Source: Roseivirga sp. 4D4 (GTDB taxonomy: Bacteria > Bacteroidota > Bacteroidia > Cytophagales > Cyclobacteriaceae). From it: a stretch of 64,000 nt of DNA. The notes below the pieces were generated by a model. The model saw only the letters and a program-made list of their open reading frames with translations. It did not search any database and was not told where the DNA came from. A program made the translations under genes and the position numbers. Shown here piece after piece: positions 1 through 64,000 of the stretch; positions within the stretch are counted from its first letter, which is position 1, and every line of letters begins with the position of its first letter. Where the stretch lies: NCBI RefSeq assembly GCF_001747095.1, contig NZ_MDGP01000001.1, positions 479,001-543,000 of the forward strand. Reading direction: 5' to 3'.

Positions 1-47
1 TGGCTATCAAGGCTTCTTACAGCAACGCTTACTTAAGAAAGAAATAG
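1..47 (+). CDS. C-terminal end of a DUF4097-like exported protein (partial)
   Basis: The frame beginning at base 3 reads AIKASYSNAYLRKK and then a TAG stop at 45-47. This tail closely resembles the last residues of the two following proteins (SQYGNVFLRKN and TSDIYLRKG), so a third paralog of the same family ends here. Only the last 14 codons are inside the window, so domain content and start cannot be judged. The alternative frame 2 also stays open for a few codons but has no such similarity. Confidence 0.55.
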   Translation, partial: AIKASYSNAYLRKK

Positions 48-71
48 GCTTGTGGCTATAACCACACTATT

Positions 72-172
72 TAGAATCGTTGTCCTGAATTTATTTCAGG
101 ATCTAAAGAGTGCTAGTTTAAATAGAAGAGACGCTATATCCTGCCTGCAATAGCGGGCAGGGTTTAGAATTA
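72..172. repeat. REP-like dispersed intergenic element, copy 1
   Basis: The segment begins with TTAGAATCGTTGTCCTGAAT, contains a small hairpin (TCCTGAAtttatTTCAGGA), a second GC-rich hairpin CCTGCCtgcaatagcGGGCAGG, and ends with TTTAGAAT. The order of blocks (GTCxTxCxGAA, GATCTTA/GATCTAA, CCTGCCTGC-like stem, TTAGAAT) is shared with 7321-7430, so it is probably a dispersed non-coding element. Function is unknown. Confidence 0.5.
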
Positions 173-220
173 CCCTATGATCAACTGGCCATAATTAAAA
201 GGTCAAAAAACTCGAACATC

Positions 221-976
221 ATGAAATCAACAATCCTCACACTGGTAGGACTTTGTATAATGACAGTGACCAGCTTTGGTCAGGAAGAAGTTGTTACAGA
301 GTCTTTTCCAGTAAAGAAGTCTGATAAAATCACTTTAGATTTTAAGTATCCAGAACTTGTCCAAATCAAAACTTGGGACAAGGACGAAGTCCAGATCAAG
401 TCAACACTATACATCAATGGTGGTAAGGATAACGATAGTTTTGAACTGTCATCCGACAGGGAACGTGGAGCTATAAGAATCAAATCAAAAATCAAAAATC
501 TGGGTAAATTCAAAAACACTAGTTATTACATAGGCCGGAGCGATGATGAAGATGATGACCATGATGGAGATGTCATTATTTCAAAAAATGGCACGAATGT
601 AACCATAGGCAAAGGTGGAAAAAGCCGATATGATGGTGTCAGGGTTTCTGTCATTCTGGAAGTGATGGTTCCTAAGGGGGCTGACTTAACAGTCGATGCA
701 CAATATGGAATGGTAGAGGTGATTGACTTGCCGAGCAGCATTAATGTGGAAGCCAAATATGGAGGGGCAGACATCAGCCTTTCAGAATCTTCAATCGAAT
801 CACTTTGGGCCGCGACTTCCTGGGGGCAGATCTATGCCAATCTTTCCAAGAAGATGGACATTGGTGGAAATGATATGCCGGGGAAGGAAATGACTGCAAG
901 AATCCAGAACGGTCGAGGTAGCAAGTCTATTAAAGTAGATTCTCAGTACGGTAACGTCTTCTTGCGCAAAAACTAA
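221..976 (+). CDS. DUF4097-like exported protein, paralog A
   Basis: A 251-residue protein with a Sec signal peptide (residues 1-20, ending SFG-Q). The mature part is rich in short beta strands and repeats of the type 'VEVIDLPSSINVEAKYGG', which fits the right-handed beta-helix-like DUF4097/DUF2807 adhesin-type families. An acidic run (DDEDDDHDGD, about residues 109-118) could bind cations. It is followed after 3 bases by a paralog with the same architecture and preceded by the tail of another, so the three probably form one operon. In Bacteroidota such proteins often sit next to PspC-like genes, as here. The molecular function is not known; periplasmic or surface location is inferred from the leader. 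Confidence 0.75.
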   Translation: MKSTILTLVGLCIMTVTSFGQEEVVTESFPVKKSDKITLDFKYPELVQIKTWDKDEVQIKSTLYINGGKDNDSFELSSDRERGAIRIKSKIKNLGKFKNTSYYIGRSDDEDDDHDGDVIISKNGTNVTIGKGGKSRYDGVRVSVILEVMVPKGADLTVDAQYGMVEVIDLPSSINVEAKYGGADISLSESSIESLWAATSWGQIYANLSKKMDIGGNDMPGKEMTARIQNGRGSKSIKVDSQYGNVFLRKN

Positions 977-979
977 GTC

Positions 980-1669
980 ATGGAAAAGCTCAGTTTTATC
1001 ATTGTGTCAATGCTTATTACGCATATGACATTTGCGCAACAAGAAGTCTTTGAGAAGTCGATCGACTTCAAGGATCAGCGCATCGATTTGCAAGCAGATT
1101 TTGCGAGTCAGGTTTCCATTTCTAATTGGGATAAGAGGGAGGTGAAGGTCAAAATCACCTATGAATTAAATGGCGGTGAATTGAACGAGGCAGTCGAAAT
1201 TGACTTGCGAGAACAGGAACACCGCATTAGACTCAAATTAGATATTGATGAAAGAATGATGCGAAATGCGGATGTCAGGGATTGTGAGAAAGAAGACGCC
1301 ATGACTTGGGGAAGCAGAAATGGTCCACGTGTATGTGCTGATATCTTTGTCGAAGTGTTTTTACCTAAGGGGACCGACTTGGTAATGGAATCTGTGATTG
1401 CCGATATTCTGGTGAACGGGGAGTTTAAAGATCTCGATATTAAAACAGTAACAGGAGATATCGACCTGACCTGGCCCGAAAAACATGGGGCAGACATTCA
1501 GTTGAAAACAGTCAATGGCTCTATCTATACCAACTTTGATTTTAAAGCAACGAGGGATAAAGGCTTGCCAATTATCAGTTCTCATGATTTGGAAACCATC
1601 TACAAAGACGGTGGTCGCTACATGAAGCTGGAAACTGTGACAAGTGATATTTACCTAAGAAAGGGTTAA
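980..1669 (+). CDS. DUF4097-like exported protein, paralog B
   Basis: A 229-residue protein with a signal peptide (cleavage likely after TFA, residue 19). The opening of the mature domain ('DLQADFASQVSISNWDKREVKVKITYELNGG') parallels that of the preceding gene ('TLDFKYPELVQIKTWDKDEVQIKSTLYINGG' region), showing duplication. The second half holds strand-turn repeats (LVNGEFKDLDIKTVTGDIDL). Two cysteines (near residues 91 and 107) are present that paralog A lacks and may form a disulfide. The ATG follows the upstream stop by 3 bases, indicating co-transcription. No enzymatic motif is visible. Confidence 0.75.
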   Translation: MEKLSFIIVSMLITHMTFAQQEVFEKSIDFKDQRIDLQADFASQVSISNWDKREVKVKITYELNGGELNEAVEIDLREQEHRIRLKLDIDERMMRNADVRDCEKEDAMTWGSRNGPRVCADIFVEVFLPKGTDLVMESVIADILVNGEFKDLDIKTVTGDIDLTWPEKHGADIQLKTVNGSIYTNFDFKATRDKGLPIISSHDLETIYKDGGRYMKLETVTSDIYLRKG

Positions 1670-1678
1670 GGTTTGTGG

Positions 1679-1774
1679 GGTAAACGTCATTCCGGAATTT
1701 GTCTTTCCCCTTAATTTGATGAAAGAAAAATGTCCGGAATCTCGAAATGTTAAATACTCGGATGACAGTTTACC
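1679..1774. repeat. REP-like inverted-repeat element
   Basis: Outer arms GGTAAACGTCATTCCGG (from 1679) and CGGATGACAGTTTACC (to 1774) are imperfect inverted repeats. Inside, TCCGGAAT occurs at both 1691 and 1732, followed by a CTC. The GTCAT...ATGAC ends are also found in the element at 7321-7430. The element lies directly downstream of the DUF4097 operon and may act as a transcript end, but no T-run follows. Confidence 0.5.
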
Positions 1775-1946
1775 TCCTCAGAAAAGGTTAATTCTTGCTA
1801 TTTAGAAGTTAAAAAGCCTTAACAACTGTTAATTCCTGCTGAGTAATGCAACATTTTTTCGATTGGGCGCATCTATACTACAAAGGCAACCATTACTTCG
1901 GTAACCATTTCAAAAAGCCGGAGTCTAATAGAGAAAGAATAGGATA

Positions 1947-2222
1947 ATGTTTACTCAACCCACTTTGTACTTAGGAACCATGAACGGTCAACACAAAATT
2001 ACACTCAGCGGTGTGGTGTTCTATGTAGAAGAAGAATGCAGGAAGTTATTAACCGATCACCTCAACATCATCAATAGATCAAATTCGGCAGTCAAGTCGG
2101 AAGAAATGGTGGACGAAAAGATGGCAGAAATGCTATTAGATGAATTGAAAGAAGAAGGAAAAGAAGTGATCACCCAAAGCGCGGTAAAGCACTTTATCGA
2201 ACGAACAAGATATTTAAGATAA
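1947..2222 (+). CDS. Short PspC-N-terminal-like protein
   Basis: A 91-codon ORF. From the internal ATG at 1980 the product (MNGQHKITLSGVVFYVEEEC..LLTDHLNIINR) resembles the N-terminal 'INLGG..F.ID..AY..L..YL..I..HF' segment that precedes the PspC domain in Bacteroidota stress-response proteins, followed by an acidic helix with 'DEKMAEMLLDELKEEGKEVIT'. The hydrophobic PspC part is absent; the ORF ends with its own stop and a terminator 50 bases later, so it is either a naturally short stand-alone form or a remnant. Position next to DUF4097-like genes matches the common PspC neighbourhood. Start 1947 or 1980 cannot be decided; 1980 fits the family alignment better. Confidence 0.55.
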   Translation: MFTQPTLYLGTMNGQHKITLSGVVFYVEEECRKLLTDHLNIINRSNSAVKSEEMVDEKMAEMLLDELKEEGKEVITQSAVKHFIERTRYLR

Positions 2223-2272
2223 CCTGATTAGTTTTTGGTTTGAGGTAAATTAAAACAGGTGTTTTCTATCCC

Positions 2273-2304
2273 GATCCTGGCGTAACCCGTCAGGATCTTT
2301 TTTT
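2273..2304 (+). terminator. Rho-independent terminator after the PspC-N-like gene
   Basis: Perfect 7-bp stem GATCCTG (2273-2279) with CAGGATC (2291-2297) and a run of seven T at 2298-2304. Confidence 0.85.
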
Positions 2305-2448
2305 GTACTGTATTTGACAAAGAGCCAAGACTATGTCTATTGTTCTGATGGATAATTATGATATTCACTTCTCCAGATCGGAAATTCATAGATGGTTTGG
2401 GGAAAGAAGATTGTTATTTTTATTTGATTACCGCAATCGCTCAGTATC

Positions 2449-3678
2449 ATGACCAAAAGAAGACAATTTATAAAGAAGAGCGTGTTGGCCAGTATGTCAA
2501 CGCTAATCGGAACTGAGATCGTTTTTGGTGAGAAGATGGAAAGCGGCTACGAACCACTTTTTGTGCAGGACAATAATCCTCAAACCCTCTTCGGTAAACA
2601 TGCCGAAATGACAACACTCAACGATCGTCCTTGGAATATAGAAGCCAAGGCCCATTTATTGGACGATGAGGTTACTCCCGAGGACAGGATGTTTATCCGC
2701 AATAATGGTGTGATTCCAAAAAGAATAGATGCCAATACTTGGACATTGACCATTGAAGGGGAGTCTGCCCAGAGCCAAAAGACCTATACCCTAGAAGATC
2801 TTAAAACGAAATTCAAAGCTTATACCTATCAACTTACATTAGAGTGCGGAGGTAATGGCCGTAGTGAGTTTAATCCACCTGCAAAAGGAAATCAGTGGAC
2901 CATCGGAGCGGTATCTTGTGCTAACTGGACAGGTGTAAGGCTGAAAGACCTACTCGCTGATGTAGGGGTCAAAGATGATGCTGTCTATATCGGCTATTAT
3001 GGCAAAGACACACATTTAAGTGGTGACCCTAACAAGGTGGTTATTTCTAGAGGAATTCCCATCAAAAAAGGGATGCAAGACGAAACCTTGGTGGCCTATG
3101 CCATGAACGGCAAAGACATTCCTTTGGCCCATGGTTACCCTTTGCGTTTGGTAGCTGGAGGATTTCCAGCTTCAGCCTCTGGTAAGTGGATCAACAGATT
3201 GGTCGTTAGAAATATTGTCCACGATGGCCCCAAGATGACGGGTACAGCCTATCGAGTACCCTCAGAACCTGTGGCTCCTGGAACGGAAGTTCCTGATGAT
3301 AAGATGAAGATCATTGAGTCAATGCCTGTGAAATCATTGATTACCTACCCAAAGACTGGAGCTATAGTTAAAGAAGGCCAAAACTTCCAAGTGAGAGGCC
3401 ATGCCTGGGCAGGAGAGCTGAGTGTCGATAAGGTGGAGGTCTCTATTGACTTCGGTGCAACTTGGCAACGGGCCAAACTAGCTCGTGCTAGAAACAAACA
3501 TGCTTGGCAGCGATGGACTGCCGAAGTAAGCCTACCTCAGAAAGGCTATTATGAGGTTTGGGCAAGAGCAACTGATGCCAATGGCAAAAGTCAACCGATG
3601 GTGGTTCCGGGTTGGAATCCCAAGGGCTACCTCAACAATGCTTGTCATCGTATTGCGGTTAAAGTTGTCAAAGCCTAA
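2449..3678 (+). CDS. Sulfite dehydrogenase/oxidase, molybdopterin subunit (SorA-like)
   Basis: A 409-residue molybdoenzyme of the sulfite oxidase family, expected to oxidise sulfite to sulfate in the periplasm and pass electrons to a c-type cytochrome. It has a Tat leader (R4-R5 in KRRQFIKKS) as usual for proteins that load molybdopterin before export. The molybdenum-ligand cysteine lies in LECGGNGRSEF (C133), and the C-terminal third (about 285-405) is the Mo-co dimerisation domain with an Ig-like fold. The stop overlaps the start of the following cytochrome gene (TAATG), giving a SorA-SorB-type pair. Membership in the family is clear; sulfite as the substrate is inferred from the cytochrome partner. 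Confidence 0.88.
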   Translation: MTKRRQFIKKSVLASMSTLIGTEIVFGEKMESGYEPLFVQDNNPQTLFGKHAEMTTLNDRPWNIEAKAHLLDDEVTPEDRMFIRNNGVIPKRIDANTWTLTIEGESAQSQKTYTLEDLKTKFKAYTYQLTLECGGNGRSEFNPPAKGNQWTIGAVSCANWTGVRLKDLLADVGVKDDAVYIGYYGKDTHLSGDPNKVVISRGIPIKKGMQDETLVAYAMNGKDIPLAHGYPLRLVAGGFPASASGKWINRLVVRNIVHDGPKMTGTAYRVPSEPVAPGTEVPDDKMKIIESMPVKSLITYPKTGAIVKEGQNFQVRGHAWAGELSVDKVEVSIDFGATWQRAKLARARNKHAWQRWTAEVSLPQKGYYEVWARATDANGKSQPMVVPGWNPKGYLNNACHRIAVKVVKA

Positions 3679-4064
3679 TGAAGCATTTCACAACTATAAT
3701 TCTTTGCTTTCTGCTGTTTGTGATAATATGGGCATGCTCCGCTCCAGAGAAGACTGTAGACGAAGTACAAGCACCTGAAACTGAAGAACTGATGCTAGAT
3801 AAGAACGGTTTAGTTAACGCCCCAGGTAATAACCTAGTCTTTAGTCAGTGTTCTGGCTGCCATTCCATAAAGCTAGTCACACAAAACCGAGCTACCCGAG
3901 ATGGTTGGAAGAGCATGATCGTATGGATGCAACAAACGCAAAACCTTTGGGATTTGGGTGACAATGAAGTCAAAATTCTAGACTACCTCTCTACCCACTA
4001 TGCTCCGGCCCAACAAGGCCGTAGAACTAATTTGGAAGTGGGAGAGTGGTATGAACTCAATTGA
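3678..4064 (+). CDS. Lipoprotein mono-heme cytochrome c (SorB-like electron acceptor)
   Basis: A 128-residue protein with a hydrophobic leader ending in IWAC-SAP (lipobox cysteine about residue 20), so probably lipid-anchored in the envelope. One heme c site is visible, CSGCH at residues 58-62; the axial methionine is likely in the segment 'SMIVWMQQTQNL'. The ATG overlaps the TAA of the molybdoenzyme gene by one base, which implies translational coupling and a dedicated electron-transfer partner, as in known SorAB systems. It ends 12 bases from the convergent SDR gene with no clear terminator between them. Confidence 0.85.
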   Translation: MKHFTTIILCFLLFVIIWACSAPEKTVDEVQAPETEELMLDKNGLVNAPGNNLVFSQCSGCHSIKLVTQNRATRDGWKSMIVWMQQTQNLWDLGDNEVKILDYLSTHYAPAQQGRRTNLEVGEWYELN

Positions 4065-4076
4065 CCAACTAAGGTT

Positions 4077-4982
4077 CTAAACCTGAAACGCTTTCGTTAC
4101 CTCATCACAATAGTCATATAGCAGTTTTGCGTCATCCATGTTCCTAGCACTTTCAGCTTCTTCAATTACCTTGCAGTCAGCATGATAAGCTCCGTTGACT
4201 AGGTCTGTCTCAGACTGTATAGACAACATAACTTGAGTTGCAGCGCCTTCTTCGGGCTCCAACATGTTCATCAGAGCTATGGGGTGCTGTAGAACGAATA
4301 GTATTTTTTTGCCCATGGTCATATGACGTCCTAAATTCGTTTTGACAACCCCCGGATGAACTGAGACTGCTTTTAAATGAGGGTGTTTCTGGGCGAATTG
4401 CTTGGCAAGTAAGATGTCACCAAGTTTCGACTGTTGATATCTGGCCCTGGTCACGTAGTTATTCTCATCGACATCGGTTATTGCTTTTAGATCTATTCTC
4501 GGTGCTCCAAATCTTATATGACCTTTAGAAGAAAGCCAAACTTGTCTTTTGGTTATGTCAACCAATATTTTAGCCAAGAGAAAGTGACCAATTACATTGA
4601 CACCCATTTGCATTTCGAAGCCATCTTTGGTTTTGCCAGGAGGTGTAAACATTACGCCAGCGTTGTTTATGAGACAGTCAATTTGAGTGTATTTCTTTTT
4701 TATGTAGATCGCAAACTCCTGCACGGACTGAAGATCTCCTAAGTCAATGTTTTTTGAGACATCTAGTTGATGGTCTTCAAAGTTTAAGTTTGGTTTGCTC
4801 TTCAGTCTATTCTGAAAATCAAGCTGCAACTGTTCATTACGCCCTGCAACGATGACTGTGGCATTGGCCATTAATAAGGCTTCGGCATGAATGGCTCCTA
4901 GGCCTGAATACCCGCCAGTAATGAGAAATACCTTTCCGCTTAGGTCTTGATTTGCTATAATTTCAAAAGCTGTTCTTTTCAT
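4077..4982 (-). CDS. SDR-family NAD(P)-dependent oxidoreductase
   Basis: A 301-residue classical short-chain dehydrogenase/reductase. The cofactor motif TGGYSGLG is near residues 22-29, the NNAG motif near 106-109 and the catalytic YxxxK is YQQSK near 183-187, with the Ser of the triad in the preceding 'VWLSSKGH' strand. Length and the C-terminal segment resemble retinol-dehydrogenase/WW-domain-oxidoreductase type members, but the substrate cannot be read from sequence. It lies 97 bases downstream of an AraC regulator in the same direction, so it is a likely regulatory target. Confidence 0.85.
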   Translation of the reverse strand: MKRTAFEIIANQDLSGKVFLITGGYSGLGAIHAEALLMANATVIVAGRNEQLQLDFQNRLKSKPNLNFEDHQLDVSKNIDLGDLQSVQEFAIYIKKKYTQIDCLINNAGVMFTPPGKTKDGFEMQMGVNVIGHFLLAKILVDITKRQVWLSSKGHIRFGAPRIDLKAITDVDENNYVTRARYQQSKLGDILLAKQFAQKHPHLKAVSVHPGVVKTNLGRHMTMGKKILFVLQHPIALMNMLEPEEGAATQVMLSIQSETDLVNGAYHADCKVIEEAESARNMDDAKLLYDYCDEVTKAFQV

Positions 4983-5079
4983 GATTCACTTTTTTGGTTT
5001 ACACCTCAAAGGAATATTAAAGACAACGGACCTATGTGTTCTTTTCGCAGATTAACTTATGAATTTCGCAGGAAACAGA

Positions 5080-5997
5080 TTAATTCAGGTTTCTGTACTC
5101 ACTGGGGCTCATTCCTGTTTTAGACTTAAACAGTTTACTAAAGTTTTGAGGGTATTCGAAACCTAGTTGGAAGGCTACTTCACTCACTGACTCACCTGAG
5201 TTTAGCAGCTTGGTCTTTGCACGATCGATGAGATAGGAATGAATGTGGTCTTTAGCGCTTCTTCCCGTTTCTAACCTCAATAAATCGCTTAAGTATGGAC
5301 CGGACATATTTAACGCCTCACCACATTGTTCAATCGTAGGTGGGCCTTGTTGAACAAGTTCTTCTGAGTTAAAATAAGATTTTAGAAAGTGATCAAATTT
5401 TGAGATTAAATCTTTGTTGGCATTAGTGCGAGTATAGAATTGACGATCGTAATAGCGGCTGCTGTATTTCAGAATAGTCTCTAAGTTTTGGATAATGAGT
5501 TGCTGCGAATGACGGTCCATATTCTGATTGATTTCTTCTTCAATGGTATCCACCAAAGTATTAAGGAATTGCCTTTCCTTATCTGACAAGTGCAGAGCCT
5601 CGTTGTTGTCATATCCAAAGAAGGAATATTGGTCTATCATATTGCCCAGTTCCGATTTTCTAATTAGGTCTGGATGAAACAGAATGGTCCATCCATTAGA
5701 TGGTGTTGATATGTCAGCAAACTGAGCCGCATGAGAAAAGTTAGCTACCTGACCTGGACCTATAAATAGCATAGTGCCTTCCTGAAAGTCATAGGAGTTT
5801 CTTCCGTATTGAAAACTTCCTCTAATCTCTCGTTTCATGGCCATGTAATATAAGTCGCTTGTGAACCTCGCGGTACCAAGGTCTATCTTTGACTTCGGCC
5901 ATTTTCTTATGACGGTAATCAACGGGTGAGTAGGCGTCTTTGCATCCAGGAAGTTGTAGACCTCAGCAATACTCTTCACATGTATGATCTTTTCCAT
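5080..5997 (-). CDS. AraC-family transcriptional regulator
   Basis: A 305-residue regulator. The N-terminal two thirds form a cupin-like ligand domain; the C-terminal ~100 residues hold the two helix-turn-helix units, including the signature 'VAFQLGFEYPQNFSKLFKSKTGMSPSEYRN'. It precedes the SDR gene on the same strand. The upstream 200 bases to the lytic transglycosylase hold its presumed promoter. The inducing ligand is not known. Confidence 0.88.
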   Translation of the reverse strand: MEKIIHVKSIAEVYNFLDAKTPTHPLITVIRKWPKSKIDLGTARFTSDLYYMAMKREIRGSFQYGRNSYDFQEGTMLFIGPGQVANFSHAAQFADISTPSNGWTILFHPDLIRKSELGNMIDQYSFFGYDNNEALHLSDKERQFLNTLVDTIEEEINQNMDRHSQQLIIQNLETILKYSSRYYDRQFYTRTNANKDLISKFDHFLKSYFNSEELVQQGPPTIEQCGEALNMSGPYLSDLLRLETGRSAKDHIHSYLIDRAKTKLLNSGESVSEVAFQLGFEYPQNFSKLFKSKTGMSPSEYRNLN

Positions 5998-6205
5998 ATA
6001 CTGAAATTAGTTAATTAGTGCGTAAGTGAAGGTATGGGTCTGCCAGACTGCGTATCTATTCATTTCCAAGAAGTATGAATCTATTTCGCAGGGGGTAACT
6101 GGATTAGAGGCATATGTTTTTATGAAATAACTTGGCTCTTCCCAATTTGTCTCAATTGGGATATGGGAAACACGTTTTGACCTTTTTACATCATTACCTA
6201 ATGAC

Positions 6206-7177
6206 TTACTCTCCAAATCCCTTTTTGATCTCCTGAGCTAGTTGGTATACAGCCATGGCGTAGAGTGGACTATGGTTATACCGCGTAATTACATAGAAAT
6301 TATAGAGGCCGAACCAGTGTTCTGTCTTGCCCTCCTTATCAAATATAAGCATAGTGGCTGGAAGATCGGATTGCAGCTCTTCGGCAGGTTTAAAGCCTAT
6401 TTTGGTATAATCTGACACCTTGTTTTTTGGTCTTAGGGCTTGCTTTCTGAGTCCAGTGATCTTACGTGTCATCTCAGCCCTAGATGTGATTGGCTGCCCC
6501 TTTTTCCATCGATGTACCTTTAAGTAATTAGCGACACTGGCAATGGCATCTTCAGGGCTTTCCATCAGGTCGCGAGTACCATTTTCCTCAAAGCTCTTGG
6601 CATAAGCAATATAGCTGCTCGGCATAAACTGGGTATAACCCATAGCTCCGGCATAAGAACCTAGTACTTCGGTGATTTCTAATTCTTCCAGTTTGGATAG
6701 GGTCAAGAATTTTTCGAGTTCAGATTTGAAGAATTTTCCCCTTCGGGAATAGCCAAAGCCTAAAGTATATAAGGCATCCAACACCTTGTAAGAACCTTTA
6801 ATCCTACCGAAATAGGTTTCAACCCCTATAATGCCCAGTATAATTTCAGTAGGAACACCAGTATCAGTACTTACTCTTTCTAAAGTAGCTTTATGTTCCT
6901 TGTAGAATTCAATACCCGCATCAATTCGGCCTTGCTTGAGGAAGATGTTCCGGTATCGCTCCCAGGTCATGGTGCCTTCTGCAGGCCTTGAAATCTTATC
7001 AATAATCTCTTGTTGAAACTCTGCTTGATTCAAAACATCCATTACTTCTTCCTTAGTGAAGTGATCATGCTTGGCAGCATAATCAGCAGCGAATTTCTCC
7101 AGTGCGGCAGGGTCTACCTGAGCGAGGGAGGTAATAGTAATCAGTGATATAAGAATTCCAGAGAAGGTTTTGCGCAT
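6206..7177 (-). CDS. Lytic murein transglycosylase, MltB/SLT_2 family
   Basis: A periplasmic enzyme expected to cleave the MurNAc-GlcNAc bond of peptidoglycan giving 1,6-anhydro-MurNAc. The start at 7177 is chosen because it opens a proper signal peptide (MRKTFSGILISLITITSLAQ); an in-frame start 39 bases upstream would put charged residues in front of it. The catalytic glutamate is in ILGIIGVETYFGR, and the conserved 'SYAGAMGYTQFMPSSY' block follows. Length (323 residues) suits the family without the extra C-terminal peptidoglycan-binding domain. No lipobox is present, so it is probably soluble in the periplasm. Confidence 0.9.
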   Translation of the reverse strand: MRKTFSGILISLITITSLAQVDPAALEKFAADYAAKHDHFTKEEVMDVLNQAEFQQEIIDKISRPAEGTMTWERYRNIFLKQGRIDAGIEFYKEHKATLERVSTDTGVPTEIILGIIGVETYFGRIKGSYKVLDALYTLGFGYSRRGKFFKSELEKFLTLSKLEELEITEVLGSYAGAMGYTQFMPSSYIAYAKSFEENGTRDLMESPEDAIASVANYLKVHRWKKGQPITSRAEMTRKITGLRKQALRPKNKVSDYTKIGFKPAEELQSDLPATMLIFDKEGKTEHWFGLYNFYVITRYNHSPLYAMAVYQLAQEIKKGFGE

Positions 7178-7265
7178 TGAGTTGATATCTGTTTTCAAAT
7201 ATAGAACACGTAGCATACCGTCAAAGCCTTATCCTATTTACGGTTAATTTATTTGAAGTTTCCGG

Positions 7266-7314
7266 CTTCTATCTTCCAACTCCCAACTCCAGTCTTTAGT
7301 CTTCAACCTTCTTA
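7266..7314. repeat. Degenerate heptamer array (7 units)
   Basis: Seven consecutive 7-base units of consensus CTTCYAR can be laid out without gaps: cttctat, cttccaa, ctcccaa, ctccagt, ctttagt, cttcaac, cttctta. The same unit recurs at 7449-7497 and, perfect and in reverse complement, at 62091-62140. The spacer 7217-7519 contains only these arrays and the REP-like element between them. Confidence 0.7.
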
Positions 7315-7320
7315 ATCTAA

Positions 7321-7430
7321 GTCATCCCGAAGTATGAGGGATCTTAACCATCAAAATGAGCTTTCTACTTTCAGAATGGCCAAGATTCATCGCTGTTTCT
7401 ACCTGTTATGCAGGCAGGCTTAGAATGACG
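7321..7430. repeat. REP-like dispersed intergenic element, copy 2
   Basis: Begins GTCATCCCGAAGTATGAGGG and ends GGCTTAGAATGAC, giving short terminal inverted repeats (GTCAT/ATGAC). Internally it has GATCTTA and a hairpin CCTGttatgCAGG. Block order matches the segment 72-172. It is sandwiched between the two heptamer arrays. Confidence 0.55.
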
Positions 7431-7448
7431 TTCTAATAAAAACAAATG

Positions 7449-7497
7449 TTTCCAACTTCCCACTTCTAACTTTAGTCTCGCGTCTTCTAGCTCCTAA
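7449..7497. repeat. Degenerate heptamer array (7 units)
   Basis: Seven gap-free units: tttccaa, cttccca, cttctaa, ctttagt, ctcgcgt, cttctag, ctcctaa. Same consensus and orientation as 7266-7314. It ends 22 bases before the start of the PLP-enzyme gene, so it lies in that gene's leader or promoter region. Confidence 0.7.
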
Positions 7498-7519
7498 CAT
7501 AATTCTCTATCTTTCATGC

Positions 7520-8704
7520 ATGTTTGATGCCAAAGACATAAAACGTTTTCGAGAAGAAACAGATGGAACCCAAAAGGTTATTCATTTGAATAACGCTGGT
7601 AGTGCGCTGCCACCAAATGTTGTCCGTGATGCGGTGATTTACTACACTGCTGAAGAAGCAACCTATGGGGGCTATGAGACACATTCGAAATACTTTGAGC
7701 AGATTGAACTCACCTATGATGTGATTGCAAAACTGCTTAATGCATCAAGAGAGGAGATTGCATTGGTAGAAAATGCTACGGTAGCCTGGAATGCAGCTTT
7801 CCAAGCCATTGACTGGCAAGACGGAGATGAGGTCATCACCAATCAATCGGATTATGCCAGTAACTACATTTCTTATCTACATCACCCACGTGATTTAAAG
7901 ATTAAACTGATCCCCAACCGCGACAATGGTGATCCCGATCTCGAGGCCTTCGAAAGGATGATTTCTCCGAAAACAAAATTGGTTTCCATTACGCACATGC
8001 CAACGAATGGAGGGTTGGTGGCACCGGCAGAGTCGATAGGGCAAATCTGTAGAAAGCACCAAGTACTCTACCTTTTAGATGCTTGTCAATCGGCAGGTCA
8101 GTACCCTCTTGATGTTGAGGCGATTGGCTGCGATATGCTTTCTGCGACTGGGCGGAAGTACCTGAGAGGTCCCAGAGGAACGGGCTTCCTCTATGTAAGG
8201 AAATCAATTTTGCCCGAACTGAGGCCATACTATGTCGATCTACATTCAGCCAACTGGACGGGTAAGGACTCTTATGAAATAAGGTCTGATGCACGCAAGT
8301 TTGAGAATTGGGAAGGAAGCCGAGCAAACACGATGGGGCTTAAAGTTGCTTGCGAATATATTTTGGATGTTGGTATTCACAACATATGGGAGCGAGTGCA
8401 AGAGCTTGGAGCTTACCTGAGAAATGAACTATCGAAAGTAGACGGTGTCCAAGTGCATGATATTGGATCAGTGAAAAGTGGCATAGTATCTTTTACGGTA
8501 GAGGGTAAATCGGCTAATGAGGTTAAAGAATATCTCTTAACTAAAAATATCAATGTCTCCTGGAACGGTGTACCGAATACTTATCTCGATATGACAGCGA
8601 GAGGCTTACAAGAGATAGTCCGTGCTTCAGTACATTATTACAATACAAAGGAGGAGATTGACTTTTTCACTCATGAGTTAGCTGTACTTGCTAGTAGTTC
8701 CTGA
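7520..8704 (+). CDS. Aminotransferase class V-fold PLP-dependent enzyme
   Basis: A 394-residue cytosolic PLP enzyme of the cysteine desulfurase/isopenicillin-N-epimerase branch. The cofactor-binding aspartate and glutamine are in YLLDACQSAGQYPLDV, and the Schiff-base lysine is in SATGRKYLRGPRG. The conserved N-terminal 'LNNAGSALPP' is typical of the group. No cysteine-rich loop characteristic of IscS/SufS is evident near the C-terminus, so it may act on another amino-acid substrate (for example lyase or epimerase chemistry); the substrate is undetermined. It stands alone between a repeat-rich spacer and the DUF3857 genes. Confidence 0.82.
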   Translation: MFDAKDIKRFREETDGTQKVIHLNNAGSALPPNVVRDAVIYYTAEEATYGGYETHSKYFEQIELTYDVIAKLLNASREEIALVENATVAWNAAFQAIDWQDGDEVITNQSDYASNYISYLHHPRDLKIKLIPNRDNGDPDLEAFERMISPKTKLVSITHMPTNGGLVAPAESIGQICRKHQVLYLLDACQSAGQYPLDVEAIGCDMLSATGRKYLRGPRGTGFLYVRKSILPELRPYYVDLHSANWTGKDSYEIRSDARKFENWEGSRANTMGLKVACEYILDVGIHNIWERVQELGAYLRNELSKVDGVQVHDIGSVKSGIVSFTVEGKSANEVKEYLLTKNINVSWNGVPNTYLDMTARGLQEIVRASVHYYNTKEEIDFFTHELAVLASSS

Positions 8705-8846
8705 CTTGTACTCGACCTCAGAAGATCGTAGATATTGTCCATCTGGTAACTGTCGTTTTTTGCCAGAATTTTATTGCTGAATAAATTTTGATTATAATAT
8801 TTTCAGGGTTTAATTAGTTTTTTGTGGCATTCATAACCTTAAACTA

Positions 8847-10868
8847 ATGACTCGATTTTTTACTTGTTGCCTGGTGATCTTTTGTTTTTATACTGCCAGT
8901 GCCCAAGAGCTTAAACTGAAGTATGGTGATCTTGATAAATCCAATTTTGATATTATCGAGTTTGATGGAGACTCGTCTGTCAGTGCAATTATATTAGCTG
9001 ATTTGGGGTTTTCTGAAATTCAATACGATGAAAACAGAGGTTGGTATTTGTTCTTTGAAAAGCATACTAGAATAAAGGTATTGAGTACTGAAGGGTATAA
9101 ATATGCTGATATTGAAATACCACTTTATCATAGTGGATCAGTAAGAGAAGATCTTAGCAGCTTTAAAGCGATCACCTATAACATGGTAGATGGCAAAGTC
9201 AAGCAAACTAAAACTAAGAAGAAGCAGAACTTCAAAGAGAAGATTAACGATTATTGGGATCGCATAAAATATACGCTACCTGATGTTAAAGAGGGGTCAA
9301 TTATTGAATATGTCTATTCAGTGAAATCTGACTATTTCTTCAATTTACACGACTGGACCTTTCAGCATAATGTGCCGACTTTATGGTCTGAATATCGAGT
9401 AGGTGTGCCAGAGTACTTTAACTATCAGAAAATCATGCAAGGCTACCACCCGATGGTCATTAATGATGAAGGTAAATTCACAGAAACTATAACTTCTACT
9501 TCACGGCAGGTGGGAGATGAGAGAGGTTTAGGAGCTACAAGGGGGAGTTACAGGACGGACCGTTATAATTATGATAAAACGGTTTATCACTGGGCGGCAG
9601 AGAAAATACCAGCTTTCAAAACTGAGCCGTACATGAACAGTCGGAATAACTATATTTCAAAGGTAGAGTTTGAATTGGCCAGCACTAAATTCCCAAACAA
9701 CGGTGTAAAGAAATTCATGGGTACTTGGGCGGATATTAATAAAAGCTTTCTTAATAACGATGATTTTGGAGGCAGACTCAGAGGTAGTAATTTCCTCAAA
9801 GAAGATGTAGAGAAATTAATTGCTGGTAAGACTACGGCAGCGGAGAAAGCCGGTGCCATCTACGACTTTGTAAAGAATAAGGTGGAGTGGAACGGTTATA
9901 ACAGAAGGTATGCTGATAAAAGCTTTAAGCAAATAATAGAAAGCGGCCAGGGCTCCAGTGCAGATATCAATTTGTTATTGGCCAATATGCTCATCAAAGC
10001 GGGAATAGACGTCAGTCCCATCCTTGTGAGCACTAGAAGTAATGGATTTATCAAAGAGCAATTCCCGCTTTCTAGCCAGTTCAATTATGTAATTGTCCAA
10101 GCTAACCTAGATGAAAAACAAGTGTTCTTGGATGCTACCGACAGGTCACTTCCAATGCACCTTATTCCATTACGTGCGATTAATCAACAGGGCTTTAAGG
10201 TTGGTGATAAGGAATTTGGCTGGGTTGACGTGAGTGCAACGGGGATGTTTGATACTATGGTAAGTGCAAATATGGCGTTGACAGAGGAAGGTGTTTTAAC
10301 CGGAAACGTTTTAACTCGGTACGGTGGATATTCTGGTCGATCTAAGAGGAGTGCTATGTCTAAAGATGATATACAGACTAAAGAGGAAGAAAGAATGGGT
10401 TGGAAAATTGATTCACTTAAGATTGATAACCTAAAGGACCTTACTAAACCAATTTCAGTTTCATATGATTTAAAAACTCAGCAAGGGGTAGAAGTTTTGG
10501 GTAATCTGATTTATATCAACCCATTTATAATTGAACAGACTGATGAAAACCCTTTCAAACTTGAAAAGAGAGAGTTTCCTGTAGATTTTGTGGCACCTCA
10601 ACGCTTCAATTATGTCTATACCTTAAGTATTCCTGAAGGCTTCACCTTTGATGAGGTACCAGAAAGAGCCTCGATAGCTTTGCCAAACAAAGCAGGTATA
10701 TTGAGATACTTGGTTGGTGTACAAGGAAATCAATTGACGATTTCTATGAAAATGAGTATTCAGCAGTCCCTATTTACCGGAATAGATTATCCTGCCTTGA
10801 GACAATTCTTTGCAATGATGGTAGAAAAGGAAGGTCAACAAATTGTTTTGAAACGGGTAACAGAGTAA
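8847..10868 (+). CDS. DUF3857/transglutaminase-fold exported protein lacking the catalytic triad
   Basis: A 673-residue exported protein (signal peptide to about residue 19, ASA-Q). It carries an N-terminal DUF3857 beta domain (about 60-250), a transglutaminase-like fold (about 300-435) and a DUF3858-like C-terminal domain. At the place of the catalytic cysteine the sequence is GQGSSADINLLL (S371), and the histidine position reads QFNYVIV (Y414), so the cysteine-protease-like triad present in the next gene is missing. It probably acts as a binding or structural protein. It is followed after 23 bases by a paralog with an intact Cys/His, suggesting a working pair in the periplasm. Confidence 0.8.
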   Translation: MTRFFTCCLVIFCFYTASAQELKLKYGDLDKSNFDIIEFDGDSSVSAIILADLGFSEIQYDENRGWYLFFEKHTRIKVLSTEGYKYADIEIPLYHSGSVREDLSSFKAITYNMVDGKVKQTKTKKKQNFKEKINDYWDRIKYTLPDVKEGSIIEYVYSVKSDYFFNLHDWTFQHNVPTLWSEYRVGVPEYFNYQKIMQGYHPMVINDEGKFTETITSTSRQVGDERGLGATRGSYRTDRYNYDKTVYHWAAEKIPAFKTEPYMNSRNNYISKVEFELASTKFPNNGVKKFMGTWADINKSFLNNDDFGGRLRGSNFLKEDVEKLIAGKTTAAEKAGAIYDFVKNKVEWNGYNRRYADKSFKQIIESGQGSSADINLLLANMLIKAGIDVSPILVSTRSNGFIKEQFPLSSQFNYVIVQANLDEKQVFLDATDRSLPMHLIPLRAINQQGFKVGDKEFGWVDVSATGMFDTMVSANMALTEEGVLTGNVLTRYGGYSGRSKRSAMSKDDIQTKEEERMGWKIDSLKIDNLKDLTKPISVSYDLKTQQGVEVLGNLIYINPFIIEQTDENPFKLEKREFPVDFVAPQRFNYVYTLSIPEGFTFDEVPERASIALPNKAGILRYLVGVQGNQLTISMKMSIQQSLFTGIDYPALRQFFAMMVEKEGQQIVLKRVTE

Positions 10869-10891
10869 GGCAATAATTCAAATCGAGCTGA

Positions 10892-12799
10892 ATGTTTAAA
10901 AGATCGGTATTAACCATTTTTCTTCTGTCAACAGCCTTAGCGATTTGCTCAAGTGCTGTCTTTAATCATGCTTTCCAAGAGAAGAATGTGAATGCTATTA
11001 TTCACAAGGATCACGGTCTTTTTAAAATAGAATCTCTAACGGAAGCTACTTTTAATCAATCATTTAGGGCCACAATTCTCAATGCGAAGGCCAAGCACTT
11101 TGCTGAATTGAATGAGTATTATGATGGTCTCTCTAGTGTGAAGTTTATTTCAGCAAAAGTTTATGATAGCAAGGGTGACCTGATTTATAAACTCAAGAAG
11201 TCAGATATAGGAGATCAGAGCAATATAAGTGGCATCAGTGTTTTCGAGGATGGACGGATTAAATGGCTTGACTTAACTCAGCAAAGCTATCCTTACACCA
11301 TAGAGTATGAGGTACAGAAGAGTTACCAGCACACCTTCCATATGCCGAATTGGTACGTCATTCCTGCTAAGAATGTTCTGGTTCAGTCATCTAGATTTGA
11401 GATAGACTCCCCAACAGAAATGGAGCCCAGAGTATTCCAAAAGAATATTGCGGATTCTAGCTTTAAGAAAAGCATTGTGGGAAGTAGGTCTCATTTGAAA
11501 TGGGAGTTTCAAAATGTCAAGCCAATAAGCAAAAGCTTAAGGGGAGAAGAAGCTTTGAAGTATTTGCCAATTATTAACACTTCTCCCTCTAAGTTTGAAT
11601 ATGATGGGTACCAGGGAGATTTTTCTACTTGGGATGATTTTGCTAGCTGGATCGAGACCTTAAATAATGGTAGAAACGATCTGGATACAACTGTTCGTAA
11701 AGAAATTGAAAAGCTTGTAGCTGATGTATCAAACGATAGAGATCGTATTCGAATGATATATGATTACCTCCAGTCCAACACGAGGTATGTGAGTATACAG
11801 TTGGGCATTGGTGGCTATCAGCCTTTTTTGGCTTCAACGGTACACAATGAAGGATATGGTGACTGCAAAGCATTGTCTTTTTACACGAAATCATTGTTGG
11901 AAGCTGTAGGAATAGACTCAAAGTATGTACTCATTTCAGCTGGAGACGATCCAAGGCCGATCATCCCAGAGTTTCCACAATCAAACTTCAATCATGCAGT
12001 TTTATGTGTCCCCAATAAGGGTGATACTGTGTGGTTGGAGTGCACAAGTCAGACAAATCCTTTTGGCTATATGGGTTCTTTTACTGGTAATCGGAATGCT
12101 TTATTGATCGATGATGGAAAAGGGAAAATTGTAAGAACACCAACCTATGACCAAAGCACTAATAGTGAACAGCACAACATTGAGATTAGCATAGAAGCAA
12201 ATGGGGATGCCAAGGCAGATGTAAATACCACCCTTAGAGGATTGTCTTATGAGCAAGATGGTTTGGCATTTGTATTGAATATGAACAATGATATTCAAAA
12301 GAAATGGGTTTTGGAAAACTCCGGATTTTCAAATTTTGATTTAAACGCTTACGATCTAAAACTTGTCAAGAGTGATTTACCAGAAGCACATATAAAGACG
12401 AGCTATGACTTGAACAAGTATGCCAGAGTTTCAGGAAAACGCTTATTCTTTGAACTGAACCCTTTTGCTGAGTTGCGCCAACCCGTTTCGAGGCCAGACT
12501 CATTATTGAAGGATGAGTTTTTTGAGATAAAAGATGGTGTTACCAAAATTGATTCAGTGACATTCAGGATTCCTGAGAACTTTAGGTTCGAATACTTACC
12601 TGAGCCCGGTAAAGTGTCTACCGAGTTTGGCTCCTTTGAAAGTAATATAGAAAGTGAGAGCGGTATTGTTCATTTCACAAGAAAAGTAGTTATCAAGAAA
12701 GGGAAGTATCCAAGTGTAGGTTATGAAGCTTATGAAGGATTTATAAAAGCGATTAATCGACTGGAGGCTCCTAAAGTGGTTGTCAATAAAACTACTTAG
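10892..12799 (+). CDS. DUF3857 and transglutaminase-like domain exported protein
   Basis: A 635-residue paralog of the preceding product. The signal peptide runs to about residue 22. DUF3857 covers roughly 30-215, followed by a transglutaminase core with candidate nucleophile C325 in EGYGDCKALSFY and histidine H368 in NFNHAVLCV; the acidic third residue would be in WLECTSQ. Such folds cleave or form amide bonds, but the natural substrate of the Bacteroidota DUF3857 proteins is not established. The stop lies inside the end of the convergent agmatinase gene (8 bases shared), so there is no room for a separate terminator. Confidence 0.82.
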   Translation: MFKRSVLTIFLLSTALAICSSAVFNHAFQEKNVNAIIHKDHGLFKIESLTEATFNQSFRATILNAKAKHFAELNEYYDGLSSVKFISAKVYDSKGDLIYKLKKSDIGDQSNISGISVFEDGRIKWLDLTQQSYPYTIEYEVQKSYQHTFHMPNWYVIPAKNVLVQSSRFEIDSPTEMEPRVFQKNIADSSFKKSIVGSRSHLKWEFQNVKPISKSLRGEEALKYLPIINTSPSKFEYDGYQGDFSTWDDFASWIETLNNGRNDLDTTVRKEIEKLVADVSNDRDRIRMIYDYLQSNTRYVSIQLGIGGYQPFLASTVHNEGYGDCKALSFYTKSLLEAVGIDSKYVLISAGDDPRPIIPEFPQSNFNHAVLCVPNKGDTVWLECTSQTNPFGYMGSFTGNRNALLIDDGKGKIVRTPTYDQSTNSEQHNIEISIEANGDAKADVNTTLRGLSYEQDGLAFVLNMNNDIQKKWVLENSGFSNFDLNAYDLKLVKSDLPEAHIKTSYDLNKYARVSGKRLFFELNPFAELRQPVSRPDSLLKDEFFEIKDGVTKIDSVTFRIPENFRFEYLPEPGKVSTEFGSFESNIESESGIVHFTRKVVIKKGKYPSVGYEAYEGFIKAINRLEAPKVVVNKTT

Positions 12800-13613
12800 A
12801 TAGCATTACTGAAAGCAATTCCTTGACAATCTTTGCCGCAACCATGCCCGTAACGCCATTAATGTCTCTATCGGGGTTGTATTCCACTACATCACAGCCT
12901 ACAATATTTGCATTGAGCTTCTGAATCATGCTGATCGCCTCCCGTGTACTGAATCCACCGGGTTCGTGATGAGAGACACCAGGGGCAAAGGCCGGGTCAA
13001 GTACATCCATATCAAAGGTCACATAGACAGGCCCATCAAAGCTAAGGTTGATGTCCGGAGTCCAGTCTTTCATCTCAATTACATCAACTCCAAAGCGATC
13101 GACTTGCTCTTTTTGATGTTGCGTCATGGTACGAATGCCTATTTGCGTTAGGTTCTTAGCCAAACCGTTCTCCATAATCCTTGCAAATGGGCAGGCATGT
13201 GAATGCTTATTCCCATCAAGCTCATCATATAGGTCGCCATGAGCATCAAACTGAACGATGTGAAGATCAGGGTGTCTTTCGGCTATGGCCTGCATGATAG
13301 GGAAGGTCATTGAATGATCACCACCCAGTGAGAATGGAGTTGCTCCTCGAGCTAGAACTTGTTCAATAGGTTTTCTAATGCTTTCGTAACCAGTCAGTTC
13401 TGTATTGCCACACCATTTTACTCGTGGATGCTCATTGAGATCAGTCAGGTTTTCAGCAAAGAAGTTAGCCGAATCAGATTCAATAGAATCAATAATCGAT
13501 TCAGGCGCCTTGGCTGGGCCTTGCATAAAAGATGAGTTCTCATCAAAGGGAATACCTACCAATGCAATATCATTCGCATTGAGTTGATCAAGTGTACTCC
13601 TGATAAGTCCCAT
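12792..13613 (-). CDS. speB: Agmatinase (arginase/ureohydrolase family)
   Basis: A 273-residue manganese ureohydrolase expected to hydrolyse agmatine to putrescine and urea. The metal ligands are visible in SLGGDHSMTFP, VQFDAHGDLYDE and YVTFDMDVLDPAFAPG, and the ending EPGGFSTREA is typical of the family. The 'DLYDE' after the DAH motif and the 'SHACPF' loop favour agmatinase over arginase or formimidoylglutamase, though this is inference. Its ATG overlaps the TAA of glnS by one base, so both are translated from one message, a link with no obvious metabolic reason. Confidence 0.82.
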   Translation of the reverse strand: MGLIRSTLDQLNANDIALVGIPFDENSSFMQGPAKAPESIIDSIESDSANFFAENLTDLNEHPRVKWCGNTELTGYESIRKPIEQVLARGATPFSLGGDHSMTFPIMQAIAERHPDLHIVQFDAHGDLYDELDGNKHSHACPFARIMENGLAKNLTQIGIRTMTQHQKEQVDRFGVDVIEMKDWTPDINLSFDGPVYVTFDMDVLDPAFAPGVSHHEPGGFSTREAISMIQKLNANIVGCDVVEYNPDRDINGVTGMVAAKIVKELLSVMLSK

Positions 13614-15280
13614 TACTTTTTCCAGTTATCCCGAAGAGTAATCGTTCTATTGAATACCAAGTTATCATCCGTTGAATCTTTGTCGACAATGAAGTAGCCT
13701 TGTCTTTCAAATTGAAAGAAATCACCCGGTTTGGCTTTGGCCAAAGATGGTTCTAACAACACATTATGATTTACTTCCAGTGAATTTGGATTCAAGTGAT
13801 TAGTAAACTCGTCATCAATGGCACTCAAGTTTTCGGTAGTGAAAAGGCGATCGTACATTCTTACTTCAGCCTTCACAGCATGATCGACCGAAACCCATCC
13901 AAGTGTACCCTTCACTTTCTTTCCGCTGGTATCATGACCACTGCGGGTTTCCGGATCATACTCGCAATATAACTCAGTGATATTACCTTCAGCATCCTTT
14001 TCGAAACCAGTACATTTTACAATGTATCCATATTTCAACCTCACTTCGCGATCTGGACCTAAGCGGTACCATTTCTTCGGAGAAGGTGGGTTTTCTAAAA
14101 AGTCGCCCTGTTCTATGTAGATTTCTCTGGTTAAAGGCATTTCGCGCGTGCCAGCTGATTCGTCACCTGGATTATTCACTGCGGGCATCAATTCAGTCTT
14201 ATCTTCTGGCCAGTTGGTAATGGTTACTTTCAATGGATCAAGAATACCGAAGACACGATTCGCTTTCTTGTTCAGGTCCTCACGGATGCTATGCTCCAGT
14301 AATGCAATATCTGTGATGCCGTCACGTCTAGCCACACCCACTTTGTGAGCGAAATTCTTGATAGATTCCGGAGTGTAACCTCTTCGCCTTAAACCGGAGA
14401 TAGTCGGCATGCGTGGATCATCCCAACCTGTTACATGGCCTTCTTCTACCAATTGTAATAGCTTACGCTTGCTCACTATGGTGTAGCCAAGGTTTAGCCT
14501 GGCAAATTCAGTTTGCTCAGAAGGAAAAATTTCCAACTCGTTAATCAACCAATCATACAGTGCTTTATGATCTCTAAACTCGAGTGTACACAAGCTGTAG
14601 GTTACATTCTCGATAGAATCCGACTGCCCGTGCGCAAAGTCATAATTAGGATAAATGCACCATTTATCTCCAGTACGGTGGTGATGCACTTTTTTTATTC
14701 TATAGATAATCGGATCTCTCATATGCATGTTGGGAGAGTCCATATCTATTTTAGCACGAAGCACTCGGCTGCCTTCTTCACAAGCGCCATTTCGCATGTC
14801 TTCGAAGAGGGCTAAGTTTTCTTCTATGCTTCTATCTCTGAAAGGGCTTTTTATCCCCGGGATTGTAGGGTTGGTTTTACCGGCACTAATTTCTTCAGCA
14901 CTCTGGTCATCCACATAGGCTTTACCCTTCTTGATGAGTTTCAGTGCAAAGTCATAAAGTTGATCAAAGTAGTCAGAAGTAAAGAGTGGTTTGTCACCAT
15001 AGTCGTACCCAAGCCATTCAATATCCTCGATGATTGCATCTACATACTCAGTACTTTCTTTTGCAGGGTTAGTATCGTCAAAGCGGAGATTACACTTACC
15101 ATTGTACTTTTCGGCCAGGCCAAAGTTGAGTACAATGGACTTGGCATGTCCAATATGCAGGTAACCATTAGGCTCAGGGGGAAAACGCGTCTGGACAATA
15201 GAATTCTTACCTGATTTTAGGTCTTCTTCTATCATTTGCTCGATAAAGTTGAGCGATTCTCTGTTTTCGTTTTCCGACAT
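13613..15280 (-). CDS. glnS: Glutaminyl-tRNA synthetase
   Basis: A class I aminoacyl-tRNA synthetase of 555 residues, the same length as typical bacterial GlnRS. The HIGH motif is in PPEPNGYLHIGHAKS (42-45) and the KMSKS-equivalent is VSKRK in 'GYTIVSKRKLLQLV'. The start at 15280 (MSENENRES) is chosen because it gives the family length; the frame is open for 58 more codons upstream, but that extension runs through a perfect terminator hairpin at 15410-15432 and is not credible. Two beta-barrel anticodon-binding domains occupy the C-terminal third. It is the first gene of a two-gene unit with agmatinase. Confidence 0.95.
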   Translation of the reverse strand: MSENENRESLNFIEQMIEEDLKSGKNSIVQTRFPPEPNGYLHIGHAKSIVLNFGLAEKYNGKCNLRFDDTNPAKESTEYVDAIIEDIEWLGYDYGDKPLFTSDYFDQLYDFALKLIKKGKAYVDDQSAEEISAGKTNPTIPGIKSPFRDRSIEENLALFEDMRNGACEEGSRVLRAKIDMDSPNMHMRDPIIYRIKKVHHHRTGDKWCIYPNYDFAHGQSDSIENVTYSLCTLEFRDHKALYDWLINELEIFPSEQTEFARLNLGYTIVSKRKLLQLVEEGHVTGWDDPRMPTISGLRRRGYTPESIKNFAHKVGVARRDGITDIALLEHSIREDLNKKANRVFGILDPLKVTITNWPEDKTELMPAVNNPGDESAGTREMPLTREIYIEQGDFLENPPSPKKWYRLGPDREVRLKYGYIVKCTGFEKDAEGNITELYCEYDPETRSGHDTSGKKVKGTLGWVSVDHAVKAEVRMYDRLFTTENLSAIDDEFTNHLNPNSLEVNHNVLLEPSLAKAKPGDFFQFERQGYFIVDKDSTDDNLVFNRTITLRDNWKK

Positions 15281-15401
15281 TTCCTCTTTGTTCTGAATTA
15301 GGTGCAATTTTACTAAAAGACGGTCATATGAACGAGAAATAAGGCAAATCATTTGTGCGCAACGATCTGACTTTATCTCCTTAAGATAGTCAGCTTTGAT
15401 A

Positions 15402-15432
15402 ATATAAAAGCCCCGATCCGTATGATCGGGGC
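15402..15432 (-). terminator. Rho-independent terminator upstream of glnS
   Basis: Perfect 9-bp stem GCCCCGATC (15410-15418) and GATCGGGGC (15424-15432) with a 5-base loop; on the minus strand it is followed by CTTTTATATT. It probably ends the transcript of the beta-barrel/kelch/DUF4270 operon and insulates glnS. Confidence 0.8.
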
Positions 15433-15534
15433 GTACAGATTGTAGTATGGTCATTATCTAGTTCTCAATCTGCCTATTGGTCTTAATTGCTTATACTGGA
15501 TGCTTTACCTTCCATACTGGACTAAAAGTTAAAT

Positions 15535-15557
15535 GCCCCGACCCATTTGGTCGAGGC
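15535..15557 (-). terminator. Second hairpin terminator candidate after the beta-barrel operon
   Basis: Stem GCCCCGACC (15535-15543) with GGTCGAGGC (15549-15557), one mismatch, followed on the minus strand by ATTTAAC. It resembles the hairpin at 15410-15432 in sequence, and the two form a tandem pair 100 bases apart. The rest of the 391-base gap 15281-15671 shows nothing else recognisable apart from the glnS promoter region. Confidence 0.5.
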
Positions 15558-15671
15558 AATTAGAGGATTGGATATGGGTTTTATTTAGCTAGTATCTTTA
15601 CTAGTATAGGTAAGATAGCCCTTAGACAGATAGGTTTAAACAATACTCAGCCAAGGCATATAAGTTATCAG

Positions 15672-16916
15672 TTAACGCTTCTTACCTTCTGATTTTGAAT
15701 GTTTTCGTCTGGTTTTTATGCTCGGACTTCCAAATTTGTAGCCGATTCCGAAGTTAAAGTTTAGGTTGTCGTAATTGGTGACACCATTGACGGGGCTATC
15801 AAACTCCTGACTTTTAAATCCTTCAAACTGTAAGGTCATATACACCCTGGGAAGGATGGGAGCTTCCACGCCTATACCATACCGTAACCCATGCGTTTCT
15901 TTACTCATTGTTGATCTTCGGTCTCTGATATCGCCATTGGTATTGGTGAACACTTTAAAGTTGATAAGCTCCATGCTCACATGCTCATAGCCCAGAATAC
16001 CATAATATTTGTACTTGCCTTTCTTGAAATAGTATTTCATTCCTATGGATGGAGAAAGTATGACCTGATTTCTTGTTTGGTTAGAGAAGCTGGAGCCCGG
16101 CACGGGTGTTCCTAAGGCTTGTCTCTGCTTGTCTTCATTGGGTAGTTTAAAGGAAAAACCAAGCCCTGCCTGGAGTATCAAGCGATCTGAAAGACCATAA
16201 CCCAAATTGAGCTTGTAGTGTCTGCCATTATTAGCAATATTGAACCTTTCATTCCCAATGTCCTGATCACTTAGTAGAAACCATGTGCCCATCTGGAAAT
16301 CTATATGGAACAAGCCTTTGTTCGACCGTCTTACAATAGAGTCACTTTCAACAGAGTTTCTGATCATTTTACCTCCCAATTCAAAACCCCATTTTCTTCG
16401 AATGCCACTAGGGTCCAATGCATCTTTAAACTGGTTTAGGTTGGAGAGTGCGCTGACAGGATAGAACTGTGCTCTACCCGGTCTTTTGTTATACACCTCA
16501 GTATTGAATTCGCCAAAGACTAAAGTCATCGATGGCTCAAACTTATTTTGCTCTAAGATGGCAAGGCTCGCCTCAGAAGCAGACGAAGCATCGATGACAA
16601 TGACTTTGTTCTCATCTATATTGCCAAAGCGTATACCATCATTGACTATGGTTTCAATTTCGTCCAGTTTGAAATCTTCACCTTCAATGATGACCTCAAT
16701 GCCTCGATTGTTATTTCGAAGCTCTGCTTTTGCGGTTTCACTTATTGCGCTGTTCTCTTTATTAAAAAAAACGATATAATAAGCGTTGTCAGCGGTATTC
16801 CTGAACGATCCGAAAGAAGTAGATATTGTGCCTGTTTGCCCGCTAGAGGTTACGGGCAAAACAAACAACAACCAAACCACGAGGACTCTCAGGGTGTATG
16901 TGAAATGATTCACCAC
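15672..16916 (-). CDS. Outer-membrane beta-barrel protein
   Basis: A 414-residue exported protein with a signal peptide (to about residue 27, SSG-Q). Residues ~30-150 form a small mixed alpha/beta domain with no recognised motif; residues ~170-400 alternate in the manner of outer-membrane strands ('YKLNLGYGLSDRLILQAGLGFSFKLP', 'NFNFGIGYKFGSPSI'). It begins with a GTG codon that overlaps the TAG of the kelch gene by one base, indicating coupled translation. Together with the kelch and DUF4270 lipoproteins it seems to form one envelope complex. A basic tail (KTRRKHSKSEGKKR) is unusual for a barrel, where the last strand normally ends in an aromatic residue. Confidence 0.72.
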   Translation of the reverse strand: MVNHFTYTLRVLVVWLLFVLPVTSSGQTGTISTSFGSFRNTADNAYYIVFFNKENSAISETAKAELRNNNRGIEVIIEGEDFKLDEIETIVNDGIRFGNIDENKVIVIDASSASEASLAILEQNKFEPSMTLVFGEFNTEVYNKRPGRAQFYPVSALSNLNQFKDALDPSGIRRKWGFELGGKMIRNSVESDSIVRRSNKGLFHIDFQMGTWFLLSDQDIGNERFNIANNGRHYKLNLGYGLSDRLILQAGLGFSFKLPNEDKQRQALGTPVPGSSFSNQTRNQVILSPSIGMKYYFKKGKYKYYGILGYEHVSMELINFKVFTNTNGDIRDRRSTMSKETHGLRYGIGVEAPILPRVYMTLQFEGFKSQEFDSPVNGVTNYDNLNFNFGIGYKFGSPSIKTRRKHSKSEGKKR

Positions 16917-17920
16917 TAGTCTTCCTCGTCAAATTCCTCTAATGGGTGAAAGGCCCAGATATCATCATACCTTGTGTTTACATTCCTTCCAGTCGTGATA
17001 TAACCAAACTCACCAATCGTAAAGCTGACCGCTTGTTCCCTTGAAGCTCCTTCGAACTCGGTTAGCTCTTCCCAAACATCCGTATCAGGATTGTAACGCC
17101 AGGTATCAATCAGTGCAGCTGATCTGGAACCAACGGATAAATAGCCAAAACTACCTATGGTAAAGGCTGAGGCGTACTGTCTTAGTACACCTGGATCTCC
17201 ACTGTCATCATCGTCAAGATCGTTCTTGTCCGTCCAGAGGTCAGTTGCTGGGTCATACTCCCAAAAATCTTCCTGGTGGATGCCATTGTGAATACCACCA
17301 CCTACATAGGCTTTTCCATCAATCACGAAATGAAAGGCACCTTGTCTTTTTGATCCTCCCATACTGGAAATCTGAACCCATGTATCCGTAGTGGGAGAAT
17401 ATTTATAGAAGTCCTTTAGGTTGTTGTCACCATCATTTCCTGTACCCACATAGCCTTCGTTGTTTAAGGAAAAACCGATTGCTCCTAACCTTACTGGACC
17501 AGGAAGGTCGGCTACTTGTCGCCATTGATCGAGTCCTGGGTCATACTCCCAAAAATCTTTTAGCTCCTCATCCCCATCATAACCGGTTCCAACGTATCCT
17601 TTTCCATTGGCCGCAAAAGCTACAGCTGAGTTTCGGGCTACACCTGGGAAATCTGCTATTCTAAACCATGTATTACGTCCGGGCTCGTAACGCCAAAAAT
17701 CCCTAAGCCGATCGTCTCCATCATATCCGGTGCCCACATAGGCAAAGTCATCAATCACAAATACCACCGCTCCACTTCTTGTGGCACCTTCAAAGTCACT
17801 TTCTTCTACCCAGTTGCCCTCGTCAGGAGTGGTTGAGTCTGAGTTACTGCAGCCAACCGTTATTCCTATAATAGTGCACCATAAGGCGTATTTCACAAGT
17901 ATGTTCTTCATTTTAATCAT
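16916..17920 (-). CDS. Kelch-repeat lipoprotein
   Basis: A surface or periplasmic lipoprotein with leader ending GITVGC (lipobox). The mature part consists of about six kelch repeats, each with the pattern 'GxGYVGTGYDGDxxLxDFWxYxPxxxxW', which should fold into one beta-propeller. The start at 17920 (MIKMKNIL) overlaps the stop of the upstream DUF4270 gene; an ATG at 17911 would also give a good leader. The frame is open further upstream but without a credible signal sequence. The propeller probably binds a carbohydrate or protein partner; the neighbours suggest a role at the outer membrane. Confidence 0.82.
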   Translation of the reverse strand: MIKMKNILVKYALWCTIIGITVGCSNSDSTTPDEGNWVEESDFEGATRSGAVVFVIDDFAYVGTGYDGDDRLRDFWRYEPGRNTWFRIADFPGVARNSAVAFAANGKGYVGTGYDGDEELKDFWEYDPGLDQWRQVADLPGPVRLGAIGFSLNNEGYVGTGNDGDNNLKDFYKYSPTTDTWVQISSMGGSKRQGAFHFVIDGKAYVGGGIHNGIHQEDFWEYDPATDLWTDKNDLDDDDSGDPGVLRQYASAFTIGSFGYLSVGSRSAALIDTWRYNPDTDVWEELTEFEGASREQAVSFTIGEFGYITTGRNVNTRYDDIWAFHPLEEFDEED

Positions 17921-19211
17921 TGTATTTTGAGATATAGATTTTAAGTTTTGTCTCGAATCGAGAGGCATCAATGGCTAGCGTTTGTATGTTGCTGCTGGCA
18001 AGCCCCAAAGGCAAGGCCAAGTATAGACTCTCATCATCAAGTGTTTTTGTTTGAATCATGTCTTCCAGAAAGGCCCCGACATTGAATTCATAAAAAGTAT
18101 CCAGTCCCAGTTCATCATCTAGAAAAAGCTCTCCATTTACGAGTCTACCTTCTGGTGGTGTCACCAGTACCTGGTCTATGTTTTCGAACTTAGATAGGTA
18201 GTAAAGCGAGAGTTGAGAGGGCAGAGGGGTATCTTTATCGAAAGATCCATCGATTAGCCTGACTTCGAGCGTGGCATTATTGATCGTGAAAGTCTCAAAA
18301 GCTGCTTCTATATTTTCAATGTTAGGTATGCTGATCTTGGTGACTAGGCTTGTCGAACCTTGAATAAAGCTAATGCCTCCAGTTTCAGAACTTTCCAGTT
18401 CCCCTTGGTTTATGATTTGGTTTAAAACTGAGTTGGTTTCCTCAATTTGAACTTCCGTGAACTGGTTATTGACAGCACCGATAGGGAAAGTGTAAATCTG
18501 TTCATCTATATCATCATCGATCGGTATACGATAGTACATATTGAGCTTAACATTGGTCTCATCAAAGGGGATCGTGTTGATGAATTCAGCGTTTTCGTCT
18601 ACCGTGACCATTACAAACCCACCAAGATATTCTCTGAAGTCAAAGTCGCTATCGAGAACATCATCACCGTCCAGAGCCATTTGAAAGATTTCTTCACCCA
18701 ATGATTGTGAGAGCCGAACAAAGACTGAATCGTCCTCATCTTCCTCTGCCTCCAGAATAAAACTTCCAACAGGTGTTGGATTGAAGTCAAGATGGTCGAA
18801 CTGATAGAAGAAGTCCTCTTCGGGTTCATAATCATCTTCAATTCTGTAGATTTCTATACGCTGATCAGCTCCTGTTCCATAGGTGCTGGTATAGGGATAG
18901 ATGATAAGTCCCAGTGAATCAAATGTATCCTCAGAATCAACCTCAAGGCCGGTGCCTAATGAAAATTGAAAGAAACTTCTTGTGGTAATTGAACCAAGTA
19001 ATTCGTTTTCATAGGCTCCCAACAGCAAGGATGGAGTTCCTTGGGTGATGATGGAATCTACATGAATGGTCGAAATATCAAGCCTTACTGTGTCAACAAA
19101 GAAAAAGTCAAACACTGACTGATCGTCAATGGCAATCTCTCCTTTTTCCTCGCAGCTAAGAAGTGCCAGGAACATAAATATCGTGGTCGTTAAGACAATT
19201 GATTTCCTCAT
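17913..19211 (-). CDS. DUF4270 lipoprotein
   Basis: A 432-residue lipoprotein: leader MRKSIVLTTTIFMFLALLSC followed by 'EEKGEIAIDDQSVFDFFFVDT', the conserved opening of DUF4270 proteins. The body is beta-rich and acidic. The start at 19211 is chosen over one 21 bases upstream because it begins directly at the basic N-region of the leader. It is the first gene of a tightly overlapping set with the kelch lipoprotein and the beta-barrel. In other Bacteroidota DUF4270 proteins are linked to cell-surface or polysaccharide functions, but no biochemical activity is known to me. Confidence 0.8.
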   Translation of the reverse strand: MRKSIVLTTTIFMFLALLSCEEKGEIAIDDQSVFDFFFVDTVRLDISTIHVDSIITQGTPSLLLGAYENELLGSITTRSFFQFSLGTGLEVDSEDTFDSLGLIIYPYTSTYGTGADQRIEIYRIEDDYEPEEDFFYQFDHLDFNPTPVGSFILEAEEDEDDSVFVRLSQSLGEEIFQMALDGDDVLDSDFDFREYLGGFVMVTVDENAEFINTIPFDETNVKLNMYYRIPIDDDIDEQIYTFPIGAVNNQFTEVQIEETNSVLNQIINQGELESSETGGISFIQGSTSLVTKISIPNIENIEAAFETFTINNATLEVRLIDGSFDKDTPLPSQLSLYYLSKFENIDQVLVTPPEGRLVNGELFLDDELGLDTFYEFNVGAFLEDMIQTKTLDDESLYLALPLGLASSNIQTLAIDASRFETKLKIYISKYND

Positions 19212-19350
19212 GAATACTCGTTGTTGCCCCAAATAGACAACTTAAGTGCATGAGGAAAACCATGCAGATTGTTAAAATTCGTAAAGCCAATTGCTAAACT
19301 TTGTGAATGGACTTTCTCACTCAGTTAATGGAACAGGAGAGCTGAACGTC

Positions 19351-20079
19351 CTAAATAAAAAGATCGGTATTCGAAATTTTTGTTCGATAGGTCTTACCGA
19401 CCGGTACCTTCATGCCATTATTCATGATGAGTGTATGACCTGTCTTGCTCTTGATCTTTTGCTTTGGCACTATAAAGGAACGGTGGGTGCGAATGAAGCT
19501 ATCTGGTAGCTCCTTTTCCATTTTAGTCAGTGAATTGAGTACCAGGAATTTTCGATCCTTTGTATAATAGCGAATGTATTCTCCTACTGATTCTATTAAT
19601 TCAATTTCACCGAGTTTGAGCCGATGTTTATCATAACCAGATTTGATTATAATGTATTGTGTCTGATCATTCTGCAAAGACTCAAACTGAAAAGCCTTTT
19701 CTTCAAGCATGAATGTGTTCTTAATCTTTTCAAGACATTTCATAAAGCGCGCTTCAAGAATCGGCTTTAGCAAATAGTCTAAAACATCAAACTCATAGCC
19801 TTTCAGAGCAAAGTCTTGATAGGCAGTAGTAAATACTATTTTAGACTCAATCTCATATTCTTCAAGAAACTCCAGTCCCGTCTTGTGTGGCATTTGTATA
19901 TCTAGGAATATAACATCAATGCGTTCACTCTCTAATGCTGCTTTGGCTTCAAAGGCATTCTTACAAGAGGCGACCAGTTGAAGCTGTGGCTGTTTTTTAA
20001 TCAGGTGGATGAGTAGCTCCCGTGCGTACTGCTCGTCATCTACCACCATGCATTTTATGGATATATCAGACTGCGTCAT
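19351..20079 (-). CDS. LytTR-family response regulator
   Basis: A 242-residue regulator with an N-terminal receiver domain (acidic pocket VVDDE, phospho-acceptor D60 in VIFLDIQMP, lysine K105 in YLLKPI) and a C-terminal LytTR DNA-binding domain (about 143-240, with 'FIRTHRSFIVPKQKI'). It overlaps the histidine kinase gene by 14 bases, so the pair is one operon. The pair is transcribed away from the TonB-receptor operon, which starts 200 bases from the kinase start, making that operon a plausible target. Confidence 0.92.
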   Translation of the reverse strand: MTQSDISIKCMVVDDEQYARELLIHLIKKQPQLQLVASCKNAFEAKAALESERIDVIFLDIQMPHKTGLEFLEEYEIESKIVFTTAYQDFALKGYEFDVLDYLLKPILEARFMKCLEKIKNTFMLEEKAFQFESLQNDQTQYIIIKSGYDKHRLKLGEIELIESVGEYIRYYTKDRKFLVLNSLTKMEKELPDSFIRTHRSFIVPKQKIKSKTGHTLIMNNGMKVPVGKTYRTKISNTDLFI

Positions 20080-21127
20080 GATTGATGTTTATGTTGATGA
20101 TGAACCTGCCGTTTTTTTGAACAGACTCGAATTTATGGCGATCAGGGTAGGCATAGTTGAGTCTGTGTTGAATATTACTTAAGCCAATTCCAGTTTCTGA
20201 AGGCGCTTTATTAGGTTGAGATGCAGAGGGGATAAAACTATTTTCGATATGGATGCTTGTATTATGCCCTCGGTGCTGAATGTCTATGTTTATGTCTAGG
20301 TTTTCGCCAGTAATAGAATAGCCATGTTTGAAAGCGTTTTCCAAAAGAGGTATAAGAATCATAGGTTCTATTTCGGCTAAGGGGTTGTCAATCTCCTTCT
20401 TCAGCTTAACCTCAATATTAGCTTCATCTTTCATGCTCTGAAAAAAGATGTAACTCTCAATTACTTCAATTTCCCGAGAGAGCTTTATCTGCCCATTCTG
20501 ACATTCATAAGTAACATAGCGCAGCATTTCACTCAGCTTTTGTATAAACTGATCGGTCTTTTCTGGTTTGAGCTTGAATACACTATACAAGTTGTTTAGC
20601 GCATTGAAAAAGAAGTGTGGATTGATCTGCGATCTCAGAAATTTCAATTCTGCTTCCGTCTTTTCTTTTTCCAGAAGAATGGTGACTTGTTCTTTTTTCG
20701 ATTGGTCTATGGCCAAGGCATAGACTGTACTGATGAACAGTATGATCAGCGTTAAAATCAAAGGAGGAAAAATCTGTACCGGTTGGGGCAGATCAGCGAA
20801 AGTAAATTCACTGCCTGGTATTGTCCGACTTAGCTGAGCTTCGGTCAGGTTTGATCGGAACCACCAAATTAGCATTCTACTCACTCCTACAAGCAGTACA
20901 AGTACAGAGAGTCCGTATTGCCCATATTTTTTTCTTTTAAACAGTTTGGGTACCAGCACATATAGGTTGAAATAGGCCAGACCGATTTGAAGCGCAAAGG
21001 GCAGAGATATTCTTGTCAGTACAGGAATTAGAGGCTCCTCCTGAATTCCAAAAGTAAAAGGGAATAAGAACAGTATCAGCCAGAAACCGATATGGAGCCA
21101 CTTGATGTAATGCTTCGAAATTTTCAC
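20066..21127 (-). CDS. LytS/YehU-type sensor histidine kinase
   Basis: A 353-residue membrane kinase with four predicted transmembrane helices in residues 10-145, a short coiled segment (about 145-165), and a His_kinase domain with the phospho-accepting histidine H171 in SQINPHFFFNALNNL. The ATPase part shows 'LIPLLENAFKHGY' and 'GIGLSNIQHRL'. It has no large periplasmic sensor, so the signal is probably sensed in the membrane. It works with the overlapping LytTR regulator. Confidence 0.92.
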   Translation of the reverse strand: MKISKHYIKWLHIGFWLILFLFPFTFGIQEEPLIPVLTRISLPFALQIGLAYFNLYVLVPKLFKRKKYGQYGLSVLVLLVGVSRMLIWWFRSNLTEAQLSRTIPGSEFTFADLPQPVQIFPPLILTLIILFISTVYALAIDQSKKEQVTILLEKEKTEAELKFLRSQINPHFFFNALNNLYSVFKLKPEKTDQFIQKLSEMLRYVTYECQNGQIKLSREIEVIESYIFFQSMKDEANIEVKLKKEIDNPLAEIEPMILIPLLENAFKHGYSITGENLDINIDIQHRGHNTSIHIENSFIPSASQPNKAPSETGIGLSNIQHRLNYAYPDRHKFESVQKNGRFIINININHDAV

Positions 21128-21328
21128 CTCCTAAAAATAGGTCGCTTAACCGAGAATCTTTTGAGTGAGGGTGTTATTCACTGAATAATTGGCATCACTC
21201 ACTGAATGCTATCCAACAAGAGATAACAAATAATCAGTTCGGGTGTGTCTTAAGCCAAAACATATAAAGCAATGGTCAAAACTTTGACATTTAAACAGGC
21301 AAGAAGTGAAACAGAAAAGTCCGGACTG

Positions 21329-23740
21329 ATGAGATTCAGCCGGCTCTTTTTTTACCTGTCCATTTTCCTTTTGGTAGCCACTGAAAGTTATGGACAAGGG
21401 GAGAGAGCAGTTTTAAAAGGTAGAATAAGAGACGCAAGCACTGGTGAAGATCTCATCAGCGCAACTATCTATGTCCAACAGACGGGTAGTGGGGCTGTTT
21501 CCAACGCTTACGGATTTTATTCGCTGGTTTTAAAACCCGGCAAGTACAATATAAAAGTGAGCTATATCGGTTTTGAGACAATAGAACAAGAAATCGAATT
21601 AAAAGGAGATACAGAGTTGAATTTCGAGTTAACGATTAAGTCCGATGAACTCGAAGAGGTGGTGGTCTATGCAGAGGCAGAAGACGAAAACGTCAAGAGT
21701 GTGAAGATGAGCGTGGCTAAGATTGATGCGAATACGGTTAAGCAGTTGCCCACAGTCTTTGGAGAGGCAGACCTTGTGAAGTCCATCCAGTTGTTACCGG
21801 GGGTAAGCAGCGCGGGAGAAACATCTGGTGGTTTCAATGTAAGAGGAGGAGCAGCAGATCAGAATCTAGTACTGCTAGACGAAGCGACAATCTTTAACAC
21901 AAGTCACCTTTTTGGGCTGGTTTCCATATTCAATGCGGATGCGGTTAAAGATGTAACACTATATAAAGGTGGAATTCCCTCGATCTATGGTGGCAGGCTT
22001 TCTTCTGTCCTTGATGTAAGGCAAAAGGATGGTAATAGCAAGCAATTGGCAGGAAGTGCAGGTATTGGTTTATTGTCCAGCCGATTGAATGTTGAGGGTC
22101 CGATAGATCAGGGCAAGGGATCCTTTCTGGTGGCGGGTCGGAGGTCCTATGTAGATCTCTTTCTGCCTTCGGTATTGGACGATCCACCAACGGTTTTTTT
22201 CTATGACATCAACCTAAAAGCAAATTATGCCTTTGATGCTGATAACAGACTCTTTGTGTCTGGCTATTTCGGGAGAGACAACTTCAGCGTAGACGACTTT
22301 TTAAACAATGATTGGGGAAATCTGGCCTTTAACCTACGGTATAACAAAGTGTTGAATGAAAATCTCTTTTCGAATGTATCGCTCATTTACAGTGACTACC
22401 GATACAACTTCGACATTCTAAGAACAGACGGTTATTCATGGGAAGCCCATATTGAAAATTTCAATCTAAAGACAGATTTCACGCTATTCCAGCAAGGTGA
22501 TAATCAATTGGATTTTGGTGCTAGCTTACTTTACTATGATTTTAATCCAGGCGACATTAGCCCGAATGCCGAGTCTACTACTGTGCCTACGACTCTCGAT
22601 CCTAAGTTTGCCCTCGAGCCTTCGCTATATGTAAGTGCCAAGCGTACGCTTTCCAGTAATTTGACGATAGAAGCTGGTCTTCGACTCTCTTCCTTTCTTA
22701 GAATGGGGAGCGAAGAAGTACGGCTTTATGAAAACGATCAGCCTGTAGTCTACAACAGTCAGTTGGGGCGATATGAAGAAGCTAATGTGGTTGGTTTTGA
22801 ATCCTATGGGTCTGGAGAAGTTATTTCCAGCTTTTATAATCTGGAGCCAAGGCTTTCACTCAATTATCAGTTGAACGACAGGAGTTCTTTAAAAGCAAGC
22901 TACAATAGAACTGTTCAATACATTCACTTGATTTCAAATAGCACATCTCCGACAGCATTAAATATTTGGACACCAAGTGGCCCTTACTTAGAACCACAAC
23001 TGGCCGATCAAGTCGCCTTCGGTTATTTCAGAAATTTCCGTGATAACACCTATGAAGCCTCAGCGGAAGTCTATTACAAAGACATGCGCAATCAAGTAGA
23101 TTATGTCGATGGGGCAGACATCCAATTGAATAACTATCTGGAAACTGAATTACTGAGCGGTATTGGAAGGTCGTACGGACTGGAATTGTATGTCAAAAAG
23201 AACAAGGGACGACTCACAGGATGGTTAAGTTATACGCTGTCGCGAAGTGAACGCAAAATAGATGGTGAGGGTACAGGAGGTCCTGGTATTAACAATGGGG
23301 AATACTATGCAAGCAATTTCGATAAGACACATGACCTGAGTTTGACGGGAATGTATAAGATCAATAAAAGCCTGACATTTTCTGCCAACTTTATTTACCA
23401 GACCGGTATGCCGATCACCTATCCGGAAAGTCGCTATGAGTTTGGCGGTATAGTGGGGGCAAACTTTGAATCCCGTAATCAAGCCCGAATTCCAGATAAT
23501 CATCGACTTGACCTCTCCCTAACGGTAAATACAAAACAAAGACCAAAATGGGATGGTAGCTGGACTTTTAGTTTGTATAACGTTTATAATAATCAGAATG
23601 CCTACGACATCACTTTCAGTCCCACCGGAGCAGAAAGAGGGGCAGAAATTTCACAGTTCTACACTGACCGATTCAATACCCAAGCGACTCAATCGTACAT
23701 CGGCTTTTTCCCAAACATCACTTATAACCTAAAATTCTAA
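21329..23740 (+). CDS. TonB-dependent outer-membrane receptor with carboxypeptidase-like N-terminal domain
   Basis: An 803-residue outer-membrane transporter. The start at 21329 gives a clean signal peptide (MRFSRLFFYLSIFLLVATESYGQ); the frame is open 57 bases further up. After the leader comes a carboxypeptidase-D regulatory-like domain (about 25-110, 'LKGRIRDASTGEDLISATIYV'), then the plug (about 125-235, 'GGFNVRGGAADQNLVLLDEATIFN') and a 22-strand barrel ending in 'SYIGFFPNITYNLKF' with the terminal aromatic residue. A DUF4249 lipoprotein follows after 3 bases. This pairing resembles SusC/SusD logic, with the lipoprotein possibly serving as substrate lid. The cargo is unknown. Confidence 0.92.
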   Translation: MRFSRLFFYLSIFLLVATESYGQGERAVLKGRIRDASTGEDLISATIYVQQTGSGAVSNAYGFYSLVLKPGKYNIKVSYIGFETIEQEIELKGDTELNFELTIKSDELEEVVVYAEAEDENVKSVKMSVAKIDANTVKQLPTVFGEADLVKSIQLLPGVSSAGETSGGFNVRGGAADQNLVLLDEATIFNTSHLFGLVSIFNADAVKDVTLYKGGIPSIYGGRLSSVLDVRQKDGNSKQLAGSAGIGLLSSRLNVEGPIDQGKGSFLVAGRRSYVDLFLPSVLDDPPTVFFYDINLKANYAFDADNRLFVSGYFGRDNFSVDDFLNNDWGNLAFNLRYNKVLNENLFSNVSLIYSDYRYNFDILRTDGYSWEAHIENFNLKTDFTLFQQGDNQLDFGASLLYYDFNPGDISPNAESTTVPTTLDPKFALEPSLYVSAKRTLSSNLTIEAGLRLSSFLRMGSEEVRLYENDQPVVYNSQLGRYEEANVVGFESYGSGEVISSFYNLEPRLSLNYQLNDRSSLKASYNRTVQYIHLISNSTSPTALNIWTPSGPYLEPQLADQVAFGYFRNFRDNTYEASAEVYYKDMRNQVDYVDGADIQLNNYLETELLSGIGRSYGLELYVKKNKGRLTGWLSYTLSRSERKIDGEGTGGPGINNGEYYASNFDKTHDLSLTGMYKINKSLTFSANFIYQTGMPITYPESRYEFGGIVGANFESRNQARIPDNHRLDLSLTVNTKQRPKWDGSWTFSLYNVYNNQNAYDITFSPTGAERGAEISQFYTDRFNTQATQSYIGFFPNITYNLKF

Positions 23741-23743
23741 GAC

Positions 23744-24604
23744 ATGAAGAAGTTATTAATTCTATTGACAGGAGCATTTATGCTGACAGCTTGTACTGAC
23801 GAGCTGGATGTAGACTTGGAAGAAGGACAAGTCCGTTTGGTTGTTGAAGGCCGACTGGTAAGGCAAAAGGAAGGGTCAAATAGTGGCTATCAGTTCATTC
23901 GACTATCTACTACCGCTCCATATTTTCAAAATGAACAAACACCGGCAGCACGAGGAGCAAGTGTTGAAGTACTAGAGCTTGAGACCAATGTCACCTATGT
24001 CTTTGCCGAGTCAGCCGATGAGCCGGGCATTTATGAGACTTTCGGTATGACCCCAACGGTCGGTTTTACCTATCGACTTGAGGTTCGATATGAATCCAGT
24101 ATTTATCAAGCTACTGAAGAAATGCTCGCTGTGGCATCCATCGATCGCTTGGATCAAGAATTTAGAGAGGAGACCATTTTCCGAGATGAGGGCATAGGCC
24201 TGTTGCTGGATTATCAGGATCCTGAGGGTATAGAAAACTACTATCATTGGCAAACCTATCGCAATGATACTTTGCTGATTCGGGCTGATGTGGGGAATCA
24301 ATTTAACCTGATCTCTTCAGATGAGTTCTACGATGGCTTGAAAGTAGTAGGTTTTGAATTGGCAGGTGATTTTTCCTTTGAGCCAGGAGATCGTGGTTTG
24401 GTGAGACAATATGCCCTCTCGAAGGAGGCATACGATTATTATCGGATTTTCTATGAACAGGCGGTGGGTCTTGCACCTGGGGGGGGCGATGTAGTTCCGG
24501 CTACTTTGCGTGGTAATGTTCAAAATGTGAGTAATGATGCACTCTATCCTTTAGGCTATTTCGAAGCAAGTGAAGTTTCTCAACAGGAAATTACGGTTCA
24601 ATAG
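23744..24604 (+). CDS. DUF4249 lipoprotein
   Basis: A 286-residue lipoprotein; leader MKKLLILLTGAFMLTAC with the lipobox cysteine at 17. 'VRLVVEGRLVRQKEG' and 'YQFIRLSTTAPYF' are typical of DUF4249, a family found directly downstream of TonB-dependent receptors in Bacteroidota. It is presumably surface-exposed and associated with the upstream receptor. No terminator is visible after the stop; the DnaA-box-like array begins 18 bases later. Confidence 0.85.
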   Translation: MKKLLILLTGAFMLTACTDELDVDLEEGQVRLVVEGRLVRQKEGSNSGYQFIRLSTTAPYFQNEQTPAARGASVEVLELETNVTYVFAESADEPGIYETFGMTPTVGFTYRLEVRYESSIYQATEEMLAVASIDRLDQEFREETIFRDEGIGLLLDYQDPEGIENYYHWQTYRNDTLLIRADVGNQFNLISSDEFYDGLKVVGFELAGDFSFEPGDRGLVRQYALSKEAYDYYRIFYEQAVGLAPGGGDVVPATLRGNVQNVSNDALYPLGYFEASEVSQQEITVQ

Positions 24605-24621
24605 CAAAAATCAGAGTGGAA

Positions 24622-24689
24622 TGTGCATAAACATGTGGATAACCCGGTGGATAACTATGTGAATAGCTGAGTGGGAAACTTGTTGAAAA
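24622..24689. other. 12-bp-periodic array of six DnaA-box-like sites (candidate origin element)
   Basis: Six 9-mers in the same orientation start at 24622, 24634, 24646, 24658, 24670 and 24681: TGTGCATAA, TGTGGATAA, GGTGGATAA, TGTGAATAG, AGTGGGAAA, TGTTGAAAA. TGTGGATAA is the exact complement of the consensus DnaA box TTATCCACA and TGTGCATAA matches the relaxed form TTATNCACA; the others differ by one or more bases. The spacing is 12 bp (last one 11). The array is followed by TAGGGGG and a gene-free stretch of ~870 bases. This fits a replication-origin box cluster or a DnaA-responsive control site, but no dnaA, parAB or gidA gene is in the window and no strongly AT-rich unwinding element is evident. 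Confidence 0.6.
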
Positions 24690-24705
24690 CTAGGGGGTTA
24701 CAAAG

Positions 24706-24736
24706 TTTGCCTGTAAAGTTATGTAGAGTACCTTAG
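24706..24736 (+). promoter_or_regulatory. Bacteroidota-type promoter of the candidate structured RNA
   Basis: TTTG at 24706-24709, 19-base spacer, then TACCTTAG at 24729-24736, one base off the Bacteroidota -7 consensus TAnnTTTG. The start of transcription would be near 24743. It lies 17 bases downstream of the DnaA-box-like array, so DnaA binding could influence it. Confidence 0.55.
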
Positions 24737-24742
24737 GTATAC

Positions 24743-25458
24743 CAAGTGAGGGATAAAGAACAGAAGTTTTACTTCAGTCTCTCTTCGGGGGAAGCCCGAA
24801 AAAGTGTAGTGAAAGGGTTGACATGCAAATGTTAATCTGAGACAGTCAAAGTGATGCTGTTAGTATTTCTCCGGATAGCAATTGAAGGAGGCGATATCGG
24901 AAATTTACTTCAGGGATAATTTCCAAGCGTTTGTGATCACTACTTGAAAGGGAGTAATCATAAGACGTTCTAAAAATCTTTCTATGAAAGGTGACTAGAC
25001 AGCGCTTTTAACAGTTGACTTTAACGAGTACTGAGCAATCAGGATTAGTTATCGTCAGGAAATACTTCGGTATGCTCCTAATCACGACCAGCGATCATCG
25101 GCAACGGTGATTGACACCTTCTTGCAAGAGAAGGTGGAATATGTGGAGGCTACTTTCGGGTAGTTTTGACAAAGAACGTTGGTGGATATCTGCAAAGATG
25201 TACAAGACTGCAAAAGCTTCGCATAAGCGATTGGTGCTGAGCACCGAACTATAGGTGAAGCCGAAAAAAGACAGCGTTTGAACTTGATTGCTTGGGCCTT
25301 CAAGTTTCGGCAAAGTTCTGAACAGTAACTTGGCGTCTTTAAATAGTTCACGCTATTTAAAGATGAGCAGGGGACGAGTAATCGTCCCCTGACTTTGTTA
25401 TTTGGGGGTATTTGAAAAAATACTGGAAGAGACCACTGGGGAGTGGTCTCTTTTTTTT
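24743..25458 (+). ncRNA. Candidate large structured non-coding RNA (~715 nt), family not recognised
   Basis: The stretch has no plausible plus-strand ORF but is full of stable hairpins: 24784-24800 (TTCGGG/CCCGAA), 24899-24924 (GGAAATT/AATTTCC), 25062-25073 (ATAC-TTCG-GTAT), 25092-25113 (9 bp closed by a GCAA loop), 25115-25136 (CACCTTC/GAAGGTG), 25149-25164 (CTACT-TTCG-GGTAG), 25231-25247 (TTGGTGC/GCACCGA), 25260-25311 (GCCGA/TCGGC enclosing AACTTGA/TCAAGTT), 25336-25363 (11 bp), 25368-25391 (10 bp closed by a GTAA loop) and the terminator. Two UUCG-type and two GNRA-type loops and the promoter/terminator frame argue for a functional RNA. It does not show the conserved motifs of RNase P RNA, tmRNA, 6S, SRP RNA or group II introns. 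The 5' end is inferred. Confidence 0.55.
25428..25458 (+). terminator. Strong Rho-independent terminator
   Basis: Stem AGAGACCAC with GTGGTCTCT around a 6-base loop (TGGGGA), followed by a run of eight or nine T ending at 25458. It closes the candidate RNA transcript and separates it from the TetR gene. Confidence 0.9.
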
Positions 25459-25504
25459 GTGCCTATTCTAAACCTTTTTTCAAGTTGATCGTTGTCTTAC
25501 TAGT

Positions 25505-25536
25505 TTTGATAATAGTATTACTATTATTTAAGATAG
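25505..25536 (+). promoter_or_regulatory. Promoter with embedded TetR-type operator
   Basis: A perfect 19-bp palindrome ATAATAGTATTACTATTAT (25509-25527; 9-bp arms around one T) begins directly after a TTTG box (25505-25508). A weak -7 element TAAGATAG (25529-25536) follows. The operator thus fills the spacer between the two promoter boxes, which is where a repressor would block polymerase. It lies 31 bases upstream of the TetR gene, so autoregulation of the secretion operon is likely. Confidence 0.65.
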
Positions 25537-25558
25537 TTAATTATCGTTTTACTAAGAT

Positions 25559-26236
25559 ATGGCACTACTACGGCTTGAAATGAATGCTAATCTCTTTCTG
25601 CGTGATCCGCAGGAAACAGATTTGGGGAGAAAAATTATTGACCAATCCATTCGTATGATCGATGAGTTGGGTTTGGAGGCTTTTACCTTTAAGAAATTAT
25701 CGGTAGCTATTGATTCTACCGAGGCTTCCATCTATCGTTACTTCGAAAACAAGCATAAATTACTCGTTTACCTGATCGCTTGGTATTGGAACTGGCTGGA
25801 GTATAGGATTGATTTTGAAACGCATAATGTAATGTCTGCTCAAGACAGGCTCGCGATTGCGTTGCGTCTGGTCACCGAGCAAAAAGGTTACGACTCCAGT
25901 TTTCCATCGGTGGACGAGTCAGCTCTCCAGCGAATCGTCACCAATGAGTCAGATAAGACCTATCTCACAAAACAGGTTGATAGTGATAATAAAGAGGGAC
26001 TCTTTCGAGGTTTTAAAACTCTTTGTAAGAGAATCGCGGATATGATCAAAGAGATCAACCCTGACTATAAGTACTCACATGCTCTAATCAGTACAGTTTT
26101 GCAAGCAGCACATCAGCAGGTATTTTTCGCAGAGCACTTGCCGTCCTTAACTGAGCACAAGGCTGCACAGGGCGATATCCACCAACAGAATTATAAGTTT
26201 CTTCTTGAACTCATAAACAAGGCCATTAAGGCGTAA
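25559..26236 (+). CDS. TetR-family transcriptional regulator
   Basis: A 225-residue regulator. The N-terminal helix-turn-helix is in 'IIDQSIRMIDELGLEAFTFKKLSVAIDSTEASIYRYFENKHKLL' (about 22-66), the classical TetR pattern ending in YRYFxNKxxLL. The rest is an all-helical ligand domain. It is the first gene of an apparent operon with an ABC exporter, an HlyD-type adaptor and a TolC-type channel (gaps of 11, 3 and 4 bases). The palindrome upstream is its likely operator, and the exported or toxic substrate its likely inducer. Confidence 0.9.
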   Translation: MALLRLEMNANLFLRDPQETDLGRKIIDQSIRMIDELGLEAFTFKKLSVAIDSTEASIYRYFENKHKLLVYLIAWYWNWLEYRIDFETHNVMSAQDRLAIALRLVTEQKGYDSSFPSVDESALQRIVTNESDKTYLTKQVDSDNKEGLFRGFKTLCKRIADMIKEINPDYKYSHALISTVLQAAHQQVFFAEHLPSLTEHKAAQGDIHQQNYKFLLELINKAIKA

Positions 26237-26247
26237 AGTTTAATCTT

Positions 26248-28419
26248 ATGACGAATCAGCACATTGCGAATTCCATAAAGGAGGTCTCAATTTTACTCAA
26301 CAATAGCCTTGAAGAGGCTTTGCTTCAGGACCTTCAGGTCAATGCAAAGTCATATGCAATTGATGAGGCATTTGAGTTTAAAAGGGACTTGATTGAAGCG
26401 GCTAACAAAACCCGCATCGTATTATTGGATCAATCTCTGGCCGGAGTAGAATTGGCTTCTTTTATCAAAGATGTGAATATCCCTTTGATTGCCTTTAAAC
26501 AGTCTGAAGAAGGTTTTGCTCCCGTTATCTTGACTAAGGCAAAGAAGAACATAAAAGTCCTTGAAATCACCCCGGAAGCTACTTTAGAAGTTGACTTTGA
26601 CGAAATAAAATCAACGTTGATGCGCGATGAGCAGGGCGAAATTATGCTACTCGGAGCATTTAGTTATAGGAGTTTGGTTTCAGAGCATGAGGAAGGAGAG
26701 ATTCCTAAACCGCTTTCTCCTGTAAAGCGCCTCATTAGGCTTCTGAGTGAAGAAAAGAGAGATATTTTCTATGTTTTTGTTTATGCCGCATTTGTTGGTA
26801 TTGTTTCTCTGACTTTACCATTGGGAATCCAGGCAACTGTCGAACTGGTTTCCGGAGGTGTCGTTTTCAGCTCCATTTACTTACTGATAGGGCTGGTGCT
26901 TCTGGGTATTCTGGCTTCTGGTGGTTTACAGATTATGCAAATCACACTAGTGGAATACTTACAAAGAAGAATTTTCACAAAAGCAGCACTGGAATTCACA
27001 TTTAGGATTCCTCGTATGAAGATTGAGTCACTGAGCAATCTTCATGCTCCTGAGTTGATCAATAGATTTTTTGATGTGTTGACTATCCAGAAAGGCTTGC
27101 CAAAGTTATTGGGAGACTTGACATCAGGGATCATCCAAATCATATTCGGACTGGTATTACTATCATTTTACCACCCATTCTTTGTGTTCTTTGGATTGGT
27201 GCTGATTCTGACGCTGGTTTTGATCTTTCGATTGACAGGTCCTAAAGGTCTTCAATCCTCAATCAAGGAATCAAAATACAAATACAAAGTAGTCTATTGG
27301 CTTGAAGAGATTGCCAGAACATTGAACTCATTCAAAATCTCGGGTAATACAAATCTACCAGTCAAGAAGACCGAATACAACGTCAACAATTATCTGATTA
27401 ATCGAAAAGTACACTTTAAGGTGTTGGTTAATCAGTATGTATATATCGTCTTGTTTAAGGCCGTTATCACTGGTGGCTTACTAATTATTGGTACATCCCT
27501 AGTGATCAATAGAGAAATTACGCTCGGTCAATTCGTTGCTGCTGAGGTTATTATCATTCTAATCCTGAACTCAGTAGAGAAAATTATCACCTATATGGAT
27601 GTGGTATATGACATGCTGACGGCAGTCGATAAGATAAGTCAGGTGACGGATTTGCCACTGGAGAAAGTAGGGGGTATCGACCTTAATAACGAAGAGTTGA
27701 CTAAGGGCTTTTCCATTAGACTAAGAAACCTGAGTTATACTTATCCAGGTGCAAAAACACCTGCCATACACAGCATTAATACGGGCTTTGCTTGTGGTGA
27801 AAAAGTTTGTATTTCTGGTGGAAATGAATCAGGAAAGACAACCCTGACCAATACCATTTCGGGTATTAATCAGAACTATGAAGGTGCCCTGACGATCAAT
27901 GATTATAGCCTAAGAGATCTAGACCTAACCAACCTAAGAGATAAACTTGCTAAGAACGTTTCGGCCGAAGATATTTTCGAGGGAACAATCTTAGATAATA
28001 TTGTGGTAGGCAAACCACAAGTGTCGACAAGAGATGCTGTTGAAGCCATCAATAAGGTTGGGCTTTCGGATAAGATCAATATGCTGCCTAATGGCTACAG
28101 TACTCAGATCATTAGTGGAGGTAAAGGTTTTTCGAGCAGTTTTGTTCATAAGATCATCCTTGCTCGATGTCTCGTCAAGAGACCAAGACTACTGATACTG
28201 AACGATTTCTTCTCCTCATTCCAGAGGTCAGAGAAGGAACACTTGATAAATGTGGTAACAAGCAATGCGGAATGTACACTTGTGGCCGTATCGAATGACC
28301 CATTAGTAATGGCAGCATGCGATCGCGTAATTGTCATGGAAGAAGGCACTGTGAAAGCTGAAGGCACCTATAGTGATCTCTTATCAGAAGGATTGTTAAA
28401 CAAAATCATAAAAGTTTAA
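26248..28419 (+). CDS. Type I secretion-like ABC transporter with degenerate ATPase domain
   Basis: A 723-residue protein with an N-terminal ~140-residue domain resembling the inactive C39-like domain of RTX exporters, six transmembrane helices (about 170-445) and an ABC ATPase domain (about 485-723). Walker A is intact (GGNESGKT, 524-531), but the Q-loop Gln is Ala (VSAED, 573), the signature is ISGGKG instead of LSGGQ, Walker B reads LLILND (Asp to Asn at 652, Glu to Asp at 653), and the H-loop His is Asn (VSND, 683). Such changes would be expected to bind ATP but hydrolyse it poorly. The reading frame is intact and the operon context (HlyD, TolC) is complete, so the protein is probably functional with altered energetics, not a pseudogene. 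Confidence 0.85.
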   Translation: MTNQHIANSIKEVSILLNNSLEEALLQDLQVNAKSYAIDEAFEFKRDLIEAANKTRIVLLDQSLAGVELASFIKDVNIPLIAFKQSEEGFAPVILTKAKKNIKVLEITPEATLEVDFDEIKSTLMRDEQGEIMLLGAFSYRSLVSEHEEGEIPKPLSPVKRLIRLLSEEKRDIFYVFVYAAFVGIVSLTLPLGIQATVELVSGGVVFSSIYLLIGLVLLGILASGGLQIMQITLVEYLQRRIFTKAALEFTFRIPRMKIESLSNLHAPELINRFFDVLTIQKGLPKLLGDLTSGIIQIIFGLVLLSFYHPFFVFFGLVLILTLVLIFRLTGPKGLQSSIKESKYKYKVVYWLEEIARTLNSFKISGNTNLPVKKTEYNVNNYLINRKVHFKVLVNQYVYIVLFKAVITGGLLIIGTSLVINREITLGQFVAAEVIIILILNSVEKIITYMDVVYDMLTAVDKISQVTDLPLEKVGGIDLNNEELTKGFSIRLRNLSYTYPGAKTPAIHSINTGFACGEKVCISGGNESGKTTLTNTISGINQNYEGALTINDYSLRDLDLTNLRDKLAKNVSAEDIFEGTILDNIVVGKPQVSTRDAVEAINKVGLSDKINMLPNGYSTQIISGGKGFSSSFVHKIILARCLVKRPRLLILNDFFSSFQRSEKEHLINVVTSNAECTLVAVSNDPLVMAACDRVIVMEEGTVKAEGTYSDLLSEGLLNKIIKV

Positions 28420-28422
28420 GTC

Positions 28423-29781
28423 ATGTTGAATCTATCAGAAAATAAAGATCAAGAGATCCAGCATCAGCAGAGTGTTCTGTTTAAAACCTTAGGTTCTCCT
28501 AAGGCTGGGAAGAAACTGGCAAGGATATTACTGACCGTAACTTTTTTGTTTTTCATTTTACTGTTTTTTCCATGGCAGCAGAATATTCGAGGTAATGGAA
28601 AGTTGACGGCCTTCAGGCCAAGTCAAAGACCTCAATCCGTAGAAACCGCGATTGCCGGGCGTATTGAGAGTTGGAAAGTGCGGGAAGGACAGTTTGTCAA
28701 CAAGGGAGATACAATTTTGACACTCTCTGAGGTCAAAGACAAGTTCTTTGACCCGGATTTACTCGATCGTTTGAAGGAACAAATTGATGCAAAAAGCTCG
28801 AGCATAGAATCCAAAAAGGATAAAGTCACTTCGTTAGAAAATCAGATAAAGGCGCTGAACGATTTGCTAGTATCCAAGACAGAGCAAGCAGAAAATAAGC
28901 TTAAACAAGCTGGATTTAAACTGGTCAGCGATAGTGTGGATTACGAGGCTGAGAAGGTTCTTTTTGCAAATGCAGAAGATCAGTATCAACGAAACTTGAA
29001 AAGGAGAGAGGCGGGAAATATAACGCTAACCAAAATCCAGGAATTCGAATCCAAGTATCAGGCTGCCAAGGGTAAGGTTACAAGCAAGGAGAATAAATTC
29101 TATGAGAGCCGGCAGGAGTTGATCAACGCAAGGGTCGGAATTGAAGTGGTTAAATCAGAGCTGTTAGATAAGATTAGTAAAGCTGAATCTGATCGAAACA
29201 ATACGTTAGCAGAGATCTTTGAGGGTGAAGGTAGTCTGGCAAAGCTTCAAAACGAGTATGCCAATATGACCATCAGGAATGAGCAGTACCAATTGATCGC
29301 TCCTCAGGATGGGTATATCGTAAAGGCGATGAAGGCAGGTATCGGAGAAACCATCAAAGAAGGAGAGTCGGTGGCCCAGATTATGCCGGAAAACCCTGAG
29401 TTGGCTGTTGAAATGTATGTCAAGGCAATGGATGTGCCTTTGATCGGTATGGACAGGAAAGTCCGAATTCAATTCGATGGATGGCCGGCATTACAGTTTT
29501 CAGGCTGGCCCAATGTGTCTGTTGGTACCTTCGGAGGTGTGGTTCGTGTGATTGACCTAGTAAATAGCACAGGTGGTGAATATAGAATTTTAGTAACACC
29601 AGACCCAGAAGATGAGCCATGGCCTGAGCAACTAAGAATTGGCTCAGGGACAAAGGGATGGGTCATGCTCGACAATGTTGCAGTATGGTATGAAATCTGG
29701 CGTCAGCTGAATGGTTTCCCGCCAAGCCTGTATGAAGCACCTAAAGAAGTAAAGGAAAAGGCAACGGCAGAAAAAAAGTAG
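28423..29781 (+). CDS. HlyD-family periplasmic adaptor
   Basis: A 452-residue membrane-fusion protein. One N-terminal transmembrane helix (about 35-52), a lipoyl-type half motif ('AGRIESWKVREGQFVNKGDTIL'), a long coiled-coil hairpin (about 110-280) and the second lipoyl half ('IAPQDGYIVKAMKAGIGETIKEGE') followed by a beta-barrel domain. It should join the ABC protein in the inner membrane to the TolC-like channel. It lies 3 bases after the ABC gene. An acidic-basic tail (KEVKEKATAEKK) closes the protein. Confidence 0.9.
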   Translation: MLNLSENKDQEIQHQQSVLFKTLGSPKAGKKLARILLTVTFLFFILLFFPWQQNIRGNGKLTAFRPSQRPQSVETAIAGRIESWKVREGQFVNKGDTILTLSEVKDKFFDPDLLDRLKEQIDAKSSSIESKKDKVTSLENQIKALNDLLVSKTEQAENKLKQAGFKLVSDSVDYEAEKVLFANAEDQYQRNLKRREAGNITLTKIQEFESKYQAAKGKVTSKENKFYESRQELINARVGIEVVKSELLDKISKAESDRNNTLAEIFEGEGSLAKLQNEYANMTIRNEQYQLIAPQDGYIVKAMKAGIGETIKEGESVAQIMPENPELAVEMYVKAMDVPLIGMDRKVRIQFDGWPALQFSGWPNVSVGTFGGVVRVIDLVNSTGGEYRILVTPDPEDEPWPEQLRIGSGTKGWVMLDNVAVWYEIWRQLNGFPPSLYEAPKEVKEKATAEKK

Positions 29782-29785
29782 TCCT

Positions 29786-31285
29786 ATGAAGAAAAAAATC
29801 ACTTTTTTCTCGCTGGTGACGATTTTGAGCCTGGCGACTGTTGCAAGTTATGCGCAGGATTTAAAGGTAAAATCTCTAGATGAGTTACTGACCGAAAATA
29901 CGGCAGATACCACGCGTATTCTCCCATTAGAGTCCTTCGTGGATATGGTGTTGCTAAGTCACCCAGTTGTAAAGCAGGCCAATTTGTTACCGGAGAATGC
30001 TAAACAAGAAATACGATTAGCAAGGGGAGCCTTCGACCCTAAGTTGGAGTCTTCCTGGGACGTGAAAAACTTTGATGACAAGGAGTACTGGGATTTGTTC
30101 AATACCACTCTTAAAGTACCCACTTGGTTTCCGGTGGACCCAAAGGTGAGTTTTGATCGTAACAAGGGACAGTTTGTGAATCCAGAAAATTCAATCCCGG
30201 GTTCAGATGACTTTCAACAGGTGACCGCAGGTTTGAGCTTGCCAATCGGGAGAGGTTTATTGATAGACCAGAGAAGGGCTACGGTGAAGCAGGCAGAGTT
30301 ATTTGCCCAGATTACCGATGCCGAGCGAATTAAAATGATCAATAAGGTCCTATTATCAGCTTCGAAAGACTATTGGGAGTGGTATTTCGCATTCTACAAT
30401 TATCTGCTGATCGAAGAGAGTTTAAATATCTCACAAAATGTATATCAAAGGGTTCTAACAGATTTCGAGTTTGGAGAGGCTGCTGCTATAGACACTGTTC
30501 AAGCAGCCATTACACTGCAAAACCGGAAAGTCGATAGAAGTGAGGCTCTGATTGATTTTAGGAAGGCCGGCTTGATGCTTTCCAATTACCTATGGGGGCA
30601 AAATGAGGAGCCGATGGTCCTTCAGGATAACATAGTTCCTCAGCTTGACTTTGGTTTGAACCTTTTGGGTTCGGATATCTCATTAGATAGCCTGCGTTTG
30701 CTAGCGATTCAAAAACATCCGGAACTGGTTAAGACCAATTTCAAACTTGATCAATTGGATATTGACAGAAGGCTGGCAAGAGAGAATCTTAAACCTCGGG
30801 TTGACCTCAACTATAATCTGATCAATTCACCGGTAAATCAACAAGGTGAGTTTGTAGAGGTTCAACTGAGAAACAATTACAAGTTTGGCATTGAGTTCGA
30901 GTTTCCACTTTTCCTTAGAAAGGAGCGTTCTAAATTACGTCAGACAGAGATTAAGATTGAGCAAACTACTTATGAACTGAGCCAGTTAGAAAGAGAAATT
31001 CTCAATGGCATAGAGGCTTCGTTTTTTGAGCTTGATAATACGAGAGGTATGTTGAGTTTAATGCAGGAAGCGGTAAATAATTATACGATTTTGCTCGACT
31101 TAGAATTAATCAATTTGGCGAACGGGGAAAGTGATCTTTTTAAGATCAACTTCCAACAGGACAAACTCCTCGAGTCCCAAATCAAATTGATGAAGATGCG
31201 ATCGGCTATGGAGAAGGCCAGAGTGACACTTTACTGGTCCGCAGGGCTGCCTTATCTTAACTTTAATTTGAATGGTTCTAATTAA
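29786..31285 (+). CDS. TolC-family outer-membrane channel
   Basis: A 499-residue outer-membrane efflux protein. The signal peptide ends ASYAQ (about residue 23). The two OEP repeats contain long amphipathic helices ('AELFAQITDAERIKMINKVLLSASKDYWEWYFA' region and 'IKIEQTTYELSQLEREILNGIEASFFELDNT' region). It completes the tripartite exporter with the upstream adaptor and ABC protein. No terminator is obvious before the ferritin promoter. Confidence 0.9.
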   Translation: MKKKITFFSLVTILSLATVASYAQDLKVKSLDELLTENTADTTRILPLESFVDMVLLSHPVVKQANLLPENAKQEIRLARGAFDPKLESSWDVKNFDDKEYWDLFNTTLKVPTWFPVDPKVSFDRNKGQFVNPENSIPGSDDFQQVTAGLSLPIGRGLLIDQRRATVKQAELFAQITDAERIKMINKVLLSASKDYWEWYFAFYNYLLIEESLNISQNVYQRVLTDFEFGEAAAIDTVQAAITLQNRKVDRSEALIDFRKAGLMLSNYLWGQNEEPMVLQDNIVPQLDFGLNLLGSDISLDSLRLLAIQKHPELVKTNFKLDQLDIDRRLARENLKPRVDLNYNLINSPVNQQGEFVEVQLRNNYKFGIEFEFPLFLRKERSKLRQTEIKIEQTTYELSQLEREILNGIEASFFELDNTRGMLSLMQEAVNNYTILLDLELINLANGESDLFKINFQQDKLLESQIKLMKMRSAMEKARVTLYWSAGLPYLNFNLNGSN

Positions 31286-31307
31286 GCTATTCTCACAGTT
31301 TAGGAAC

Positions 31308-31336
31308 TTTGTTTACTCCTTTATTGATTATCTTCG
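31308..31336 (+). promoter_or_regulatory. Promoter of the ferritin gene
   Basis: TTTG (31308-31311), 17-base spacer, TATCTTCG (31329-31336), one base from TAnnTTTG. It predicts transcription from about 31343, 15 bases upstream of the ferritin ATG. Confidence 0.5.
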
Positions 31337-31357
31337 CAGTCATTAAAACAATACAAA

Positions 31358-31900
31358 ATGGAAAGACAACAAGTAACCGCAAAACGCTCCCTAACTAAAG
31401 CAACTGAGGATTTATTGAATCGCCAAATCATGATGGAAGGTAGTTCAAGTGCCTCTTACCTATCAATGGCTTCTTGGTGTGAGATGACAGGTTACGAGGG
31501 CTCAGCCAAGTTCTTGTATCTGCACTCGGATGAGGAAAGAATGCATATGCTCAAGATCTTCCATTACGTGAATGAAGCTGGCGGGCATTCAATTCAGCCT
31601 GAAATCAAAGATATCAAGCATCATTACAATTCACTGAGAGAGGTGTTTGAGACGATTTTGGACCACGAAATTGCAGTGACCAACTCTATTAACGAGATAG
31701 TAAATCACTGCTACGAGATTAAGGATTTCACTACAATGAACTTTCTAAACTGGTTCGTTGAAGAGCAGCGAGAAGAAGAAACACTTGCGAGAAGAGCTGT
31801 TGAACTATTCGATCTGATTGGTGAAGATGGCGTAGGACTTTGGACGATCGACAAGGAAATAATGAACCTTGTTGGCTCTGTTGATGGCCCTACAGAATAA
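31358..31900 (+). CDS. ftnA: Bacterial non-heme ferritin
   Basis: A 180-residue four-helix ferritin that should oxidise Fe(II) and store iron as a 24-mer in the cytosol. Ferroxidase ligands are visible in 'QIMMEGSSSASYLSM' (Glu), 'HSDEERMHMLK' (Glu and His) and 'FVEEQREEETLAR' (Glu pair). Length and absence of a heme-binding Met-based motif favour ferritin over bacterioferritin. A Crp/Fnr gene follows after 24 bases, probably on the same message. The gene symbol reflects the family only. Confidence 0.88.
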   Translation: MERQQVTAKRSLTKATEDLLNRQIMMEGSSSASYLSMASWCEMTGYEGSAKFLYLHSDEERMHMLKIFHYVNEAGGHSIQPEIKDIKHHYNSLREVFETILDHEIAVTNSINEIVNHCYEIKDFTTMNFLNWFVEEQREEETLARRAVELFDLIGEDGVGLWTIDKEIMNLVGSVDGPTE

Positions 31901-31924
31901 GGCTGACGCTGTATTCCTTAATTC

Positions 31925-32554
31925 ATGTTAGCTTCTTTCAAAAATATTCTGGTCGGTCTGGCCTTTGAGTCAGAGCTGATAGATGAAATCATACGATTTG
32001 GAAAGGAAAAGAAACTAGAGGCTGAGGAGCCCCTGATCAACCCCGGCATGCAGGCCAATGCCATGCCCATGGTGGTTTCCGGTACATTGAGAATCATGCG
32101 AGAAGATGAAGAAGGCAATGAAGTCTTTCTCTACTACCTGGAAGGTGGCGATGCCTGTGCCATGTCCATCAGTTGTTGCTTCAGTAATCAAATCAGCCAG
32201 TTCAAGGCAGTTGCTGAAACAGATGTCAACCTTTGGTTAGTCCCAATGTCATTGGTCGAAGGCTGGATGGCTAAGTATCCCTCTTTCAGAAGGTTTGTGA
32301 TCAATTCATATCAAGATCGTTTTGACGAGCTGATGCATACCATCGATAGCATCGCCTTTATGAACATGGACGAGCGTTTGATGAAGTATCTATTGGATAA
32401 GAAGCAAAGTCAAGGATCTTTTGTGATCGAAAAGACGCATGAACAAATTGCTCAGGAGTTGAATACCTCACGTGTTGTAATTTCTCGCTTACTCAAAAAA
32501 CTTGAAAAAGAAGATAAAGTAGAACTCTATCGAAATAGGATAGAGGTGCTTTAA
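31925..32554 (+). CDS. Crp/Fnr-family transcriptional regulator
   Basis: A 209-residue regulator with an N-terminal cyclic-nucleotide-binding-like beta roll (about 20-120) and a C-terminal winged helix with 'THEQIAQELNTSRVVISRLLKKLEKE' as the recognition region. Cysteines in the beta roll (GGDACAMSISCCFSN, about 75-90) are unusual and might sense redox or metal, but this is inference. It follows ferritin closely. Its stop is 3 bases from the stop of the convergent PhnD-like gene, and a 14-bp perfect palindrome (32553-32566) spans both stops. Confidence 0.88.
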   Translation: MLASFKNILVGLAFESELIDEIIRFGKEKKLEAEEPLINPGMQANAMPMVVSGTLRIMREDEEGNEVFLYYLEGGDACAMSISCCFSNQISQFKAVAETDVNLWLVPMSLVEGWMAKYPSFRRFVINSYQDRFDELMHTIDSIAFMNMDERLMKYLLDKKQSQGSFVIEKTHEQIAQELNTSRVVISRLLKKLEKEDKVELYRNRIEVL

Positions 32555-32557
32555 TCG

Positions 32558-33466
32558 CTAGCGATTGAATATCAATTGAAGCTCCTTGTTATTCTTGAAA
32601 GCAGTATTGATAGAATCATAGTCTTGTTCATTGATCTGATAGAACTTTTCGGCCTGTAAGGCCTCGGACCAACCTGATTTAACAGATTCAAGGGCCTCAG
32701 GATTGCTCCTGTGGAGCGAAAGTAAGACCTCGGTGATGCTCTTAATTGTCTCACTTTCCAAATGGTTGTTCAAGAGCACCGGACCCAGAGGGATTTCATC
32801 GGAAATCCATATAGGTTTTAGCGATTCAATTAGGGAAGGGTTCTCTTCCAACTGTGAATAGTATTCATTACTCCCAATGGCACAAAGGTCCGCCTCACCT
32901 TGGAGTAGCCTCTTCCAGGTATCTGTATGATTGCCACCATAGCTTACATTCATAAATTGGTTATTAGGTGAATTGATGCCAATAGCATCAAACAGTAATC
33001 TGGGTACCAAATTACCTGAGGTAGAGCCTTCATTGACAAACATCATTCTCAAACCCTTTGCTTTAAGGACGATATCATCAAGATGATCAATATCCTCTCT
33101 ATTAGTCAGCAAGACAGTTTTGTAATTGTCTCTTGCTTCTTCTTTGGTACGAAGGGCTGCTACCACTTCCATGTTTTGATGGCCAATAGACCATTTTAAA
33201 TACCCTAGGGTATTGATCAATCCAATATCCACGCTGTCCGAATCAATACCTCTGAGCATGGCTGCGACATCTGCATAACTCTTTACAATCACTCTACGTC
33301 CCAGTTCGGACTGAAGTATTTCTGCTAAGGGTTTAAGATTTTCAATTCTATTATTCGTGTGGTAAGTATAAGTAGCTAACGTCATGGGCTCTTCTTCCTG
33401 ATTACAGCCGCAGGTCAATAAAAAAGTCAGGCTTATGGATAAGAGAGTTTTGAAGTTGATTTTCAT
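32558..33466 (-). CDS. PhnD-like substrate-binding lipoprotein
   Basis: A ~302-residue periplasmic binding protein of the phosphate/phosphite/phosphonate (PhnD/SsuA-like) type. The start at 33466 is chosen because MKINFKTLLSISLTFLLTCGC is a good lipoprotein leader; the longer frame upstream crosses a terminator hairpin. Features include 'LKPLAEILQSELGRRVIVKSYADVAAMLRGIDSDSVDIGLINTLGYL' and 'FVNEGSTSGNLVPRLLF'. No permease or ATPase gene is adjacent, so it may serve signalling or work with a transporter elsewhere. Confidence 0.8.
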   Translation of the reverse strand: MKINFKTLLSISLTFLLTCGCNQEEEPMTLATYTYHTNNRIENLKPLAEILQSELGRRVIVKSYADVAAMLRGIDSDSVDIGLINTLGYLKWSIGHQNMEVVAALRTKEEARDNYKTVLLTNREDIDHLDDIVLKAKGLRMMFVNEGSTSGNLVPRLLFDAIGINSPNNQFMNVSYGGNHTDTWKRLLQGEADLCAIGSNEYYSQLEENPSLIESLKPIWISDEIPLGPVLLNNHLESETIKSITEVLLSLHRSNPEALESVKSGWSEALQAEKFYQINEQDYDSINTAFKNNKELQLIFNR

Positions 33467-33493
33467 GTTTGTCGGATGTTCTGATTTTTTCTT

Positions 33494-33529
33494 GTAAAAA
33501 ATAATCGCCCCAATGGAAGTGGGGCGATT
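33494..33529 (-). terminator. Rho-independent terminator after the NmrA-like gene
   Basis: Perfect 9-bp stem AATCGCCCC (33503-33511) and GGGGCGATT (33521-33529); on the minus strand it is followed by ATTTTTTAC. It lies ~130 bases downstream of the NmrA-like gene and just ahead of the PhnD-like gene. Confidence 0.8.
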
Positions 33530-33660
33530 TACTAAAAAACTTTCATACCTCATTTCAAATTTACATGAGCGTTTCTTGAAAGAATCTAGTCCTGCTTTCT
33601 AGATACTCTTTTAGAGCGGCATATCTTTGATTCTGCTCGCCTCTCCAAAGAATATTACAA

Positions 33661-34485
33661 TTATCCATTCCAAACTCCAGTAGCTGCCGTTTCTTTGACA
33701 TAGTCAGAAAAGCGTTTTGCAGGTCTACCTAATACCTCTTCAATGGTATTGGTTGTAGAGGAATTGCGCCCGTCAAGCACATTGGTGAACAAGTAGTTGA
33801 TCAACCAAATGTAGGCGTCAGGTACCTGATGGTCTCGCATCATTTTGGTATAATCTTCAAGACTTATCGAATGAAAGCCAATCTCTCTATTTGTCACTTT
33901 AGCGATCTCTTTAATCACTTCCTCCATCGACCAAAGTTCCGGTCCTGTAAGCTCCAAAACTTCACCTGTGTATTGATCGTCAAGGAGCGCTTCTACTACC
34001 ACGTCCGCAATATCATCAGTGTCGGTAAATGGGATCTTCGTTTCAGCTCTTGGAACCGCCACTTGACCTGCCAATATTGGGTCGAGGAAGAAGCTCTCAC
34101 TAAAGTTTTGATTAAACCAATCTGCTCTTACTACTGACCAGTCGATTCCCGATTGCTGAATAATTTGCTCACATAGTTCTGCCTCGTGTTCGCCTCTTCC
34201 GGAAAGTATGACCAGTTTTTTGATGCCACATGCTTTCGACTGCTCTGTGAGCTCGGTAATGGCCTCCTTGGCACCAGGTACTGCTAGGTCCGGTTGGAAG
34301 GTAATATAGACCTTGTCCATTCCTTGCAAAGCAGTCTTCCAGTCTTCTGGCTTTTCCCAGTCGAAGCTTGGGCTGGCATTTCTAGATCCAATGCGCACGT
34401 TGATGCCGCGCCTGGTTAATCTTTCTACTACTTTTCGGCCCGTTTTTCCGGTGCCTCCGATTACTAAAATGTTGTTCTGAGTCAT
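33661..34485 (-). CDS. NmrA-like NAD(P)-binding protein
   Basis: A 274-residue atypical SDR. The nucleotide motif is IGGTGKTGRKV (about 8-18); the active-site YxxxK of classical SDRs is not evident, as in NmrA/HSCARG-like members that act as redox sensors or quinone reductases. 'VRADWFNQNF' and 'PFTDTDDIADVVVEAL' are typical of the family. It is the last gene of a set with a DUF1772 membrane protein (18 bases upstream) and an AraC regulator. Confidence 0.83.
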   Translation of the reverse strand: MTQNNILVIGGTGKTGRKVVERLTRRGINVRIGSRNASPSFDWEKPEDWKTALQGMDKVYITFQPDLAVPGAKEAITELTEQSKACGIKKLVILSGRGEHEAELCEQIIQQSGIDWSVVRADWFNQNFSESFFLDPILAGQVAVPRAETKIPFTDTDDIADVVVEALLDDQYTGEVLELTGPELWSMEEVIKEIAKVTNREIGFHSISLEDYTKMMRDHQVPDAYIWLINYLFTNVLDGRNSSTTNTIEEVLGRPAKRFSDYVKETAATGVWNG

Positions 34486-34503
34486 TTTATTATTGTTTAA
34501 TGA

Positions 34504-35007
34504 TTATTGAAAATTTGTATTGATAAAGTGAGCCTTAGATGCCCATAAGAGTAGGGCAAAGGAGATCACTGAAAATGCTGTTCTGATGAGATGATATTGA
34601 TTCCACTTGGTCTCATACTCCACGCGAATTTCCCTGAGCTGCTCCAGCGTCAGTTTGGAGAGGTCGATGACATCTAAGGCATTGTTCATAGGAACATTGC
34701 CAAAAGCGGTGATGCCTATCAAGCCAACGATGTAGACGATAGTGGCAACGAAAACCCAAATGAAGCCATGATCATGGTCTATTTTGAAAAGTCCTAGACT
34801 TGATACAATCATCATGACCATTGGGCCAAAGAAGATGATAAAGAACCATGGGTTGAGAATCTCGCGATTCATGGATTGCATAGATTCCAAATAGCTTAAA
34901 TCTGAAAGCTTACGTGTTCCGGGAATAACAGATACTTGCCATGCATAGAATAGGCCCGCTGACAAACCCGTAATGAGTGTGGTGATGAGTAAAATATTTC
35001 CTTTCAT
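34504..35007 (-). CDS. DUF1772 (anthrone-oxygenase-like) membrane protein
   Basis: A 167-residue protein with four predicted transmembrane helices. 'GLSAGLFYAWQVSVIPGTRKL' and 'NREILNPWFFIIFFGPMV' fit DUF1772. The start at 35007 (MKGNILLI) begins just ahead of the first helix; an ATG 30 bases upstream is possible. Fungal relatives include anthrone oxygenases, but bacterial function is not established. Location between an AraC regulator and an NmrA-like oxidoreductase suggests a small inducible detoxification or redox unit. Confidence 0.8.
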   Translation of the reverse strand: MKGNILLITTLITGLSAGLFYAWQVSVIPGTRKLSDLSYLESMQSMNREILNPWFFIIFFGPMVMMIVSSLGLFKIDHDHGFIWVFVATIVYIVGLIGITAFGNVPMNNALDVIDLSKLTLEQLREIRVEYETKWNQYHLIRTAFSVISFALLLWASKAHFINTNFQ

Positions 35008-35100
35008 AACTGAGTGTTTTATGTCTTTCGTTGACACAAAATTGGCTCAGTTAATCATCAGGGATTTGTTTGAAAAGAATTCTGATTTGTTCCAAAGGAA

Positions 35101-35958
35101 CTAAGTTTTGATTTCGCTCGGTCGGAAGCCAAACTTTTTCATAAATGCATTGGAAAAGGAGCTAATGCTCTCGTAACCCACTTGCCAGGCAACTTCTTGT
35201 ATGCCGAGATTAGCCTCCTTCAAAAGCGCATGTGCCCTGATCAAACGTTCATTTTGAAGGTGCTTAAATACAGGCATGCCGAAGACTTCTTTAAAGTTCT
35301 TTTTGAGCTTATTGCTGTTCAGACCGATTTGCCTAGATAGTTCTGCTAAAGAAGGAGGGGAGGCTATGTTCTCCAGCATTATCTCATTGGCTTGATGGAT
35401 TTTGAGCCTATCCTCATCATTGAGTGTTGGTCGTTCCGGTAATGATACTTGTGCAAAAAAGTGAGCCAATAGTTCTGTCACCTGACTTCTTAAGAACATT
35501 TGCCGCATGTTCTCGGTATAAGTGCTACTATAGATTTTGCTCACGGCATTTTGCATGTCATGGTTCATATAAAAGCCAGGGCCGCCAACAATTTCTGCAT
35601 TTGGATTGACAAGTGACTTCAAGTAAGTCTGAAAGAACTCCTGTTCATGTTGAGGGAGCTTTTCAAGATTGCCTAGGGTAGAGACGATGCAGATGGACTG
35701 CATGGGGTTATTGGGGCTAATTGTGTGCTCGAAAGTTGAACCTTTGGACGCAAAAAAAGACAAGGCGACTCCTTTCGTGTTTTGATAAGTGCTTACTTGA
35801 TCACCACATCGAATATTCATTTCCACCTCACCTGAACCATAGAAAGCAATGCCTACTACATCCTCAGCAAAACCACAGATTTCAACTTCTTTGGTGTCAC
35901 TGGAGGCATACTCTATCAGAACGATAAAGCCATTGATTTCGATGATATCACGGGTCAT
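35101..35958 (-). CDS. AraC-family transcriptional regulator
   Basis: A 285-residue regulator with an N-terminal sensing domain and a C-terminal double helix-turn-helix ending 'VAWQVGYESISSFSNAFMKKFGFRPSEIK'. It lies 93 bases upstream of the DUF1772 and NmrA-like genes in the same direction and probably controls them. Its start is 3 bases from the stop of the GH20 gene. Confidence 0.88.
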   Translation of the reverse strand: MTRDIIEINGFIVLIEYASSDTKEVEICGFAEDVVGIAFYGSGEVEMNIRCGDQVSTYQNTKGVALSFFASKGSTFEHTISPNNPMQSICIVSTLGNLEKLPQHEQEFFQTYLKSLVNPNAEIVGGPGFYMNHDMQNAVSKIYSSTYTENMRQMFLRSQVTELLAHFFAQVSLPERPTLNDEDRLKIHQANEIMLENIASPPSLAELSRQIGLNSNKLKKNFKEVFGMPVFKHLQNERLIRAHALLKEANLGIQEVAWQVGYESISSFSNAFMKKFGFRPSEIKT

Positions 35959-35961
35959 AGC

Positions 35962-37863
35962 TTATTGATCATCTTTATAAAAGGTGAGAATATCTTCCAG
36001 TTTAGCCGCTGAGTCTGATCGACCTCCTGGGCGGTTTCGCATCAGCCAGAGTTCTTTATGTTTTGCAATTAATGGTCTGAGGGCATTACTTAATTCTTCT
36101 CTTTTTTCTGCTGGAATACTTTTGGTCTGAAAGTCTTCGGTTTTGAGCCTAGCAATACCCAAGTCAATACCATGCATGGCTAAAGCGGCTGCTTGTTTGA
36201 GTTCAGTATTGATAAATTCAGCATCATATGATGTTGGTTGACCTTTCTTGAGTAAGTCAATTGCCTGGAGTATTGTCTCACGTGCTTTTTCCAAGTTTTC
36301 TATTGTCAAGACCTTGGTTTGATAGTTTCCCTGCATGGTCCATAGGTAACGTCTCAAAAGTAAGTGAAAAGCATTGGCATTGCCCTTAGGTATTTTCGTG
36401 TCAAGGTAAGCGTTTCCCAGTTGTAAGACAGCCTTGGCAGTATTGCCAGTCTTGTCTTTAAATACATATTGGTTCAACTGGAATTCCAAGTGTTGTAGAG
36501 TGCTATCGGTGTAATTCCAGGCATAGCTTGCACCAATCAGAATGCTAGGATAGATCGTTGATAGGGGTTGCCAATGACCATAATCTCCCCAGTTGGTATT
36601 CAGGTATCCTTTTGCTCCATTCTCTTTACCAGTGAGCGCAGCATTTTTGAGGTTCCCGAAGGCATTCTTATTTCTGCCTATGATTGAACGCCATGATGAA
36701 GTGCCCGGGCAAACATAAAAGTCGATCCCAGCATCCTTGAACTTGGGCAGCTGTTCATCAAATGGATGATCGTCTTGGTAACCCCAAACCAATGCCGTCA
36801 TGTCCTTTGGTAATTCACTAATGAGTTCCGGGTGGTTTAAGATAATGTCACCCCAAAACTGAGTTTTAAAGCCGAGTTGATTAGCCTCATTATTCAGCTT
36901 TTTGAGGTAGTTTAGATACACCTGCCCCTTACCAATTTTTTCACACTCGGCTTTGGCTTTTCCTTCACAGAGTTCCACTGTCTCATCTCCACCAATGTTG
37001 AAAAACTGACTCGAGAAATTGGGTAATACTTCGGCATAGAGAGATTTCATTAGCTCTAGCGACTTTGGGTTTGTTGGGTCAAGACTCGTTCTTTTTCTTT
37101 TCCCCCAAGCCGTTTGGCAGTCCTCTGGGCACTCGGCTAAATCAAGGTATTCATCATGTTTTAACCAGTTTTCCATATGTCCGAAGGAATTCTGGTTAGG
37201 AACCAGATCAATGTACCTGGCTTTGCAATAAGCATCCAGTGCTTGTATTTCCTCAGCAGTCAGCGGGCTGGAATTCTCCCATACTACTTTATGATCCTGA
37301 TAAGCAAAGGTGTGTTCAGTGTAAAGCTGAAGCTCATTGATTTTCCAATCAGAAAGTTGATCAATCAGCTGGTATAAGCTTTCCATGGTAGGAACTTTAT
37401 CACGGCTGATGTCCAGCATATAGCCTCTTCTTTCAAAATCTGGCCAGTCTTTGATGCTTAAACAGGGTAGGGGTTTGTTCTCATTGATGGAATATTCTAA
37501 AAGTTGAAGTATGGTCTGTTTGGCATAATATAAAGCAGAAAAACTATGCCCTTTTATATGCATCTCACTTCCCTGAATGTCGAGCTCATAACCTTGTTGA
37601 GGTAGGTTAATGGAGTCAAGGCTAAAGTCAAAAGAAACCTTTGAGTCAATAGGCTGAGCAATTGAGATTTCACCCAATAGGTCAACTTTCCTAAGAGAAA
37701 GCACGAAATTCCTTAGTTGACTGGCTTGTAGGTGGATGTTCGAGTAACAGCCGTCTTCAATACTTAATTTCTGAGGCGGGTTGATTAAGTATTTGTCCAA
37801 GTCATTAGCAAGGGTGCCAAGAGAAATTATTGTACTTAGACAGAGTAGAGTGACCTTTCGCAT
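35962..37863 (-). CDS. GH20 beta-N-acetylhexosaminidase-like glycosidase
   Basis: A 633-residue exported glycoside hydrolase. The start at 37863 gives signal peptide MRKVTLLCLSTIISLGTLA. A GH20b N-terminal domain (about 25-120) precedes the TIM barrel beginning 'DWPDFERRGYMLDISRDKVPTM'. The catalytic Asp-Glu pair is in FNIGGDETVEL. Family members remove terminal GlcNAc or GalNAc by substrate-assisted catalysis; the exact linkage cannot be read here. No SusC/SusD pair is adjacent, so it is not part of an obvious polysaccharide locus. Confidence 0.85.
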   Translation of the reverse strand: MRKVTLLCLSTIISLGTLANDLDKYLINPPQKLSIEDGCYSNIHLQASQLRNFVLSLRKVDLLGEISIAQPIDSKVSFDFSLDSINLPQQGYELDIQGSEMHIKGHSFSALYYAKQTILQLLEYSINENKPLPCLSIKDWPDFERRGYMLDISRDKVPTMESLYQLIDQLSDWKINELQLYTEHTFAYQDHKVVWENSSPLTAEEIQALDAYCKARYIDLVPNQNSFGHMENWLKHDEYLDLAECPEDCQTAWGKRKRTSLDPTNPKSLELMKSLYAEVLPNFSSQFFNIGGDETVELCEGKAKAECEKIGKGQVYLNYLKKLNNEANQLGFKTQFWGDIILNHPELISELPKDMTALVWGYQDDHPFDEQLPKFKDAGIDFYVCPGTSSWRSIIGRNKNAFGNLKNAALTGKENGAKGYLNTNWGDYGHWQPLSTIYPSILIGASYAWNYTDSTLQHLEFQLNQYVFKDKTGNTAKAVLQLGNAYLDTKIPKGNANAFHLLLRRYLWTMQGNYQTKVLTIENLEKARETILQAIDLLKKGQPTSYDAEFINTELKQAAALAMHGIDLGIARLKTEDFQTKSIPAEKREELSNALRPLIAKHKELWLMRNRPGGRSDSAAKLEDILTFYKDDQ

Positions 37864-37943
37864 ATACTTTCCAATTCGTTCAAAAGGTAGCAAATATGAG
37901 ACCTAAAACGAATTGGAATGTCCGTTAAACTACGGATACTAGT

Positions 37944-38162
37944 CTAATCTGGCAGTGCCTCGCATTGAAGCCCGCAGGTAGAAACCATTTCAATGATTTC
38001 TCTTTCGGAGGAGTGATCATCGGCTTCCACCCTTAGAACATTATCAATGTCCTCCATATCAATTGACCATTCAAATATTTTTGGAGAATAGGCAAAGATG
38101 GAGTTGACTTTTCTGGCTTTGAGCCTGTTTTCAATATTGGTTTTAAAAATGAGCAGCTTCAT
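37944..38162 (-). CDS. Small HMA-fold-like protein without the metal-binding CxxC
   Basis: A 72-residue protein. The pattern 'KLLIFKTNI...VNSIFAYSPKIFEWSIDMEDIDNVLRVEA...EREIIEMVSTCGLQCEALPD' follows the beta-alpha-beta-beta-alpha-beta layout of heavy-metal-associated proteins of Bacteroidota, whose usual 'FKTNIxCxxC' is here FKTNIENRLK. Without the cysteines it should not bind copper in the usual way; two cysteines near the C-terminus (TCGLQC) could take part instead. Assignment is by pattern only. Confidence 0.6.
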   Translation of the reverse strand: MKLLIFKTNIENRLKARKVNSIFAYSPKIFEWSIDMEDIDNVLRVEADDHSSEREIIEMVSTCGLQCEALPD

Positions 38163-38431
38163 AGTGCTAATGATTGAGTATTTGAATTTCTACGAATTGT
38201 CAGGGGTAAAGAATTTAATTCTGGCCGAAGCGGTGAATTATCATTGTAAACCCCTCATATCCTAGCCTGAAATGTCAGCCTTCGCAATCTAATGGATGAA
38301 TATGGCTTAGTTTGATACAAAGGTGCTTGACCCCTTTGGCCGAGAGTTTATAACCGTGTTCAAAAAATTTAAAAGTGAGTATTATGAGATAATGCATAGC
38401 TGTGTTGTTTTGAGTTTGACGTTTGGGCCGG

Positions 38432-39403
38432 CTAATTATGGACAACAATTTTACCTTTTGTTCTTCCTTTTTCCTGAAGGATAATGGCCTTGGTGAGATC
38501 GTCCATAGGGAAGGATTTATCGATGACCGATCGAATGGCTTGACTTGACAAGAGTTCCATTAATGCTTCCAGATCTGCGGTGTCCAGTTTAGCTGCTATT
38601 CCCATAAAGGTCCTTCCACTCGTTTTGCTGGCTATCGCACCCTGACTCATGAAGCGGAGCATATGACCGAAACCACCCCAGCCTACAAGTAAAGCAATGC
38701 CCTTTGGCTTTAACATTGACTTAGCGTCTTTGACAGAACAATTCCCAACATTGTCCATTATTAAATCGAACTGAGTAGTAGTAATACGATAATCCTCTTT
38801 GTCATATGCGATCACCTTGTCCGCACCGAGTGCTAGCACGAATTCTTCGTTTTTTGCACTACAAATGGCTGTTACATTAGCTCCTATATGTTTTGCAATT
38901 TGCACAGCATAGGTACCAACCCCTCCCGAAGCACCGTTGATCAGTACGTTTTGACCTTTTTCCAGCTTACCATATTTGAGAAGGCCTTGATAGGCTGTCA
39001 ATCCGGCAATGGGTACTGCAGCCGCCTCATCAAATGATACGTTCGAGGGCTTTCTGACCAGTATATCTTCCGGTACGGCTACATACTCTCCGTAAGCGCC
39101 CATTCCGCTGCCCATAATGTCACTAACCACTTCATCGCCCACTTTCCACTTTGTGGCAGAGGTACCCAGAGATACTACAATGCCAGAGACGTCACTCCCC
39201 AAGTGAGAGAATTTGGGCTTAAGGAGACCATGGCCAGCGCGAATAAGAAATGGGTCGGCTCTTAAAATTCGCCAGTCAGCGGGGTTAATCGAAGCAGACT
39301 TTATCTGGATTAAAACCTCATTTGGCTTGGGAACAGGGGTAGAGAGTTCTGTGAGTTCCAGAACTTCCGGACCCCCGTAGGTTTTTCTAACGTATGATTT
39401 CAT
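38432..39403 (-). CDS. Zinc-independent NAD(P)H quinone oxidoreductase-type alcohol dehydrogenase (MDR family)
   Basis: A 323-residue medium-chain dehydrogenase/reductase. The GroES-like domain holds 'NPADWRILRADPFLIRAG' and 'LGSDVSGIV', and the Rossmann motif is NGASGGVGTYAVQIAKH (about 153-169). No structural-zinc cysteine cluster is present, which places it with the quinone oxidoreductases. It is 29 bases downstream of the XRE regulator and may share its transcript. The gap upstream to the HMA-like gene (269 bases) shows nothing recognisable. Confidence 0.85.
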   Translation of the reverse strand: MKSYVRKTYGGPEVLELTELSTPVPKPNEVLIQIKSASINPADWRILRADPFLIRAGHGLLKPKFSHLGSDVSGIVVSLGTSATKWKVGDEVVSDIMGSGMGAYGEYVAVPEDILVRKPSNVSFDEAAAVPIAGLTAYQGLLKYGKLEKGQNVLINGASGGVGTYAVQIAKHIGANVTAICSAKNEEFVLALGADKVIAYDKEDYRITTTQFDLIMDNVGNCSVKDAKSMLKPKGIALLVGWGGFGHMLRFMSQGAIASKTSGRTFMGIAAKLDTADLEALMELLSSQAIRSVIDKSFPMDDLTKAIILQEKGRTKGKIVVHN

Positions 39404-39432
39404 GTTGTTTTGAATTAATTGACCAAAATCTT

Positions 39433-39657
39433 TTATGAAGCCTCCTGATCGTCATAGGAGAATACTTCGTGTAAGGGTACTTCGAATACCTGAGCAATTC
39501 GAAAAGCGAGTTCCAGTGAAGGTGAGTACTTACCTTTTTCAATGGCTACAATGGTTTGACGAGTGACGTCCACTTGTTCAGCGAGTTGTTGCTGTGTCAT
39601 CTCATCTTTCATGAAGCGCAGCGTTCTGATTTTATTTGAAATTTTGTGCTTAGCCAT
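39433..39657 (-). CDS. XRE-family helix-turn-helix regulator
   Basis: A 74-residue single-domain Cro/C1-type regulator: 'MTQQQLAEQVDVTRQTIVAIEKGKYSPSLELAFRIAQVF' is the complete HTH. The ending 'VPLHEVFSYDD' is typical of small XRE proteins paired with membrane proteins. It overlaps the upstream membrane-protein gene by one base. A widely spaced inverted repeat in the promoter (40133-40173) may be its operator. Confidence 0.9.
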   Translation of the reverse strand: MAKHKISNKIRTLRFMKDEMTQQQLAEQVDVTRQTIVAIEKGKYSPSLELAFRIAQVFEVPLHEVFSYDDQEAS

Positions 39658-40100
39658 TAAAACCCTCTTCTGTAAAACATCAATTGTAGACTGTTTTCAA
39701 ATATCTCTGAAATAACCCCGCCCACAAGTATGGTTACAAAAAGAGCATTAGCTGAGTAATCCATGGCTTGAGTGGCCATAGCACCGACTAAGCCAATTGC
39801 AAATATGGCTTGACCAATGTTTTTGGACTTTAACTCGATTATTCGATCCCTCTCATCCATTTTATCCATTTTCTCTTTTGTAATGATGGTATTCGAAATT
39901 CCGAAAAGGATGTGAATGACTATCCTGGCGACTATGGCAATGGGTATATACGTTATCATAGTTGTGCCCCAAAATTTGAGCAATTCATCTGTGGTGAGAC
40001 CAACCTGCGGTGCATCTTGAAAGATAATCCAGAAGTAAATGCCAGGCACTGCAACGGCACTGATCAGATTAACTAAACTTCTTTTTTCTTGGTATGACAT
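39657..40100 (-). CDS. Small integral membrane protein (DUF2178-like) paired with XRE regulator
   Basis: A 147-residue protein with four predicted membrane segments (about 9-26, 45-66, 95-110, 117-135) and the cytosolic motif 'DKMDERDRIIELKSKNIG', which is the hallmark of DUF2178-type proteins encoded next to small XRE regulators. It may act as a membrane partner or anti-regulator of the HTH protein, an inference from the coupling (TAATG overlap). Confidence 0.75.
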   Translation of the reverse strand: MSYQEKRSLVNLISAVAVPGIYFWIIFQDAPQVGLTTDELLKFWGTTMITYIPIAIVARIVIHILFGISNTIITKEKMDKMDERDRIIELKSKNIGQAIFAIGLVGAMATQAMDYSANALFVTILVGGVISEIFENSLQLMFYRRGF

Positions 40101-40132
40101 CTTGAACTTATTAGTATAAAAAATTTGACCTG

Positions 40133-40173
40133 ATGTAAAAGATTACGGACCAAATGTATAAAATGTTTTACAT
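40133..40173 (-). promoter_or_regulatory. Promoter with flanking inverted repeat upstream of the XRE operon
   Basis: On the minus strand a perfect -7 box TACATTTG (plus-strand 40151-40158) is flanked by the perfect 8-bp arms ATGTAAAA and TTTTACAT (plus-strand 40166-40173 and 40133-40140), centre-to-centre 33 bases or about three helical turns. The -33 region has no clear TTTG. Arrangement suggests autoregulation by the XRE protein. Confidence 0.55.
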
Positions 40174-40256
40174 TGAGTAAAATAAAATATACATGATTTT
40201 TTCAAGTAGTTGACATTCAATGGGTTGAATCAAAAGAAATAATTGAGAAAGAGTTT

Positions 40257-41498
40257 TTAACTGAGCGTTTTTCTGAAAAGGATGGATGCGAATAGCCCTA
40301 TCAAACCGAAAATGGCCAATAATCCAAACAGATACTGATGGCCCAGGGCTCCAGGGTTGTTGTCGAGAATCACTCCCATAAGTGGCCCCATAAAGATGTC
40401 AGGTGTATAACCGATTACTGAAACAAATCCGATGGCACTGCCTGTAATGGATAGCGGAATTTTTGACTCTTGAAAGAGGGCATAATACAAACCTCTTAAG
40501 CCATAAATACCAAGGCTAGTGGAGGCAATGGTTAGTGCAATCATGAGTTCCATGCCAGGTCGAAGCAAGCCTGTAGCAATAACAAAGCTGCCTGCAATGA
40601 GAATTAAGAAACTCAGGGAGGTTATTTTTGAGTGACCAAACTTATCTCCTAAGATACCGGCAGCTACTGCTGCAATGGGTCGTACCCAAAAGGAGATGGT
40701 TGCAATGTGGGCAGAGTTCACATCATTATAACCGAATACATCACTGGCGTAGAGCCCAAAGTCATCTGTACATTTATAGCCAACATAGCCACATAATAAT
40801 ATGATTGCCTGAAGCCAGATGGACCTCCTTTTCATGACCTCTTTGACTCCATTCAGCGATAGTTTTTGGCCGGTAGATACTTGTTCCAGATCGTCTTTGG
40901 GAAACACATACCAAACAAGGACAGCGCTGGCCGCCACAACGCCACAAAAGACAAAGATGATTTTACTGAGGGCATTTGATAGCTGATCGATGGAAGCATT
41001 TTCAACAATCGAGGGCAAAAAGGCATCTAGGAGGAGTACAGAACTTGAAGCAATTATGGCGGCTACCAATCCTCTGCCACCATCTACAATTCCATAAGAT
41101 TTGCCCTGACTTTCTTCTCCTCCAAACTGACGGATTGCTTTGATATAACCTGCCCAGAAAAGTAGGATGGTACTGAGCCCCCAGAAGCCATAAAGAAGCG
41201 TTAGTGTGGCAAGTGATGGAATCATGGCCATGATAATTCCGGCTAGTGCCGTAACCAATAGGGAAACGATCAATAGCTTTTTTGGAGAGTACCGATCAGC
41301 AATCGGTCCACCAGCGAAATAAGAAATCATAGCCACAATGCCATACAATGAAAAGGCAGTACCCAACTCAAGGTTAGTAATATCAAATACTTTAAGAAAG
41401 GTGGGCCTGAAGACTCTTGTGACTACAAATGGGAGAAGGAAAACTCCCTCGCCAACCAGCATCATGGTAAAAAGTAAGAGTACCTTTCTAGCCTTCAT
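40257..41498 (-). CDS. MFS transporter
   Basis: A 413-residue transporter with twelve predicted transmembrane helices. The loop 2-3 motif is 'GGPIADRYSPKKLL' and its repeat in the second half is 'AGILGDKFGHSK'. The overall pattern resembles the organophosphate/nitrate-like MFS groups, but substrate cannot be assigned. It lies 112 bases downstream of a sugar dehydrogenase-type gene, separated from it by a terminator. Confidence 0.85.
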   Translation of the reverse strand: MKARKVLLLFTMMLVGEGVFLLPFVVTRVFRPTFLKVFDITNLELGTAFSLYGIVAMISYFAGGPIADRYSPKKLLIVSLLVTALAGIIMAMIPSLATLTLLYGFWGLSTILLFWAGYIKAIRQFGGEESQGKSYGIVDGGRGLVAAIIASSSVLLLDAFLPSIVENASIDQLSNALSKIIFVFCGVVAASAVLVWYVFPKDDLEQVSTGQKLSLNGVKEVMKRRSIWLQAIILLCGYVGYKCTDDFGLYASDVFGYNDVNSAHIATISFWVRPIAAVAAGILGDKFGHSKITSLSFLILIAGSFVIATGLLRPGMELMIALTIASTSLGIYGLRGLYYALFQESKIPLSITGSAIGFVSVIGYTPDIFMGPLMGVILDNNPGALGHQYLFGLLAIFGLIGLFASILFRKTLS

Positions 41499-41551
41499 TC
41501 GAACGAAAGGTGGTTAATAATTATTCAAATACCAATTCTCTCAGTCACGGA

Positions 41552-41582
41552 AAAGCCCCGAACTTTGCCAGAGTCCGGGGCC
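41552..41582 (-). terminator. Rho-independent terminator after the PQQ-dehydrogenase-type gene
   Basis: Stem GCCCCGAACT (41556-41565) with AGTCCGGGGC (41573-41582), one mismatch, followed on the minus strand by TTTTCC. Confidence 0.75.
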
Positions 41583-41609
41583 TTCAAAAGGATGTATGAA
41601 ATGCCTGGT

Positions 41610-43175
41610 TTATTTATTGGTGTTTACTACTCGGAGTATTTTTCCATTCTCTTCATCTGTCAAAAGGTAAAGCTGACCGTCTGGCGATACTTCTGCTTTT
41701 CTCAACCTCACTCTGTCATTGATAAAGAGCTCTTCTGTGCCGATTACTTCATCGTTTTCAATGATGATTCGCCATAAATTCCCCCTGCTTAACCCGGGTA
41801 ATATGATGTTTCCTCCCCATAGAGGAAACTCCAAACCATTGTAGAAGTTAAGGCCTGTTGGGGCAATGGTGTGCTGCCAGAAGTACTTAGGGTCAGTATA
41901 TTCAGTACCTGGAATTTCATAGGGTTCGTAGCCTTTGGTCCTATACCCACCACTGGTTCTATTGGGCCAGCCGTAATTGGCTTTTGGTGATAGTATGTTT
42001 AGCTCATCTCCTTGAATCGTGCCATGTTCGCTAAACCAAATCTTTCCTGTTTTAGGATCTAAAGCCAAGCCTTGCGCAGCTCTGATGCCCGTAGCGTATA
42101 GCCCCGGAATAGCATCTTTTCCAAAATCTGGATTGTCTTCGGGGATGGAGCCATCGGGGTTGATTCTTATGATTTTCCCTCTTTTATCCGAAATATCCTG
42201 AGCTACAGGGATTTTTGGGTTGAGGTGTTCATAGAAATTTCGCTCTCCAACGGAGATATAGAGCTTCCCATCGCGACCGAAAATCATTCCACCTCCGTAG
42301 TGAAAAAGGCCATGAGAATATGGATCAGCTATAAACAAGGTCTCAACTTGCGTGATCTGATTCCCTTTTAGTTTACCTCGAATTACCTTGGTGGTACTGG
42401 CCTTCTCCTCATTTTCTGCAGCATAAGAAATGTAGAGGTAGCTATTGTTTTTGAACTCAGGGTCAAGGAGCACTTGAAACCACCCAGCATTAAAGCTGTG
42501 CATTTGACCATGGGTAGGGCCCGGAAAAACTCCATTGGGGTGTTTCACCGTGTCTATCAGGATTTTTCTTCCCACATCTTTGGGGAGCCCTTGAATACTT
42601 TCTCGAGTTTTCTCCTTTAAGTTGACCAGAAGTATATCTCCATCCTTCTCAGCCACAATGGCCTCTTCCTCTGAGAGGAAAGCCATGCTCCAAGGTCGGT
42701 TCAGACCTTCCATGATCACTTGTTTACCAGGTTTAGGTGTAGCCTTAGGTATGGACCAGGCGGTGGCGGCCTTCGAGATGATTTTCCAGTGTCCTTCGAT
42801 TTTCTTTAGGAGCACCAGATCAATAAATTGCTTGTCAAATGAAGGAATGAGGGTTTCAATTTTCGCTGAGGCAATATCTTTTACCACATCAATGGAGAGG
42901 ATTTTTCCGTACCTCTTGTTTCTCGTGCCGGGAGGCCTTCGGGTATACAGTGATGCATAGCGTTCAGCAGAATAGATCATAACTGTATCCGCATCATTAT
43001 GCAGAAACATAGGCGTACCCGGGTAAAACGCACTGAGAATTTTATCTGGGTAATTGTAACTAGTTCCCTCAATAAAATCATTAAGTACCGAAGTGATTTG
43101 CTCTTGATCACTTTGTCCTTTTAGATGTAGACTAATGATCAGTAGGAGTGCTGTAAAAAGTGTATTGAGTTTCAT
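41610..43175 (-). CDS. Fusion of NTF2-like domain and PQQ-type glucose/sorbosone dehydrogenase
   Basis: A 521-residue exported protein; the start at 43175 gives leader MKLNTLFTALLLIISLHLKGQ. Residues ~22-145 form an NTF2/lumazine-binding-like domain ('QEQITSVLNDFIEGTSYNYPDKILSAFYPG'). The rest is the six-bladed propeller of soluble glucose/sorbosone dehydrogenases: 'LNRPWSMAFLSEEEAIVAEKDG', 'HYGGGMIFGRDGKLYISVGERN', 'IRAAQGLALDPKTGKIWFSEHG', 'NYGWPNRTSGG'. It probably oxidises a sugar or polyol in the periplasm with PQQ, but no PQQ-synthesis gene is in the window. The fused N-terminal domain is not part of the usual enzyme. Confidence 0.82.
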   Translation of the reverse strand: MKLNTLFTALLLIISLHLKGQSDQEQITSVLNDFIEGTSYNYPDKILSAFYPGTPMFLHNDADTVMIYSAERYASLYTRRPPGTRNKRYGKILSIDVVKDIASAKIETLIPSFDKQFIDLVLLKKIEGHWKIISKAATAWSIPKATPKPGKQVIMEGLNRPWSMAFLSEEEAIVAEKDGDILLVNLKEKTRESIQGLPKDVGRKILIDTVKHPNGVFPGPTHGQMHSFNAGWFQVLLDPEFKNNSYLYISYAAENEEKASTTKVIRGKLKGNQITQVETLFIADPYSHGLFHYGGGMIFGRDGKLYISVGERNFYEHLNPKIPVAQDISDKRGKIIRINPDGSIPEDNPDFGKDAIPGLYATGIRAAQGLALDPKTGKIWFSEHGTIQGDELNILSPKANYGWPNRTSGGYRTKGYEPYEIPGTEYTDPKYFWQHTIAPTGLNFYNGLEFPLWGGNIILPGLSRGNLWRIIIENDEVIGTEELFINDRVRLRKAEVSPDGQLYLLTDEENGKILRVVNTNK

Positions 43176-43256
43176 AATTGAGTTTTTATTCAAGCTCAAT
43201 TACGGAGGTGTTGGTCTGAAGGGATAGTAATGAAGGATCGAAGAAGTCTTAAATGA

Positions 43257-44300
43257 TCATTCTGGAGTTTTTTGGACTTCCTGATCGGGAAGAAGGGTCT
43301 TTTTGTAGGCCGAAGGAGTGAGGTGGGTGATTTTTTTGAACGCCTCAAAAAAGGAGGATTTTGAGTTGAAACCAGCTTCGAAACCAATTCCTTCCAGCGA
43401 TAACTCATGCCTTACTTCTATAAGTTGCTTCGCTTCATTGACCCTGTGCGCCTTTACATAATGTGAAAAGCCATGTTTATACTCTTCGTTCAAAACGCGC
43501 GATAACAAATGCCGTGACATACCTACTTGAAGCGCTAAGTCATCGAGTTTTAGCTTTGGATTTATGAAAGGCTTCCGATCCACCATAAACTGTTCCACAT
43601 TTTCGAAAAGCTTGGCACCTTCTTCAAGTGGAGCTTGGGTGGTTTTTGGCGTTAAAGCTTGTTTGCCTAACAGCTTCCTCAAGGCCAAATAGTAGAAGCT
43701 TATGGAAAAAATGATAGAGCCCCAGATGTAAGTATAGCCGTCTACAAATAGGGCTATTTGATAGGTGATGGTGATGAAGATAACCGATAGCGCAATGCCC
43801 AAAATATAGCGTTCATCTGCTTTGAGTTGGCCATAGTCGCCAAATGCTTTAGTGAAAAGTGAACGTGTATAATAAAGTCCAGCTGCTACGAAGCCAGCCC
43901 AAACAATATAGATTCCCTTGACCAGATACAGATTCCAAAAACCTGGATTGGTACGATAAGGGAAAGTAAGGCCGATAACAATGATCGCGAGGAGCAAAGT
44001 CGATAGCAGAAAACCATCAGCTCGTTTAAAGTGTAGTTCATTCTTTTTCAGTGACTTGGCATATAGATAGAAAAAGGGACCGATGAAAAGGCAGGCCGAA
44101 AGCCCGATTTGAAGGATGAGTTTGTCCGTATCCCTATCGAAGTGTACCAGAACGGACTTCCCAATCCGAATGCATAAGGCAAGGATTAAGCCACCAAAAT
44201 AGATATCCACGATATGCCGCCCTTTTTTCGTTAGAAGGTATAGGCTTAAGAGTACTCCATTGATGACTCCCAGGCTAGCAAAGAGAAAGAGGGCCGACAT
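43257..44300 (-). CDS. Membrane-anchored AraC-family regulator
   Basis: A 347-residue protein with seven or so transmembrane helices in the first ~215 residues and a C-terminal AraC HTH ('LDDLALQVGMSRHLLSRVLNEEYKHGFSHYVKAHRVNEAKQLI' and 'GIGFEAGFNSKSSFFEAFKKITHLTPSAYKK'). This layout, common in Bacteroidota, links a membrane sensor directly to DNA. It lies 81 bases upstream of the dehydrogenase fusion gene and 36 bases after TIGR04076. Confidence 0.88.
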   Translation of the reverse strand: MSALFLFASLGVINGVLLSLYLLTKKGRHIVDIYFGGLILALCIRIGKSVLVHFDRDTDKLILQIGLSACLFIGPFFYLYAKSLKKNELHFKRADGFLLSTLLLAIIVIGLTFPYRTNPGFWNLYLVKGIYIVWAGFVAAGLYYTRSLFTKAFGDYGQLKADERYILGIALSVIFITITYQIALFVDGYTYIWGSIIFSISFYYLALRKLLGKQALTPKTTQAPLEEGAKLFENVEQFMVDRKPFINPKLKLDDLALQVGMSRHLLSRVLNEEYKHGFSHYVKAHRVNEAKQLIEVRHELSLEGIGFEAGFNSKSSFFEAFKKITHLTPSAYKKTLLPDQEVQKTPE

Positions 44301-44336
44301 GACTACGAAATTAGTGGTTTGAGCAGTATTATTCCC

Positions 44337-44714
44337 TTATCCCTCCGAATTCTTGGAATGCAATCCATCCCATTCGATTGGGCTTACATCATCATGATTC
44401 AGGACTCTTGAGGCTTCTCTGTCGATCCGCATGACAAGTTTACATTCAGGATCGGGGCAGATCACTCGGGCATCTGTTTCCATCCAGTCGGCAGGATGGT
44501 TTTTCCTTTGCTTGGCGGGTAAGAGCGGGAGTGTGGATTGCAAAGCATAAAGACAGAAGTTTTTACCCTCAGGGATAGAAAGTTTTCCACCTTTAAGATA
44601 GAAAGCATCGCCAATCGCCATCTCACAAGTACAGTTACCATCAATTTTCTCGACCACCACCTTTAAGTCATAGAGCTCAAATTGGTCTTCTCTCAGTTTT
44701 GAAGTATCGCTCAT
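44337..44714 (-). CDS. TIGR04076-family protein
   Basis: A 125-residue protein. 'YDLKVVVEKIDGNCTCEMAIGDAFYLKGGKLSIPEGKNFCLYALQSTLPLLPAKQR' and 'ARVICPDPECKLVMRIDRE' match the cysteine-containing TIGR04076 pattern. Its ATG overlaps the TGA of the NhaC-type gene (ATGA). Function is unknown; the conserved cysteines (CTC and CPDPEC) suggest metal or redox chemistry. Confidence 0.78.
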   Translation of the reverse strand: MSDTSKLREDQFELYDLKVVVEKIDGNCTCEMAIGDAFYLKGGKLSIPEGKNFCLYALQSTLPLLPAKQRKNHPADWMETDARVICPDPECKLVMRIDREASRVLNHDDVSPIEWDGLHSKNSEG

Positions 44715-46117
44715 TTCTGCTTCGCTTTTTCTTTTCGTCCGTAACCGAATATAACTACTATGATGACCATCACCAATAAGGCCCAGGAAACGAAATTATG
44801 GAGGCCTACTTCCAGAGGAGATACAGAAGGCACACCAAAAGCTTCACCGGAATTCGACATGTTGGTCATCAGTATTACAGGAATAAAGTAGGGGAGTAAA
44901 AATGGGAAGGTGCAGGCAACAAGGCTCAGGAGATTGGCTCGCCTGATATTTGAAATGCCCATTTTCTCACCTGTTTTGTTAGCAAACTCTGAGACCATTA
45001 AGATGGCCACGGCACTATGAGTGGTTAGCAATACTGCAGCACTGATAGTGCCTGAAATCCAGTATTCAGCCTGACGCTTGGTACTGCTTCTTTCAGCAGC
45101 ATAATCGACTAGTTGTTTGATTAATCCACTCGCTTTTAAAGTGGCCACGAGGCCCATCAGTAAAATGGTAAAGAAGCTAATACCGACTGCTCGGTTAATA
45201 CCATCGATGATGAAGCTCTTGGCAGTAAAATTTTCCAGATCTAAGGAAATGAGTTGGTCCATGGGTAGCAAACCCAAGCTTAGCCCCAAGGCTATCCCAA
45301 ACATTAAGCCACTGATAAGGCCTACGAACAGGTGCTTACCTTTTAGGAAGAGAAAGATGATCAATACAGGAATCAATAGCATCGGCAGGCCGTCAAGGCT
45401 ACCACCTACAGTCCATGGACTTTTGTTGTAAATGCTAATTGATGCACCAGCGCTGAGCCCATAGGCAATCAGCGCCAATAGCGCTACGGGAAGAATGTAC
45501 TTGATTCTACTACGGACCGTAGGGCCCATTTCTGCCTTTTGGCTTAAGGCACTTACTATTGTTGTATCAGATATTGGCGCAACAAAGTCACCCACTGTAG
45601 CCCCTCCAATGATAGCCCCAGCTAAAGTAGGTAAATGAACGCCTATTTGGCCACCAGTGGGATAGAGCAGTGGAGCACAGATTAGAATGGTTGCAAAACT
45701 TGAACCAGTGGAAAGTGATACAATACAACAAATGACAAAGGTAGCCATGGCAAATGCGCCACCATGTAAATCTAGTTTTTCTGAAACCCAGATCAAGGAA
45801 TCTACAAAGCCAGTGATTTGCATGAGTATGCCGATGGTTGAAGCTAGAATCCAGGCGATGATCATCACCATCACAATTCTGTTGGACATACCATCGATAA
45901 TCGTTTCAGAATACGCTTTTCGATCCTTGGCCAGCAATAGCCCCAGGGCCATCGCCACAATCAGTACTGGCCAAAAACCCTTTTCGTCTGGTGCACCCGA
46001 TAAGGCAATGATGATTACGCCAGTAATAAAAACCAGGAAGGGTAGGATTGTGCCCCAAATGCCGCCATAAAAGCTTAATGATCTTTCTTTATCTGATGTA
46101 TCTAAGTCCATCTCCAT
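44711..46117 (-). CDS. NhaC-family Na+/H+ antiporter-like membrane transporter
   Basis: A 468-residue transporter with about twelve membrane segments. The repeated 'GATVGDFVAPISDTTIVSALSQKAEMGPTVRSRIKY' is the hallmark of NhaC/ArsB-fold exchangers. It is probably a sodium- or organic-anion-coupled exchanger in the inner membrane. It lies two bases downstream of the aldo-keto reductase and overlaps TIGR04076, forming a compact operon. Confidence 0.83.
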   Translation of the reverse strand: MEMDLDTSDKERSLSFYGGIWGTILPFLVFITGVIIIALSGAPDEKGFWPVLIVAMALGLLLAKDRKAYSETIIDGMSNRIVMVMIIAWILASTIGILMQITGFVDSLIWVSEKLDLHGGAFAMATFVICCIVSLSTGSSFATILICAPLLYPTGGQIGVHLPTLAGAIIGGATVGDFVAPISDTTIVSALSQKAEMGPTVRSRIKYILPVALLALIAYGLSAGASISIYNKSPWTVGGSLDGLPMLLIPVLIIFLFLKGKHLFVGLISGLMFGIALGLSLGLLPMDQLISLDLENFTAKSFIIDGINRAVGISFFTILLMGLVATLKASGLIKQLVDYAAERSSTKRQAEYWISGTISAAVLLTTHSAVAILMVSEFANKTGEKMGISNIRRANLLSLVACTFPFLLPYFIPVILMTNMSNSGEAFGVPSVSPLEVGLHNFVSWALLVMVIIVVIFGYGRKEKAKQK

Positions 46118-46119
46118 GT

Positions 46120-47163
46120 CTAGGCATCATTCAGGTTATAGCGCATAATACGACCATGTTTTCCCTCTTTGTCACGTTCAAGGTCGTAAACTGGACCTTT
46201 GGGTCCGGGGCAATGTGAAATAAATTCTCTTATGCCAAAGACATCATCAGTACTCAATTGAAATTGGGTGAGTTGTTCCAATCGTTGTAAATGACTTTTA
46301 TTCCGAGCTCCGATAATCACACCCGCTACCATTGGTTTTTGCAGAATGTATTGGCTGGCCACTTCGGCAATGCTAACACCATGTTTTTGGGCGATATCAT
46401 TTAGCAATTCCAGCGCCTCTTGGAATTTTTTATAGCCTCCAAACTCGTCAATAATCAAACGGTACTTAATCAAGGACCTGTTTTCAAGCGGTTCTTTTGG
46501 ATCAGGACTATTTAAGTATCTGTTGCTCAGAAAACCTCCGGCTACCGTTCCGTAGCAGAGAAAGGGAATGTTTTTCTCTTTGGCAAGCGCTTCCATGTCG
46601 CTTTCGGGCCGATGATCCAGAATAGAATATTGAACTTGGTTGGAAACGACATCAACACCAGCTTCAAGAATCTCTCTCAAGTGCTGAGCATCAAAGTTCG
46701 TTACACCGATATATCTGATTTTCCCTTGCTTTTGAAGTTCAGCCAGGTGTAAGGCTGTTCCAACATAATTGTCGAATTGATAATCCCACCATGAGAATTG
46801 TACCAGATCCAATCGCTCAACCCCCAAACGTTTTAAAGATCTGTCAATGATTTTGGTAGTGTCGTCAAGCGTCAGTGTTGAAAGCGCATTATAATCAGGA
46901 ACATACTTAGTGTGGACTTGAACTGGAGCCAATTCTCCCGATGCGATAGCTGGGGTATACTTTTTGAGGAATTTTCCGATCAGTTCTTCTACTCCTGTAT
47001 AGATATCAGCGCAGTCGAAGGTGGTTATGCCCGCTTCTACAAAGGCATGCATATCTTCAATGGCCTGTTGCTCATCGATCTTGCCGTGCCCACCAGCCAG
47101 ATGCCATCCACCTTTAATCACTTTAGAAATGGAATAGCCGGGCCTAATTTCAATCCTATCCAT
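46120..47163 (-). CDS. Aldo/keto reductase
   Basis: A 347-residue TIM-barrel oxidoreductase. The catalytic Asp and Tyr are in 'TFDCADIYTGVEELIG', with Lys and His expected in 'VQVHTKYVPD' and 'DLVQFSWWDY'. In the fourth position the usual His is replaced by Trp/Ser context (FSWWDY), which may affect activity. The C-terminal 'VIIGARNKSHLQRLEQ' is the NADPH-binding segment. It is tightly linked to the DUF885 and NhaC-type genes. Confidence 0.85.
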   Translation of the reverse strand: MDRIEIRPGYSISKVIKGGWHLAGGHGKIDEQQAIEDMHAFVEAGITTFDCADIYTGVEELIGKFLKKYTPAIASGELAPVQVHTKYVPDYNALSTLTLDDTTKIIDRSLKRLGVERLDLVQFSWWDYQFDNYVGTALHLAELQKQGKIRYIGVTNFDAQHLREILEAGVDVVSNQVQYSILDHRPESDMEALAKEKNIPFLCYGTVAGGFLSNRYLNSPDPKEPLENRSLIKYRLIIDEFGGYKKFQEALELLNDIAQKHGVSIAEVASQYILQKPMVAGVIIGARNKSHLQRLEQLTQFQLSTDDVFGIREFISHCPGPKGPVYDLERDKEGKHGRIMRYNLNDA

Positions 47164-47168
47164 TCTTG

Positions 47169-48866
47169 TTATTTGGAAATGATTTGCTGAAAAATACCGT
47201 GGAATTCATCAATAGGAATAGGGCCTGCCTTCATAATGGTGTCCATAAATAGTTTTAGATCGAAGGATGAACCAAGTCTATTCTTTTCGGATTCAAGCAG
47301 GGCGCTAAACTGCGCTCCACCCAAGAAGTAAGAGGTGAGTTGCATAGGCGACCTCATAATCCTTCCCCAAAGACTCTTGGCAAACTGGGGGGCTAGTAAG
47401 GATCTTTCGGTAGAGAATTTCATGACCTGCTCTTGTGTCCACCCTTGCGTATGCACTTGAACGGAGGTATATGCCCGATTGGCATTCTCAAGTCGCTTTC
47501 TTAAATGAGCCAGCATAGTCAGGTGGTTCCCGGCTTGCCATCCGGCATCCAGCAGTACACGTTCGGTGAATGTGGCCCATCCTTCGGTATAGATACCGAA
47601 AGGGAAAAGTAGGCGAACGGGATGTGGCGTTTCGCGACTGATCTTCATTTGCATATAATGGCCTGGCAATAACTCATGAATGACGATCATGCGGTTGAAA
47701 GGCTTGTTGAATGACGCCCAAAAGTCAATTTGTTCCTGTTTTGGCAGTGTCTCTGGAATCGAAGGAAGATATAGGGTAGTTACGGGATTAGGATCAAATG
47801 GTGGAGCACTACTTACCCAACCAATTCTGGCTTGTGCACCAGCACTTTCTGGAGCTGTTTTGATCTCAAGGGTATTGTTCTTTGGCAGTGTGGCAATACC
47901 ATTTACTTCAATAAATAGCATGGCATCGGCAGCCAGTTCTTGCCAAAAATCCAAATAGTCCTGCGCATTTAGAGGAGCATCTTTTTCCATATCACCCAAG
48001 GCCGTCTTGGTCAATTCTTCTAAAGAGTTTGGTAAAGGCTTGTCAGGATATTGCTCGCTCAAATACTGACGTGATACTTCCGCCATTAACGTTCTTACAG
48101 TATCAATTTCTTGAAGTGCTATTGCTGCTAGTGCTTCAGGTGTTAAGTCACTGTCTGTGTAAAGCGACAATCTCCGACTGTATTCAGCATTGCCTAGAAT
48201 TGGACTTGAACTCACAGCATAGGGCATAAGCTTCTTCTTGGCACGTGTCATTAAGCCTTTGATCGCCCAGATGGCCTCCTTGATCAGTTGATCATAATCA
48301 CAATTCGATTGATATCCCTTGATGATGACCTTAAAGTCATTTGATAAGTATTCAACCAATGCTCCCAGTCGGGCATTGGCTCTACTGGCATCTCTGGTCT
48401 TGACGCTTTTCAGTTTTGTACGGCCATAGTCGCTAATCTGCCTGATGCTTGCCAATCGTTGACAGAACAAATTAGCCCGTTCTTGTTCTGTTAGAAAGTC
48501 CGCACTTGTAACGCTTCGAAGCGTGGAAGTAATTAGGTTGCTATAAAAGGCCAGGGAGTTTAGGTGAGGTTGTTCTTTTGTCCATTTGTGAATCTCTTCT
48601 TTGACCTGAACCCTAAGAAGTCGACCATTGATGGTCTTGTTGGATATGTTAGGGAGTAGTTTCTTGTTAAATGAGATCCATGTCTTAATTTTTCTTGGTG
48701 ATGGATCTTCATATTGATAGATAGCATCATGCATTCCGGCTGATAAGGCTCGAGAAGGATAAAAAGCCTTCCAAATGTCAATGTAACCCTCGCTTTGGCT
48801 TTGTGCTCTCAACACAGTTTGTGAACCAAGAAGTATGAGTATTAGAAAGACGCTATGGGTTTTCAT
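47169..48866 (-). CDS. DUF885 exported metallopeptidase-like protein
   Basis: A 565-residue exported protein (signal peptide to about residue 21, LRAQ). The zinc-peptidase motif is HELLPGHYMQ (HExxxGH) with a downstream glutamate in 'YTEGWATFTERVLL', as in the DUF885 family of helical metallopeptidases. It is probably the first gene of an operon running through the aldo-keto reductase, the NhaC-type transporter, TIGR04076 and the membrane AraC regulator. Substrate peptides are unknown. Confidence 0.82.
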   Translation of the reverse strand: MKTHSVFLILILLGSQTVLRAQSQSEGYIDIWKAFYPSRALSAGMHDAIYQYEDPSPRKIKTWISFNKKLLPNISNKTINGRLLRVQVKEEIHKWTKEQPHLNSLAFYSNLITSTLRSVTSADFLTEQERANLFCQRLASIRQISDYGRTKLKSVKTRDASRANARLGALVEYLSNDFKVIIKGYQSNCDYDQLIKEAIWAIKGLMTRAKKKLMPYAVSSSPILGNAEYSRRLSLYTDSDLTPEALAAIALQEIDTVRTLMAEVSRQYLSEQYPDKPLPNSLEELTKTALGDMEKDAPLNAQDYLDFWQELAADAMLFIEVNGIATLPKNNTLEIKTAPESAGAQARIGWVSSAPPFDPNPVTTLYLPSIPETLPKQEQIDFWASFNKPFNRMIVIHELLPGHYMQMKISRETPHPVRLLFPFGIYTEGWATFTERVLLDAGWQAGNHLTMLAHLRKRLENANRAYTSVQVHTQGWTQEQVMKFSTERSLLAPQFAKSLWGRIMRSPMQLTSYFLGGAQFSALLESEKNRLGSSFDLKLFMDTIMKAGPIPIDEFHGIFQQIISK

Positions 48867-48939
48867 TTCAGGACAGGTCGAAGATTAGAAGGGAAAGATA
48901 AGGATTGAGCCTGAGAATTTATAGAGACCAATAGACGGA

Positions 48940-49815
48940 CTAGTCGTTATCTGTTGCTTCATTGGCTATCGCCTCTCGAATTCTTGATTGAAGGCCTTTG
49001 GCTATCATATGATTAGAGTCTGCCGCTACCACACGATCGACCAGCTCGCTTGCCTTTTCGAGGCTATCAAATGAGATGTAGATGTTGGCTTTTAGCATCA
49101 ACGGACTCAAATAAGAAGGATCACTCAGCTTTTCATCCAATACCAATGATAGTGCCATAGCCCGATCCGTGTTACCCAGTTCAAGTTCAAGGTCTGCTGC
49201 ATAAGCAAGGTAGAAGCCTAATTGTTGCTGCTCAGCAGAGGCTAAAATATTAAGTGAATCAAGGGCGACTCGAGCGCCATGAATGGCGTGTAGGAACTCA
49301 ATATACTCAGCCTTAAAGTAGTTGTCGCTAGGATACTTGCGACTAAATTTCCCGAAGTTCCTTTCGGCCAGCTCTACACGTCTTCTGTTGGCTTCTGGAG
49401 AGTTTGGAATGCCCAAACCTCTGTTATTCGCAGATTGCATGCTCAACAGATTCACATCAAGGAGCATTCGTTCGTCCTCTCCGGCATTGTCCTTAAGACT
49501 ATCTAGTTCCGCAAAAAGTCGTTGTCTTTCTTCCAGATTTCGGGTGATCCGGCCAATCATGCTTTTACCAAGTAGCCAGTCAGGATCGAGTGCCGAAGCC
49601 TTTCGAAACGCAACTTCAGATTCAGTCCAGCGACCATTGTCCAGAATTTCTTCCCAGCCTTTTAAGAAGTAATATCTGGCAGAGTCAACCTCAGTGCCAT
49701 AATTAGGGATAAAAGAGTGCTCGGTTTTGCTGCATGACAATGATGCAAAGGCTATCAATAATAATCCTAAACACTTGATGTGGAGTGACAATGGGAGGTT
49801 CAAGGCTTCTGGCAA
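48940..49815 (-). CDS. TPR-containing lipoprotein
   Basis: A ~290-residue lipoprotein with leader ending 'LLIAFASLSC' and a body of helical tetratricopeptide-like repeats ('YFLKGWEEILDNGRWTESEVAFRKASALDPDWL', 'AADLELELGNTDRAMALSLVLDEKLSDPSYLSPLMLKANIY'). No ATG is in frame upstream of the leader; the most likely starts are TTG codons at 49815, 49803 or 49791, so the exact N-terminus is uncertain. It is transcribed away from the large membrane TPR protein at 49970, with 154 bases between them. Confidence 0.75.
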   Translation of the reverse strand: MPEALNLPLSLHIKCLGLLLIAFASLSCSKTEHSFIPNYGTEVDSARYYFLKGWEEILDNGRWTESEVAFRKASALDPDWLLGKSMIGRITRNLEERQRLFAELDSLKDNAGEDERMLLDVNLLSMQSANNRGLGIPNSPEANRRRVELAERNFGKFSRKYPSDNYFKAEYIEFLHAIHGARVALDSLNILASAEQQQLGFYLAYAADLELELGNTDRAMALSLVLDEKLSDPSYLSPLMLKANIYISFDSLEKASELVDRVVAADSNHMIAKGLQSRIREAIANEATDND

Positions 49816-49969
49816 ATGACTATAGATTTGGTTCGGGTAAGTTGGTCAAAAGATTAATCATTAGCAATAAGGAATCTGACCTGAGTACAAGGACATGTCG
49901 GAATACTTCTAAGAATAATTGCTTACTTTCGGTTACATCATTCTTAACGGAATACGCTAGGCACTACCA

Positions 49970-52363
49970 ATGTCAGGATTTGACAAACTCAATAATTTCT
50001 GGGAAGAACTAAAGAAGCGCAATGTAGTTCGCGCTTTTATTTTCTATGCTGTTTCGGCTTGGTTGATCATCCAGTTTGTTGCCACGGTATTCCCATATCT
50101 GAATTTCCCAAAATGGGCAACTACTGCTGTAATTGTCACCTTATTGGCGGGGGCTCCAATAGTTCTAATAGTCTCTTGGATCTATGAATTGACCACCGAT
50201 GGTCTTAAGAAGACAGATTCAGTTGACACGGAAAAATCGACCTCGGTCAATACAGGAAAACGCCTGAACAGACTCACTATTTCAATTTTGAGTTTGGCTG
50301 TATTCTTCCTGCTGGTTGATAAATTCTATCTCAGTGCGGAAAGGTCATCAGAAACAGAAAGAACGGAATCGATAGCCGTTTTTCCATTTTCGGTTCAAGG
50401 AGGGATCAAAATTCAGTACTTAAAAGATGGCATGGTTGACCTGATCAGTGGCAAGCTGGATGCTATGCCGGGATTAAATGCCACGGATCCGAATATTATT
50501 CTTGGTGTTGCTAATTCCAAAGGCCTTGATAATAGAAACCCTGTTGCTGCTGCTAAAGCTGCGGCTGAGCTAGGAGCAAATAGAGTAATCTTAGGGAGTA
50601 TTACTCAAGTAGGAGAGTTACTTGAGGTCAAGATTTCTAAATATAACAAGGAAGGTCAGCCGGTTGGCAATCCGATTATTGAAGACGGAACGGAAACCGA
50701 GCTGATGAGTAGGATTGATAATATCATCAGAAGATTGGTAGCAGATGAGCTCAATGAGCAAGGAAGTAAGTTTGATAGTGAAGCGGTGTTGACCACTAAT
50801 AAACTGGAGAGCATTGTTCCTTTTCTTAGAGGAATACAACTGGCAAGGGTTGGTAAACACAAGGAGGCATTAGGTTTTTTTAGAGAAAGTGTCGAAGCAG
50901 ATACCAATTTTGTCCTCGGTTATTATCGATATGTTGAAAACGCGGGATGGATAGACGCGGTTAGAAATTCGGAAAGAAGATTAACAGAATATAGTCCTTA
51001 TTTCGATCGATTAGAAACACTGAGTAAAGACCTGAAAGGAAAAAATGGAGAGGTCGTTCGAGCTAGGATGGCCTACCTTAATTCAGATATCTCATCTGAA
51101 GACCAATTCCGTAAGCTCCTAAGTAAATATGGAGAATCAGTCGAAATTCTTAACGGTCTGGCAGAGTCGATTTTTCATCATCGGCCTATAGTGGCAGGTA
51201 ACCAGGTTGACGCCAAACCTTATTTTGAGCGATTGATTGAACTTGATCCTACTAAGGACGAATACTTTATTCACATCATAGAAATTGAGGAGGAAGAAGG
51301 TGATCTTGAATCCTTCAATGCCTATGCTGCTCGCCTGAACCCGGAATCTGAACAGCAATATGGCATACCTTTTAGGCGAGTAATGCTTCAGGATTCGGTC
51401 TCTGATAAGGAAATCATGGAATTATCTCAGATTTTAAAACCTAATTTTGGCTTTGTCACAAGGCGAAAAATTCAACTCTATGATGGATTTAAGGTAGGGA
51501 AAAGAGTACAGGCAATCGATGAACGTTTTTCTAGTCAAGACAACTGGTTTGGTTTTCTGGAACCCAGTTTTGGCGGTCAGCATGATACCTTAGTTGTAAA
51601 AGATTTTGCATCTTTTGATCAAACCGGAGCACTACGCGATCTCCTTTTGCTTATGGTACAAGCCAGTTTCGAGGAGATTCCGCTTTGGAAGAAATATGCT
51701 CATGACCTCATAACCAAGCTTAGGGCAACTAAGGAAGTACTAATCAAGATGTTTCCCGATAGGTCCCAAGTAGAAATGGATTACATGATAGGCTTAGCAT
51801 TTTTGTATGATGATAGTTTGGCTGAAGCCAATGAGCAGCTAGAAATAATCAAGAGTTACTTTGATGATGAAACGGTAACTCCTTTAGGAAAAGTAAAGGA
51901 TCAGGCAAGGTTGCTATACTTTAATTTGGCGGGTTTTATAGATTACACTCGTGGAGATATGGAGAGTGCAGAGACCAAATTCGATTCGGCAGTGACCAGG
52001 GTAAAGAGGGTGGCTTTGGACTATGCCACAATCCTGTCGAAACCACGAAACTTTCATTTAGCAGAAATGAAAATCATGGAGGGAAGTTATAAGGAAGCCT
52101 TAGAAATTTACCTTAACACCTTAGAGACACAGTCGTTCAATATTGTATTCTCTAGCTTCACCTGGGGTTTTAATGTGTACCGTATTGCCCAAATGTATGA
52201 TAAGCTAGAAAGAAAAGATGAAGCTATAGCGTATTACAAGACTTTCACGGAAGCCTATCGGAATGCTGACGAAATGTATGCGCCTTGGGTAGATGATGCC
52301 TATAGTAGATTATCAGTATTGGTAGAAAGACCCGAGGAAGAATTAAGAGGTCAAATCAACTAA
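49970..52363 (+). CDS. Membrane protein with FlgO-like and TPR domains
   Basis: A 797-residue protein. 'FWEELKKRNVVRAFIFYAVSAWLIIQFVATVFPYLNFPKW' at the start, with three membrane helices in residues 20-115, is the typical beginning of a family of Bacteroidota/proteobacterial TPR proteins. Next comes a FlgO-like nucleotide-independent domain ('ESIAVFPFSV..YLKDGMVDLISGKLDAMPGL', about 135-265) and then about ten TPR-like helical pairs to the end. In other proteins this module follows a DNA-binding or cyclase domain, but none is present here. It is probably a scaffold in the periplasm or cytosol; role unknown. Confidence 0.78.
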   Translation: MSGFDKLNNFWEELKKRNVVRAFIFYAVSAWLIIQFVATVFPYLNFPKWATTAVIVTLLAGAPIVLIVSWIYELTTDGLKKTDSVDTEKSTSVNTGKRLNRLTISILSLAVFFLLVDKFYLSAERSSETERTESIAVFPFSVQGGIKIQYLKDGMVDLISGKLDAMPGLNATDPNIILGVANSKGLDNRNPVAAAKAAAELGANRVILGSITQVGELLEVKISKYNKEGQPVGNPIIEDGTETELMSRIDNIIRRLVADELNEQGSKFDSEAVLTTNKLESIVPFLRGIQLARVGKHKEALGFFRESVEADTNFVLGYYRYVENAGWIDAVRNSERRLTEYSPYFDRLETLSKDLKGKNGEVVRARMAYLNSDISSEDQFRKLLSKYGESVEILNGLAESIFHHRPIVAGNQVDAKPYFERLIELDPTKDEYFIHIIEIEEEEGDLESFNAYAARLNPESEQQYGIPFRRVMLQDSVSDKEIMELSQILKPNFGFVTRRKIQLYDGFKVGKRVQAIDERFSSQDNWFGFLEPSFGGQHDTLVVKDFASFDQTGALRDLLLLMVQASFEEIPLWKKYAHDLITKLRATKEVLIKMFPDRSQVEMDYMIGLAFLYDDSLAEANEQLEIIKSYFDDETVTPLGKVKDQARLLYFNLAGFIDYTRGDMESAETKFDSAVTRVKRVALDYATILSKPRNFHLAEMKIMEGSYKEALEIYLNTLETQSFNIVFSSFTWGFNVYRIAQMYDKLERKDEAIAYYKTFTEAYRNADEMYAPWVDDAYSRLSVLVERPEEELRGQIN

Positions 52364-52366
52364 AAG

Positions 52367-53119
52367 ATGATTTTCTTACTCCGAAAACTGAGAAACAAGA
52401 TGATATAAGGCGGTAAGGTTAGACGCTATCTTCTGTATGCTGTAGGCGAAATTCTCCTAGTTGTGATCGGGATTATTTTGGCGGTTCAGGTGAACAACTG
52501 GAACCAAAAACGCAACCTCGAAAAGTCTGCAGAGGCTCACCTAGTAATTTTCAAGCAAAACCTGGAGGTAGACCTTCAAGAACTGAAGCGCCTGGATAGC
52601 TTGGTTCAAATACAATATCAGGCTGCGGATTCTCTTTTAAAACAGTTTAAAACGCTCATCCCTATAAGTGATCGTTTTGCAGGTAACCTCACTAATCTGG
52701 TATTGGAGTATAATTTTAAAGCTGAAAGGAATGGGTTTATCCTCTTGAATAAATCTGGAGAGATTGCAGCATTAACCGATAAACTTCAGAATCAAATCGC
52801 GGAATACTATGCGTTAGTAGAGGGGTTGAAAGAAAGGGAGGCCATTTCAAATACCTTTATCAAAGATAAGTACGAGGTGGCAGTCATGATTCAACACCCT
52901 GACCTATGGGGAAAGCATAACACACAGGCAGAGATAGTCCCTTTTTATACAGACGATCCGCGCCCCACGGCCAACTTGGATTATAAATCCATCTTGTCGG
53001 ACAAAAGCATGGAAGTTTTGGTCTTAGGTAGGAGTTTCCAAATCGTTGAGCAGCTGAAGAAGTATAAAGAGGCGATTAAGGCCCTGAAAGAGCTTATTTC
53101 AATGATAGAGAATAACTAA
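52367..53119 (+). pseudogene. DUF6090-family membrane protein broken by an in-frame stop
   Basis: Translation from ATG 52367 gives MIFLLRKLRNKMI, a TAA at 52406-52408, then GGKVRRYLLYAVGEILLVV and so on to 53119 in the same frame. This matches the start of DUF6090 proteins (RKxRxKLLxEGKxxxYLLYAIGEIxLVVIGILIALQxNNW), where the stop falls on a position usually Glu (GAA to TAA is one change). No usable start lies between the stop and the membrane helix except a GTG at 52463 inside that helix. Hence the gene is probably a recent nonsense pseudogene, or a single-base read error. The body downstream (coiled coil, about 200 residues) is intact. Confidence 0.75.
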
Positions 53120-53156
53120 TTTCTATTGATCTACATATTTAATGTTGCCATTGAAG

Positions 53157-53190
53157 AATGATCGGTTAACTTTATTAGCCGATCATTTTT
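53157..53190 (+). terminator. Rho-independent terminator after the DUF6090 pseudogene
   Basis: Stem AATGATCGG (53157-53165) with CCGATCATT (53179-53187) and a T-run to 53190. Confidence 0.8.
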
Positions 53191-53209
53191 CGTTTAAAGC
53201 CATCATCCA

Positions 53210-53491
53210 ATGTCACTGAAACCACAGATTTGTGAACACCTCCAAACTTTGGAGGTAAATCCACCTGATAAGTATGTGTGTGACGAATGCACCAAAACTG
53301 GTGACTCTTGGCTGCACCTAAGAAAGTGTCAAACCTGTGGAACTACCCTGTGTTGCGACTCGTCACCTAATCAACATGCTCGAAAGCATGCTGAATCTCA
53401 TGAAGGTCACAGCGTGGTGGTTTCAGCCGAACCTGGAGAAAAATGGTCTTATTGCTTTGAGCATGATAGTTTCAATCCAAAGGCCTATTAA
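53210..53491 (+). CDS. UBP-type zinc-finger protein
   Basis: A 93-residue protein consisting of one UBP-type zinc finger: 'CEHL..YVCDECTKTGDSWLHLRKCQTCGTTLCCDSSPNQHARKHAESHEGHSVVVS' with the expected Cys/His ligands. In eukaryotes this fold binds the ubiquitin C-terminus; in bacteria the partner is unknown. It overlaps the following GNAT gene by one base (TAATG), so the two are co-translated. Confidence 0.9.
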   Translation: MSLKPQICEHLQTLEVNPPDKYVCDECTKTGDSWLHLRKCQTCGTTLCCDSSPNQHARKHAESHEGHSVVVSAEPGEKWSYCFEHDSFNPKAY

Positions 53492-53775
53492 TGTCCATTG
53501 AAAGCAGACTCAAAACGGATGACTTAGGAGGAGAATTCCAGTTGTGGGAAGGTGATGCGATGCTTGCCCACATGATGTTTTCCAGACCTTTTCCTGATCG
53601 GATCATTGTCCAACATACTCAAGTGGATCAATCCCAAAAAGGAAAAGGCTTAGGGAAGCGGCTGTTTGATCAAATGATTGAATATGCCAAATCCAATGAA
53701 CTTTCAGTAGTCCCAAGGTGCAATTTCACGCAAAAGATGTTCGAAAGATATCCTGAGCATAATAGCTTGCTTTGA
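53491..53775 (+). CDS. GNAT-family N-acetyltransferase (short, YidJ-like)
   Basis: A 94-residue protein of the small GNAT group (COG2388-type). The acetyl-CoA loop is visible in 'VDQSQKGKGLGKRLFDQMIEYAKSNELSVVPRCNFTQKMFERYPEH' with QKGKGLGKRL in place of Q/RxxGxG/A. Substrate is unknown. Pairing with the UBP zinc finger is commonly seen in bacteria. Confidence 0.87.
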   Translation: MSIESRLKTDDLGGEFQLWEGDAMLAHMMFSRPFPDRIIVQHTQVDQSQKGKGLGKRLFDQMIEYAKSNELSVVPRCNFTQKMFERYPEHNSLL

Positions 53776-53818
53776 GATCGCCTACTGACTAGAGGTGTTC
53801 AGCGACCTCTCAGGTTAA

Positions 53819-54205
53819 TCAAAGATCATCTGCAAATTGAATACTGATTTGTGAGAATGCCTTATCTCTTATCCATACCAATTTCTGATACTCTTCTCCG
53901 TCAAACATTTCGACTAATGCTTCCTTAGAGGGGAAGTCCATAATCAGCAGGTGGGTAAAGGTTGGGTCTCCCAGATAGGTAGTGTCAATTTTACTTCTCT
54001 TGACTACCTTACCTCCCAATTCTAACAACATAGGCATTACTCCTTCGACATAGGTCTTTAGCGATTCTTGCTGTGTCATATTAGGTGTTGAGGTTACTAT
54101 AAGCGTAGTTTTTGAGTCTTCTTGAATCATCATTGCGTTATCTTTTTGAGTTGAACTAAGTAATAGGCTAAGGCAGGTGCTTAATATGGAAATGCGCTTC
54201 TTCAT
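53819..54205 (-). CDS. DUF1330 protein with export-like N-terminus
   Basis: A 128-residue protein whose C-terminal ~90 residues ('YVEGVMPMLLELGGKVVKRSKI...FTHLLIMDFPSKEALVEMFDGEEYQKLVWIRDKAFSQIS') match the ferredoxin-like DUF1330 fold. An N-terminal hydrophobic stretch (ISILSTCLSLLLSS) is an unusual addition and may be a signal peptide. Its ATG overlaps the TGA of the CMD gene by four bases. Confidence 0.78.
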   Translation of the reverse strand: MKKRISILSTCLSLLLSSTQKDNAMMIQEDSKTTLIVTSTPNMTQQESLKTYVEGVMPMLLELGGKVVKRSKIDTTYLGDPTFTHLLIMDFPSKEALVEMFDGEEYQKLVWIRDKAFSQISIQFADDL

Positions 54206-54663
54206 GACTGGTTTGCCTGAACCTTGTAATTACCAGGAGTGAACTGAAATGATTTCATCAGTCTGGTCCAAGTGTTGATTTGAGTGATAGCCAGCGTCAA
54301 GTAGCATATTTCTTCCTTTGAAAAATGTATGAGCAATGCATCGAATATTTGATCTTTCAATGGCCCTCGCGTTAAACGTGTGAGGCTGTCAGCATAGGCT
54401 AGGACGCTTCGTTCGACAGGAGTATAATAGGGCGTGTCTTCCCATACACAGACGGAAGAAAGTCTCAATTCTGTCTCATTAAGATGCTTCAGTTCTTTAT
54501 GGTGCATATCAACGCAATATGCACAGCCATTTTTTTGAGCTACTCTTAATCTCAAAAGTTCAAGCAGATGAGTGCTTAGGCCATAGTTCTTAATTAGAAG
54601 CTCAATGTCCATGAGCTTATCAAACATTTCTTTGGGGACTTCTTGATAGGATATTCGTTCCAT
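54202..54663 (-). CDS. Carboxymuconolactone decarboxylase/AhpD-like protein
   Basis: A 153-residue all-helical protein. The redox motif is CAYCVDMHHKEL (CxxC followed by H), as in AhpD-like alkylhydroperoxidases. It lies between a Crp/Fnr regulator (73 bases upstream) and the overlapping DUF1330 gene. Peroxide or electrophile detoxification is likely by family, but the substrate is not known. Confidence 0.88.
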   Translation of the reverse strand: MERISYQEVPKEMFDKLMDIELLIKNYGLSTHLLELLRLRVAQKNGCAYCVDMHHKELKHLNETELRLSSVCVWEDTPYYTPVERSVLAYADSLTRLTRGPLKDQIFDALLIHFSKEEICYLTLAITQINTWTRLMKSFQFTPGNYKVQANQS

Positions 54664-54736
54664 AATTTTCGATTTTAATTATGGGATCAAATGTATGTTG
54701 CGCGTAGAGCAACGCTCCTTAAGATATCTTAAGAAA

Positions 54737-55303
54737 TTAACCTTTACGTAACTGGCTTAAATATTCAGGAGTGATGTCTAGGTAAGATGCAATCATATAA
54801 AGTGGAACTCTTTGTGCAAAGTCAGGTATCCATTCCACAAAGTGTTCGTAGCGTATTTTGCTATTCATTTTCATATAGAACCCATATCTCCGTTGAATGG
54901 CAATGACCATGTTTTCCGCTACAATTCTAAAGAACCTTTCCAACTGAGGAATTTGACTTAAAGACTTCTCGAACTCAACTTTATTTATGCTCAGTGTGGT
55001 TGTTTCTTCTACCGCCTGAATGTCGATGTTAGAAGGTTTTTGGAGTGCAAAACTTTCTGTGTTAGTCACCCACCAGTTTTCGATAGCGAACTGTGTGATT
55101 TTCTCGGTTCCTTTTTCATCTATATAGAAGGATCTGACTAGACCTTTCAGAATAAAGTGTTTGTGTCTACAGGTTTCACCTTCTTTCAATAAGAAGTCTT
55201 TCTTCTGATAAGTGTTTTGCTCAAAACAAGCATAAAATGCTTCGAATTCGTCCTCACTAAGTGTGATGTGTCTCTCAAGGTATTTGCGTAGCTGGCTTTT
55301 CAT
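54737..55303 (-). CDS. Crp/Fnr-like cyclic-nucleotide-binding regulator
   Basis: A 188-residue protein of the short Bacteroidota type. The beta-roll is at about 20-110 ('LLKEGETCRHKHFILKGLVRSFYIDEKGTEKITQFAIENWWVTN'), and the C-terminus has a shortened winged helix ('RVPLYMIASYLDITPEYLSQLRKG'). The start at 55303 (MKSQLRKYLE) is preferred over one 27 bases upstream. It probably regulates the CMD/DUF1330 genes that follow. Confidence 0.83.
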   Translation of the reverse strand: MKSQLRKYLERHITLSEDEFEAFYACFEQNTYQKKDFLLKEGETCRHKHFILKGLVRSFYIDEKGTEKITQFAIENWWVTNTESFALQKPSNIDIQAVEETTTLSINKVEFEKSLSQIPQLERFFRIVAENMVIAIQRRYGFYMKMNSKIRYEHFVEWIPDFAQRVPLYMIASYLDITPEYLSQLRKG

Positions 55304-55425
55304 AGGTAGGTGGTAATTTCGGCAAGGCATTTCAAAAGAACCAGATAAATCAGTCGATATACCCTACCAAATCGCTGTGGTAGAGCTTTAGTAACTTTGG
55401 TTACTTTTGAACAAATGAATCGCCC

Positions 55426-55433
55426 TACTTTTG
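55426..55433 (+). promoter_or_regulatory. -7 promoter element of the SulP gene
   Basis: TACTTTTG is a perfect match to the Bacteroidota -7 consensus TAnnTTTG. A TTTG lies 16 bases before it (spacer shorter than the usual 17-23). Transcription would begin about 55440, which excludes the in-frame TTG at 55431 as start and supports the ATG at 55446. Confidence 0.55.
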
Positions 55434-55445
55434 TGTGATCATTTA

Positions 55446-57173
55446 ATGAACCTACAATTGAAGCAGTTTTTTCCAATACTCAGCTGGTTGCCCAACTATA
55501 AGAGGGATTATTTAAGCAATGATCTTTTTGCAGGGTTGACGGTTGGAGTTATGCTAATTCCTCAGGGAATGGCTTATGCTCTAATCGCTGGATTACCTCC
55601 AGTATATGGTCTTTACGCTTCTGTAGTGCCACAGATCATCTATGCCATCTTTGGCACATCTCGACAGTTGTCAGTAGCACCAGTTGCCATGGATTCTCTG
55701 CTTGTCGCAACAGGCGTTTCGGTCCTTGCAACCGAGGGTACTGATGCCTATGTCACTTTTGCCATTATGCTGGCCTTATTTATGGGGATAGCGCAATTCA
55801 GCTTGGGTTTGATCAGAATGGGCTTTATTACCAATCTATTGTCGAAGCCCGTCATCAGTGGTTTTACCTCGGCAGCCGCATTGATCATAGGCCTTAACCA
55901 ATTAAAATATTTGCTAGGGATAGATGTGGCAAGAGGCCACGAAATTCATAAAGTCTTGGCAAGTGCCTTTGAAAAGATAGGAGAGGTGCATTGGCTAACC
56001 TTAATCATTGGCTTGGCAGGAATCGCATTCATCAAGCTTTCCAAAAGACTCAGCTCTAAACTACCCGGAGCCCTTATAGCGGTGGTGGTAGGGATATTGG
56101 TGGTCTTTGCATTAGGTTTGGACGAAAAAGGAGTGAGCGTAGTACGCGATATTCCTCAAGGTTTACCTGCTTTCATAATACCTAATGTATCCTGGGAACT
56201 GGTAGAGAAGCTCTTGCCATTGTCACTGACTATTGCTGTGGTGGCTTATATGGAGGCTTTCTCTGTGGCAAAAGCTATTGAATCGAAAAGAAGAAATTAT
56301 AAGGTGATGCCTAATCAGGAGTTGATCGCTTTGGGTGCTGCAAATATTGTAGGCTCTCTGTTTCAGAGTTACCCGGTTACCGGAGGCTTTTCACGATCTG
56401 CTGTCAATGAGCAGGCCGGTGCACAAACTCCGTTGGCTTCAATCATCAGTGCTGTTTTGGTCGCGTTAACGCTATTATTCTTAACGCCACTTTTCTACCA
56501 TCTTCCACATGCTATACTCGCAGCTATCATAATGGTGGCGGTCTCAGGTTTGATTGATACCAAATACGTGCTCACGCTTTGGAAAACGAATAAAGTGGAG
56601 TTGGGACTTCTGCTGGCTACCGCTCTGGTCACTTTGACTTTCGGCATGGTACCGGGTATTGTTTCAGGGATTATACTTTCGGTACTGATACTGCTTTTTA
56701 AGGCAGCGAACCCGCATATGGCTTTGTTAGGTCGAGTTAATGGCTTTTCAGAATATCGAAACCTCAAGCGCTTTGATGATCTGGAAACCTGGGATGAACT
56801 AATGATTGTGAGGGTAGATGTTCCTTTCGTGTTTGTGAATATTCAAACCATCAAAGAGAGAATCATCAATGAGGCGCTGAAAAGAGATGAGAAATTGAAA
56901 TTTGTGATTTTAGATGCCGCTTCCGTGGTGCACATGGATGCTACTGGAATTATTGGTGTCAGAGATCTGATAGAATCCTTGAAGGAAAAGGAGATTACAC
57001 TTTTATTTGCAGAGGTAATTGGACCCGTTAGGGATGCCCTTTACAAGAATGACTTGGTGAATATCAAATCTGGAGAAACCTTCTTTCTAACGACAGACGA
57101 TGCAGTGAAATATTGCTTGTCTGAAGAAGTGGAGGCGTCTCGCACCAAACTAGCCTTGCAAACCAATGCCTAG
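55446..57173 (+). CDS. SulP-family anion permease with STAS domain
   Basis: A 575-residue transporter. The SulP signature is in 'GLTVGVMLIPQGMAYALIAGLPPVYGLYASVVPQIIYAIFGTSRQLSVAPVA', with about 12-14 membrane segments, and a cytosolic STAS domain (about 440-560, 'FVILDAASVVHMDATGIIGVRDLIESLK'). Family members carry sulfate, bicarbonate or related anions. It is the first gene of the sulfur cluster that continues through the MBL-rhodanese and YeeE/YedE genes, which makes sulfate or a related sulfur anion likely. Confidence 0.9.
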   Translation: MNLQLKQFFPILSWLPNYKRDYLSNDLFAGLTVGVMLIPQGMAYALIAGLPPVYGLYASVVPQIIYAIFGTSRQLSVAPVAMDSLLVATGVSVLATEGTDAYVTFAIMLALFMGIAQFSLGLIRMGFITNLLSKPVISGFTSAAALIIGLNQLKYLLGIDVARGHEIHKVLASAFEKIGEVHWLTLIIGLAGIAFIKLSKRLSSKLPGALIAVVVGILVVFALGLDEKGVSVVRDIPQGLPAFIIPNVSWELVEKLLPLSLTIAVVAYMEAFSVAKAIESKRRNYKVMPNQELIALGAANIVGSLFQSYPVTGGFSRSAVNEQAGAQTPLASIISAVLVALTLLFLTPLFYHLPHAILAAIIMVAVSGLIDTKYVLTLWKTNKVELGLLLATALVTLTFGMVPGIVSGIILSVLILLFKAANPHMALLGRVNGFSEYRNLKRFDDLETWDELMIVRVDVPFVFVNIQTIKERIINEALKRDEKLKFVILDAASVVHMDATGIIGVRDLIESLKEKEITLLFAEVIGPVRDALYKNDLVNIKSGETFFLTTDDAVKYCLSEEVEASRTKLALQTNA

Positions 57174-57262
57174 TGTAACAAGAGTTACAGTCTTTGATTG
57201 ATCAAGGAACGTAATTTGAAATATGAACGTCTTAGGACTGTAGAGAAAGAAAAAAGAGAACG

Positions 57263-58672
57263 ATGAATATAGAACAGATTTATACAGGTTGCCTGGCACA
57301 AGGCGCTTACTACATAGAAAGCAAAGGTGAAGTAGCGATTATAGATCCACTTCGTGAAACACACCCTTATTTGGCCAAGGCTGAAAAAGATAATGCCTCG
57401 ATAAAGTATATTTTCGAGACCCACTTCCATGCCGATTTCGTTTCGGGTCATCTAGACCTAGCCAAGAAAACGGGTGCCACAATTGTTTATGGACCTGGAG
57501 CCAAAACCAGTTATGATATTCATGAAGCGCATGACGATGAAGTTTTTGAATTGGGTGATATAAAGATTAAAGTACTTCACACCCCAGGTCATACCCCAGA
57601 AAGCTCTACTTTCTTGCTGATCGATGAGCAGGGTATGGAGCATGCTATTTTCAGTGGAGATACCTTGTTTATTGGCGATGTCGGCCGACCTGATTTAGCG
57701 GTTAAATCTGATCTGAGTCAAGAAGATTTGGCTGGGATGCTTTTTGAGAGCCTGCGAAATAAGATCATGACGCTTCCAGATGATGTTATCGTTTATCCTG
57801 CACATGGTGCTGGTTCAGCATGTGGTAAGAACATGAGCAAGGAAACGACCGATCTTTTGGGTAATCAGAAGAAGGTTAATTATGCGCTCAGGGCAGATAT
57901 GACCAAGGAAGAATTTATCAAGGAAGTTACTGAGGGCATCTTGCCTCCGCCTCAGTATTTTGCTAAGAATGCCATGCTCAATAAGACAGGGGTTGATAGC
58001 TTGGATGATGTGATGGCTAAAGGCAATGTAGCCCTTGATGTCGAAACTTTTGAAGCCATGGCCAACCATGAAGGTGCGCTTGTACTGGATACACGTCATC
58101 AATCAGATTTCGTAAAAGGATTCATTCCTAATTCAATCTTCATTGGTGTTGACGGAAGTTTTGCCCCTTGGGTAGGTGCCTTGATTGCTGACTTGCAACA
58201 GCCGATCGTTTTGCTTGCAGACGAAGGTAGAGAAGAAGAAGTCATTACAAGGCTTTCACGAGTAGGCTATGACAATACGCTCGGTTATCTCCAAGGAGGT
58301 ATTGAAGCCTGGAAAGCTGCGGGTAAGGAAATTGATACCATTGTATCGGTAGGTGCTGACACCTTAAAAGAGAAGTTAGCAACAGAGCAAATCAATGTAC
58401 TGGATGTGAGAAAGCCGGGAGAATATCAGGCAGAGCATATTGAAAAGGCTAAGAATACACCGCTAGACTTTATTAATGATGAGATGCATCGTATCGATAA
58501 GGACAAGGAGTACTACGTACACTGTGCAGGTGGTTATCGATCAGTGATATTTGCTTCTATTCTGAAATCACGTGGTTATGACAAAGTGATTGATGTAGCG
58601 GGCGGCTTTGGTGCTATTGTCAAAGAAGGAATTCCGGTAACAGATTTTGTCTGTCCAAGCACACTCGATTAG
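57263..58672 (+). CDS. MBL-fold hydrolase with two rhodanese domains (persulfide dioxygenase-like)
   Basis: A 469-residue protein. The N-terminal metallo-beta-lactamase domain has THFHADFVSGH (H54, H56, D58, H63 region), 'HTPGHTPESS' and 'FSGDTLFIGDVGRPDL', matching the ETHE1-type persulfide dioxygenases. Two rhodanese domains follow: the first (about 270-350) has no catalytic cysteine (the loop reads LLADEGREEE), the second (about 365-455) has VHCAGGYRS with C421. Together they could oxidise persulfide sulfur to sulfite and transfer sulfane sulfur. It is encoded 16 bases before the YeeE/YedE pair. Confidence 0.92.
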   Translation: MNIEQIYTGCLAQGAYYIESKGEVAIIDPLRETHPYLAKAEKDNASIKYIFETHFHADFVSGHLDLAKKTGATIVYGPGAKTSYDIHEAHDDEVFELGDIKIKVLHTPGHTPESSTFLLIDEQGMEHAIFSGDTLFIGDVGRPDLAVKSDLSQEDLAGMLFESLRNKIMTLPDDVIVYPAHGAGSACGKNMSKETTDLLGNQKKVNYALRADMTKEEFIKEVTEGILPPPQYFAKNAMLNKTGVDSLDDVMAKGNVALDVETFEAMANHEGALVLDTRHQSDFVKGFIPNSIFIGVDGSFAPWVGALIADLQQPIVLLADEGREEEVITRLSRVGYDNTLGYLQGGIEAWKAAGKEIDTIVSVGADTLKEKLATEQINVLDVRKPGEYQAEHIEKAKNTPLDFINDEMHRIDKDKEYYVHCAGGYRSVIFASILKSRGYDKVIDVAGGFGAIVKEGIPVTDFVCPSTLD

Positions 58673-58688
58673 TATTTAAAATCAAGAC

Positions 58689-59255
58689 ATGTTAGAATTT
58701 ATAAGTCAGCCCTGGCCATGGTATGTGGCAGGGCCAGTCATTGCCTTTGTCATGTTCGGACTGATCTATTTCGGAAACAGTTTCGGTATGTCAGCCAACT
58801 TCAGGAATATATGCTCCATTATGGGCGCAGGAAAATCCTGTGATTTCTTCGACTTCGATTGGAGAAAGCAGATGTGGAACATCGTATTCGTAGTCGGTAC
58901 TATACTGGGAGGGGTCATTGCCAGTCAATTTCTGATGAACAATGAAGTTGTGGCTATCAGTGATGCTACAGTTCAAGAACTGACCTCGCTTGGTGTTGAG
59001 AATCCAGGGCAAGGCATGATGCCAGAGTCAATCTTCAATTTTGAATCATTACTAACAGCAAAAGGCTTGATTATGATTGTTCTAGGTGGCTTTTTAGTGG
59101 GTTTCGGAACCCGTTATGCAGGTGGTTGTACCTCGGGTCATGCCATTAGTGGTTTGAGTGATCTGCAGCCTGCTTCGCTCTTGGCAGTGATCGGTTTCTT
59201 TGCTGGTGGTCTTTTAATGACCTGGTTAATTCTTCCTTCAATTCTAACCCTTTAA
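58689..59255 (+). CDS. YeeE/YedE-family sulfur-transport protein, N-terminal half
   Basis: A 188-residue membrane protein with four or five helices. The conserved cysteine motif is in 'FGTRYAGGCTSGHAISGLSDLQPASLLAVIGFF', and another conserved stretch is 'FGLIYFGNSFGMSANFRNICSI'. The YeeE/YedE (DUF395) family transports thiosulfate in other bacteria. It is followed 7 bases later by a second half-size protein, together corresponding to one full-length transporter. Confidence 0.9.
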   Translation: MLEFISQPWPWYVAGPVIAFVMFGLIYFGNSFGMSANFRNICSIMGAGKSCDFFDFDWRKQMWNIVFVVGTILGGVIASQFLMNNEVVAISDATVQELTSLGVENPGQGMMPESIFNFESLLTAKGLIMIVLGGFLVGFGTRYAGGCTSGHAISGLSDLQPASLLAVIGFFAGGLLMTWLILPSILTL

Positions 59256-59262
59256 GACTGTT

Positions 59263-59676
59263 ATGAGGTATTTCAAGTATTTAATTCTAGGAACAGTCTT
59301 TGGCATAGTCCTGACGAAAGCTGAGCTAATTTCGTGGTTCAGAATTTTTGAGATGTTCAAATTCCAATCCTTCCATATGTATGGGGTAATTGGTTCGGCT
59401 GTGGTACTGGGAGTAATCATTACCCAGTATATTAAAAGAACAAACATGAAGGCAATGTCTGGTGACCCAATTGTTATTTCACCAAAGAAGTTCTCTTATG
59501 CCAGGTACTTAATTGGGGGAACAATTTTCGGTTTAGGCTGGGCGCTTACAGGAGCCTGTCCGGGACCTTTGTTCGTTCAAGTGGGCAATGGATACTTGGT
59601 GATGTTGGTGGCTATTGCTTCCGGATTGCTAGGTACTTATGTCTATGGCTTGTTTAGGAACAAATTACCTCATTAA
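59263..59676 (+). CDS. YeeE/YedE-family (DUF6691-like) sulfur-transport protein, C-terminal half
   Basis: A 137-residue membrane protein with about four helices and the conserved 'GGTIFGLGWALTGACPGPLFVQVGNG' motif, whose cysteine is thought to relay sulfur in the family. It pairs with the preceding half. Its stop is 20 bases before the likely start of the outer-membrane protein gene. Confidence 0.9.
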   Translation: MRYFKYLILGTVFGIVLTKAELISWFRIFEMFKFQSFHMYGVIGSAVVLGVIITQYIKRTNMKAMSGDPIVISPKKFSYARYLIGGTIFGLGWALTGACPGPLFVQVGNGYLVMLVAIASGLLGTYVYGLFRNKLPH

Positions 59677-59695
59677 TTGGGGTAAATTTTTTGAT

Positions 59696-61021
59696 TTGAA
59701 ACTTACCCTTCTTTTCCTGATTACATTCTTGGTTGTTTCATCCGCTCTGGCCCAAGATCAGAGTGATTTTGATGGCACCTTTACGACACGCTACATGCGT
59801 ACGGCCAACAAAGGCAGTTTGGCCGATTTTTCTGGCGCAGTGTCTTACGGCTTTTTGAAATATGAAAAGGGGCTTAATGATTGGCTTACCTTTGGTGGGC
59901 AGGTTAACGGACTGATACATTACGGCTTGGATAACATAACCAAACGAGATGCACAAACAGGTTCTGGCCCGATCTTCGAAGCTAATCTTTGGCACCCGAA
60001 CTACCTTGACGGAAGGGTAGAAGGAACATTGAGTCAGCTCTATGCTGACCTTAACTTTGGGAACCATAGGATAACAATTGGAAGGTTTTTGCAACAAACA
60101 CCAATCGTCAACCCTGAACCATGGCCTTTTCCGAATGCAATGCAAGGCTTGTGGTATAAGTATGACAATGAGCGGTTCAAATTTCAGTTCGGTTATATTG
60201 ATCGAATAGCACCGAGGTTCACTGGCCGCTTTGATAATATTGGGGGAACCATCGGTTTGGCTGCTACTGGAGTCAATACGGGAGGCTCACCGAGTAGGTA
60301 TCCTGGTAATGTCAATTCAGATTACCTGTTAATTTCAAATCTTAACTTCAAACTGAACAATCAAATTGAGATAGATATTTGGAATTACTATGCCGATAAT
60401 GTTTTCAATACCTTTTTGATAGAGCCTACACTGAAACTCCAAAACGCTTTGACTTTAAAGGGAATGTTTATGTTACAAACCAGAGTCGGAGATGGAGGCA
60501 ACGTGAATCCTATTTTGGCCTATGTCAGAGGCGGAACAAATGGGGTATACTTGGGCCTAAGGGCCGAAAAGAAGTATGATAACCACTCCTTTCAATTCAA
60601 TGTCTCAGTGATCGGTCTTGATGGTAGACTGCAATTGCCGAGAGAATGGGGCTTGGAACCTTTTTACACCTTTCAGCGCAGAACAAGAGTAGAGGGCTTG
60701 AGTAACGTCACCGCATTGATGGCCAAGTGGACACGGAATTGGAGCAATGAAAAACGAGACCTTCGTTTTTTCACCAGCTTGGGCGGGCACATTACGCCAG
60801 CACCAGAGGAATTCAATAAGAATAAGTTGGGTTTGCCACCACATATGCATTTAGATGCCTCAATAAAATATTCACCTAAGGCCGGTTCGTTCAAGGGACT
60901 TTCGGCTGAGTTGTATCTGGCCAAAAGGTTTTCGGTTGGTAACGAGATTGTTTTTGAAAATTATAGAATCAATCGTATCGATTTCTTCCACAGTGATCTA
61001 ATCTTGGCCTATACCTTCTAG
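59696..61021 (+). CDS. Outer-membrane porin-like beta-barrel of the sulfur cluster
   Basis: A ~442-residue exported protein. Translation from the TTG at 59696 gives a clean signal peptide (KLTLLFLITFLVVSSALAQ); an ATG at 59639 in the same frame would overlap the previous gene and add 19 unsuitable residues, so the TTG start is preferred. Alternating strands through the sequence ('NSDYLLISNLNFKLNNQIEIDIWNYYADNVFN') and the ending 'FFHSDLILAYTF' with terminal Phe indicate a barrel. It may admit sulfur anions to the periplasm; this rests on location between the YeeE/YedE and TsdA-like genes. Confidence 0.72.
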   Translation: MKLTLLFLITFLVVSSALAQDQSDFDGTFTTRYMRTANKGSLADFSGAVSYGFLKYEKGLNDWLTFGGQVNGLIHYGLDNITKRDAQTGSGPIFEANLWHPNYLDGRVEGTLSQLYADLNFGNHRITIGRFLQQTPIVNPEPWPFPNAMQGLWYKYDNERFKFQFGYIDRIAPRFTGRFDNIGGTIGLAATGVNTGGSPSRYPGNVNSDYLLISNLNFKLNNQIEIDIWNYYADNVFNTFLIEPTLKLQNALTLKGMFMLQTRVGDGGNVNPILAYVRGGTNGVYLGLRAEKKYDNHSFQFNVSVIGLDGRLQLPREWGLEPFYTFQRRTRVEGLSNVTALMAKWTRNWSNEKRDLRFFTSLGGHITPAPEEFNKNKLGLPPHMHLDASIKYSPKAGSFKGLSAELYLAKRFSVGNEIVFENYRINRIDFFHSDLILAYTF

Positions 61022-61039
61022 AAACCCGTATACGAATCT

Positions 61040-62065
61040 ATGGATTTAGGAAAACTGATACAGACAGCTACTCAAGCCATCTATGCTGTTTTTGTATTGG
61101 TTATTGTTTCCTTCCTTTTTTTGATCGTACTGTGGACAAATCCGGAATGGGTTTATACGCCACAAACCTCTCCAGAAAACTGGCAACCACGCAATGCACA
61201 GATCGATCTAGGCACCAGTCCGCGAGAGAACTTGGTAAGGCTCGGTTATGAAATCATTACTGAAACCAGTAAACATATTGGTCCTTTAGCTCCGGAAATT
61301 AAGAACCGCTTGGCAGGCAACAACCTGAGTTGTCAAAGCTGTCACTTAGATGCTGGTAGAAAATCTGGTTCGGCATCATTTGTTGGAGTTGCCAATCGCT
61401 TTCCCCAGTTCAGAGGTCGAGAAAATAAGATGGGCTCGTTGATCGAGCGTGTCAATGGCTGCATGGAACGCAGTATGGATGGTGAAGTGCTGCCGGAAGG
61501 TGGGCTCAAGATGCAGGCAATCATCGCTTATATGGAATGGCTGAGTGAAGATGTGCCGGCTGAAAGGGAGGCAGAATTCAAAGGCTTCGCTAAAGTCGAG
61601 CTGCCCGATGAAGCCGCTGATCCGGTTCGAGGTAAGGAGGTTTACATACAACATTGCCAATCCTGTCATATGGAAGATGGTCAGGGACAAAGACCTTCGG
61701 ACACAGAGAAATATCTTTACCCGCCTTTGTGGGGGACAGACACCTATAATCATGGAGCGGGAATGCACAGAGTAATTACCGCAGCAGAGTTTATCAAAGG
61801 TAATATGCCTTACCTTCAAGCCACGCTGGAAAAACCAGTACTCACGGATGAAGAGGCCTACCATGTGGCTGCCTATATCAATAGCTTTGAAAGGCCCCAG
61901 AAGTCAAATCCAGAAGTGGACTTTCCAGACAAAAAGCTCAAGCCTGTATCAACACCTTATGGTCCCTGGGAAGATCAATTCTCTTCTTTGCAGCATAAGT
62001 ATGGTCCTTTTCAACCTATTATGGAGTTCTATGAGAAGGAGTATGGGATTAAGAAAACTAAGTAA
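61040..62065 (+). CDS. TsdA-like diheme cytochrome c (thiosulfate dehydrogenase family)
   Basis: A 341-residue cytochrome with an N-terminal membrane anchor (about 12-32) and two heme c sites, C98xxC101H102 (LSCQSCHLDAG) and C206xxC209H210 (HCQSCHMEDG). Between them 'FPQFRGRENKMGSLIERVNGCMERSM' is characteristic of TsdA-type thiosulfate dehydrogenases, where a cysteine in this region serves as an axial heme ligand; C141 is the candidate here (not verified). The expected reaction joins two thiosulfates to tetrathionate. Last gene of the sulfur cluster. Confidence 0.85.
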   Translation: MDLGKLIQTATQAIYAVFVLVIVSFLFLIVLWTNPEWVYTPQTSPENWQPRNAQIDLGTSPRENLVRLGYEIITETSKHIGPLAPEIKNRLAGNNLSCQSCHLDAGRKSGSASFVGVANRFPQFRGRENKMGSLIERVNGCMERSMDGEVLPEGGLKMQAIIAYMEWLSEDVPAEREAEFKGFAKVELPDEAADPVRGKEVYIQHCQSCHMEDGQGQRPSDTEKYLYPPLWGTDTYNHGAGMHRVITAAEFIKGNMPYLQATLEKPVLTDEEAYHVAAYINSFERPQKSNPEVDFPDKKLKPVSTPYGPWEDQFSSLQHKYGPFQPIMEFYEKEYGIKKTK

Positions 62066-62090
62066 CTGGACCGATAACCTTTCGTTTCTT

Positions 62091-62140
62091 TAGAAGCTAG
62101 AAGCTAGAAGCTAGAAGCTAGAAGCTAGAAGCTAGAAGCT
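62091..62140. repeat. Perfect heptamer array TAGAAGC x7
   Basis: Seven head-to-tail copies of TAGAAGC plus one T. On the minus strand the unit is GCTTCTA, i.e. CTTCTAG in another phase, the same consensus as the degenerate arrays at 7266-7314 and 7449-7497. It lies 25 bases downstream of the TsdA-like gene. The rest of the 282-base gap to 62347 shows no other feature except the presumed promoter of the LRR gene. Confidence 0.9.
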
Positions 62141-62347
62141 CAGCGTAAGCCTGAAAATGTGCAATCATTAACATCTATCGGACTCTCTTATTTGTTTAAA
62201 GTATCTCACCAACAAAGGAATTCGTTGAAGATCAAAAATACCCTTGATGCATAGGAGTGGCCGTTTTTTGAATTACTTTTTTAATTATCTTTAGCTCAGT
62301 TTCTCGGCAGGCTATAAATAAGTTTCAACCCAAAAGCTTGTTAAGCC

Positions 62348-64000
62348 ATGTCTTTTAACTTTTTCTCTCCAAGTGTGAAGCTTCGCATTTGGCTCTTACC
62401 CATTGCCCTGTTTTCACTTAGTATAGTTTCCGCTCAGGCGCAGATTTCTATCCCGGATCAAAACTTCTTAGACAAACTCATAGATTTAGGAATAGACACC
62501 AATGGTGATGGTGTGATTCAGGAAATTGAAGCGCTTGTTCCAAGAGACATAGATGTGAGCCGTTCTAACATCGAGAGTCTGGAAGGCATCCAGTACTTTG
62601 TTAACCTGGAACGTTTGGCCTGTTTCTTTAATAGTCTCACCGAGTTAAATGTTTCCTCATTAACCAAGCTTAAAAATCTTGGTGCTGGATATAACCAGAT
62701 CACCTCATTAGACGTGTCCAATCTGACTGAATTAGAAACTCTTGATGTTGATGGAAATAGACTTCCATCCTTAGATGTGAGCAATAGTCTTAAACTCAAA
62801 TATCTTTTTTGTGAAAGGAATGGACAGATAGAAGAATTATTACTAGGTACTGTGTCTTCTATAAAAGAGTTAAGATGTGCTGAGAATAAACTGACTAATC
62901 TTGACTTAAGTAATTTGAGTGAGTTGGAGTTGCTTGAGTTTTATAGGAATCGCATCGAAACAATTGACCTTTCTGAAAATAATAGACTCAAGAAGCTGAT
63001 GATCTATGAAAATGAGATAAAGTCACTCGATCTAAGTCATAACCCTTTGCTCGAGGAGTTGGATTTTATGAGCAATGAAGTAACTGAAATAGATTTGGGT
63101 AATAACCTTCTTGTTCAAAAACTCAATTGTAGTCTGAATCAGCTCTCAACTTTAGAGCTTTCCCAGCAAGCCAACTTATTCTCGTTAGACTGTAGTGGAA
63201 ATAATCTGACCACTTTAAGATTAGGTTTTAAACCAGCACTAAAAGAGTTGTATGCCGACAACAATCCTTTCTCATATCTGGATATGGGTGGTGTGGATTT
63301 TAACTTTCTTTCTGCTTTGGCTTTGGATGGGGTGCATTTAGAAAGCGTTTGTGTGCCTGATGTAGATCTCGCTTCTAATCGTGAGTTTGATATTGGTGGT
63401 TTTCCTGATGGGGTCACTATAGTGAATTGTGATTATATATCCTTTCCAGATCAGAATCTATTTCAAGCTCTTATAGATAGAGGAGTAGACCTTAATGGGA
63501 ATGGTAATATTGAGCATTCAGAGGCTCAAGAGGTGACTGCCTTAGATATCTCAGGTTTAGAGATTGCTGACCTTAGAGGGCTTAATAATTTTACAAACCT
63601 CGAGGAACTCAATATCAATGATAACAACTTGTCGACTCTGAATCTCTCTGGGATGTCTCAATTGAAGGTTTTGCATGCAGATGATAATGTGATCGTGAGC
63701 TTCGCATTGGGGACGCATGAAAATCTTGAGTTTTTAAGCCTTATGGATAATGGCTTAATATGCCTAAACATGAGCGGCATTAATTGGAGTAGTTTAAATA
63801 CACTTCTGCTTTCGGGAAATGAATATTTGAATTCAATCTGTGTCACAGATGAGGGAGAAGTGTTAAGGAAAACCTTCACGCAAGGTGGAATCCCTGATCA
63901 AGTTACTGTATATGAATGTAATTCATTCGATGAAATTTCTAATTGTACTGGAATACCCTATGTGCAAAGTCTTGAGATGAACTGTAGTCAATTACCAGTG
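62348..64000 (+). CDS. EF-hand/leucine-rich-repeat exported protein (3' end outside the window)
   Basis: At least 551 codons, still open at the window edge. The signal peptide ends 'SIVSAQA' (about residue 31). A 'IPDQNFLDKLIDLGIDTNGDGVIQEIEA' block contains a perfect EF-hand loop (D50-E61, DTNGDGVIQEIE), followed by about a dozen leucine-rich repeats of the type 'LxxLxCxxNxLTxLDLSxN'. The whole module restarts at about residue 368 with 'FPDQNLFQALIDRGVDLNGNGNIEHSEA' (second loop D381-E392) and new repeats. Such Bacteroidota proteins usually carry a C-terminal secretion (type IX) domain, which cannot be seen here. Confidence 0.85.
   Translation, partial: MSFNFFSPSVKLRIWLLPIALFSLSIVSAQAQISIPDQNFLDKLIDLGIDTNGDGVIQEIEALVPRDIDVSRSNIESLEGIQYFVNLERLACFFNSLTELNVSSLTKLKNLGAGYNQITSLDVSNLTELETLDVDGNRLPSLDVSNSLKLKYLFCERNGQIEELLLGTVSSIKELRCAENKLTNLDLSNLSELELLEFYRNRIETIDLSENNRLKKLMIYENEIKSLDLSHNPLLEELDFMSNEVTEIDLGNNLLVQKLNCSLNQLSTLELSQQANLFSLDCSGNNLTTLRLGFKPALKELYADNNPFSYLDMGGVDFNFLSALALDGVHLESVCVPDVDLASNREFDIGGFPDGVTIVNCDYISFPDQNLFQALIDRGVDLNGNGNIEHSEAQEVTALDISGLEIADLRGLNNFTNLEELNINDNNLSTLNLSGMSQLKVLHADDNVIVSFALGTHENLEFLSLMDNGLICLNMSGINWSSLNTLLLSGNEYLNSICVTDEGEVLRKTFTQGGIPDQVTVYECNSFDEISNCTGIPYVQSLEMNCSQLPV

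Follow-up and report, generated by a model that had tools for sequence, protein, structure and literature searches.

Covarying structure and an upstream DnaA-box-like array in a candidate class of non-coding RNA from Bacteroidia

RNAs of the CsrB/RsmZ type act as protein sponges, GOLLD/ROOL-like RNAs occur in phages or plasmids, and DnaA is the protein that starts DNA replication. PMC12286853 presents OLE, GOLLD and ROOL as large ornate bacterial RNAs. CcnA, as portrayed in PMC8959179, is a Caulobacter non-coding RNA encoded at the replication origin, with CtrA as its presumed activator, and PMC4585315 describes E. coli datA and DARS as non-coding chromosomal regions acting on DnaA. The locus considered here lies in the window, the whole 64,000-nucleotide stretch of Roseivirga sp. 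4D4 DNA that was analysed and to which all five-digit positions refer, and its interval 24739–25458 is almost certainly the gene of a structured non-coding RNA whose class is absent from Rfam. Like OLE, GOLLD and ROOL as characterized in PMC12286853, it is a large, highly folded, non-coding bacterial RNA with an enigmatic molecular role. Unlike them, it is chromosomal, belongs to Bacteroidia, measures 195–722 nt and comes without an Rfam match at the gathering threshold; it is mostly accompanied by an upstream DnaA-box-like array, and neither a phage or plasmid copy nor a fixed neighbour was found.

At the gathering threshold of Rfam 15, no match was obtained in the window or in 16 homologous loci, and at E ≤ 1 none was obtained in seven homologous loci. 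Rfam 15 includes the OLE, GOLLD and ROOL families, and their models matched nothing in the window or in the 16 and the seven homologous loci. Searched alone, the window stretch returned 15 weak matches, all far below threshold (best E 0.0032, 26.1 bits versus a gathering score of 51), and ARAGORN detected no tmRNA in the window. A description of this RNA class was not found in the open PMC literature, in which the large candidate-RNA catalogue PMC8040213 was represented by main-text passages only. The interval had originally been proposed to encode a structured non-coding RNA, possibly of a new class, and this proposal is supported by the lack of an Rfam match at the gathering threshold together with the strong covariation described below.

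Genus conservation and the predicted fold place the RNA gene, in the long form typical of the genus, at 24739–25458 on the plus strand. The promoter is found in the sequence exactly as it had been read before, with TTTG at 24706–24709, a spacer of 19 nucleotides and TACCTTAG at 24729–24736, an arrangement that we take to be of the Bacteroidota type. The conserved RNA start lies at about 24739–24743, which corrects the start at 24743 given in the original prediction of an RNA of about 715 nt; the interval does fold, the plus strand of 24743–25458 reaching −247.6 kcal/mol versus −187.0 ± 6.6 in 20 dinucleotide shuffles (z = −9.16), but its size is atypical of a class with a median of 299 nt. The minus strand of the same interval is structured too, less strongly (z = −6.75, 20 shuffles). 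The tetraloops reported earlier are all present in the sequence (UUCG at 25066–25069 and 25155–25158, GCAA at 25101–25104 and GTAA at 25378–25381), and the assertion that there is no credible ORF also stands, the longest ORFs fully inside the interval having 89 aa on the minus strand and 47 aa on the plus strand, none of them widely kept in homologues. Among the homologous loci compared, no ORF of at least 30 aa was common to more than a few close genera. A coding region was considered and rejected: the widest-spread ORF of at least 30 aa, a 35-aa frame on the minus strand, has relatives in nine other loci from few close genera. Features that go beyond the original prediction are short forms elsewhere, a second copy in the same genome, repeated modules and the upstream DnaA-box-like array. 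The locus comprises:

24622–24666, plus strand: four DnaA-box-like motifs at an exact spacing of 12 bp, TGTGCATAA at 24622, TGTGGATAA at 24634, GGTGGATAA at 24646 and TGTGAATAG at 24658.
24671–24690, plus strand: GTGGGAAACTTGTTGAAAAC, a continuation of the array that is strongly conserved in the genus.
24706–24736, plus strand: promoter TTTG-N19-TACCTTAG, which is conserved (sequence and alignment A1).
24739–24755, plus strand: 5′ motif ATACCAAGTGAGGGATA, which holds the 5′ strand of P1, CCAAGT, at 24742–24747.
24763–24775, plus strand: P2 hairpin shortly after the 5′ motif, at a position that hairpins also occupy in other genera.
24784–24800, plus strand: hairpin TTCGGG...CCCGAA (columns 47–63 of the nine-sequence alignment).
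24815–24838, plus strand: body hairpin GGGTTGACAT-GCAA-ATGTTAATCT, followed by TGAGACAG (fold and nine-sequence alignment).
25321–25333, plus strand: 3′ motif AACAGTAACTTGG, which holds the 3′ strand of P1, ACTTGG, at 25328–25333, pairing with 24742–24747.
25334–25365, plus strand: 3′ hairpin (covariation alignments).
25368–25399, plus strand: first terminator-like hairpin, CAGGGGACGA-GTAA-TCGTCCCCTG and then ACTTTGTT, at the terminator position of homologues.
25428–25458, plus strand: second intrinsic terminator, AGAGACCACT-GGGG-AGTGGTCTCT, running into eight T (sequence and compensatory changes in the genus).

The gene therefore has two terminator-like hairpins. The one with eight T (25428–25458), which the original prediction took as the end of the RNA, is present and kept in the genus, but it is preceded by the hairpin at 25368–25399, which occupies the terminator site of the homologues. 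Downstream, on the same strand as the RNA, lies a TetR-family gene (25559–26236). Behind it, ABC transporter, HlyD-family and outer-membrane efflux genes stand in a row (26248–31282), likely forming an export operon, and on the other side of the RNA gene a LytTR response regulator and histidine kinase pair is followed by a TonB-dependent receptor-like gene and a DUF4249 gene (19354–24601).

To describe the RNA as a class, we relied on 109 distinct copies. They were selected for the presence of an end motif on either side of the body, AUAYCAAGUGAGRGAUA and AACNGUARCUUGR; the body varies in size, and the RNA measures 195–722 nt with a median of 299 nt. The set consists of 111 both-motif matches minus L188 and L207, selected with at most four mismatches in all; motif conservation within it is partly by construction, which does not hold for letters that covary where the motifs are degenerate or mismatched, and the copies include those of related genomes and are hence non-independent. 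Across the 109 copies, P1 has standard pairs in 637 of 654 cells versus 12–323 of 654 with slid partners. One of its pairs is C-G in 58 copies, U-A in 36, U-G in 11 and U-C in four, C-A never occurring, and rarer double changes bring together CCAAAU with AUUUGG, CCAGGU with ACCUGG and CCAAGA with UCUUGG. In L066, L183 and L189, P1 contains one inner mismatch.

The 3′ hairpin was analyzed over 14 aligned pairs in 60 sequences, where 87.7% of the cells are paired versus 60.8% in shuffled and 34–44% in slid controls, and 244 cells are double-changed versus 89 in shuffles, neither measure being equalled in any of 500 shuffles. The number of hairpin pairs with double changes, 14 of 14, is uninformative, with shuffles averaging 13.0 and 132 of 500 reaching 14. 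The hairpin loop is UNCG-like in many homologues and not so in the window copy. Both P1 and the 3′ hairpin thus carry compensatory changes beyond the shuffled and slid controls, as is characteristic of a structured RNA, and covariation in homologues, whose absence would have refuted the original prediction, is strong. Base-pair covariation over hundreds of nucleotides indicates selection on the RNA. The alignments cover part of the sequences collected: A1 contains 37 of 54 listed sequences, with L090, L115, L120, L121, L126 and L128 left out beforehand, A2 contains 60 of 92 and A3 nine of 18.

In the nine long forms of the genus, 43 of 115 predicted pairs are compensated, a control-free count; in the hairpin at 24784–24800, one pair is G-C in six of nine Roseivirga-type RNAs and A-U in the other three. 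The TGAGACAG that follows the body hairpin at 24815–24838 may correspond to the module head. When RNAalifold was applied to these nine long forms, it preferred as partner of the 5′ strand, over P1, the stretch GUUAUUUGG, located downstream of the first terminator hairpin; a part of this stretch, TTTGGGGGTATTT, is found in 18 of 18 genus loci. The segment 25394–25423, TTTGTTATTTGGGGGTATTTGAAAAAATAC, overlaps the end of the first terminator and is nearly invariant in the genus, its core being present in 18 of 18 loci. In the genus form, the GUUAUUUGG/TTTGTTATTTGGGGGTATTTGAAAAAATAC stretch may pair with the 5′ end in an alternative structure that replaces P1; because the pairs are invariant, the alignment makes no choice between the two. 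Fold z-scores of 63 RNAs (one of 64 sequences was excluded for N letters) have a median of −2.30 on the forward and −0.95 on the reverse strand, 35 RNAs reaching z ≤ −2 on the former and 13 on the latter, and are modest outside the long forms.

Homologues extend well beyond the genus. Inside it, the interval is matched in 18 of 19 genomes, including 17 of 17 of high quality, the miss being an assembly 80% complete, and the locus from 24700 to its end spans 551–763 nt, its ends being conserved and its middle variable. A first search of the family matched 23 of 295 genomes, six of which belong to other genera. Of these six, L031, L034 and L036 are homologues, shorter RNAs built on the same plan with the 5′ end in common; the remaining three (L032, L033 and L035) match in a piece of the 3′ tail only, no trace of the other parts of the RNA being seen, and look like chance. 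A pattern combining the -10 element with the 5′ motif occurs in 58 of 390 family genomes, or 21 of 84 genera, with three genomes for the reversed control; loci L090, L115, L126 and L128 look like chance matches. With the 5′ sequence model R1, 137 of 390 genomes were matched at E ≤ 0.01, the weaker matches being provisional, and 50 genomes reached 1e-6 (42 in Cyclobacteriaceae and eight in family f8), some of them among the genomes used to build R1. Family f8 belongs to the same order and combines genomes of 1.2–1.6 Mb with RNA versions of 228–231 nt.

A scan of named genomes yielded 21 loci, including Roseivirga, Algoriphagus and bins labelled Bacteroidales, Bacteroides, Flavobacteriales and Chryseobacterium. 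One of the 21, L188, is a chance match in coding sequence, and five of the metagenome bins, whose labels may be wrong, hold both end motifs, the hairpin and the terminator. At the level of the class, a pattern search matched 17 of 395 genomes versus one for the control; 13 of the 17 also have the 3′ motif, nine of them outside the family, while L199, L207 and L215 seem to be matches that arose by chance or in coding sequence and in L204 no 3′ motif was seen before the contig end. The 3′ covariance model matched only five of 395 phylum genomes, a low count that may mean that RNA-bearing genomes of the class were not drawn or were lost by stricter filters. Taken over the fetched loci, the 109 distinct copies come from Cyclobacteriaceae, from family f8 with its small genomes and, here and there, from other families of Bacteroidia. 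Among 648 flanking ORFs of at least 100 aa, no protein family recurs in more than four genus labels. In a bin labelled Bacteroidales, the locus L186 (minus strand, oriented position 5497) has retained the 5′ motif and the promoter together with box-like repeats; it enters an ORF about 110 nt after the 5′ motif, has no visible 3′ motif and is perhaps a truncated RNA copy reused as a leader.

The variation in length is accompanied by repeated modules in part of the RNAs. Fifteen of 63 RNAs contain the heptamer ACCGCAG, with a total of 27 occurrences where 0.4 would be expected, and a strict module pattern, GARAYRG followed after 8–30 nt by YRCAGAA, matches 19 of the 63, the other 44, including all genus long forms, having none. 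Within the 19, the 12 RNAs with a single module measure 219–327 nt and the seven with two or three modules 537–547 nt, all seven of the latter coming from one genus, Algoriphagus (g82). A general rule that a longer RNA has more modules was rejected: the 19 matching RNAs follow it, but module number and length are not significantly correlated when all 63 are considered (Spearman 0.21, p = 0.10). Growth by tandem copies of the module is indicated for Algoriphagus only. With sizes ranging from some 200 to some 720 nt and tandem modules in one genus, the class provides a natural case of ornate-RNA growth.

The window genome contains the RNA at a second place, C1:1279822–1279893 on the minus strand, where the 3′ covariance model scores 51.7 bits (2.6e-8) and R1 matches weakly (5.1e-5). 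This second copy (L281, G000:C1:1279822–1280077) is about 255 nt long, has the same plan and is without boxes; its fold gives z = −2.80 (200 shuffles), and the part up to P1 alone z = −0.10. Second matches occur in four of 19 genus genomes. The three readable copies (L281, L282 and L283) have TACCTTTA or TATCTTTA as the -10 stretch, UCAUCAAGUAAG as the start and no box, and in the fourth, L285, no 5′ motif was seen. Short array-less copies are perhaps a second paralogue group outside array control. Some genomes carry two or three copies of the RNA. As separate observations, copies L120 and L121 of genus g56 resemble the short box-less second copies of the genus, two RNA copies lie about 1.45–1.48 kb apart in five of nine fetched loci of family f8 (L216–L220), and two lie about 1.9–2.0 kb apart in genus g64 (L103, L225–L227).

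The array upstream of the promoter is built from variants of TGTGnATAA, which is how the DnaA-box consensus TTATnCACA reads on the opposite strand. Upstream sequence was sufficient for 108 copies. Of these, 100 are preceded by at least one TGTGnATAA on the RNA strand with at most one mismatch, 80 by at least two and 59 by a perfect one; eight have no box. The mean number of boxes is 2.25 on the RNA strand versus 0.13 on the other, and, with both strands counted together, 206 flank windows averaged 0.136 and shuffled sequences 0.32. Of 9360 windows of 170 bp sampled on both strands, one contained at least three boxes. Spacing between boxes peaks at 11 bp (88) and 12 bp (92) when two mismatches are allowed. 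A pair of boxes spaced by 12 bp has its only two exact matches in the genome within the array, and with at most one mismatch it occurs in six places, three of them in the array. Stretches GTGGGAAA and TTGTGGGAAA, similar to GTGGGAAACTTGTTGAAAAC, are present in part of the family. As R1 covers the near end of the array, copies found by R1 are biased towards having it (35 of 38 have a box); a box is also found in 47 of the 52 outside-genus copies obtained with array-free patterns and in 18 of 18 genus copies. Given that no flanking protein occurs in more than four genus labels, the array has stayed with the RNA through changes of neighbourhood. The eight box-less copies and the three genus second copies indicate that the RNA is not dependent on the array everywhere.

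A perfect inverted pair of the same motif, TTATCCACA-N7-TGTGGATAA, lies upstream of dnaA (G000:C1:2764477–2764501, L052), where it is likely to be an autoregulatory site, and this arrangement would fit TGTGnATAA serving as a DnaA box. DnaA-box-like sites on the promoter side are conserved with the RNA gene, the array-less copies excepted, as would be expected of a gene regulated by DnaA. Judged from sequence, control of the RNA gene by DnaA appears about evenly balanced between true and false, and another regulator could read the boxes instead.

Taking these data together, we lean towards a trans-acting RNA that would be controlled by DnaA or by another reader of the array. The presence of DnaA-box-like sites at 100 of 108 copies would agree with a locus that is mainly a DNA element, either an origin or a site that titrates or converts DnaA as datA and DARS do, with the RNA incidental or serving local transcription. 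In two complete genomes of another genus, the RNA is close to the GC-skew switch, at 1.006 Mb with the switch at about 0.94–0.96 Mb in G054 (one out-of-trend sample at 0.88 Mb) and at 1.972 Mb with a noisy switch at about 1.9–2.15 Mb in G262. Skew sampling of the window genome, however, puts the origin at 3.2–3.6 Mb and the terminus at 0.9–1.2 Mb, with the RNA, at 0.504 Mb, at neither; covariation over hundreds of nucleotides points to selection on the RNA, and second copies retain the RNA without boxes. We therefore regard the DNA-element explanation as improbable. The specific candidate of a replication origin was rejected for the window genome, whose skew switch is elsewhere; in G054 and G262, where the RNA is near the switch, a link may exist. 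Conservation of sequence across the class in the strands beside P1 would suit a base-pairing regulatory RNA, whose GAGRGAUAAAAG strand or 3′ motif would pair with mRNAs; simple pairing would not need a large, folded body of variable length, however, and this explanation, too, is an unlikely one.

Three further explanations are less likely still. The broad occurrence of the RNA, mostly in one or two copies and as an independent gene, would be in keeping with a very divergent housekeeping RNA (6S, RNase P, tmRNA or SRP) missed by the Rfam models, but Rfam returned nothing at E ≤ 1 in seven homologous loci and only sub-threshold matches in the window stretch, making this highly improbable; to our knowledge, the size range and end motifs agree with none of the four. 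Even less credible is that the RNA belongs to a mobile or defence element, be it an ORF-less intron, a retron, a guide RNA of HEARO or omega type, or an ornate RNA carried by phages: the ornate structure and the two or three copies in some genomes agree with it, but the exact 5′ motif is absent from viral contigs, a blastn search with the window stretch, able to detect close relatives only, gave 0 matches in 50,697 phage and 72,556 plasmid records, and no flanking protein is recurrent. Carriage by phages or plasmids was rejected, as no matches were obtained in viral contigs or in phage or plasmid records. The position of the RNA upstream of the TetR-family gene, on the same strand, raises the possibility of a leader or riboswitch of that gene, to which we give almost no credence: two terminator-like hairpins separate the RNA from the gene, and the 648 flanking ORFs include no family in more than four genus labels. 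A conserved downstream gene was not found, and the riboswitch or leader candidate was rejected.

Computationally, pairing between the 5′ end and a site near the 3′ end (P1) closes a domain, followed by a hairpin and an intrinsic terminator. In the preferred reading of a trans-acting RNA, DnaA would bind the array and control transcription, such that RNA output would track the level or nucleotide state of DnaA. A protein partner would recognize the conserved ends, namely P1, the conserved strands beside P1 and the 3′ hairpin, and the body modules would add binding sites, turning the RNA into a scaffold or sponge, a role that is our guess and a doubtful one. Somewhat less doubtful, although still tentative, is the idea that DnaA filaments on the helically phased same-strand array would switch the gene with the replication cycle, the modular RNA relaying this timing in trans to its protein partner and the array-less paralogue acting as a constant counterpart. 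If true, this would make the RNA an output of the DnaA clock in Bacteroidia. Should the array be what its sequence suggests, replication control in these bacteria would have an RNA arm. The Roseivirga and Algoriphagus hosts are culturable, which makes a possible link between the RNA and replication directly testable.

Several known systems resemble parts of this picture. As a working model only, repeated modules within one RNA could titrate a protein in the manner of CsrB/RsmZ, while the module sequence, unlike theirs, is this RNA's own. The datA and DARS loci, as described in PMC4585315, are likewise non-coding, and here the locus comes with clustered DnaA-box-like sites; it differs from them in that covariation reveals selection on the RNA and in that the array is placed at the promoter of the RNA. 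With CcnA, as presented in PMC8959179, it has in common a non-coding RNA gene tied to DNA with DnaA boxes. In contrast to CcnA, which is located at the origin and presumably under CtrA, the RNA lies away from the GC-skew switch of its own genome. Among the sources consulted, CcnA is the nearest precedent for a link between a non-coding RNA and replication control.
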